From the NCBI GenBank assembly GCA_026386845.1, contig JAPLMW010000091.1, positions 1 through 32,559 on the forward strand: a stretch of DNA of 32,559 nt, written 5' to 3'. Made by a program: the position numbers and the translations under genes. Positions within the stretch are counted from its first letter, which is position 1. Each line of letters opens with the position of its first letter. Shown in pieces: positions 1-32,559 of the stretch. The notes under the pieces were generated by a model. The model saw only the letters and a program-made list of their open reading frames with translations, was not told where the DNA came from and ran no database searches. This DNA comes from Phycisphaerae bacterium. GTDB taxonomy: Bacteria > Planctomycetota > Phycisphaerae > Sedimentisphaerales > UBA12454.

Positions 1-1
1 A

Positions 2-1480
2 CAAACGAAAAAATTAAAACAGATAACCACAAAGCTTGGGCGTGCCGAACAGAGGCTGCATGTTAGCGAAGATAAATACCGCCAGCTCGTAGAGAATGTC
101 GCCTGTATTATTCTGCGTATGGACAAAGACGGCAGAATAACTTTCTTCAATGAATTCGCCCAGAAGTTCTACGGCTATACCGAGCAGGAAATCCTTGGTA
201 AAAATATTATAGGGACAATCGTACCCCAAGGGGATAGCTTCGGCCAGAACCTTGCGAAAATTGCCAGAGACATCAAAAAGCTGCCAGGATTTTATGCCGC
301 CTGTGAGAATGAAAATATTCGTAAAAACGGCCAAAGAGTTTGGGTTTCCTGGGCAAACAAGGCGATTCGCGATGAAGACGGGAGTGGTGCGGAAATCCTT
401 TGCGTCGGCCACGACATCACTGAACGCAAACAGATGGAGAATGAGTTGAGACTATTAGCTACAGTGGTACTCAACTCGAACGATGCTATCACAGTTCAGG
501 ACTTGCAAGGCAATATCATCTCATGGAACCTCGGTGCGGAGCGTATATATGGATACAGCAAAGCTGAAGCGATTAAGATGAATATCAGCAGGATAATCCC
601 CGGCCATAAGCAGGATGAAATGATGACACTGGCCGAAAGAGCGCTAAGAGGGGAAAACATCAAATCATTTGAAACACAGCACATTGCAAAAAATAACCGG
701 ATATTGGATATTTCGCTTACCGCAACATTGTTGAAAGATGAAAATGGAAAACCATTTGCCCTTACAACAACCGAAAGAGATATTACTGAACGCAGACGCC
801 TGGAAAAAGAAATCCTGGATCTAACCGAAAGAGAACGAAAACTGATAGGCCAGGAAATACACGATAGTATAGGCCAGGTACTTACCGGCATTGCTATTAA
901 ATGCAAAGGATTATCGCTGAAGCTTAAGGACAAATCATCAGAAGAAATGGAAGACGCCTTAGTAATATCAAAACTTGCCAACAAAGCCATAGCTCAAGCA
1001 CGAGACATTGCCAAAATGCTTTATCCTGTTGATATTCAAACAGGTGGTTTGGTATCGGCCTTAAAAACGCTGGCATCCGATGCGGAAGAGGCCATGGGAG
1101 TTACTTGTCGATTCCGGTGTGGAAAATCTGTCTCGGTTAAAAATCTTATTGAGGCAAAGCAAATTTATCGTATTGTTCAGGAAGCAATTACCAATGCGGT
1201 TAAACACGGCAAAGCAAAGAATATCAGCATAAATCTTCGCTTGACTAAAAAAGGGACGGTTCTGACAATTGAAAATGACGGCTTGGATTTTCCGAAGCTA
1301 TCTCCGAACAGAAAAGGGTTTGGATTGAAAATTATGGAATACCGCACCGATCTGATAGGAGGCTCCCTTGATATTCGTAAAGGCGACAAAGGCGGAACAA
1401 TTGTAACAGTATGTTTCCTGACAGAGGATAGGGAACTTAGTAAAGAATGGTCGTATGGCTTTAAAGAAAAAACAAGATAA
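2..1480 (+). CDS. PAS-domain sensor histidine kinase (NarX/DegS type), 5' end outside window
   Basis: Sensor half of a two-component system. The ORF track starts at an internal ATG (119), but the frame is open back to base 2 and encodes in-frame PAS sequence (EDKYRQLVENVACIIL), so the gene continues past the left edge. Using track numbering: a first PAS/PAC to about residue 103 ending GHDITERKQ, a second PAS/PAC at about 110-226 ending ERDITERRR, a HisKA_3 dimerisation domain with H-box GQEIHDSIGQ (His248 the expected phosphorylation site), and a HATPase_c domain with N-box EAITNAVKH and a GFGLKIMEYR G-box. No transmembrane segment is visible in this portion, so it may be a soluble sensor or have its membrane part upstream. 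Its last 26 bases overlap the response regulator gene, implying translational coupling. The sensed signal cannot be told from sequence. Confidence 0.93.
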   Translation, partial: QTKKLKQITTKLGRAEQRLHVSEDKYRQLVENVACIILRMDKDGRITFFNEFAQKFYGYTEQEILGKNIIGTIVPQGDSFGQNLAKIARDIKKLPGFYAACENENIRKNGQRVWVSWANKAIRDEDGSGAEILCVGHDITERKQMENELRLLATVVLNSNDAITVQDLQGNIISWNLGAERIYGYSKAEAIKMNISRIIPGHKQDEMMTLAERALRGENIKSFETQHIAKNNRILDISLTATLLKDENGKPFALTTTERDITERRRLEKEILDLTERERKLIGQEIHDSIGQVLTGIAIKCKGLSLKLKDKSSEEMEDALVISKLANKAIAQARDIAKMLYPVDIQTGGLVSALKTLASDAEEAMGVTCRFRCGKSVSVKNLIEAKQIYRIVQEAITNAVKHGKAKNISINLRLTKKGTVLTIENDGLDFPKLSPNRKGFGLKIMEYRTDLIGGSLDIRKGDKGGTIVTVCFLTEDRELSKEWSYGFKEKTR

Positions 1481-2144
1481 AACTAATGAAAAGAAAACAC
1501 AGGTTCTTATAGTTGATGACCATCCTGTAATAAGGGATGGCCTTGTCACTATTATCAATCACGAGCGAGATCTGAATGTATGCGGCCAGGCTGAGGATGC
1601 TTATATAGCTCTAAAAGCCGTTGCTGAATTGAAACCTGATATCGTTGTTACAGATATATCATTAAAGAGTTCCGATGGCATTGAACTGACAAAGAATATC
1701 AAGGCAAGACACCCGGCATTACCTGTCATTATTCTTTCAGTTCATGATGAATCCCTATATGCCGAGCGAGCCCTTTTAGCAGGTGCAAAAGCCTATCTGA
1801 TGAAGGATGAGGTCTCTGAAAATATTATCAAGGCGATTCGTACGGTTTTAAACGGCGAGATATATGTTAGCGACACAATTTCAAAGAAGTTTCTCCACAA
1901 AATTGCGGGAGATAAGGCCGGCACAGCCAAAACACCAATAGAGAGCCTCAGCGACCGTGAATTTGAAATCTTCCGTCTGATTGGCGAAGGTTTAAAGGCT
2001 TCCCAAATGGCCAAGCAGCTCCACCTAAGTATAAAAACCATCGAGACTTATCGTGCTCGCATTAAGGAAAAACTAAATTTAGCTAATGCCGCTGAACTTC
2101 TACAGTATTCCATAAAATGGGCTAAGAATCAGGACAGAGAGTGA
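1455..2144 (+). CDS. NarL/FixJ-family response regulator
   Basis: DNA-binding response regulator, 229 residues, the usual length. The N-terminal receiver domain has the acidic pair VDDHP (Asp21/22), the phosphoacceptor in VVTDISL (Asp67) and the conserved lysine in YLMKDE. The C-terminal LuxR-type helix-turn-helix is at about 160-222 (LSDREFEIFRLIGEGL, then SIKTIETYRARIKEKL). The start ATG lies inside the end of the kinase gene in another frame, so the two are probably co-translated and are a cognate pair; HisKA_3 kinases typically pair with NarL-type regulators. No strong Shine-Dalgarno precedes the start, consistent with coupling. Target genes are unknown. Confidence 0.93.
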   Translation: MALKKKQDKTNEKKTQVLIVDDHPVIRDGLVTIINHERDLNVCGQAEDAYIALKAVAELKPDIVVTDISLKSSDGIELTKNIKARHPALPVIILSVHDESLYAERALLAGAKAYLMKDEVSENIIKAIRTVLNGEIYVSDTISKKFLHKIAGDKAGTAKTPIESLSDREFEIFRLIGEGLKASQMAKQLHLSIKTIETYRARIKEKLNLANAAELLQYSIKWAKNQDRE

Positions 2145-2381
2145 TTTTATCCTGACTCGTAGTCCTTCGGGCAGCAGAACACTTCGGAAACCCATATTTT
2201 ATTTGTTCAGACCGGTTTTACAGTAAGACTCCGTGTAAGCATTTTCGCCGACAGCAAAAACAGGCATACCCCTGATTTACACAAGTTGAACTTATATGTT
2301 ATCATTGGATTCTATAAAAGTGATAATTCAGGCAATTTTGGTTTTTTGGTGGTTATTGGAAAAGTTGCGGGCAAATATATT

Positions 2382-2879
2382 GTGAGTGAAAAGAAAAACA
2401 ACACGAATACTATAGTAAAAACAACCATAATTCTGGTTGTTGATGATAATCCAATCGTACGTGATGGAGTGGCACAGCTTATTAATCTTGAAGCGGACCT
2501 TGTGGTCAGTGCCAAGGCCGGCAATTCTGCAGAAGCCGTAAAAGCTGTAAAAAAACAGCGAATTGATTTGGCTCTTGTAGATATGCTGCTTAAAAACGAG
2601 ACAGGTGTTCAGGTTACCAAAAAGATAAAGGCACTGTATCCAAATCTGATTGTGCTGATATTTTCTATGAGTGATAACCCTCAACATGTCAAACAGGCTT
2701 TTGAGGCAGGTGCCGGTGGATATATTCTTAAGGATGAGCTGTCTGAAAAAATTATAGATGCGATAAGACAAGTACTTAAAGGTGACGTCTATCTAAGCAA
2801 GAGATTAGCTGAAAAGTTCCCAAAGCGTGAACTTAGCGCCCATACCATCAAAAAATTCATATCTGTCCCTGGAATTTGA
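2382..2879 (+). CDS. Stand-alone receiver-domain protein (response regulator lacking HTH)
   Basis: Receiver domain with VVDDNP, phosphoacceptor in LALVDMLL (Asp67 from the chosen start) and YILKDELSEK. It is clearly a paralogue of the preceding regulator (for example IRDGL/VRDGV, KAIRTVL/DAIRQVL), but where the paralogue continues into a LuxR HTH this protein stops after about 30 further residues (RELSAHTIKKF). Only some 40 bases follow before a terminator, so no HTH is hidden in another frame. The ORF track begins at TTG 2286; I prefer GTG 2382 because the extra 32 residues match nothing in a receiver domain and the upstream stretch is AT-rich and leader-like. Shine-Dalgarno is weak, so the start is uncertain. 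It could be a phosphate sink or competitor for the upstream kinase, or a remnant of a truncated duplicate. Confidence 0.8.
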   Translation: MSEKKNNTNTIVKTTIILVVDDNPIVRDGVAQLINLEADLVVSAKAGNSAEAVKAVKKQRIDLALVDMLLKNETGVQVTKKIKALYPNLIVLIFSMSDNPQHVKQAFEAGAGGYILKDELSEKIIDAIRQVLKGDVYLSKRLAEKFPKRELSAHTIKKFISVPGI

Positions 2880-2918
2880 TAGGGGAAGTTTATAATCCTG
2901 TCCGGCACGTGAATACAA

Positions 2919-2944
2919 AAAAGGCCGGGATTAACCGGCCTTTT
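2919..2944. terminator. Bidirectional rho-independent terminator
   Basis: Perfect 10-bp stem AAAAGGCCGG / CCGGCCTTTT with a 6-base GATTAA loop. It has A-tract and T-tract arms on both sides and lies between convergent genes (receiver gene ending 2879, aminotransferase ending 2968), so it can serve both strands. Confidence 0.9.
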
Positions 2945-2967
2945 AAGATTTTAGGCAGCAGGGGGCT

Positions 2968-4056
2968 TTATTTTAACTCGTCGTCAATCCAGCCGACAAG
3001 CTCTTTCAAATCCTTCAGCGTAATATCGCCCATATGCGCGATTCTGAATGTCAAATCTTTCAATTTGCCGTAGCCGTTGCCGAATGCCGTGTTGTGCTTG
3101 GCCTGAACAGCCTTTATCACATCGCCGACAACAATACCTTTTGTATTCTTAATTGTAGTTAGAGTATTTGATGCGTATTTTTCTTCGCAGAACAGCTCGA
3201 ACTTCTGTTTTGCCCAGCTTCTTACGAAATCGCCCATTTCCTTATGTCTCTTCCAGACATTCTCTATACCTTCCTTGACTAACTTGTGGCACTGGTAATT
3301 CAATGCCATAATATGCGGAATGGCAGGGGTGGTCGGGGTCTGGTCTTTTTCCGCGCTCTTTGCGAACTCCTGGAAATCGAAATAGTAGCCGCGGCCGGTA
3401 ACTTTTTTGCTTTTTTCCATTGCCCGTTTGCTTACCGCGAAAACTGCCAATCCCGGCGGAATCGCAAATGCCTTTTGAACCGATGCAAACGCAACATCCC
3501 AGCCGAGCTGGTCGAAATGCATAGGCAAACCGACCATTGCACTCACCGCATCGACAAATACCAGCACGTCCGGATATTTCTTTTTCATCATATCCGCGAT
3601 TTCATAAACCGGATTCGTAAGGCCGGTGCTGGTCTCGTTATACATAAGTGTTATCGCAGCGTATTTGCCACCGGCGAGTTTCTTGTCTATCATATCCGCC
3701 GTTGTAGCCTGACCCCATTCGACTTTCAGCTCATCAACGTTTCTGCCGCAGCTTCTTGCTACGCTTGCCCATTTATCACTGAATGCACCGCACATCGTTG
3801 CAAGCACTGTTTCGTTGTGGTCAACGCAATTGCGGATACTGCCTTCCCAGATACCCGATGCGGACGATGTGCTTAAAAAGACGTTCTGTTCGGTAAACAG
3901 AATTTTCTTCAGCATATCCACGGTTTCTTTGTGCAGTTGTGCATACTCTTTGCCTCTATGGCCCAGGGTATATCTGCTTAACTGCTGTAATACGTCGGGC
4001 AGGACATGCACAGGCCCGGGTATAAACAACCTCGGCGGATTTTTCCAGTCAACCAT
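2968..4056 (-). CDS. Class V PLP-dependent aminotransferase (alanine/serine-glyoxylate or phosphoserine type)
   Basis: Fold-type I PLP aminotransferase of 362 residues. Visible features are the N-terminal FIPGPVHVLP motif of the alanine-glyoxylate/serine-pyruvate branch, the TSSASGIWEGSIRN phosphate-binding region, the pyridine-nitrogen aspartate in VFVDAVSAM (Asp169) and the Schiff-base lysine in FASVQKAFAIPPG (Lys195). Known relatives use serine, alanine, phosphoserine or aspartate with glyoxylate, pyruvate or 2-oxoglutarate; the exact substrate cannot be fixed here. The start is supported by a strong Shine-Dalgarno (TTGGAGGT, 6 bases before ATG). It lies about 60 bases downstream of the DUF1015 gene on the same strand. 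DUF1015 genes are, to my knowledge, often neighbours of serine-biosynthesis genes, which favours a phosphoserine or serine role, although no serA is in the window. Confidence 0.9.
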   Translation of the reverse strand: MVDWKNPPRLFIPGPVHVLPDVLQQLSRYTLGHRGKEYAQLHKETVDMLKKILFTEQNVFLSTSSASGIWEGSIRNCVDHNETVLATMCGAFSDKWASVARSCGRNVDELKVEWGQATTADMIDKKLAGGKYAAITLMYNETSTGLTNPVYEIADMMKKKYPDVLVFVDAVSAMVGLPMHFDQLGWDVAFASVQKAFAIPPGLAVFAVSKRAMEKSKKVTGRGYYFDFQEFAKSAEKDQTPTTPAIPHIMALNYQCHKLVKEGIENVWKRHKEMGDFVRSWAKQKFELFCEEKYASNTLTTIKNTKGIVVGDVIKAVQAKHNTAFGNGYGKLKDLTFRIAHMGDITLKDLKELVGWIDDELK

Positions 4057-4090
4057 CTTTTTACCTCCAAAATAATTTTAATATCTACCT

Positions 4091-4120
4091 TTTCTTTGTG
4101 TCTTAGTGCCTTTGTGGCTA
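4091..4120 (+). repeat. Dispersed repeat, TTTGTGTCTTNGTGCCTTNGNGGCTA family
   Basis: This copy reads TTTCTTTGTGTCTTAGTGCC followed by TTTGTGGCTA. A close relative lies at 23381-23408 just before ridA, and a degenerate inverse copy (CCACAGAGACACAGAGG) at about 23817-23833. The element sits between the DUF1015 gene and the aminotransferase. Its terminal CTA, read on the minus strand as TAG, is the stop codon of the DUF1015 gene. Confidence 0.65.
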
Positions 4121-5422
4121 CAGTTTATTTATTGTTAATCCAGAAAATATTTTCGGATAGAAGAACGTCGATTTCTGCGGCATTTTTTCATTTGCCGCCG
4201 CTACCTGTTTTACCTGTTCGGCCTTGGTCGGATTCATAAAGAACAGTATCTGTTTTTCGCCGCTGTCCACCTTTGCCATCGCTTCATCTGCCGCGATGCC
4301 TACATCCTTTATATACTCGATATTCGTCTCGCCCGCAAGCTGAGCATCGCCAATTCCGAGCAATCCTTCTAAAATCAACTTGTGCAGCACAACAACGTCA
4401 AGCGATTTCGAGGCATCGCTCATTGGCAAAGATTTTAAAGCATCTTTATTCTCCAAAGAGATAAAGTAAAAGCTTTTGCCGTCATAAATTCCGAAAGCAT
4501 TTTGACCCTGCTCGAAAGCCTTGCCGAGCCGTTTCATCATTAACGACTTTGCCTTTTCTTTCGTTTCAGATTTTTTATATTCGAATTCAGTTATTTTGAA
4601 ATTCGACGGCAATTTCTTTATCAGTTCGTCGGTATCGTAATTTTTCAGATTTCCCACAAGTCTGTGTGTCGGTAAAATTACGAGTCCCTTATTATGGACA
4701 TTGACAAACGCCATCATAAGCCACTGTGCCGCAGGGTTCTTTGTCAGATTATAATAATTCATCGCTGTCTCATAGCGATGATGACCATCTGCAATCAAAA
4801 CCTCTTTTTGCGCCATCAGTTTTACAAGCGATTTTGTATCCTCTTGTGAGTCGATTGGATACAAACTGTGTTTTACTCCATCGTCATCTGCGAACTCGAT
4901 AATACTCTTTTTGTTTGCTGTCGCTTTTTCAATAATTTCATCTGTTTGGCGCTGCGGGTCGTCGTAGAGCATAAAAACAAGCTCGAATTGTGCCGCTGTC
5001 GCCTGCAGGAGTTTAAGCCTGTCTGCCTTTGGCCCATCTAATGTTTTTTCGTGAGGCCTGACACCTGCGCCGAACTGCGCAAGTTTTCCTAATGCGATAA
5101 AACCACTTCGCTGATATTTTTTCCCCGCAACTTCAAAGTTCTGAACATAAGCGTAAATTGTTTCCTTTTCGTCCTGCTTTAAAGCTTTTTTATTCAACCA
5201 GTCCGCCAGGTATTCAGCCGCCCGGCTGTACTGATTTTTTTTGTCGTTATCAGTCGGTTCTGTCTTGCCCAGAATAATTCTGATAATGTTGTATGGATTC
5301 TGCTCATAGAGTTTTTTCTGCTGAGCCGGGCTGATAACATCATAAGGCGGCGCAATGCACTTGCCGTTGTCTCCGACAACGTCAGGATTAAACCGGTATG
5401 CCTTAAACGCCTTTATTTCCAT
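4118..5422 (-). CDS. DUF1015 family protein (candidate serine kinase-like)
   Basis: Full-length DUF1015 protein, 434 residues. Family hallmarks are the N-terminal APPYDVISPAQ block (about 24-34), NPYNIIRIILGK (42-53), RPHEKT (122-127) and LIADGHHRYETA (209-220). The DGHHR motif recalls the nucleotide-binding motif of the ParB/sulfiredoxin fold, which includes free-serine kinases (SerK, SbnI); that link and the adjacent aminotransferase suggest serine metabolism, but this is inference. It is first in a minus-strand pair with the aminotransferase and has its own sigma70-like promoter about 50 bases upstream of the ATG. The start is preceded by AGGA at a slightly long spacing. The stop codon lies in a dispersed repeat, so the last residues may not be ancestral. 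Confidence 0.88.
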   Translation of the reverse strand: MEIKAFKAYRFNPDVVGDNGKCIAPPYDVISPAQQKKLYEQNPYNIIRIILGKTEPTDNDKKNQYSRAAEYLADWLNKKALKQDEKETIYAYVQNFEVAGKKYQRSGFIALGKLAQFGAGVRPHEKTLDGPKADRLKLLQATAAQFELVFMLYDDPQRQTDEIIEKATANKKSIIEFADDDGVKHSLYPIDSQEDTKSLVKLMAQKEVLIADGHHRYETAMNYYNLTKNPAAQWLMMAFVNVHNKGLVILPTHRLVGNLKNYDTDELIKKLPSNFKITEFEYKKSETKEKAKSLMMKRLGKAFEQGQNAFGIYDGKSFYFISLENKDALKSLPMSDASKSLDVVVLHKLILEGLLGIGDAQLAGETNIEYIKDVGIAADEAMAKVDSGEKQILFFMNPTKAEQVKQVAAANEKMPQKSTFFYPKIFSGLTINKL

Positions 5423-5480
5423 ATATCATTTGTTCCTGAATAACTGTTTACAAAGCATTATTTATAAAACGAAGATGTAG

Positions 5481-5509
5481 AGTCTATCATAATCGACTTT
5501 ATATTTCAA
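5481..5509 (-). promoter_or_regulatory. Sigma70-type promoter for the DUF1015-aminotransferase pair
   Basis: On the minus strand TTGAAA, a 17-base spacer and TAGACT. It predicts a start near 5474 and a leader of about 50 bases before the DUF1015 ATG. Confidence 0.55.
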
Positions 5510-5604
5510 TAGGCGAACAATAGAATTATGATAAAAATTTTATTCACACCTAACAGTAACAACAACGCCATAAAATATGTTCCATTTGACGCAATATTTA
5601 ATTT

Positions 5605-5774
5605 GGAAGTAAGGAAATAAGGAGGTAAAGATGTAAGGAATATTTGCGTCTTTCGTCTATTGGTTACAATGTTCGTTTCGTTGGACGTCAAACGTCTGAC
5701 GTAATCATAACGAGCTGCGTAACCGCAACTAATCGACAAAGTTCCTTACTTCCTTGCCTCTTTACTTCTTTTTT
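5605..5774. repeat. Inverted pair of purine-rich repeats (locus A) in a 429-bp gap
   Basis: The gene-free stretch 5423-5851 holds a forward unit at 5605-5640 (GGAAGTAAGGAAATAAGGAG, then GTAAAGATGTAAGGAA) and a pyrimidine-rich inverse unit at 5742-5774 (TTCCTTACTTCCTTGCCTC, then TTTACTTC). GGAAGTAAGGAA and TTCCTTACTTCC are a perfect 12-bp inverted repeat about 125 bases apart. The same pair recurs after the glycosyltransferase and after ogt. The intervening DNA has no convincing gene; the tracked 77-residue minus ORF is built largely from the repeats. Confidence 0.8.
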
Positions 5775-5851
5775 CATGATAATCGACATTAATTTTCGAT
5801 TTTAATTTCTTCTGTGTTATACTTATGACCTGTAATTTTAAGGAGAAAGAT

Positions 5852-6613
5852 ATGTATTGTCCAAAATGCGGATTAGAAAATCCTGAAGATGCGAAAGTGT
5901 GTCTGTCCTGCAGTCAGCCTTTGCCTGTTCCGCCTGATATGCCGCAGGCCGACGTCAGGACAAGCGCCTTGGCGATATGGTCATTTGTCCTCGCGCTGAT
6001 GGGTCTGTTTACTTTTATGATTACGGCTCTGCCGGCTTTGATTTGCGGTATTGTCAGTCTGGTTAAAATCAGCAAAAGCAACGGCCGCTTAAAAGGCACC
6101 GGTTTCGCCGTAGCAGGAATAACTGTTCCAGTTGTTTTTAGTTTTTTCATTTTGCCGATGATGCTGGCGATATTAATGCCGGCTTTGGGCAAAACAAGAC
6201 AGTTAGCTCAAAGGATAATATGTTCGACCAATTTATCCGGTCTTGGCAAAGCAATAGTTTTTTATACCAACGACCATAACGATGCCTATCCATCGACAGA
6301 TGGTTGGTGTGATGTGCTCATCAAAGATTGCAATGTAGCCCCAAGACAATTTTGCTGTCCTTCCAGTGATACCAAAAAAGGCCAATCCAGCTATGCAATC
6401 AATATAAATGTCGCAGGCAAAAAAGCATCTGAAATCCCACCAGATACGGTTTTGCTTTTTGAGACAAGCCCCGGCGTTAATCCTGCCGGCGGGCCGGAAA
6501 TCCTAAACGCTGATAATCATCGAGGTAATGGTTGTAATGTTCTTTTTGCCGGTGGCCAAGTAAAATTCATAAAATATGAAGAATTTGACAAACTCCGCTG
6601 GAATCCGGAATAG
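5852..6613 (+). CDS. Zinc-ribbon / DUF4190-like / pilin-like H-X9-(D/A)G membrane protein
   Basis: Membrane protein of 253 residues from the chosen start. The ATG at 5852 is preferred over the tracked start (5825) because AAGGAG lies 6 bases upstream and the protein then opens directly with the zinc ribbon MYCPKCG...CLSC. Next come two hydrophobic segments resembling DUF4190 (SALAIWSFVLALMGLFTF and the GFAVAGITVPVVFSFFILPM region). The segment LMPALGKTRQLAQRI...CSTNLSGLGKAI...YTNDHNDAYP is typical of planctomycete pseudopilin-like proteins. The C-terminus has H-RGNGCNVLF-AGG, a variant of the H-X9-DG motif with Ala in place of Asp. Function is unknown; the architecture suggests an envelope protein related to the abundant pilin-like secreted proteins of this phylum. 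It is followed by its own AT-rich gap. Confidence 0.85.
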   Translation: MYCPKCGLENPEDAKVCLSCSQPLPVPPDMPQADVRTSALAIWSFVLALMGLFTFMITALPALICGIVSLVKISKSNGRLKGTGFAVAGITVPVVFSFFILPMMLAILMPALGKTRQLAQRIICSTNLSGLGKAIVFYTNDHNDAYPSTDGWCDVLIKDCNVAPRQFCCPSSDTKKGQSSYAININVAGKKASEIPPDTVLLFETSPGVNPAGGPEILNADNHRGNGCNVLFAGGQVKFIKYEEFDKLRWNPE

Positions 6614-6645
6614 GAATAATGGTTATTTTATAGTAGTTTTTACTC

Positions 6646-6675
6646 TTGACTTAATTTAATTTTGAGTGAAAATAT
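6646..6675 (+). promoter_or_regulatory. Possible promoter of the small lipoprotein gene
   Basis: TTGACT followed 18 bases later by AAATAT, about 65 bases upstream of the lipoprotein ATG. The -35 is good and the -10 weak. Confidence 0.4.
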
Positions 6676-6739
6676 AGGAGACTTGGAAAAGGTCGAATTA
6701 ATACGGAAATAAAGGAATTTTTTTTTAAGGAGAACACGA

Positions 6740-6871
6740 ATGTTGCGTAAAATCCTGACAATTGCGATTGTTGCCGTAATACTTGTCTCGTTCGGCTGCA
6801 AGAAGGCTGAAAAGGCTGCACCGCCGCCTGCTCCAGAAGCTCCAGCGGCAGACGTCAACGCCGCAAAATAA
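6740..6871 (+). CDS. Small lipoprotein (43 residues), absent from ORF track
   Basis: Too short for the ORF track but well supported. AAGGAG lies 6 bases before the ATG, a candidate promoter lies upstream and a strong terminator follows 18 bases after the stop. The peptide has a short basic start (MLRK), a hydrophobic helix (ILTIAIVAVILVSF) and a cysteine at residue 20 in a lipobox-like SFGC. The predicted mature part is only 24 residues, rich in Lys, Ala and Pro (KKAEKAAPPPAPEAPAA). The lipobox is not canonical because Phe occupies the -2 position. It resembles the tiny Ala/Pro-rich lipoproteins often seen in Gram-negative genomes; the function is unknown. It forms a one-gene transcription unit. 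Confidence 0.75.
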   Translation: MLRKILTIAIVAVILVSFGCKKAEKAAPPPAPEAPAADVNAAK

Positions 6872-6888
6872 CACGCAAAGACGAACAT

Positions 6889-6917
6889 GAAAGGGCAGGC
6901 AATCGGCCTGCCCTTTC
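6889..6917 (+). terminator. Rho-independent terminator after the small lipoprotein
   Basis: Perfect 12-bp stem GAAAGGGCAGGC / GCCTGCCCTTTC with loop AATCG. The T-tract is short, but the stem is very stable. Confidence 0.8.
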
Positions 6918-6920
6918 TCG

Positions 6921-6988
6921 TGCTACGTAGCGAATCGCTACTTCGCAGAGTAGCATTGGACTCGCGAGTCAAATTCGGCTAAAAGCCG
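6921..6988. repeat. Cluster of nested palindromes upstream of the glycosyltransferase
   Basis: Right after the terminator come TGCTAC...GTAGCA (6921-6926/6950-6955) enclosing GTAGCGA-A-TCGCTAC (6927-6941), the perfect 12-bp palindrome GACTCGCGAGTC (6959-6970), and a CGGCT-AAA-AGCCG hairpin (6976-6988). This occupies most of the space before the glycosyltransferase ATG at 7007. It looks like a REP-like element. Confidence 0.65.
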
Positions 6989-7006
6989 GGCTCTTCTGGT
7001 TGCTCT

Positions 7007-7738
7007 ATGACTGTTTCACGGCCGGATTATTCAATAATTATCCCTGCCTTCAATGAGGCAGCGTATTTAGGCAGCACTCTCACATCCGTGAAAAATGCAC
7101 AAAGTTCCCTTGCGCACCGGATTGGCGAGGTTATAGTAGTCGATAACAATTCAACCGATAACACCGCTCAAATAGCGAAATCTCTCGGCGCAACGGTAGT
7201 CTTTGAACCAATCAATCAGATTTCGCGTGCCAGGAATTGCGGCGCAAAAGCGGCGAGTGGTAAATACCTGATTTTTCTCGATGCTGACACCGCTCTTTCA
7301 GAACAGCTTTTGGTAAAAACTCTGGAACTGCTGGACACCGGCGAAATCGCCGGCGGGGGCACATCGCTCGATTACTCCGGAACAAAACTTTTAAGGGTCA
7401 AATTCCTGATTTGGTTTTGGAATTTCGTCTCACGCTTCAGAAAACTCGCCGCCGGATTGTATTTATTCTGTTTAAAGCAGGCCTGGGAAGATATCGGCGG
7501 TTTCGACGAAACTGTTTACATTGCCGAGGAATTGATTTTCTCCAAACACCTCAAAAAATGGGCTAAAGAACACGGCAAAAAATTCTGTATCCTCGATATT
7601 CCAATCCAGACTTCCCTGCGAAAATTTTACTGGTTCAGCTACAAAACAATGGTATTGAATCTTGCCTTTGGGTTTTTCGTAAAAGGCAACAAAGACAAAT
7701 GCCGCGTATGGTATGAACGGAAAGAAGTAAGGAAATAA
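7007..7738 (+). CDS. Family 2 glycosyltransferase
   Basis: GT-A fold glycosyltransferase, 243 residues. The N-terminal YSIIIPAFNEAAYLGSTL nucleotide-binding strand, VIVVDNNSTDNTAQIA and the metal-binding DXD in FLDADTAL (92-94) are visible, as is the acceptor-side GGFDETVYIAEE block. No transmembrane helix is obvious beyond a hydrophobic patch near FLIWFWNF, so it is probably cytoplasmic or peripheral; sugar and acceptor are unknown. Its start lacks a clear Shine-Dalgarno and lies just after a palindrome cluster. The last codons (GTA AGG AAA TAA) belong to a purine-rich dispersed repeat, so the RKEVRK tail and the stop codon appear to derive from the repeat. Confidence 0.9.
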   Translation: MTVSRPDYSIIIPAFNEAAYLGSTLTSVKNAQSSLAHRIGEVIVVDNNSTDNTAQIAKSLGATVVFEPINQISRARNCGAKAASGKYLIFLDADTALSEQLLVKTLELLDTGEIAGGGTSLDYSGTKLLRVKFLIWFWNFVSRFRKLAAGLYLFCLKQAWEDIGGFDETVYIAEELIFSKHLKKWAKEHGKKFCILDIPIQTSLRKFYWFSYKTMVLNLAFGFFVKGNKDKCRVWYERKEVRK

Positions 7739-7834
7739 GGATGTAAGGACACAAAGAAACTTCAAAGAGCCGCAACAGTAATGGAGCGGTATTTCCTTAC
7801 TTCCTTACCTCTTTGCCTCTTTACCTCCTTTCTG
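7720..7834. repeat. Inverted pair of purine-rich repeats (locus B)
   Basis: Forward unit AAAGAAGTAAGGAAATAAGG at about 7721-7750 and inverse unit ATTTCCTTACTTCCTTACCT (then CTTTGCCTCTTTACCTCC) at 7791-7830. GAAGTAAGGAAAT (7724-7736) and ATTTCCTTACTTC (7791-7803) are a perfect 13-bp inverted repeat. The forward unit ends in GACACAAAGAAACT, recalling the other dispersed family. The pair separates the glycosyltransferase from der and includes the glycosyltransferase stop codon. Confidence 0.8.
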
Positions 7835-7879
7835 CTATAATCCTGTCCTGTTACGAAAATTATTCTCATTGGAAGCAAT

Positions 7880-9265
7880 ATGGCATTACCTGTTGTCGCT
7901 ATAATCGGAAGACCAAACGTGGGCAAAAGCTCGCTTTTTAACGCCCTTGCCGGCGAGATGATAAGCATCGTCGAGCCGACCGCAGGCGTTACCAGAGACC
8001 GTGTAAGCACGATAATTGAGCACAATGACCGTTATTTCGAGCTTGTAGATACCGGCGGCTACGGCATCGTCGATTCAGACCAGCTCAAGGAGCATATCGA
8101 AAACCAGATAAAACAGGCGCTCGAGCTGGCAGACCTTGTAATCTTCACAGTTGACATCCGCGACGGCTTAATGCCCCTCGATGAACAAATCGCCCGGCTT
8201 TTGAGAAAGAATAATCTCAACGTGATTCTCGTCGCCAACAAGGCCGATGAGGCGAAAATGTTTCCATCGGCGGCGGAATTTTCAAAGCTCGGCTTTGGAC
8301 ATGCGTTTTGTGTCTCAGCGGCAAACAATCTTAATCAGCAGGTTCTTGTTGAGAAGATAATTGAGATGCTCAAAGACCATATTTCTGAAAAGCCGCGGGA
8401 TGTCGAAATGAAAATCGCCATCGTCGGCAAACGCAACGCAGGCAAGAGCACTTTCACAAATGCCATTGTCGGCGCCGACCGCGTCATTGTAAGTGAAATC
8501 CCGGGCACAACACGCGATTCGGTCGATATCCGCTTTGAAAAGGACGGCAAAACCTTTATCGTTATCGATACCGCAGGCGTAAGAAAAAAAAGTTCCGCCG
8601 TAAAGAATAGTATAGAATTTTACAGCTACGTTAGAGCCGCCAAATCCGTTCAGCAGGCCGATGTGGTGCTGCTTCTTATTGATGCTGCCGAGCCTGTCTC
8701 GCAGGTTGACAAAAAACTCGCCGGCCTTATCGCCGAAGAATACAAGGCCTGTATTCTTGTAGTAAACAAATGGGACCTCGCCAAGGGAAATGCATCGAGC
8801 GATGATTACGCCGATTATCTCGGCAAAACTCTGCCGCAGTTAAGTTACGCCCCCATTGCGTTTACGACCGCTACGGAAAGCAGAAATATCCAGTCGGCGC
8901 TCGACCTTGCCCGCGAGCTTTATAAGCAGGCGACAACAAAGGTCTCCACGCCGCGGCTGAATAAGGCTATTGAGCAGACATTCTCACAGCGTCCCGGCGG
9001 CAAGAGAGGAAGTGTTCAGTTCCCGAAAATCTACTATGCAACCCAGGTTGCGATAAAACCTGTTACCCTGCTTTTGTTCGTCAACAAAACGGAGTTGTTC
9101 GATGAAAATTATAAAAGGTTTCTCATCGGCAGGCTTCGCGACTCTTTAGGTATTGCCGAAGTCCCCATAAGATTATTAGTCCGCCCAAGAAGAAGAGAAA
9201 AAACAGATGGTTCCGCGGACCGGCCTGTCCGACGAGGCTTTAACAAAGGCAGAAGTCAACGTTGA
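7880..9265 (+). CDS. der: Ribosome biogenesis GTPase Der (EngA)
   Basis: Double-GTPase that acts in assembly of the large ribosomal subunit. First G domain: P-loop GRPNVGKSS (10-18), DTGGYG, NKAD (120-123). Second G domain: GKRNAGKST (183-191), DTAGVR, NKWD. A KH-like C-terminal domain follows (from about KVSTPRLNKAIEQ to IRLLVRPRRREK) with a basic tail. Length 461 is normal. A GGAAG Shine-Dalgarno lies about 6 bases before the ATG. It stands alone on the plus strand, separated from the glycosyltransferase by a repeat pair and from clpC by a 312-base gap with its own promoter. Confidence 0.97.
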   Translation: MALPVVAIIGRPNVGKSSLFNALAGEMISIVEPTAGVTRDRVSTIIEHNDRYFELVDTGGYGIVDSDQLKEHIENQIKQALELADLVIFTVDIRDGLMPLDEQIARLLRKNNLNVILVANKADEAKMFPSAAEFSKLGFGHAFCVSAANNLNQQVLVEKIIEMLKDHISEKPRDVEMKIAIVGKRNAGKSTFTNAIVGADRVIVSEIPGTTRDSVDIRFEKDGKTFIVIDTAGVRKKSSAVKNSIEFYSYVRAAKSVQQADVVLLLIDAAEPVSQVDKKLAGLIAEEYKACILVVNKWDLAKGNASSDDYADYLGKTLPQLSYAPIAFTTATESRNIQSALDLARELYKQATTKVSTPRLNKAIEQTFSQRPGGKRGSVQFPKIYYATQVAIKPVTLLLFVNKTELFDENYKRFLIGRLRDSLGIAEVPIRLLVRPRRREKTDGSADRPVRRGFNKGRSQR

Positions 9266-9276
9266 AATTTTAATTG

Positions 9277-9303
9277 TTCAATGCTTGCCCGCCCCAGGCG
9301 GAT
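9277..9303 (+). repeat. Dispersed repeat with CCGCC-CCA-GGCGG hairpin
   Basis: TTCAATGCTTGCCCGCC (9277-9293) is repeated exactly in inverse orientation at 12234-12250 on the other side of clpC. The element ends in the hairpin CCGCC-CCA-GGCGG followed by AT. Related ATCCGCC-N3-GGCGGAT elements lie near 12227 and 26437. The rest of the 9266-9577 gap holds the clpC promoter and no gene. Confidence 0.7.
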
Positions 9304-9475
9304 AAACTTCGAGGCTATTGTTTTAGAAATACGCTTTTTTCTCTTTTTGACTCCAAAGTTACCCCCATTTCTTGACGATAAATCCCGATAGATGTTCTGC
9401 TGGACAGCTTTACGCCCTATAATACTAAGGGCAGAGCACATAAAGAAAGATAGAACGTATTATTATAGAACTAAC

Positions 9476-9504
9476 TTGATAATAGGTCTTTGGCAATATA
9501 AAAT
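9476..9504 (+). promoter_or_regulatory. Sigma70-type promoter of clpC
   Basis: TTGATA, a 17-base spacer, TAAAAT. The predicted start is near 9511 with a leader of about 65 bases containing a small GATGTC-CGACATC dyad. I see no CtsR-type operator. Confidence 0.6.
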
Positions 9505-9577
9505 GAAAGACGTGTTTATCTAAATCTGATGTCCGACATCTCATTTTTGATTTTTGATATAAACATAAGGGGTATTT

Positions 9578-12130
<2,553 letters not shown>

Positions 12131-12154
12131 ATTATAGATTACAGAATAAGGAAT

Positions 12155-12183
12155 AAAACCCCGGACAGAAGTGCCGGGGTTTT
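12155..12183 (+). terminator. Rho-independent terminator of clpC
   Basis: Stem AAAACCCCGG / CCGGGGTTTT with a 9-base loop, followed by further T residues, 25 bases after the clpC stop. Confidence 0.9.
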
Positions 12184-12223
12184 TTATTGCGCGATTTTTA
12201 ACGAAGAAAAATTGAATATCGAA

Positions 12224-12250
12224 CCACGCCATAGGCGGGCAAGCATTGAA
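12224..12250 (-). repeat. Inverse copy of the TTCAATGCTTGCCCGCC repeat
   Basis: GGCGGGCAAGCATTGAA (12234-12250) is the exact reverse complement of 9277-9293, preceded by CGCC-ATA-GGCG. It sits among ATTGAATATC/ATTGAATGATGAATAA stretches that look like further dispersed-repeat material. Confidence 0.7.
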
Positions 12251-12301
12251 TGATGAATAAATGTGCTCAGGACAGGTAAAGTTGGGGGCTAAACAGATTA
12301 T

Positions 12302-12562
12302 TTATTCTTCGCTGTGCTCGAGCATTTTGCGAAGATATTTGTTTTCGCGGCGCGTAGCCTCCAGGTCAAAAAGCAAATACTTGACTGTCAGCCTTAGATG
12401 GTCAAGCGAATCCTGAAGATTGTCCGTGTCCTGTTTTTGCTTCTGATTGTAAAGCTTTGTTTTTTGTGCGAGCGAAAGAAGCTTCTTGCTCTGCTCGGCA
12501 GGCAGGTTATTAACCTCATTAAGAAGCTCGTTTAACCTCGTTTCAACAGTTGAAATATCCAT
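12302..12562 (-). CDS. Small coiled-coil protein of unknown function
   Basis: 86 residues, almost entirely predicted helix with heptad-like spacing (VETRLNELLNEVNNL, then LQDSLDHLRLTVKYLLFDL and RRENKYLRKMLEHSEE). No signal peptide or membrane segment. The ATG follows an AAGAAGGG Shine-Dalgarno-like stretch at an acceptable spacing. It is convergent with clpC, which has its own terminator, so the gene is independently transcribed. The amphipathic pattern and sensible codon use support a real gene; I do not recognise a named family. A dimeric adaptor or regulator is plausible but unproven. Confidence 0.7.
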   Translation of the reverse strand: MDISTVETRLNELLNEVNNLPAEQSKKLLSLAQKTKLYNQKQKQDTDNLQDSLDHLRLTVKYLLFDLEATRRENKYLRKMLEHSEE

Positions 12563-13007
12563 TCGACACCCTTCTTAGCCAAAGTTTTCTTCTTTAAGCT
12601 CCCTGCAGTTAGAACATATCCATATAAGATTTTGTTGCAAAGTATATGCCATCAAATCGTATTCAATATAAAGTTAATCCATTTGTTCAAAAACAGGGAT
12701 TTGCATACAGCCAGGGCGATGATTTTTTCAGTGGGAAACATTACGTATTTTGCAAGATTTAACGCGGCGTTGCAGAAAATAGACAGGAAAACCAACAGCT
12801 AATTGTTTTATGCAATATAACCTGTTTTCAGATATACAGATATATATCCAGGCCCTGTTGTTTCGGAGTTGGCATATCAAATGGACTTATGCTTGCAGAA
12901 AGGCAGCAGCAAAGGTAAAATTGATAAATAAACCGACCCTCAACCCCGATGTATCGGGATAAATTTCAGGTTGGGGGCTAATAGATAAGTAAAAGAGAAA
13001 AAGCAAA
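12563..13007. other. 445-bp gap with a dispersed-repeat hairpin
   Basis: No gene is visible. Near the downstream gene an extended hairpin CCCTCAACC / GGTTGGGGG (12937-12977, one G-U pair) encloses CCCGAT-GT-ATCGGG. Its GTTGGGGGCTAA arm recurs at 12281-12292, so it is part of a repeat. The remainder is AT-rich with no clear promoter. Confidence 0.6.
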
Positions 13008-13970
13008 ATGGAAAATAAACGGCCTGGAAAATTGTGGCAGGTGCAGTGGTATCTGCTGTTTGCGGGATTAGTTATTGTTGGGGTAGTTCTGTGGGTTGCG
13101 GCGGAGGCGTTTCCGGTTTTTAAGGTCAGCTTCGTGATGGCGGTATATTTTGCGGCGGCGGTCGGCGTGTTCGCACTTCTGCTGCTTGCTGCCGAGGCAG
13201 TCAAAAGCCTTAAAGAGCAGCAGGAAAAGATATTGCAAATCAACGATAATCTGGCCGCGAATAAAAGTCTGCTTGAACAGATAAGTCAGGGAGTGAAACT
13301 GAGTGAAGCCGCGAAAACAATTATTTACCGGGACACCGACAGGCAGCAGCTGCGGGCCTGCGTTATGGAAAAACTGCATCAGCAGGATTTAGACGCGACT
13401 TACGCGATGATAGAAGATATAGCCGGCAGAAGCGAATATAAACAACTCGCAAACGACCTGAAATTAACCGCGGATAAGTACCGGGACGCTACCGATCTCG
13501 AAAGAGTCAACCAGATAATCAGCTATATAGACAAACAGCTTGAACAGTATCAGTGGACGACGGCGAGTGTGCAGATTGAAAGACTGCTTGTCCTTTATCC
13601 GGACTCAGAACAGGCGAAAGTGATGCAGCATAAGCTTGTTGAGAAAAAAGAGCAGCGGAAAAGAGAGTTGCTTGCCGCGTGGGACAAGGCGGTCAAAAAG
13701 GCGGATACGGATTACAGCCTTTCGATACTAAGAGAGCTGGATTTGTATCTTACGCCGAGCGAAGGACTGGCGCTGCAGGAAGCGGCAAGCGAAGTGTTCA
13801 AAAACAAACTGCATAATCTCGGCGTTCAGTTTGCACTTGCCGTGAGCGATAAAAACTGGGAAAGGGCGCTCGAAACAGGACGGGAAATTATCAAAGGCTT
13901 TCCGAACAGCAAAATGGCGGATGAAATCAGGACGAAAACATCTATATTGAAGGAACTGGCGAAGAAGTAA
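13008..13970 (+). CDS. Two-TM membrane protein with TPR-like helical domain
   Basis: 320 residues. Two N-terminal transmembrane helices (about 13-32 and 40-62, WYLLFAGLVIVGVVLWVAAE and a FVMAVYFAAAVGVFALLLL segment) are followed by a coiled-coil stretch (SLKEQQEKILQINDNLAANK). A helical region then carries degenerate TPR-like repeats (YQWTTASVQIERLLVLYPDS and NWERALETGREIIKGFPNS). The soluble part probably faces the cytoplasm and acts as a scaffold. I know no named family for it. The start has only a purine-rich leader. The pfkB gene begins 25 bases after its stop, so the two may be co-transcribed. Confidence 0.75.
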   Translation: MENKRPGKLWQVQWYLLFAGLVIVGVVLWVAAEAFPVFKVSFVMAVYFAAAVGVFALLLLAAEAVKSLKEQQEKILQINDNLAANKSLLEQISQGVKLSEAAKTIIYRDTDRQQLRACVMEKLHQQDLDATYAMIEDIAGRSEYKQLANDLKLTADKYRDATDLERVNQIISYIDKQLEQYQWTTASVQIERLLVLYPDSEQAKVMQHKLVEKKEQRKRELLAAWDKAVKKADTDYSLSILRELDLYLTPSEGLALQEAASEVFKNKLHNLGVQFALAVSDKNWERALETGREIIKGFPNSKMADEIRTKTSILKELAKK

Positions 13971-13995
13971 AATACTTGCCGCAGGTTTAAATGTC

Positions 13996-14889
13996 TTGAA
14001 ATATAAAATAATAACAATCGGGTCAAGTCCCTGCTGGGACAGGACAATCGAGATTAAAGGCATAAACTGGGGGCAGCATAAAATAATTTCCGCAGCGAAG
14101 ATTGTTCCGGCGGGCAAGGCTCTTAATATCAATAGAGCCCTTGCACAAATGGGGCAGAAAAGCATCGCAGCGGGATTGTGGGGCAGCGATGACTGGAACG
14201 AGATGAAAAAAGCAACGGCTGATTTGAAGAGATTTGTGCAAATCCGGTTTACAAAGGCAAAAGGAAAGACACGCGAAAATATAACCATCATCGACACAGC
14301 AAAAAAACGCCAGATACACCTTCGCAGCAAAAGCAAACTGGCCGGCGGGAAATCACTTTCCGATTTAGATAAGGACCTGCAGAAAATTATAACGAAAGAC
14401 AGCGTTTGCATTTTTACGGGAGCAATGCCTCGGGGAAAGCTTTTAAATAAGACTATTTTGCTGATTGAGGCAGTAAAGAAAAAAGGGGCAAAGATTGTTA
14501 TCGACACATCGGGTTCTGCGCTGAGAAAAATTGCTGCCAAAGGCAGGCTTTTTATTATCAAGCCTAATGTCGAGGAACTTGGCGAACTTGTCGGCAAAAA
14601 AATTCCAAATCAGAAAAATGCGATAATAATTGCTGCAAAAAAACTATTAAAAAAAACCGAATTTGTACTCGTAAGCAGGGCGGGAAAGGGCGCGGTTTTA
14701 ATCGGCAGGGATGCGGTTTTGCCGGCGCGATATGCAGGCAGGAAATACGATGTTTATAATACCGTAGGATGCGGAGATTTTCTGCTGGCGGGATTTATCT
14801 GCGAATTCTGCAGGACTGGAAACGCAGCAAAAGCGATTGAAAAAGGCCTCCGCGCTGCGACGGCAAAAGCGTTCGGCAGAAAAAGCTGA
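13996..14889 (+). CDS. PfkB-family sugar kinase (1-phosphofructokinase/tagatose-6-phosphate kinase-like)
   Basis: Ribokinase-fold kinase, 297 residues. The N-terminus IGSSPCWDRTIEI aligns with the TLNPALDxT start of 1-phosphofructokinases, followed by PAGKALNINRALAQMG (PfkB signature 1 region). The C-terminal signature NTVGCGDFLLAG contains the catalytic aspartate (Asp261) and anion hole. FIIKPNVEELGELVG is also typical. The start is TTG at 13996: the nearby ATG at 13991 is out of frame and stops at once, while the TTG places the first beta strand where the family expects it. Whether it phosphorylates fructose-1-phosphate, tagatose-6-phosphate or another sugar phosphate cannot be decided. It converges on yihY with only 6 bases between stops and no visible terminator. 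Confidence 0.88.
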   Translation: MKYKIITIGSSPCWDRTIEIKGINWGQHKIISAAKIVPAGKALNINRALAQMGQKSIAAGLWGSDDWNEMKKATADLKRFVQIRFTKAKGKTRENITIIDTAKKRQIHLRSKSKLAGGKSLSDLDKDLQKIITKDSVCIFTGAMPRGKLLNKTILLIEAVKKKGAKIVIDTSGSALRKIAAKGRLFIIKPNVEELGELVGKKIPNQKNAIIIAAKKLLKKTEFVLVSRAGKGAVLIGRDAVLPARYAGRKYDVYNTVGCGDFLLAGFICEFCRTGNAAKAIEKGLRAATAKAFGRKS

Positions 14890-14895
14890 CCAGCC

Positions 14896-16200
14896 TTAAA
14901 CATTCATCAGGTTTTTTACGGTGTATTGAACGAGAGTTTGTCTGTAGTTTTCGGCTATCTGTTTTATGACGACGGAATCGTCGCCGGGGGCGAGGAATGA
15001 GGCATTCTTAACGGCATCGTAAATTTCAGCAAGGTTCAAATTCTCAGCGACAGTAGCGGGGGCGAAACCTGCCGACGGTTCGCTCGTTTTCAAAAGCAAT
15101 CCCGCCTTTACGAGAAGACTGAGGATTTTTTCCGTAAAGTCGGTCGGGAGATTCAACTGACTGCAAATAAGCTCCAGCGGCACAGGAACATTTTTATTTT
15201 CAAAGGCGATACAAATAAATTTCATAATGTTCATTACCTGCACGTCCGTCGCGAGGAAATATTCCTGATTGCGTTTAGAGGCGGCTTTTTGCGCTTCCTC
15301 GATAGTTTTTAAATTCTGAGTTGTAAAGGTAAGCTGAAGGCCGAAAAGAACAATCAGCCATGTAATAAAAATCCACAAAACGCCCAGAGGCACAAGGCCC
15401 AGCACGCCATAGACGACGCTGGATGGAACAAACTTGACTATATAAAGGCCGAAGACCCACTTTGCAGTTACCCAGGCAATAGCTGCGACCAGTGCGCCCC
15501 AGGCGGCTGCCGCCGATTTTACCTTTGCGTTGGGCATAAGTATATACATCGCATACAATCCGATAAACGCCACGATAAATGGCACGACAGGTCCTATGTA
15601 AGTAAAAATGCTTTTACTGAGATTGCCGGCGAGGCTGTATTGTGTATTGACATAAACGGCGACGCCGAACAGCAGAGGGCCAAGCGTCAGAAAAGCCCAG
15701 TAATTGGCAATCCTTTGAAGCATATTTCGACGCCTTACACCCCATATCATATTAAATGAATTTTCTATGGTAATCAATAACGCGATGGCTGCCCATATAA
15801 TAAATACACTGCTGATAATAGTAATTGAGCCTTTGTTCAGATTGCTGTAAAAGTTGTTGGTAAATTCATCGATTTTCTGCGAGAGGGTGATTTTCTGGGT
15901 CGGGTTGTTCGGGTCGACAGAATATTCAACGTTCTTAATGAAAGCCTGTTCATAGATAAAGTTCCTCAGTTGCGCGCCGATGCCTTCAAAAACGCCGAGA
16001 GAATGGAAAAGCAGAAGCATTACAATCGCAAGCGGCACGATGCCGAAAATCGTATTGTATGCAAGACTGGAAGCCTGTTGGTCCGCTCTGTTTTTATACA
16101 GCAGTTTTATGCATTGAGGCCAGAGCCTTATCTGGAAAAATATAAAGTGTGTGAATTTGCCAATCGTATGAGTCGATTCGGATAATAATTCTTCTGACAT
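14896..16200 (-). CDS. YihY/BrkB (UPF0761) family inner-membrane protein
   Basis: 434 residues. The YihY/virulence factor BrkB core is at about 15-290 with several membrane helices (GIVPLAIVMLLLFHSLGVF, ITIISSVFIIWAAIALLITI, and the LVPLGVLWIFITWLIVLFGLQL end typical of the family). It includes QASSLAYNTIFGIVPL, the conserved first helix. A C-terminal cytoplasmic winged-helix-like extension follows (KFICIAFENKNVPVPLELICSQLN). Older literature called the family RNase BN; that assignment was withdrawn and function remains unclear. The ATG lies 3 bases after the AsmA-like stop (TAAATTATG), and the Shine-Dalgarno AAAGGA is inside the last AsmA codons, so translation is coupled. Confidence 0.9.
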   Translation of the reverse strand: MSEELLSESTHTIGKFTHFIFFQIRLWPQCIKLLYKNRADQQASSLAYNTIFGIVPLAIVMLLLFHSLGVFEGIGAQLRNFIYEQAFIKNVEYSVDPNNPTQKITLSQKIDEFTNNFYSNLNKGSITIISSVFIIWAAIALLITIENSFNMIWGVRRRNMLQRIANYWAFLTLGPLLFGVAVYVNTQYSLAGNLSKSIFTYIGPVVPFIVAFIGLYAMYILMPNAKVKSAAAAWGALVAAIAWVTAKWVFGLYIVKFVPSSVVYGVLGLVPLGVLWIFITWLIVLFGLQLTFTTQNLKTIEEAQKAASKRNQEYFLATDVQVMNIMKFICIAFENKNVPVPLELICSQLNLPTDFTEKILSLLVKAGLLLKTSEPSAGFAPATVAENLNLAEIYDAVKNASFLAPGDDSVVIKQIAENYRQTLVQYTVKNLMNV

Positions 16201-16203
16201 AAT

Positions 16204-19200
16204 TTAATCCTTTTTAAATATTTTTTCCAGGCCTTTTTCTATCTGTTTTTGAAGTTCCTGTTTTGCCTGCTCTTCGAGAAATTTGCCCATATCAATCTGC
16301 GGTTTGTCAACGGTGCCTTTAAGCGGCAGTGTAATTCTCTGGCCGTTGTGTGTCCAGGGCAGCGTAACGGTCATCTTCATCGACTTGTCAAGACCGATGC
16401 GGCCGCTGAAATTTACAGGCTTATCATTAAAATTCATCTGCATATTGTCGTATTGCAGGATGCCGTCCGCAAGCACAAACTTAGTCGGCAGAACGGTAAT
16501 GTTGGGGTCCGACGAGACGCCGCTAAGCTGCATAATCTGCGATAGGAGCGACGATGCGCCGAGATGCATATTTTCGATTGATAAAATGCCGATAATCGCA
16601 ATTGCGTTTTCGTGTCCCTTTTCAAGCGGTATCGCAAGTTTTTCACAATCGAGGTTTAAGATGCCGGTGATGTTTGTCGCATCGGCGAAAACGGGATTGA
16701 CATATCTCAATAATATATCGGAAGTTTGCTGAGTAATCTGAATTTTATCGAATATTTTTATTTTGCCCGGGGTCTGGAGCATAGCGGGGCTGTCCGTGAA
16801 GTTTGCAGATGCTGCGAAGTTGAGTTTACCGTTATTAACAATTGTAGAAAACGGCGCGATTGTCATAAGCCCGTTTTCGATTTTTACGTTGAAATCGCTT
16901 TTGCCGAGATTCAGCCCCATATATTCAGCGGTATCGAAGCCGAAGGTAGATTTGGCATTAAGATTTTCCCTGAATTGAGCCGGCGCGTTTTTCGGATAAA
17001 CGCTCGAGAACCACAGCGAATCGCTTCTTTTGCCTGTAGCGCTGAAGCCGGCCGGCAGAAACGGCGAAACAATCGAACTGGCCGCGGCGAGGTCATAGTC
17101 AGCCTTGAAATTGCCTTCGGTTTTTGTTTTTGCGCCAAGGTCGGCGTTTGTGATTTTGCCTGAGATTTTTATCTGGGGACTGATTATAGTAAGCTGCGGT
17201 ATATCATAAATTTTTTCGGCAGTGTCGAATTTGCCGACAAAAGATACAGTCATATTCGGCTGTGTGAAAGTTTCCCTGCCGGGCGAGGAGATTTTAAGAT
17301 TTTCCACGGTTATCTGTTTTGTGGATGCTTCAATAATACTGCCGGCTTTTCTGAACGCCAAATCGCCGCGGGCAAAACCGGCAAACTGGGTATTTGCGTC
17401 CATTCCGCCCAGAGCTGCCGCCCAGGCGTTGAGTTTTTCAATCTCAACAGCGAAGTTTGTATTGAACTGCGTCGGCCCCTGAACATCTTTGCCCAAAGGC
17501 GTTGTGAGGTTTGTGATATTTAATTTTCCAAACGACGCTGAAATATCCGCGGTTTTGATGCTGAGCAGCTTTTTGTCGATATCCGCCTGGAAGTCAAAAC
17601 CCGCTGTTGCACAAGGCTCTGAAAGAACCGCACCATCCGGCATCGTTATTACTGCGCCGGTTAAAGATGCGCTGCCGGTGCTCGTAAAAATTCTGTTTGC
17701 CAGCGAGGCTTTACCGATGAGATGAGCTGTGCCGGCAAGCTGCGGTTTTATTTCAATAAATTGGCCGACATCCGACTGCATTTTAGCGAGGTCCAAATCG
17801 GCGATGTAATTCATATTGTCGGTTGTGCCGGAAAGAACAGCTTTTACAAAGGACGAATCCACATTTAACTTTTCGATGGTTATCTGTTCTTGCTGTGAAA
17901 CAAGTTTCGCATCTATTTCGACGGGTTTCGAGAGTATAATCCGTTTTACTGGAAATGTCCCCTCGAGCGCCCAGAGTTTAACTTTGCCTGCCAGTATTCT
18001 TGTGCCGTTTTGTGCTTCGGTGTTTATATTTCCGCTCAATCGGCCGTAGCTGATGTCAAAATCTTCCTTGAAGTTAGCGATGGTTTTTATTTGTTTGAAA
18101 GTTTTCGCGACATCACAATCGAACTGTGCCTGCAATGTATCGGCGGAATCGGCCTTTAAAAAGTCCTCAAGGCTGCGAAGCGTTTTCGGCACCGTTCCTT
18201 TTATATCGGCGGTCAGACCGTCAGCCTCAATTTTCAGGCGGTCAATGTTTATCGTTTTTTCAGTTGTATTAAGATTTACATCGGTCTGGAACTTGGAACT
18301 TTGCAGCCTGTCGCCTTTCAGGAATGCCCCGGCGATGTCGAGGTTTGTCGCGTTGATTGTGCCCTGAAGATTTTCAAACTGGCCTTTCTGCATTTTGGCG
18401 TCTATGTTGGCGTTTACCGTTCCTGCCGCTGAAGCGTTAACGTCAATCGCCGCGAATAGAGGAGAGAGCGTTGAAAGCTCAAGGTTGTTGACTTCTATCG
18501 AAAGTTCGCCTGTGGCGTCCGCCAAAGACCATTGTTTTTTGGAAGTTTTTATATAGCCGGCCGCAGCGATGCCGGAGACCTCATTTGCACCTGCAACATT
18601 CATTGAGACATCGAAACTGCTTTTGCTGCCGAGGGGTCTTAACGCGATTTTGCTGTTTATGTCCCTTAACTCAAGCGTCTGTATGGTCTGATTTTCGTCA
18701 GGTGCGCTGATTTTGAAATTACCTTCGTTTATCGTCAGGTTCAGACGGTCCAGCGGGAAAACAGGTGCCGCAGATTTTTCCGCAGCGGCAGATTTATCGC
18801 CGGTGCTGCTTTGTTCGGTTTTGTGTGTTTGTTTTTCTGTGAGGTTTATCGATAAATAAGGTTTGTCGATTGTCGCTTCGTCAATTACCACTCTTCCGCT
18901 GATAAGCGCAAGATAGCTGGGCCGGGCCGCAATCTGCTCAGCGGTCATTTTTGTTGTGCCGGCGTTATTCGTAAAATTCAGTTTGTCGGCTTTTACGCCC
19001 GCAAACCAGCTCATTGAAAGGGAATCAACCCCCACTTTGCCGTCAATCGCACTATTTACCTTAGAAAGAATTAGATTCTTTCCACTGTTGCTCGACAAAT
19101 ATGCCGGAATTCCCAGGAAGGGTATTAAAAAGAATAAGCACAGGAAAAACATCATCCACAGGAAAACCTTCTTTCCGGAAATTTTCGAGCGGGTCTTTTT

Positions 19201-19224
19201 TTGCGCATTATTTTCGGTCTGCAT
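16204..19224 (-). CDS. AsmA/TamB-like periplasmic-spanning protein
   Basis: 1006 residues from ATG 19224. The tracked start is a TTG 12 bases upstream that overlaps the GGAGGGG Shine-Dalgarno; the ATG is correctly spaced from it. One N-terminal transmembrane helix (VFLWMMFFLCLFFLIPFLGI) is followed by AsmA-like sequence (SGKNLILSKVNSAIDGKVGVDSLSMSWFAG...ADKLNF) and long beta-rich repeats of alternating hydrophobic residues. The C-terminal portion has an AsmA-like element (LPLKGTVDKPQIDMGKFLEE). Known AsmA/TamB/YhdP proteins form hydrophobic-groove bridges thought to move phospholipid between the membranes; the same role here is inference. A low-complexity linker (TEQSSTGDKSAAAEKSAAP) lies near 140. 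It follows frr by 62 bases in the translation operon. Confidence 0.85.
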   Translation of the reverse strand: MQTENNAQKKTRSKISGKKVFLWMMFFLCLFFLIPFLGIPAYLSSNSGKNLILSKVNSAIDGKVGVDSLSMSWFAGVKADKLNFTNNAGTTKMTAEQIAARPSYLALISGRVVIDEATIDKPYLSINLTEKQTHKTEQSSTGDKSAAAEKSAAPVFPLDRLNLTINEGNFKISAPDENQTIQTLELRDINSKIALRPLGSKSSFDVSMNVAGANEVSGIAAAGYIKTSKKQWSLADATGELSIEVNNLELSTLSPLFAAIDVNASAAGTVNANIDAKMQKGQFENLQGTINATNLDIAGAFLKGDRLQSSKFQTDVNLNTTEKTINIDRLKIEADGLTADIKGTVPKTLRSLEDFLKADSADTLQAQFDCDVAKTFKQIKTIANFKEDFDISYGRLSGNINTEAQNGTRILAGKVKLWALEGTFPVKRIILSKPVEIDAKLVSQQEQITIEKLNVDSSFVKAVLSGTTDNMNYIADLDLAKMQSDVGQFIEIKPQLAGTAHLIGKASLANRIFTSTGSASLTGAVITMPDGAVLSEPCATAGFDFQADIDKKLLSIKTADISASFGKLNITNLTTPLGKDVQGPTQFNTNFAVEIEKLNAWAAALGGMDANTQFAGFARGDLAFRKAGSIIEASTKQITVENLKISSPGRETFTQPNMTVSFVGKFDTAEKIYDIPQLTIISPQIKISGKITNADLGAKTKTEGNFKADYDLAAASSIVSPFLPAGFSATGKRSDSLWFSSVYPKNAPAQFRENLNAKSTFGFDTAEYMGLNLGKSDFNVKIENGLMTIAPFSTIVNNGKLNFAASANFTDSPAMLQTPGKIKIFDKIQITQQTSDILLRYVNPVFADATNITGILNLDCEKLAIPLEKGHENAIAIIGILSIENMHLGASSLLSQIMQLSGVSSDPNITVLPTKFVLADGILQYDNMQMNFNDKPVNFSGRIGLDKSMKMTVTLPWTHNGQRITLPLKGTVDKPQIDMGKFLEEQAKQELQKQIEKGLEKIFKKD

Positions 19225-19286
19225 AGTCCCCTCCAAAAAAATTGAAAATGTGGAGTCCGCCTTGTCAATATCTTAGCGGATACTTT

Positions 19287-19847
19287 TTAATCTTTCATGA
19301 TTTCGTCTGTTTTTGCTTTTATAGTCTGGTCAATACTGTCGGTGTATATTTTTGTTAGGCCGTCGATTTCTTTTTTGCCGTTTTCGCGGTCGTCTTCGGT
19401 GATGGTTTTTGCCTTTTCCTCATCTTCAAGTTTCTTGTTGCCGTCTCTTCTGATATTTCTAATACTTACCTTTGACTGTTCGCCTAACTGTTTTACCTGC
19501 GATGCAAGCTGTTTTCTTCTTTCGCCGGAGAGCGGCGGAATGCTGAGCCTGACTACCTTGCCGTCGCTGATAGGCGCGATGGAAAGGTTGCTGTTTTTAA
19601 TCGCCTTTTCGATTTCTTTTATCGAGGCGGGGTCAAAAGGCTTTATTATAATCATATTCGCCTCCGGCGCGGAAAGTGAGGCGAGCTGCCGCAGCGGCGT
19701 GGGCGTTCCATAATATTCCACCCTGATATTCTCAACAAGGCCTGTCGAGGCCCGGCCTGTCCTGACGGATTTGAACTCGCTGTGCAGATGCTCAAGAACT
19801 TTTTGCATCATATTTTTGTGTTCGTTGACAATTTTCTGTGTCGGCAT
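19287..19847 (-). CDS. frr: Ribosome recycling factor
   Basis: RRF splits post-termination ribosomes together with EF-G. The true start is ATG 19847 (MPTQKIVNEHKNMMQ): AGGAGCGG lies 4 bases upstream and the resulting 186 residues match the family's usual 185. The tracked N-terminal extension (16 residues) is artefactual. Hallmarks: EFKSVRTGRASTGLVENIRVEYYGTPTPL, IIIKPFDPASIKEIEKAI, IPPLSGERRKQL, SIRNIRRDGNKKL and the C-terminal DSIDQTIKAKTDEIMKD. It is 16 bases downstream of pyrH, the standard pyrH-frr arrangement. Confidence 0.97.
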   Translation of the reverse strand: MPTQKIVNEHKNMMQKVLEHLHSEFKSVRTGRASTGLVENIRVEYYGTPTPLRQLASLSAPEANMIIIKPFDPASIKEIEKAIKNSNLSIAPISDGKVVRLSIPPLSGERRKQLASQVKQLGEQSKVSIRNIRRDGNKKLEDEEKAKTITEDDRENGKKEIDGLTKIYTDSIDQTIKAKTDEIMKD

Positions 19848-19863
19848 AATCCGCTCCTGTAAA

Positions 19864-20586
19864 TTAAGAGATAATTGTACCGATTTTTTCGCCAAAAAGC
19901 GCTTTTGTGATATTGCCCTTCTGGAAGATGTTCAAAACAATAATCGGAATTTTGCTTTCGCTGCACAAACTTATCGCCGAATGGTCCATAACTTTAAGAT
20001 TTTTATTAAGCACATCCTGATACGAAAGTTTATCGAAGAGTTTCGCTTTTGGATTTTTAACCGGGTCATCGTCATAAACGCCGTCAACTTTTGTCGCCTT
20101 TATAAGCACATCAGCATCAAGTTCCGATGCCCGCAGGGCGGCGCAGGTGTCGGTCGAAAAGAAAGGATTGCCCGTTCCACCCGCGAGAATGGTAATTCTG
20201 TCCTGCTCGAGATGCCTGATAGCTCTTCTGCGGATGAAAGGCTCACATATAGCCGAAACTTCTATCGCACTTAAGACCCGCGTCGGCTGCCCTATTTTTT
20301 CGAGCGTCTCCTGTAAGGCACAGGCATTGATTACGGTAGCGAGCATTCCCATATAATCAGCGGTGTGGCGAGGAATATGACTTTTTCGGCTGAAGGCTTC
20401 ACCGCGAAGGAAGTTTCCTCCTCCGACGACAATGGCGATTTGCGTGCCGAGTTTTTGTATCTGGACTATTCTTTCGGCGATAGATTCGAGCTGCTCGCCG
20501 TCGATGCCGAACCCGCCCGCTTTGCAGAAACTTTCGCCGCTGAGTTTAAGAAGAACCCGTTTGTATTTTAGCTCGCCCATCTGCAT
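19864..20586 (-). CDS. pyrH: Uridylate kinase (UMP kinase)
   Basis: Phosphorylates UMP to UDP in pyrimidine nucleotide synthesis; hexameric amino-acid-kinase fold. Visible motifs are RVLLKLSGESF, VVGGGNFLRG, the UMP-binding ADYMGMLATVINA, LAGGTGNPFFSTDT and IKATKVDGVYDDDPVKNP. Length 240 is normal. The ATG at 20586 follows TAAGGGACT; a second ATG two codons in is possible. It lies in the rpsB-tsf-pyrH-frr operon, the order found in many bacteria. Confidence 0.97.
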   Translation of the reverse strand: MQMGELKYKRVLLKLSGESFCKAGGFGIDGEQLESIAERIVQIQKLGTQIAIVVGGGNFLRGEAFSRKSHIPRHTADYMGMLATVINACALQETLEKIGQPTRVLSAIEVSAICEPFIRRRAIRHLEQDRITILAGGTGNPFFSTDTCAALRASELDADVLIKATKVDGVYDDDPVKNPKAKLFDKLSYQDVLNKNLKVMDHSAISLCSESKIPIIVLNIFQKGNITKALFGEKIGTIIS

Positions 20587-20612
20587 AGTCCCTTAGTTAT
20601 AGATTAAGCAAG

Positions 20613-20638
20613 ACAGCCCCGGCAAAACCGCAGGCTGT
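20613..20638 (-). other. Hairpin between tsf and pyrH
   Basis: ACAGCC...GGCTGT with an inner GC-rich arm in the 61-base tsf-pyrH spacer. It has no strong U-tract, so an RNA-stability or attenuation element is more likely than a full terminator. Confidence 0.45.
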
Positions 20639-20647
20639 ATAATTATA

Positions 20648-21514
20648 TTACCCGATAGCGAAACGCACAAATCTTTTTATCTTAGCGGTCCCGCCGGCAG
20701 CCTTTGCGGCGTCGGCAAGCACCTTTGATACCGGAACTTTCTCATCTTTCACAAAACCCTGCTCCAGCAGGCAGTTATCGGCGAAAAACTTCTTTATTTT
20801 ACCGTCAACAATCTTTTCGAGGATGTTCGCAGGCTTGTTTTTTACCTGCTCGGCGGCAATGGACCTTTCACGTTCAATTGTTTCGGCAGAGATGCCTGAC
20901 GTGTCCAGTGCAAGAGGATTAAGAGCGGCAATGTGCATACAAATATCTTTTGCAATCAGTCTGAACTGTTCATTATCGGCAACAGCCTGCGGGCTTGTCT
21001 CAAACTCGATCATTACGCCGATTTTGCCGTTGAAGTGAACATAAGTGGCAATAAGACCGGGGCCGGAAAGTTTAAAGTTTGCGTAATCGCCGATTTCCAT
21101 TTTCTCACCGGTTTTGCTGACACATTCGGTAATGAAGTCCGAAAACTTTTTGCCGCTTCTTTCGGTGTTGAGCAGATTATCAGCGCCTTTTTCAGCTTTG
21201 CAGATAAGCAGATAATCCTTCATAGCATCGGTAACGGCAATAAAAGCGTCGCTTTTTGCGACGAAATCAGTCTCACAGCAGAGCATTGCCATCGCAGCCC
21301 CTCCGCCGTCCGGGTTTGTAACACAAACAACAGCGCCTTCGGTTGTTTCTCTGTCGGCCCTTTTTACGAGTGTCGCAAGACCTTTCTTGCGGAGCACCGT
21401 CATCGCTTCTTCGAGATTGCCGCCTGTTTCTTCCAGAGCCTTTTTGCAGTCCATCATACCCTGACTGCTCATTTTACGAAGCTTCATTACCAACGCTGAT
21501 GAAATTTCTGCCAT
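20648..21514 (-). CDS. tsf: Elongation factor Ts
   Basis: Guanine-nucleotide exchange factor for EF-Tu. The N-terminal UBA-like domain reads VMKLRKMSSQGMMDCKKALEETGGNLEEAMTVLRKKG, followed by the core LCCETDFVAKSDAF (CETDFVA motif that contacts EF-Tu), the dimerisation region and the C-terminal module. 288 residues is within range. AGGAG lies 8 bases before the ATG. Second gene of the rpsB operon, about 107 bases after rpsB with a hairpin between. Confidence 0.97.
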   Translation of the reverse strand: MAEISSALVMKLRKMSSQGMMDCKKALEETGGNLEEAMTVLRKKGLATLVKRADRETTEGAVVCVTNPDGGGAAMAMLCCETDFVAKSDAFIAVTDAMKDYLLICKAEKGADNLLNTERSGKKFSDFITECVSKTGEKMEIGDYANFKLSGPGLIATYVHFNGKIGVMIEFETSPQAVADNEQFRLIAKDICMHIAALNPLALDTSGISAETIERERSIAAEQVKNKPANILEKIVDGKIKKFFADNCLLEQGFVKDEKVPVSKVLADAAKAAGGTAKIKRFVRFAIG

Positions 21515-21582
21515 TGTTTAATCTCCTGATTATTTGTTTTTAACAGAGAAACAAATTATGCTCTGCTGTCATATAGAAAACT

Positions 21583-21606
21583 GCCGTACCTTTACCGTGG
21601 TACGGC
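21583..21606 (-). other. Hairpin between rpsB and tsf
   Basis: Perfect 8-bp stem GCCGTACC / GGTACGGC with an 8-base loop. On the minus strand it is followed by AGTTTTC, a weak T-tract, so it may act as a partial terminator or RNA processing/stability element adjusting tsf relative to rpsB. Confidence 0.55.
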
Positions 21607-21621
21607 CGATATGCTTAATTA

Positions 21622-22473
21622 TCAGCCCTGCGGCCCCTGCGGTGATTCGGGCAAACTCTGCGATTCAGCAGCTTTCTGGCCTGTTTCTTCAGCGATGCGT
21701 GCCGATACTTCTGTGCCTGCTCTGGCGATAGAGCGTTTTCGGCGGACCGGTCTGCCGTGAGAAGAGTCGTCGCCCTTTGCCACGGCCCTGTACATTGTTT
21801 TGCCTTCGCCCGCCGCCTCGGCAAGCTCGCCGATTATCAAGTCTATCGCCTTTACGGAATCATCGTTGGCGGGAATCGCAACATCTACAAGGTCGGGGTC
21901 GGAGTCGGTATCGATTATTGCTATCGTGGGAACTTCCATTCTCCTTGCCTCGCGCAGAGCAAGCGTCTCCTTGCGGGCATCAACAACGATTATTACGCCC
22001 GGCATCTGGCTCAGCTTGCGGACGCCGTCGAGGTTTGACTTGATTTTGCGAAGCTCGCGTTTCAGGGTTGAAGCTCTTTTTTTGCTTTCGGCCTCTATCG
22101 AGCCGTCATTGGCCATCGACTCAAGTTCTTCAAGGCGCTGAATACGGGAATGAATCGTTCTGAAATTAGTCAGTGTTCCGCCCAGCCAGCGGGTAGTAAC
22201 ATAATGCATACCGGTAGCTTCCGCAGCGGCCTTAACGGCCTTGTGAGCCTGACGTTTGGTGCCGACGAATATAACGTCCCTGCCGGATGCGACCGTGTTT
22301 GAAATAAGTTTCTTGGCAAGGATTATCCCCTTAAGAGTTTGGCGCACATCAATAATATGAATCACACCACGACGAGCATAAATGTACGGTTTCATCTTCG
22401 GATTCCAGCGCGAAACGGCATGGCCGAAATGAACGCCGGCATTTATCAGGTTACGAGCCAGGTCTTTTGCCAC
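21622..22473 (-). CDS. rpsB: 30S ribosomal protein S2
   Basis: Small-subunit protein S2: LINAGVHFGHAVSRWNPKMKPYIYARRGVIHIID, GTKRQAHKAVKAAAEATGMHYV, RWLGGTLTNFRTI, PGVIIVVDARKETLALREARRMEVPTIAIIDTDSDP are diagnostic. Its 283 residues exceed the usual 240-260 because of a low-complexity C-terminal tail after the basic block RPVRRKRSIARAG. The start is GTG at 22473, with TTGGAGG 10 bases upstream. First gene of the operon, with a near-consensus promoter and a hairpin leader. Confidence 0.97.
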   Translation of the reverse strand: MAKDLARNLINAGVHFGHAVSRWNPKMKPYIYARRGVIHIIDVRQTLKGIILAKKLISNTVASGRDVIFVGTKRQAHKAVKAAAEATGMHYVTTRWLGGTLTNFRTIHSRIQRLEELESMANDGSIEAESKKRASTLKRELRKIKSNLDGVRKLSQMPGVIIVVDARKETLALREARRMEVPTIAIIDTDSDPDLVDVAIPANDDSVKAIDLIIGELAEAAGEGKTMYRAVAKGDDSSHGRPVRRKRSIARAGTEVSARIAEETGQKAAESQSLPESPQGPQG

Positions 22474-22511
22474 TAAATTAAAGCCTCCAATATCAAATTA
22501 TTTAAGTTTGT

Positions 22512-22531
22512 TTTATGCCTGTCGGCATAAA
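22512..22531 (-). promoter_or_regulatory. Stem-loop in the rpsB leader
   Basis: Perfect 8-bp stem TTTATGCC / GGCATAAA with a 4-base loop, lying between the predicted transcription start (about 22547) and the rpsB Shine-Dalgarno. rpsB leaders are often autoregulated by S2, but this one does not obviously match the enterobacterial S2 leader. Confidence 0.5.
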
Positions 22532-22553
22532 CCGCAAGATTCGAGAATTCAAC

Positions 22554-22582
22554 ACTTTACTGTTATAAACGGCTGCTGTCAA
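22554..22582 (-). promoter_or_regulatory. Strong sigma70-type promoter of the rpsB operon
   Basis: Minus strand TTGACA, a 17-base spacer, TAAAGT: consensus -35, optimal spacing, good -10. The leader is about 75 bases. Confidence 0.8.
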
Positions 22583-22625
22583 TGGTTTTTTGCCTGTGGC
22601 GGATACCGTTAAGGTGTTCCTTCAG

Positions 22626-22641
22626 CAAGTTCAGGACAAGT
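22626..22641 (+). repeat. CAAGTTCAGGACAAGT dispersed repeat, copy 1
   Basis: This 16-base sequence is identical to 31183-31198, where it is translated within a signal peptide. Here it is intergenic, upstream of the rpsB promoter, next to GCCTGTGGCGGAT, which resembles the ATCCGCC-N3-GGCGGAT family. Confidence 0.65.
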
Positions 22642-22750
22642 GGCAGGGCGAACACACCGTAAAATTCAGTTTTTTAGGCTCTTTCGCTGGCAAATAAGGC
22701 AAAAGAGATGTATTCTATTTTTTGGGAATTTTTACGGAAGACTCTAAATT

Positions 22751-23314
22751 ATGAAAACAGGCCTGAAATACACAATTTTTAAAACTAAGTGGGGTTTTTT
22801 CGGACTTTTGGCTGATGAGAGGGGGCTTTTACGAACAGTTTTGCCTATGGACAATTTCAAACAAACCAAAAAATACCTACTGGTTGGTATGTTTGGGGGT
22901 ATAAGCAAAGATAGGGAGCTTTATTTTGAGCTTCAAAAGGCTATAAAAGGTTATTATAACAGCAGTTACGTTGACTTCAAAAAACTGCATTTTTCAATAT
23001 CATTGCCGAAGTCAAATACCCTAATCTGCAAAGTCGTTAAAGTCTGCAAAGCAATCCCGCTGGGCAGAACAATAACATATTCTCAGCTTGCAAAAAAGGC
23101 AGGCTTTCCAAAGGCAGCCAGAGCCGTTGGGAGTGTCTTAGCGAAAAATCCACTGCCTTTGATTGTTCCCTGCCACAGGGTTATTCGAGCCGACGGCAAA
23201 ATCGGCAAATTCAGCGCTCCGGGCGGGAGCAAAACCAAGAAGAAAATGCTCGAACTTGAAAAAGAAAGAAGCAAGGAAATAAGTCCGCTTAGGGATGCCT
23301 TACGGCAGAAGTAG
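22751..23314 (+). CDS. ogt: Methylated-DNA--protein-cysteine methyltransferase
   Basis: Suicide repair enzyme that takes the methyl group from O6-methylguanine onto an active-site cysteine. The C-terminal domain is complete: GRTITYSQLAKKAGFPKAARAVGSVLAKNP (HTH with the arginine finger in AARAVG) and the active site IVPCHRVIRADGKIGKF with the acceptor Cys in PCHR. The N-terminal half is diverged. 187 residues is slightly long, because after the usual LELE end the protein runs on (KERSKEISPLRDALRQK) into a purine-rich dispersed repeat that supplies the stop codon. There is no clear Shine-Dalgarno before ATG 22751. It is divergent from the rpsB operon. Confidence 0.92.
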   Translation: MKTGLKYTIFKTKWGFFGLLADERGLLRTVLPMDNFKQTKKYLLVGMFGGISKDRELYFELQKAIKGYYNSSYVDFKKLHFSISLPKSNTLICKVVKVCKAIPLGRTITYSQLAKKAGFPKAARAVGSVLAKNPLPLIVPCHRVIRADGKIGKFSAPGGSKTKKKMLELEKERSKEISPLRDALRQK

Positions 23315-23375
23315 GGATGTAAGGAAGACGAATTTTTGTCCTTATTTCTTTACCTCTTTACTTCCTTACTTCCCT
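23263..23375. repeat. Inverted pair of purine-rich repeats (locus C)
   Basis: Forward units AAGAAGCAAGGAAATAAG (about 23266-23283) and GAAGTAGGGATGTAAGGAAG (23309-23328); inverse unit TCCTTATTTCTTTACCTC then TTTACTTCCTTACTTCCC at about 23339-23374. Same organisation as loci A and B. It contains the last codons and stop of ogt. Confidence 0.75.
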
Positions 23376-23380
23376 TTTTA

Positions 23381-23408
23381 TTTGTGTCTTTGTGCCTTAG
23401 CGGCTAAA
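23381..23408 (+). repeat. TTTGTGTCTTTGTGCCTTAG repeat abutting ridA
   Basis: Second good copy of the 4091-4120 family (then CGGCTAAAG). It ends only 8 bases before the ridA ATG and replaces any normal Shine-Dalgarno region. Confidence 0.65.
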
Positions 23409-23416
23409 GTAAAAGT

Positions 23417-23800
23417 ATGGATACGATTAGGAAAATAACAACTGAAAACGCACCTGCCGCGATAGGGCCTTATTCGCAGGCTGTTGTCGCAGATAATACG
23501 ATATATCTGGCCGGCCAAATCGGGCTTGAGCCAAAGAGCGGCAAACTCGTTGATGGCGGAATCGCCGGCGAGACAAAGCAGGTGCTTGAAAATATAAAGG
23601 CAGTGCTGCTTGCTGCCGGAAGCGACATAACAAAGGTTGTTTCGACAGCGGTTTATCTTACCGATATGGATGATTTCGCAAAGATGAATGAAGTTTACGC
23701 CAAATTTTTCAAAGAGCCTTATCCGGCAAGGGCAACGGTTGCGGTAAAACAGCTTCCAAAAAATGCAAGAGTAGAAATTTCCGCTATCGCCGTAAAATAG
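23417..23800 (+). CDS. ridA: RidA-family enamine/imine deaminase
   Basis: Hydrolyses reactive 2-aminoacrylate-type enamines formed by PLP enzymes, protecting the cell. Family motifs are [50 protein letters not shown] and [25 protein letters not shown]. The arginine of ARAT corresponds to the catalytic/substrate-binding Arg of active RidA, so activity is expected. 127 residues is exactly family size. No Shine-Dalgarno is visible; the leader is a dispersed repeat. It may be expressed from the ogt transcript or a promoter hidden in the repeat. Confidence 0.95.
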
Positions 23801-23926
23801 ATCAGTGAATGTTTCACCACAGAGACACAGAGGATATTTTTTATTTAAAATTTAATCACGCGGCGAGGGGTTGTTTTTTAGGTTTCTTCAATAGTGGTAA
23901 CACTCCGATTTTTACTGTTTATTGAC

Positions 23927-23999
23927 TATACTCGTATGCAGTATACTGCATACGAGTATACTGCATACAAGCATAGTGTGTATGAGTATAGAGGATGAG
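23927..23999. repeat. 34-bp perfect palindrome within a degenerate 15-bp tandem array
   Basis: 23927-23960 is a perfect 34-bp palindrome; its half is TATACTCGTATGCAGTA. From 23925 to 23999 the sequence also reads as five 15-base units, the best being AGTATACTGCATACG and AGTATACTGCATACA (23940-23969), with decayed units on each side. It lies in the gene-free stretch 23801-24155 after ridA, which also holds a degenerate CCACAGAGACACAGAGG repeat (about 23817-23833). Confidence 0.9.
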
Positions 24000-24030
24000 A
24001 AATTTAAAATTTAAGATTTCAGAAAATAAT

Positions 24031-24075
24031 GCCGCCTAAAAGGCGGCCGAACCCTGCCAATGTATTGGCAGGGTT
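24031..24075. repeat. Two adjacent stem-loops downstream of ridA
   Basis: GCCGCCT-AAA-AGGCGGC (24031-24047) and an 11-bp stem AACCCTGCCAA / TTGGCAGGGTT with loop TGTA (24050-24075). Neither is followed by a long T-tract, though GGGGTTTTATTTTT occurs shortly after at about 24096. They probably protect or terminate transcripts from both sides, or are repeat elements. Confidence 0.65.
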
Positions 24076-24155
24076 AACCCGATTTAAAAAACGGCGGGGT
24101 TTTATTTTTCGGTTTTTGCAACGGAACCAATGTGCCTAATTATTTTTTTTATTCC

Positions 24156-24485
24156 CTAATCGGTTTTATCTTTCATAGAAAACATTGTTAAAATATCAGA
24201 TTTAAGCTGGCCTTTATCTACTAAAGATTTCACTACAGGATAGTACATTTGAAAATCTTCATCGCTAACTCCAGCGGGCTTTTGCCCATTTCTCATAAAG
24301 AATACGAACCCCCCAATTTGCCGTACATATTCGGCACCACCCATTTTGCACCGCTCGACACATCCTTTCACCTTATATAAACTTCTATCAACTTTGCTTC
24401 CCTCATACACCGCTTGCTCGAGAATATTTTCATAGTCTAGTTCTGACATGCGATGAATAAAATCATAAAAGTCGTAGATAGGCAT
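24156..24485 (-). CDS. Uncharacterised 109-residue protein (cassette gene 3)
   Basis: Soluble, mixed-charge protein with no recognised motif. It has two cysteines (CVERC), an aromatic N-terminus (MPIYDFYDFIHRMSELDYENIL) and GGAEYVRQIGGFVFFMRNGQKP in the middle. The start is supported by GGAG 9 bases before the ATG. It is the last of three same-strand genes, about 80 bases after the 50-residue ORF, in an AT-rich accessory stretch. I do not recognise a family. Confidence 0.65.
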   Translation of the reverse strand: MPIYDFYDFIHRMSELDYENILEQAVYEGSKVDRSLYKVKGCVERCKMGGAEYVRQIGGFVFFMRNGQKPAGVSDEDFQMYYPVVKSLVDKGQLKSDILTMFSMKDKTD

Positions 24486-24565
24486 ATTTATTTACTCCAT
24501 GATTCATAATAGAAAACTATGCAAAATATTTTTTCAACTGCAACAATGCTAATGCTTCCTATTAC

Positions 24566-24718
24566 TTAGGAGGAACTAGTCGCCCGCAAGATTTGCGACC
24601 ACAATTCCTTGATTAGGGAACGTGCCTTATTCTTATTTTTTTTGTCCTTCATAATCGTCTTGAAGCATCTGAGCAGAATAATTAGGTTTTCTCCAGGAAT
24701 TTTACCTATGCATTTCAT
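24566..24718 (-). CDS. Untracked 50-residue basic protein (cassette gene 2)
   Basis: Below the ORF-track cutoff but strongly supported: the consensus Shine-Dalgarno AAGGAGGT lies inside the last codons of the XRE gene, 7 bases before this ATG, and the ATG is 3 bases past the XRE stop (TAAATCATG). The peptide begins MKCIGKIPGENLIILLRCFK, then has a lysine/asparagine-rich stretch (KDKKNKNKARSLIKELW), and ends TSSS. It may form a basic amphipathic helix. No signal peptide. Coupling to the XRE/glycine-zipper gene suggests the two products act together, for example as partner or antagonist; this is inference. Confidence 0.7.
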   Translation of the reverse strand: MKCIGKIPGENLIILLRCFKTIMKDKKNKNKARSLIKELWSQILRATSSS

Positions 24719-24721
24719 GAT

Positions 24722-25321
24722 TTAAACCTCCTTATCTTCTTTCTCGTTGTCTCTTTTTATTTCCCAATGGTCATCGAATTCTTCACAGGAAAGATTGTTA
24801 GCTTCACAAATTTTCTTAATTCCTTTTATTGCACCCAAACCTATAGCTCCTGCCGCTAGAGGAATAATCAATCCTGTAACAATTATACCCCCCAACATTG
24901 ATCCTCCTATTGCAGCCAGACCAGATGTAATACCTGCTGCTGATAATCCACCTATAGAACCTGCTGCCGAAATTGCGGCAATTGAACCAGCAACACCCCC
25001 AGCAACCCCTGCACCCGTTCCAATGAATTCTGAAATCTTTTCTTTGTCGGCGTCAGATAATTTTTTGAACGCGGCATAACCAACTAATTGCAGGCCATGC
25101 AGTCTTCTCATGAAATCTTGACTTGGATGTGTATCAATTCTTTCCAAGCGTCCAATTGTAGATTCTCTAACTCCCAAAGTTTTTGCCAGTTCTTTTCGGC
25201 TTATACATAGTTTTTTACGGATAAGATTTAGTTTTTCACCGCAATTTTCTTTTGTAACCTCCTCTTCCATTTTCTTTTTCTCTTCTTCATTTTCATAATC
25301 CCAATTTGTAGCTATAACCAT
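24722..25321 (-). CDS. XRE-family HTH protein fused to a glycine-zipper hydrophobic domain (cassette gene 1)
   Basis: 199 residues from ATG 25321. The track starts at 25426, but AAGGAGCC precedes 25321 at good spacing and the candidate promoter lies in the upstream part. An acidic/lysine-rich N-terminus (EEEKKKMEEEVTKE) leads to a Cro/C1-type HTH at about 28-80 (LIRKKLCISRKELAKTLGVRESTIGRLER). A long Gly/Ala-rich hydrophobic region follows at about 100-168 (GTGAGVAGGVAGSIAAISAA, then GLSAAGITSGLAAIGGSMLGG) with glycine-zipper spacing, then a charged tail with two cysteines. It looks membrane-inserting; Gly/Ala-rich zippers of this sort occur in pore-forming and ISG12/IFI6-like proteins, but homology is not established. 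Plausibly a membrane-tethered regulator or an effector with autoregulatory HTH. First gene of the cassette. Confidence 0.8.
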   Translation of the reverse strand: MVIATNWDYENEEEKKKMEEEVTKENCGEKLNLIRKKLCISRKELAKTLGVRESTIGRLERIDTHPSQDFMRRLHGLQLVGYAAFKKLSDADKEKISEFIGTGAGVAGGVAGSIAAISAAGSIGGLSAAGITSGLAAIGGSMLGGIIVTGLIIPLAAGAIGLGAIKGIKKICEANNLSCEEFDDHWEIKRDNEKEDKEV

Positions 25322-25360
25322 TTTTGGCTCCTTTTCAATTAAAATTCTGTTTTCACAATA

Positions 25361-25389
25361 AAGGTACATTTGTTTTTTGTGCATGTCAA
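25361..25389 (-). promoter_or_regulatory. Promoter of the XRE cassette with possible operators
   Basis: Minus strand TTGACA, a 17-base spacer, TACCTT: consensus -35 and weak -10, typical of a repressed promoter. Inverted GTGCAT (25379-25384) and ATGCAC (25421-25426) flank a central CGTATGCA (25403-25410). The weak -10 and dyads fit autoregulation by the XRE protein. The gap 25322-25781 otherwise holds a hairpin, the HNH-AP2 promoter and no gene. Confidence 0.5.
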
Positions 25390-25557
25390 TATAAAAAAAA
25401 TGCGTATGCATTAAAATTATATGCACGTTTTCATATCCTTTGTACCAGAAATGTGTTATGGATTAATAATTTTTCCATTTATTGGAAAATATATTTGTTT
25501 AATTGATTAGTTTTTATCTTTAACCACGAATAAAAACCCGGGAATCGAAAAATAACC

Positions 25558-25578
25558 CCCCGACCACAGGAGTCGGGG
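25558..25578. repeat. CCCCGAC / GTCGGGG stem-loop
   Basis: Perfect 7-bp stem with loop CACAGGA between the divergent XRE cassette and HNH-AP2 gene, followed by GCTAACC. It resembles the GGGGGCTAA repeat arms near 12.3 and 12.97 kb. Confidence 0.55.
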
Positions 25579-25623
25579 CTAACCAGAAAAAACGAAATTT
25601 TTTAAAAAAATGTCGTTTTTCCC

Positions 25624-25651
25624 TTGACTTTTATTAAAAATTTGGTAAAAT
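25624..25651 (+). promoter_or_regulatory. Sigma70-type promoter of the HNH-AP2 gene
   Basis: TTGACT, a 16-base spacer, TAAAAT. It predicts a leader of about 125 bases before GTG 25782. Confidence 0.65.
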
Positions 25652-25781
25652 ACCCACATAGTTAGGCAAAAAGTTAATATTTCACGTAACTCCTTATTCT
25701 GACGTAGAATAAGCGAATAATCGCAATCCAAATTGTTCCATCCCTAAATTCAAATCTGCAATTTTTAGAAGGAGAATTATT

Positions 25782-26420
25782 GTGTCCAAAATCAAAATTA
25801 ATTTTCAAATTTCGTATCCAGCATTCATCGAAAGCATCATCGTTTATTTTCTGCTGCGATATAGAAAAAAACATTACGGGTTTGCTTTTCGGCGCATTAA
25901 ATTGATTACAGGCAAAAAGGTTGATGTAAAGTATCGTTATACTATTGTTGACCCCCAGGATTATCAGAAATTGTATCAGTACCCCTGGCTGCTTTTGGAA
26001 AGCAAAAGCGAAAATTTCTACGCTGTCCGGTGTGATGACAAAACAATTATGCGAATGCACAGAGTTATTATGAACGCCCCGGCAGGGGTAATTGTTGACC
26101 ATAAAGACGGCAACGGCCTGAATAACACCAAACAAAATTTGCGTTTCGCAACGCGTTCTCAAAATAACTGCAATAAGAGGCGATTTAAAAAAGACGCCAC
26201 TTCCAGATATAGAGGGGTCAGCAGGGAAAAAGGCCGCAGAAAATATCGTGCCAATATATGTTTTAAGGGGAACAGTATTTATTTGGGAAGATTTGGTAGT
26301 GAAGAAGAAGCGGCAAGGGCGTATGACGAGGCGGCGAAAAAATATCACGGAGAATTCGCAGTGTTAAACTTCAATGAAGATAACCACGAAGAAGCAAAGA
26401 GAACAGATTGCAGATTATAG
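25782..26420 (+). CDS. HNH endonuclease with AP2 DNA-binding domain (homing-endonuclease-like)
   Basis: 212 residues, GTG start with AGAAGGAG 7 bases upstream. An HNH_3-type nuclease motif lies at about 91-132: MHRVIMN (His93), [14 protein letters not shown] (Asp106-His107, Asn114), [14 protein letters not shown]. An AP2 domain follows at about 143-197: [55 protein letters not shown]2 proteins in bacteria and phages are mostly free-standing homing endonucleases. Here the gene is not inside another gene and has its own promoter, so it may be a relic or domesticated DNA-binding protein. After the AP2 end, the residues [12 protein letters not shown] are encoded by dispersed-repeat DNA that supplies the stop. 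Confidence 0.9.
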
Positions 26421-26453
26421 ATTGCAGATTTGTGGAATCCGCCATAGGCGGAT
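26404..26453. repeat. AGATTGCAGATT direct repeat plus ATCCGCC-ATA-GGCGGAT hairpin
   Basis: AGATTGCAGATT occurs twice in a row (about 26405-26416 and 26419-26430), with a weaker relative after clpC (ATTATAGATTACAG, about 12131). A perfect 7-bp hairpin follows at 26437-26453. The first AGATTGCAGATTATAG contains the HNH-AP2 stop. Confidence 0.7.
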
Positions 26454-26549
26454 AAATATCGGTAACGTTAAGCTTATAGCGGTTTTTGCTTGCCTAAAGA
26501 GCAAATTCTAAATAGAATCCGGTAATAGTTATATAATGGATTATTGTGT

Positions 26550-28730
26550 ATGGCTAAAAACGGGTCAGGAGAAAATAATAGTGATATATCCGCCGAAGAG
26601 GGGGCGGATAAACTTGTAAGCCGCTGCGGCAGCGAGCCGGGCGCCTTTGCACTGCTTTACGACATATATTACGAAAAAATATTCAGCTACTGCATCGGCA
26701 GAGTCTTCGGGCGGCAAGTCGCGGAAGACCTTACAAGCACCACTTTCAATTCGGCTGCCAAGACGGTATCAGGATTCCGGGGCAAAACAAGAATTGAATT
26801 CGTCAACTGGCTTTATGCAATCGCTACTGTAAAAATAAATGCGTATCTGAAAAAGAAGAAGGCCGCAGAAAAATCCGCGGCGCCGCAGAGGCAGGATTTG
26901 CGGCCGGATACAATTACCTGGCCGATTCTGCACAACGTTATTTTAAGGCTCAAGCCGGAAGAGCAAACCGCCATTGCCCTTCGATTTTTTGAAAATCTGA
27001 CTGTTGACAGAATCGCCGAAATTACAAATTCAAAGCCGAAGGATGTGCGGCTCAGAATCGCGAGGGCTATTGAAAATATAAAAATATTCGGCACAGAAAA
27101 ACAGTTTGAAAATGCCGTAAAAAAACTCGGCATTGACAATACGCCGGATGCCGGCCACAAGGAACGACTTGGTGCGAAAATCCTTGTCTCGTTCAATTCC
27201 GCCGGCGGGGAAAAACATCGGACACCTTTATATTCTTTTGCCGCTGCGATTGTTTTAATAACTGTCGGTCTGCTTGTGTGGTTCGGCAATTCAGGCAGGC
27301 TGCCGACCATACCGCGAGGTATCGTAAAACATCTAAAACGGACGACAGCGGAGGTGAATCTGCCGCCGCAGATAGAAAAATCACGGCTTGAAAAAATCAA
27401 ACAGCTTGCCGCTGAAAAAGACATTGCCGGACTTCTGGAAATCCTCAAAGGCAATGATTTAACCGCGAAACTGCTTGCCGCGAAATTCCTTGCGGAAATT
27501 ACCGATTCCAACACTGCCGATATAATGAAACTTGTTTCTCCGGCAGAAAAACCGACTGCACAAAAGAGCGAACAGCAAAAATCGCTGTTAATAAGAACAA
27601 TAGACAGGAAAACAAAACAGCCGCTTGCCGATGTTTCGCTGCAGATTAGATTTAACGACGAGATAGACACACGTAAAGTTCCCACAGACAGCAATGGACG
27701 ATATTTGCTGGCGCTGCCGGCGGAGCCGTTAAATCAAATACAAGTGCGTGCGGTCATAAAAGGATACGCAGCGATGAAAATGCAGCGGCGCTCAGCGCCG
27801 ATTGTGCCGGAGGAAGTTTTGTTTGAGATGTCGCCGGTCAGGGAAATCGGCGGGCTTGTTATGGATGAGCAGCTTAAGCCGGTGGAAGATGCCGGCGTAA
27901 AAGTGCGGGTTGACACTGACCCGAATTCTGAATTGCCTATGGCTGATATAGACGAAATTTTTAAGACCGATGTCAATGGCATCTGGCGATGCGGCAGCAT
28001 TCCTCAGGATGTCTGTCAAATCCAGGTTTGCGCAATGCACCCTGATTATATTGTGCCGGAAAAATATCAGTCTGCGATTATAGAACAGCTCGAAAACTTA
28101 TCGTTTCTTTCAATTCTCGAAAAGGGTATCACTATTACCGGCGGAGTATTCGATCAAGACAAGAAGCCTTTGCAGGCAACTGTCGGCAGGGGCGCGTATT
28201 ATGAAAAACAGAAATCTGTAAATTGTGATGCCAACGGCGTGTTCAGATTTGACAACATTTCTGCCGGAATGGAAATTTTCACGGCGCAATGCACCGGCGC
28301 CGCTCCGCAGATACAGCGGATTGATGTTGGTCCAAATATGCCGCCGATAGTTTTTAGTCTCGAACCTGCAAAAATAATCCGTGCGCGAGTCGTCGATATT
28401 AACAGTGTGCCGGTAGAAGGTGTCTATGTTAAAGTCTCCTCATGGCAGGGATTCAGCTCGCTGAACTTTGAGGCGGCAACCGATGCAAACGGTTTCTTCC
28501 GATGGACGGATGCACCGGCGGATGAAGTTTTGTTCGAGCTTTACAAGCCGGGCTATATGCGTGTAAGCAAATTCAGCATGACGAGCGAGAACGATTATGT
28601 AATTACGCTCCTGCCGTTAAAAGCCGGGACAGATGGTTTTGAAGGAGCTGAACCTCCGGTTTTTTCTCCCGAACGCGGTACGGCAGAATACAATTCCGCC
28701 CCTGCGCCGGCGCAACAAAAAAGCCCCTGA
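26550..28730 (+). CDS. Membrane-anchored ECF sigma factor-like protein with carboxypeptidase-regulatory-like repeats
   Basis: 726 residues from ATG 26550 (the track uses TTG 26544). Residues about 30-100 form a sigma70 region 2 (FALLYDIYYEKIFSYCIGRV, AEDLTSTTFNSAAKT, FVNWLYAIATVKINAYL). About 125-178 is a sigma region 4 HTH (LRLKPEEQTAIALRFFENLTVDRIAEITN). One transmembrane helix follows at about 229-246 (FAAAIVLITVGLLVWFG). A helical HEAT-like stretch (SRLEKIKQLAAEKDIAGLLEIL) and three or four beta-sandwich repeats of CarboxypepD_reg type make up the rest (LLIRTIDRKTKQPLADVSLQ, GGLVMDEQLKPVEDAGVKV, ITGGVFDQDKKPLQATV, RARVVDINSVPVEGVYVKV). This places a sigma module in the cytoplasm and a large domain in the periplasm in a single chain. 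Planctomycetes are known for ECF factors with C-terminal extensions. A regulated release by proteolysis is conceivable. No strong Shine-Dalgarno is seen. Confidence 0.88.
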   Translation: MAKNGSGENNSDISAEEGADKLVSRCGSEPGAFALLYDIYYEKIFSYCIGRVFGRQVAEDLTSTTFNSAAKTVSGFRGKTRIEFVNWLYAIATVKINAYLKKKKAAEKSAAPQRQDLRPDTITWPILHNVILRLKPEEQTAIALRFFENLTVDRIAEITNSKPKDVRLRIARAIENIKIFGTEKQFENAVKKLGIDNTPDAGHKERLGAKILVSFNSAGGEKHRTPLYSFAAAIVLITVGLLVWFGNSGRLPTIPRGIVKHLKRTTAEVNLPPQIEKSRLEKIKQLAAEKDIAGLLEILKGNDLTAKLLAAKFLAEITDSNTADIMKLVSPAEKPTAQKSEQQKSLLIRTIDRKTKQPLADVSLQIRFNDEIDTRKVPTDSNGRYLLALPAEPLNQIQVRAVIKGYAAMKMQRRSAPIVPEEVLFEMSPVREIGGLVMDEQLKPVEDAGVKVRVDTDPNSELPMADIDEIFKTDVNGIWRCGSIPQDVCQIQVCAMHPDYIVPEKYQSAIIEQLENLSFLSILEKGITITGGVFDQDKKPLQATVGRGAYYEKQKSVNCDANGVFRFDNISAGMEIFTAQCTGAAPQIQRIDVGPNMPPIVFSLEPAKIIRARVVDINSVPVEGVYVKVSSWQGFSSLNFEAATDANGFFRWTDAPADEVLFELYKPGYMRVSKFSMTSENDYVITLLPLKAGTDGFEGAEPPVFSPERGTAEYNSAPAPAQQKSP

Positions 28731-28745
28731 AAAATCTTCAGGGGC
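28723..28745 (-). terminator. Rho-independent terminator overlapping the sigma-like gene's stop
   Basis: 9-bp stem GCCCCTGAA / TTCAGGGGC with loop AAATC. On the minus strand it is followed by TTTTTTG, so it terminates the zinc-ribbon gene. The plus-strand stop codon TGA of the sigma-like gene lies within the stem. Confidence 0.85.
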
Positions 28746-28784
28746 CTGAAGCTCAAATCAACTGAGCAGAAACATTATTCCTTA

Positions 28785-29171
28785 CTATTTGTTTGACTGC
28801 TCATAGGCGCTATAGCCGCATTTCGGACACTTGTCATAGATTGTTATGTCCTTGTAATTCGGCAGAAAAACATTGCCGCACTTCGAACATTTTATAGCAA
28901 TCTGTCCCGACATCTGATTGCATTTGGGGCATTTAAAGGTTCGTATGCCTGCAGCGTCCCCTCCATCCGAAGTTTCTTTCGGTGCAACATCCGACTGTTT
29001 CAACTCGAATATATTGCCGCATTGAGGATTGGTGCATAAGAGCATAACAGAAGCGTTCGGATTCGGACCGCCGGTGCCGGAACGATAAGTTACTATTGTA
29101 ATTACTGCGGCAATCGCTATACAACCGACCGCAATACCAATCGAAATCTTCTTTTTCATTTCGTCATCCAT
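28785..29171 (-). CDS. Membrane-anchored zinc-ribbon protein
   Basis: 128 residues. One N-terminal transmembrane helix (ISIGIAVGCIAIAAVITIVTY) followed by a soluble part with four CxxC-type knuckles: CTNPQCGNIF, FKCPKCNQM, IKCSKCGNVF, DKCPKCGYSAY. These should bind two zinc ions. GGGAG lies 7 bases before the ATG, a promoter is recognisable, and a strong terminator follows. No enzymatic motif. Similar small rubredoxin/zinc-ribbon membrane proteins are common in planctomycetes but uncharacterised. Convergent with the sigma-like gene. Confidence 0.85.
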   Translation of the reverse strand: MDDEMKKKISIGIAVGCIAIAAVITIVTYRSGTGGPNPNASVMLLCTNPQCGNIFELKQSDVAPKETSDGGDAAGIRTFKCPKCNQMSGQIAIKCSKCGNVFLPNYKDITIYDKCPKCGYSAYEQSNK

Positions 29172-29234
29172 ATCTGGACTCCCTAAACAGTTGCTAAAGT
29201 GGGTTTATATCAGTTTTAACTAAACCTGTGCACT

Positions 29235-29263
29235 ATTCTGACCTGCCAGACGCAATAAGTCAA
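29235..29263 (-). promoter_or_regulatory. Candidate promoter of the zinc-ribbon gene
   Basis: Minus strand TTGACT, a 17-base spacer, CAGAAT, about 65 bases upstream of the ATG. The -10 lacks the initial T. Confidence 0.4.
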
Positions 29264-29456
29264 AAATATTCTTTGAATAACCTTTAAATTCTACACATAG
29301 CAGCCCTACAATGTCTATTACAATCAAGATAGTCCGGAAATATATCATCTGAAAACGTTATTCGCCAAACAAAAAAGAACTAAAATTATCGGCATTTATT
29401 TTTATCCAAAACTTTCCTTTTGCATCACTTTAAAAGGTAAATTATATTGACAATTT

Positions 29457-29484
29457 TGCCTATTTTACTAAAATTAACAGTATC
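29457..29484 (+). promoter_or_regulatory. Sigma70-type promoter of the secreted His-tailed protein
   Basis: TTGACA, a 16-base spacer, TAAAAT in the 395-base gap 29172-29566. The leader then contains AGGAGATTTTAA (29495-29506), identical to the sequence just before the HEAT gene start, and a CTGGGG / CCCCAG hairpin followed by GGGGAGG about 19 bases before the ATG, an unusually distant ribosome-binding region. Confidence 0.65.
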
Positions 29485-29566
29485 AGGAGATTTTAAATAC
29501 CAGTCTATGGAAGGGCAGCTTCTGGGGTAAGTTCCCCCAGGGGGAGGTTTTATAGAAAGTTGCAGT

Positions 29567-30817
29567 ATGAAAAAAGCAGCAGCTACAAGAGATACCGTCT
29601 TTCTGCGGTTCGATTTTTGGCTGCGAATCCTGCTGGCAATCGCCGTAAGCTTGCCCAGCGGACAGATAGCGTACGCGCAGAAGCAGCAGCAAAAACTTCT
29701 ACAGCAACAAAGGACAGATTACTTCAAACTTGTTTCCACGGTCGAATATATAGCGCAACAGGATAACGAAAGCAGACAATACCGCCACCAGGCCGAGCCA
29801 TGGTTTATGGTTACCACCATACCCCAAACCAGCGAGCAGACGCATTATCACCTTATAACAAGCGACCTGCAGTTCAAGGATGCAAATGCGCAGCAAAAAT
29901 ATCGAGACGCCGGCGAGATAAATTACGACCTGAACGCCAAAAAATTTATGGCGGGCGTTGACGCGGATTTACTGCATTTGCAGAAAATGAACAACGAAAG
30001 CGTAAAGACCATCGACGGCACAGCTCCAAATGAGGTTGGCAAGACGTGGACGGTCAGATTCAATCTTGGAACGTTCAATCATTACTCACTGCCGAACGAA
30101 CTGAAGTTTACCGTAACATCAATCAAAGTTCCGACAGATAAGCTCGGCGACTTTGTCGCTGTGCGTGCGATATCAGACCCGTTCCTCGTGAAAGCCGCGG
30201 CGCAGACCGAAGGATACGGCTATGTCAAATGCAAGATTGCCTGCGTTTATCTTTTTGACCCGTATTCGGAAATCACAGGCGAGGAAGATATTTATGTCAG
30301 CGCAATGGTTTTTCTGGCAACTACGAAAATGGACGGTATGACCCAGCAGTACCGCTATGAGTTCGGGACATATAAGACGGACGCAAACGCCGCGTCAGCC
30401 GATATGAACGGGCTCGGTTTTGAGCTTGAGGGTTTTGTCAGAGAAATTCAACTGATACCGCAGCCTATCGAGGTTAAAAAGCCGTGCGGCCTGCCGATAT
30501 GGGCACAATCGGAAATTGTAAATGCCGCTCAACTTGCGTCAGCCTGCGCGGCTGTGGCCTGTGAACAAAATATAGTCAATCCGGTTGCGAGTATTTATCT
30601 TGCCGCTGCGAGAGTTTATCAGCTTCAGGATGAATGCAGTCTTATTCCTGCACCGTGTGAAAGAAGCGTCTGCCAGGCACTGAGATATGACGTCGAAGAG
30701 ATTTATCCGATGGATATCTGCGGAAGAAAAGCATTTCCATTGTGGTGGCTGGGCGCGATACCGCTGGCGACAATACATCATAGCCATCATCACGACAAAA
30801 GTCCATATAAGCCGTAA
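29567..30817 (+). CDS. Secreted protein of unknown function with His-rich tail
   Basis: 416 residues. The signal peptide spans roughly 1-37, with hydrophobic core FWLRILLAIAVSLPSG and a likely cleavage after AYA in IAYAQKQQQ. The mature protein starts with a glutamine-rich coiled stretch (QKQQQKLLQQQ) and continues as a mixed beta domain. The last 110 residues contain paired cysteines (CGLPIW, CAAVAC, DECSLIPAPCERSVC, DICGR) that could be disulfide-bonded outside the cytoplasm. The C-terminus is IHHSHHHDKSPYKP, a metal-binding-like histidine cluster. I recognise no family. It is a single transcription unit with its own promoter and terminator. Confidence 0.8.
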   Translation: MKKAAATRDTVFLRFDFWLRILLAIAVSLPSGQIAYAQKQQQKLLQQQRTDYFKLVSTVEYIAQQDNESRQYRHQAEPWFMVTTIPQTSEQTHYHLITSDLQFKDANAQQKYRDAGEINYDLNAKKFMAGVDADLLHLQKMNNESVKTIDGTAPNEVGKTWTVRFNLGTFNHYSLPNELKFTVTSIKVPTDKLGDFVAVRAISDPFLVKAAAQTEGYGYVKCKIACVYLFDPYSEITGEEDIYVSAMVFLATTKMDGMTQQYRYEFGTYKTDANAASADMNGLGFELEGFVREIQLIPQPIEVKKPCGLPIWAQSEIVNAAQLASACAAVACEQNIVNPVASIYLAAARVYQLQDECSLIPAPCERSVCQALRYDVEEIYPMDICGRKAFPLWWLGAIPLATIHHSHHHDKSPYKP

Positions 30818-30923
30818 AATCAGCTTCAAATCGGAAAATTCAGCAAATTTTCTTCAAAATCAAATTGGCACTCCGACAATTTTTTCTATCTGTTGTTGAA
30901 CACTGCAATTATGTTAAACATTA

Positions 30924-30957
30924 GGCAAAATGTTGCAATAAAGCAACATTTTTTGCC
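30924..30957 (+). terminator. Rho-independent terminator after the His-tailed protein
   Basis: Stem AAAATGTTGC / GCAACATTTT with loop AATAAA, followed by further T residues and extended by GGC / GCC. Confidence 0.8.
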
Positions 30958-30983
30958 GGTTTTTAGAACAAAAACGCTGCCGG

Positions 30984-31003
30984 TGACAAGTCAAAATTTG
31001 TCA
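30984..31003 (+). promoter_or_regulatory. TGACAA-N8-TTGTCA dyad upstream of the poly-G promoter
   Basis: A 6-bp inverted repeat centred about 35 bases before the -35 box. The position would suit an activator or repressor; no regulator is known. The gap 30818-31156 also holds the terminator, promoter and G-rich leader. Confidence 0.4.
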
Positions 31004-31028
31004 TTTGTGATGAATGCAAAAAATTCTC

Positions 31029-31059
31029 TTGACACTATGGGGGGGGGGGTAATTATGTA
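31029..31059 (+). promoter_or_regulatory. Promoter with an 11-G homopolymer spacer (candidate phase-variable promoter)
   Basis: A perfect TTGACA (31029-31034) is followed by CTAT, eleven consecutive G (31039-31049) and TAATTATGTA. The best -10 near the correct distance is TATGTA (31054-31059) with a 19-base spacer, longer than optimal; losing two G would give 17. Poly-G spacer tracts are the known basis of phase variation at the Neisseria porA promoter. The -10 match is only moderate. Confidence 0.6.
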
Positions 31060-31071
31060 TATGAGATAACC

Positions 31072-31098
31072 GGGTGGGACGTGTCGGGCTCATCAGGG
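31072..31098 (+). other. G-quadruplex-capable leader
   Basis: GGG-T-GGG-ACGTGTC-GGG-CTCATCA-GGG satisfies the G3N1-7 rule, and three more GGG runs follow before the start codon. ATGAG (31061) can also pair with CTCAT (31090), and AACGC with GCGTT (about 31100-31118), so alternative folds exist. It lies in the predicted 5' untranslated region. Confidence 0.55.
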
Positions 31099-31156
31099 AA
31101 ACGCATTGTACGGGCGTTGGGAACTGGGAAGCTTGTAAAATTAGGAGATTTTAACG

Positions 31157-32559
31157 ATGGATAAAAAATTAATTCCATTCGACAAGTTCAGGACAAGTCT
31201 AAGAGGCTGGTTTTTATTATGTTTATTATTAAACGTGTCTTCTGCCGGCGATTTGAAACAGGCACAGAATAATGCAATGGAATCTCGGTATAATAAAAGT
31301 TTAGAATACGACGGACAATATACATTTGGCAATAATTATTTTGAAATAGGTCCTTCTGCCAGCGGCCAAGATGGCGGTTATTATATTGATGGAGAAGGAA
31401 TAGATAATTTCGGGTCGACCAGTTTACATGAAAAAGCCCATATGGGCTACTTTCTGAGCACTTGGGGTACGTGGACGAATTATTTAAGTAGAAGAGCAAC
31501 GGAGGATGCGGATAGAGATATGATAAAAGATTCGGATGAACGCAGATTGAGTTATGACTCTACCAAAAGGGGAACTTCGACAAACGTATACTGTACAACT
31601 GACGATTATGAAGATTATGCCTGCAGAATAGAATCGCGTTGGATAAACGGTTCGCGCGACAGCGAGGATTGGTCAGATACCGGCCACCAAGCGGCAGAAA
31701 ATATAAACGATGCAAATAGCGATAAGATAATGGAACAATTACTAAGTAAAGAAGCAAAAATACATCAGCAGGGTAGAATTGCATTATCGGCTTTAACCGC
31801 CCCCAACGATGTTTCCGGGATAGAAAAATATCTATGTTACAAAGGTAACTGGGAGGTAAGATACGAAGCAGTTTCAGTTTTAACCTCTATTCCGGGCAAG
31901 ACGTCAACAAAACGCCTTTTAGAAGTAATCTTTCAGGATACCAACCCCGCGGTTATATCGGCTGCGAGCCATAGCCTAAAAGGAAGAGGAGAAGACATAG
32001 CCAAAGATGAAATATTAAAATTATTAGACGTAAATAACGCCACAGTAACAAGAGACACGTTAGGGGTGATTCAAAAAATTGCGATAGATGAGGCGATATT
32101 AAAATCTTTAGCGAGAAAACTGGAAGATAAAAGATGGTATATTAGAACGGATACAGCCCGGGCTCTAAGTAAAGCAAAAGGCACTACAGGTGCAACTAAA
32201 GTTAATTTGATACTGAACGCGATGAAAGAGACATGTGAAAATCCTTCATCAGAGGGAGCAAAGGGTGAAGGAATGTGCGTGCCATTGGCGGAGCATATGA
32301 AATCTCTCTATAGATCGGCCATTTTAAATATGGGAGATTCAGCAATTGAGCCATTGAAAGAAAGAATGGGGAAAGAGAAAAATGAATTTGGGAAGAACTT
32401 AATTGTAACATTGGGACTCTTAGGAGAACGAAGTGTTTACCCTGATTTGATAGATATTGCAACCAAAGATGAAAATGTGTGGCTGCGCATCTCGGCCATC
32501 GATGGCCTGGGGAAAATTGGGAACAAGGAAGCAATTCCTTTCCTAAAAGAGGCTTTAAA
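31157..32559 (+). CDS. Secreted HExxH-motif protein with HEAT repeats, 3' end outside window; missing from ORF track
   Basis: Open from ATG 31157 to the right edge (467 codons visible, no stop), hence not in the ORF track. TTAGGAG lies 9 bases before the ATG. Residues 1-30 are a signal peptide (GWFLLCLLLNVSSA, cleavage after SSA); its n-region FDKFRTS is encoded by a dispersed repeat. HEKAH at 91-95 fits the zinc-protease HExxH pattern. It is followed by DADRDMIKDSDE (118-128), resembling a degraded calcium-binding DxDxDG-type loop, and a cysteine-containing aromatic region (VYCTTDDYEDYACRIESRW). From about 205 onward are HEAT/armadillo-type repeats (YEAVSVLTSIPGKTSTKRLLEVI, AVISAASHSLKGRGEDIAKDEIL, RISAIDGLGKIGNKEAIPFLKEAL). 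Probably extracytoplasmic; protease activity is inferred from the motif only. Codon use is AT-richer than in the housekeeping genes. Confidence 0.85.
   Translation, partial: MDKKLIPFDKFRTSLRGWFLLCLLLNVSSAGDLKQAQNNAMESRYNKSLEYDGQYTFGNNYFEIGPSASGQDGGYYIDGEGIDNFGSTSLHEKAHMGYFLSTWGTWTNYLSRRATEDADRDMIKDSDERRLSYDSTKRGTSTNVYCTTDDYEDYACRIESRWINGSRDSEDWSDTGHQAAENINDANSDKIMEQLLSKEAKIHQQGRIALSALTAPNDVSGIEKYLCYKGNWEVRYEAVSVLTSIPGKTSTKRLLEVIFQDTNPAVISAASHSLKGRGEDIAKDEILKLLDVNNATVTRDTLGVIQKIAIDEAILKSLARKLEDKRWYIRTDTARALSKAKGTTGATKVNLILNAMKETCENPSSEGAKGEGMCVPLAEHMKSLYRSAILNMGDSAIEPLKERMGKEKNEFGKNLIVTLGLLGERSVYPDLIDIATKDENVWLRISAIDGLGKIGNKEAIPFLKEAL

Follow-up and report, generated by a model that had tools for sequence, protein, structure and literature searches.

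A run of 11 G near the end of a planctomycete contig probably forms a spacer prone to slippage within a sigma-70-type promoter, which stands before a conserved leader and the gene of a secreted HEAT-repeat protein and may vary expression between sister cells. We give this reading, which is built from sequence comparison, a probability of roughly 0.6. The G11 locus is not a lone case: it is, by its sequence, one of many poly-G promoters in the class.

Promoter and G11 tract

The analyzed window spans contig C17 (32,559 bp) of draft genome G000 (2.40 Mb in 96 contigs) from end to end. The promoter, leader and gene described below all lie on the forward strand. A perfect TTGACA followed by 11 uninterrupted G, as claimed by the sequence-only reading, was borne out, with the -35 hexamer at 31,029-31,034 and the G11 tract at 31,039-31,049, within the promoter spacer. 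The hexamer is conserved in all eight promoters of the leader family described below, and tracts of G7 to G10 occupy the same place in four promoters of a related genome, G007. The same reading had put the -10 at TATGTA, at a spacing of 19. That hexamer is present, but it is not the best candidate and was rejected, since homologous promoters give it no support and have their -10 immediately behind the run. The -10 is probably TAATTA (31,050-31,055, spacer 15), on the basis of homology to the other leader promoters and of its position abutting the run as seen throughout the class, or else the overlapping AATTAT (31,051-31,056, spacer 16). The homopolymer thus sits between the hexamers, with the -10 starting at 31,050, and the spacing of 15 or 16 bp (13-17 in relatives) is near 17 bp, as in porA-type promoters.

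A conserved GA, with which the leader begins in all eight copies, places the putative transcription start at 31,063 on the forward strand. This position is about 8 nt past the -10, at a spacing conserved in the eight copies, and it was assigned by sequence conservation. Because the start would fall near 31,063, the G run itself is expected to be untranscribed. The tract is followed by an AT-rich stretch before the start of the secreted-protein gene at 31,157, although the description of the surroundings as AT-rich DNA was overstated, the window having a GC content of about 44%. Between the upstream gene and the promoter lies a terminator-like hairpin (30,924-30,957, forward strand; fold of -16.1 kcal/mol, 3' arm rich in T), which is missing from the output of a consensus terminator scan.

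Long G runs are scarce in this genome. Its 2.40 Mb contain just seven runs that reach 8 G or more, and three of these reach 9 G or more; G11 is the longest, and it is the sole run of at least 9 G with TTGACA ahead of it. By our own estimate (3 x 7 / 4096, allowing seven eligible upstream offsets), the chance of finding a perfect TTGACA ahead of any of the three runs is about 0.5%.

Secreted HEAT protein and its neighbours

A Shine-Dalgarno sequence, AGGAG (31,143-31,147), precedes an open reading frame that starts at 31,157 and runs off the contig end at 32,559. An exact 141-bp overlap (window positions 32,419-32,559 and positions 1-141 of contig C32 of the same genome) indicates that C32 continues C17, and on it the protein reaches 521 amino acids. 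The description of the product as a secreted HExxH/HEAT protein agrees with what we found, namely HEAT repeats, a HEKAH motif and an N-terminus that is signal-peptide-like by a simple hydrophobicity rule, so that an exported protein follows the promoter as in porA-type systems. After the HEAT gene, C32 carries co-directional ORFs of 489 and 315 amino acids with leader-like N-termini and one encoding a 332-aa protein with a very high cysteine content, and we infer that these form one operon with the HEAT gene. The cysteine-rich protein (L091, 2092-3090) contains repeated CCNGSCC-like motifs. No ortholog of the HEAT protein that would allow the tract to be compared at the same locus was found in 59 relatives.

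Two other ORFs in the window were observed. One (26,544-28,730) encodes 728 amino acids in which sigma-70-like regions 2 and 4 are fused to carboxypeptidase-regulatory-like domains, and the product of the other (25,782-26,420) resembles, as judged by eye, an HNH nuclease with an AP2-type DNA-binding domain.

A conserved two-hairpin leader

The sequence following the putative start belongs to a small family of leader RNAs. A DNA search of the 59 relatives with the promoter and the next 60 nt gave matches at four places in G007 and once more, weakly, in the genome itself, and a covariance model added two copies in G004. This brings the leader family to eight copies in three genera of one bacterial family (G000, G004 and G007), the seven besides the G11 locus being L088, L089, L090 and L092-L095. 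All eight have TTGACA, a distance of about 32-35 bp to a common ACCGG, and the two-hairpin leader. Covariance models delimit a 59-nt leader at 31,063-31,121 with hairpins P1 (31,070-31,078 with 31,089-31,097) and P2 (31,100-31,104 with 31,114-31,118), and match within the own genome with E = 9e-19 (R1) and 7e-14 (R2). Compensatory changes were found at three pairs, one in P1 (G-C to A-U) and two in P2 (A-U to G-C and C-G to U-A), and 97% of the alignment cells are paired, as compared to 18-41% when the partners are slid. Support for the structure rests on this covariation, since the fold of the single leader sequence was no better than that of shuffles.

The leader is narrowly distributed. Searches covering the order (161 genomes) and the phylum (392 genomes) recovered it only from G000, G004 and G007; a search of 85,462 species genomes with the DNA pattern gave, besides G007, chance matches only, and viral contigs gave none. 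Assignment to a known RNA family was rejected, as the leader reached no curated threshold among 4227 Rfam families.

Six of the eight copies precede exported proteins of the TPR or HEAT type, in one case (G007 contig C223) with the gene cut by the contig end. Another precedes a small ORF and then a gene for a PAS-containing histidine kinase, and the last (L089) has a terminator-like hairpin and a T-run in place of a Shine-Dalgarno sequence and gene. At the G11 locus, the G run heads a conserved unit of promoter, two-hairpin leader, Shine-Dalgarno sequence and secreted protein.

Five of the eight promoters carry G7-G11: G11 at the locus and G10, G9, G8 and an interrupted G7 in G007. The homologous -10 is TAGAGT or TAGACT in G007, at spacings of 13-15, and TAATTA at the locus, directly after the run. 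The three promoters without a run have TATTAT (spacing 17), CATAGT (16) and TCTAAT (16), in each case ending seven nucleotides ahead of the conserved GA. Because three of the eight promoters have no run, the G run is dispensable for the leader unit, which counts against the reading that we prefer.

The homologous tracts also bear on the possibility that errors of sequencing or assembly produced the run or its length. In favour of an error, the genome is a 96-contig draft, and in the class-wide survey several runs have a contig end no more than 100 nt away and reach implausible lengths, such as G44, which makes the longest lengths untrustworthy. Against this, G007, an independent assembly, has runs at the homologous position, the run at the locus is internal, between unique sequence and a gene, and an artefact would not pick TTGACA. 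We therefore regard an error as very improbable.

Poly-G promoters across the order and class

Such loci follow a simple rule: TTGACA, a run of at least 9 G, TAnnnT and a secreted gene. By our tally, a wider pattern, TTGACA-N3-9-G7, had 107 raw matches across the order (161 genomes), whereas its mirrored control had 32. At 84 distinct loci of the order, a -10-like hexamer occurred at a spacing of exactly 17 in 18 cases, whereas distant offsets gave about 1.6; the C-run control loci had neither a 17-bp peak nor an abutting -10. For TTGACA-N1-9-G9 in 397 genomes of the class, we counted 53 matches against 8 in the mirrored control, an approximately sevenfold excess (our forward versus reverse-control tally, each hexamer counted once). 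Of the 68 class loci with enough flanking sequence, 33 have TAnnnT immediately next to the run, as compared to 0-4 at 30 control offsets.

Run length matters both for the abutting -10 and for the kind of gene that lies downstream. An abutting TAnnnT was found in 1/48 cases with G7, 6/20 with G8 and 35/73 with G9 or more (p = 8e-9 for G9 or more versus G7). The first ORF with an ATG and a Shine-Dalgarno sequence was signal-peptide-like, by a simple hydrophobicity rule rather than a trained predictor, in 6/19 (32%), 7/12 and 37/44 cases (about 84%), respectively (p = 8e-5 for G9 or more versus G7). Promoters with G9 or more head genes of small cysteine-rich exported proteins (up to 13.6% Cys) and of PEP-CTERM, prepilin-like and MauE-like proteins. 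These dependencies, together with the sevenfold excess of G9 or longer runs after TTGACA, argue against the run being a neutral spacer feature of chance or mutational origin that lacks regulatory meaning. Such an origin would suit the three of eight homologous leader promoters that have no run. It would also suit the G7 spacers, which stand before housekeeping genes and show a signal-peptide rate roughly as expected. Overall we consider a neutral origin improbable for the locus. Short C- or G-rich spacers are likewise present in this order at housekeeping genes such as that of GAPDH, a point against the slippage reading.

The main rival to a porA-like promoter is that the poly-G run is a fixed promoter element, either recognized by a protein (polymerase, sigma factor or regulator) or folded into an unusual DNA structure beside the -10, with instability as a by-product. 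Only G on the non-template strand is accompanied by an abutting -10 and a 17-bp peak, both of which are absent for C runs; slippage alone does not predict so strict a preference. Furthermore, roughly half of the loci have the run next to the -10, and the recurrence of the run before secreted proteins would suit a regulon. On the other hand, the run has no set size: its length ranges from 9 to 18 and the spacing in the abutting cases is spread over 11-20 bp. Promoters of the same leader that have no run presumably also work, and near-identical promoter copies differ in tract length (see below). We regard a fixed element as rather unlikely, though less so than a neutral origin.

Some small exported proteins behind poly-G promoters contain 9-14% cysteine (L246, L248, L257, L258, L261, L294, L298 and L300); of these, L246 and L300 gave no match in Pfam and L258 none in NCBIfam. 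A second promoter-leader cassette, TTGACATC-G13/G15-CTTGGTAGGCT, was observed at L307, L308 (G576) and L309 (G669). It is repeated within one genome and is common to two species of one genus.

Tract length in near-identical copies

As a proxy for change in tract length, we compared promoter copies with near-identical flanks. In genome G488, two promoters whose upstream bases agree at 60/60 positions differ by a single G (G11 and G12), and in G735, two promoters with 55/60 identical upstream bases have G18 and G9. The promoters of two species of one genus are 91% identical over 102 bp and have G13 and G15, while copies in G007 that are 87% identical over 327 bp have G10 and G8. Differing lengths on near-identical flanks and the spread in spacing fit fast length drift. 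The core of the earlier proposal, a porA-like promoter, is strengthened by comparison, since relatives and the class share the layout and near-identical copies differ in tract length. Its -10 and its spacing of 19 are probably mistaken, and it overlooked the conserved structured leader. The locus itself is a candidate for phase variation.

Proposed mechanism

In the reading that we prefer, a slippage-prone promoter spacer, TTGACA and TAATTA or AATTAT at 15-16 bp would form a sigma-70-type promoter, with sigma-70 as its presumed factor. The mRNA would begin with the two-hairpin leader and encode the secreted HEAT protein and probably further exported proteins. Slippage during replication would add or remove G residues and so alter the distance between -35 and -10. 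The usual distance is 17 bp. Since the present spacing is 1-2 bp under this value, more Gs should raise and fewer should lower expression. As a result, expression of the secreted operon would differ among sister cells. Reversible switching in populations and an effect on expression are predictions of this scheme.

For the class as a whole, the chances seem about even that it carries distributed, slippage-controlled poly-G promoters in which the run abuts the -10. These would mainly serve exported proteins of the small cysteine-rich, PEP-CTERM, prepilin and repeat types, and in some lineages the promoter would belong to a copied cassette that has a structured leader RNA of its own. This would give free-living bacteria the cell-by-cell surface diversification seen in pathogens. 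To our knowledge, phase variation has been studied almost only in host-associated bacteria; if our reading is true, bet-hedging at the cell surface would seem to be more general and to reach free-living planctomycetes. The poly-G promoter set is directly testable because its sites are set by a simple sequence rule, and the linked leader adds a small covarying RNA element that has no Rfam entry.

Comparison with known systems

Searches of the openly accessible literature gave no case of phase variation by homopolymers for planctomycetes, in line with the initial remark that no described case was known in Planctomycetota, and a general survey of homopolymer regulation leaves planctomycetes unmentioned. 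This kind of promoter is known already. As far as tested, what is new is its occurrence in this host group, the placement of the run right against the -10, its use throughout the class ahead of exported proteins, and the leader RNA linked to it. Like the cis-regulatory RNAs of Rfam, the leader is a short 5' element whose structure consists of covarying hairpins; it differs from them in matching none of the families searched.

The closest parallel is porA of Neisseria meningitidis, which has poly-G in the -35/-10 spacer and a 17-bp optimum (PMC7864442). Both have homopolymeric G between the hexamers, near the 17-bp optimum and before an exported protein. The planctomycete promoter belongs to another phylum, its run abuts the -10, it has a conserved two-hairpin leader, and its layout is common to many promoters of the class. 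Switching has been demonstrated for porA and is predicted for the planctomycete locus. The tpr genes of Treponema pallidum have, at several places per genome, runs of 8 or more G close to the promoters of proteins that are surface-located or secreted (PMC7864442), and in all these respects resemble the planctomycete promoters. In tprL, however, the run overlaps the -10 and leaves the -35/-10 spacing unchanged (PMC7864442), unlike the spacer run described here. Finally, in Neisseria opc a poly-C tract covers the -35 region (PMC7864442). Homopolymer length tunes transcription in opc, as we propose for the planctomycete locus, where the G run instead lies in the spacer and C runs have no promoter signal.
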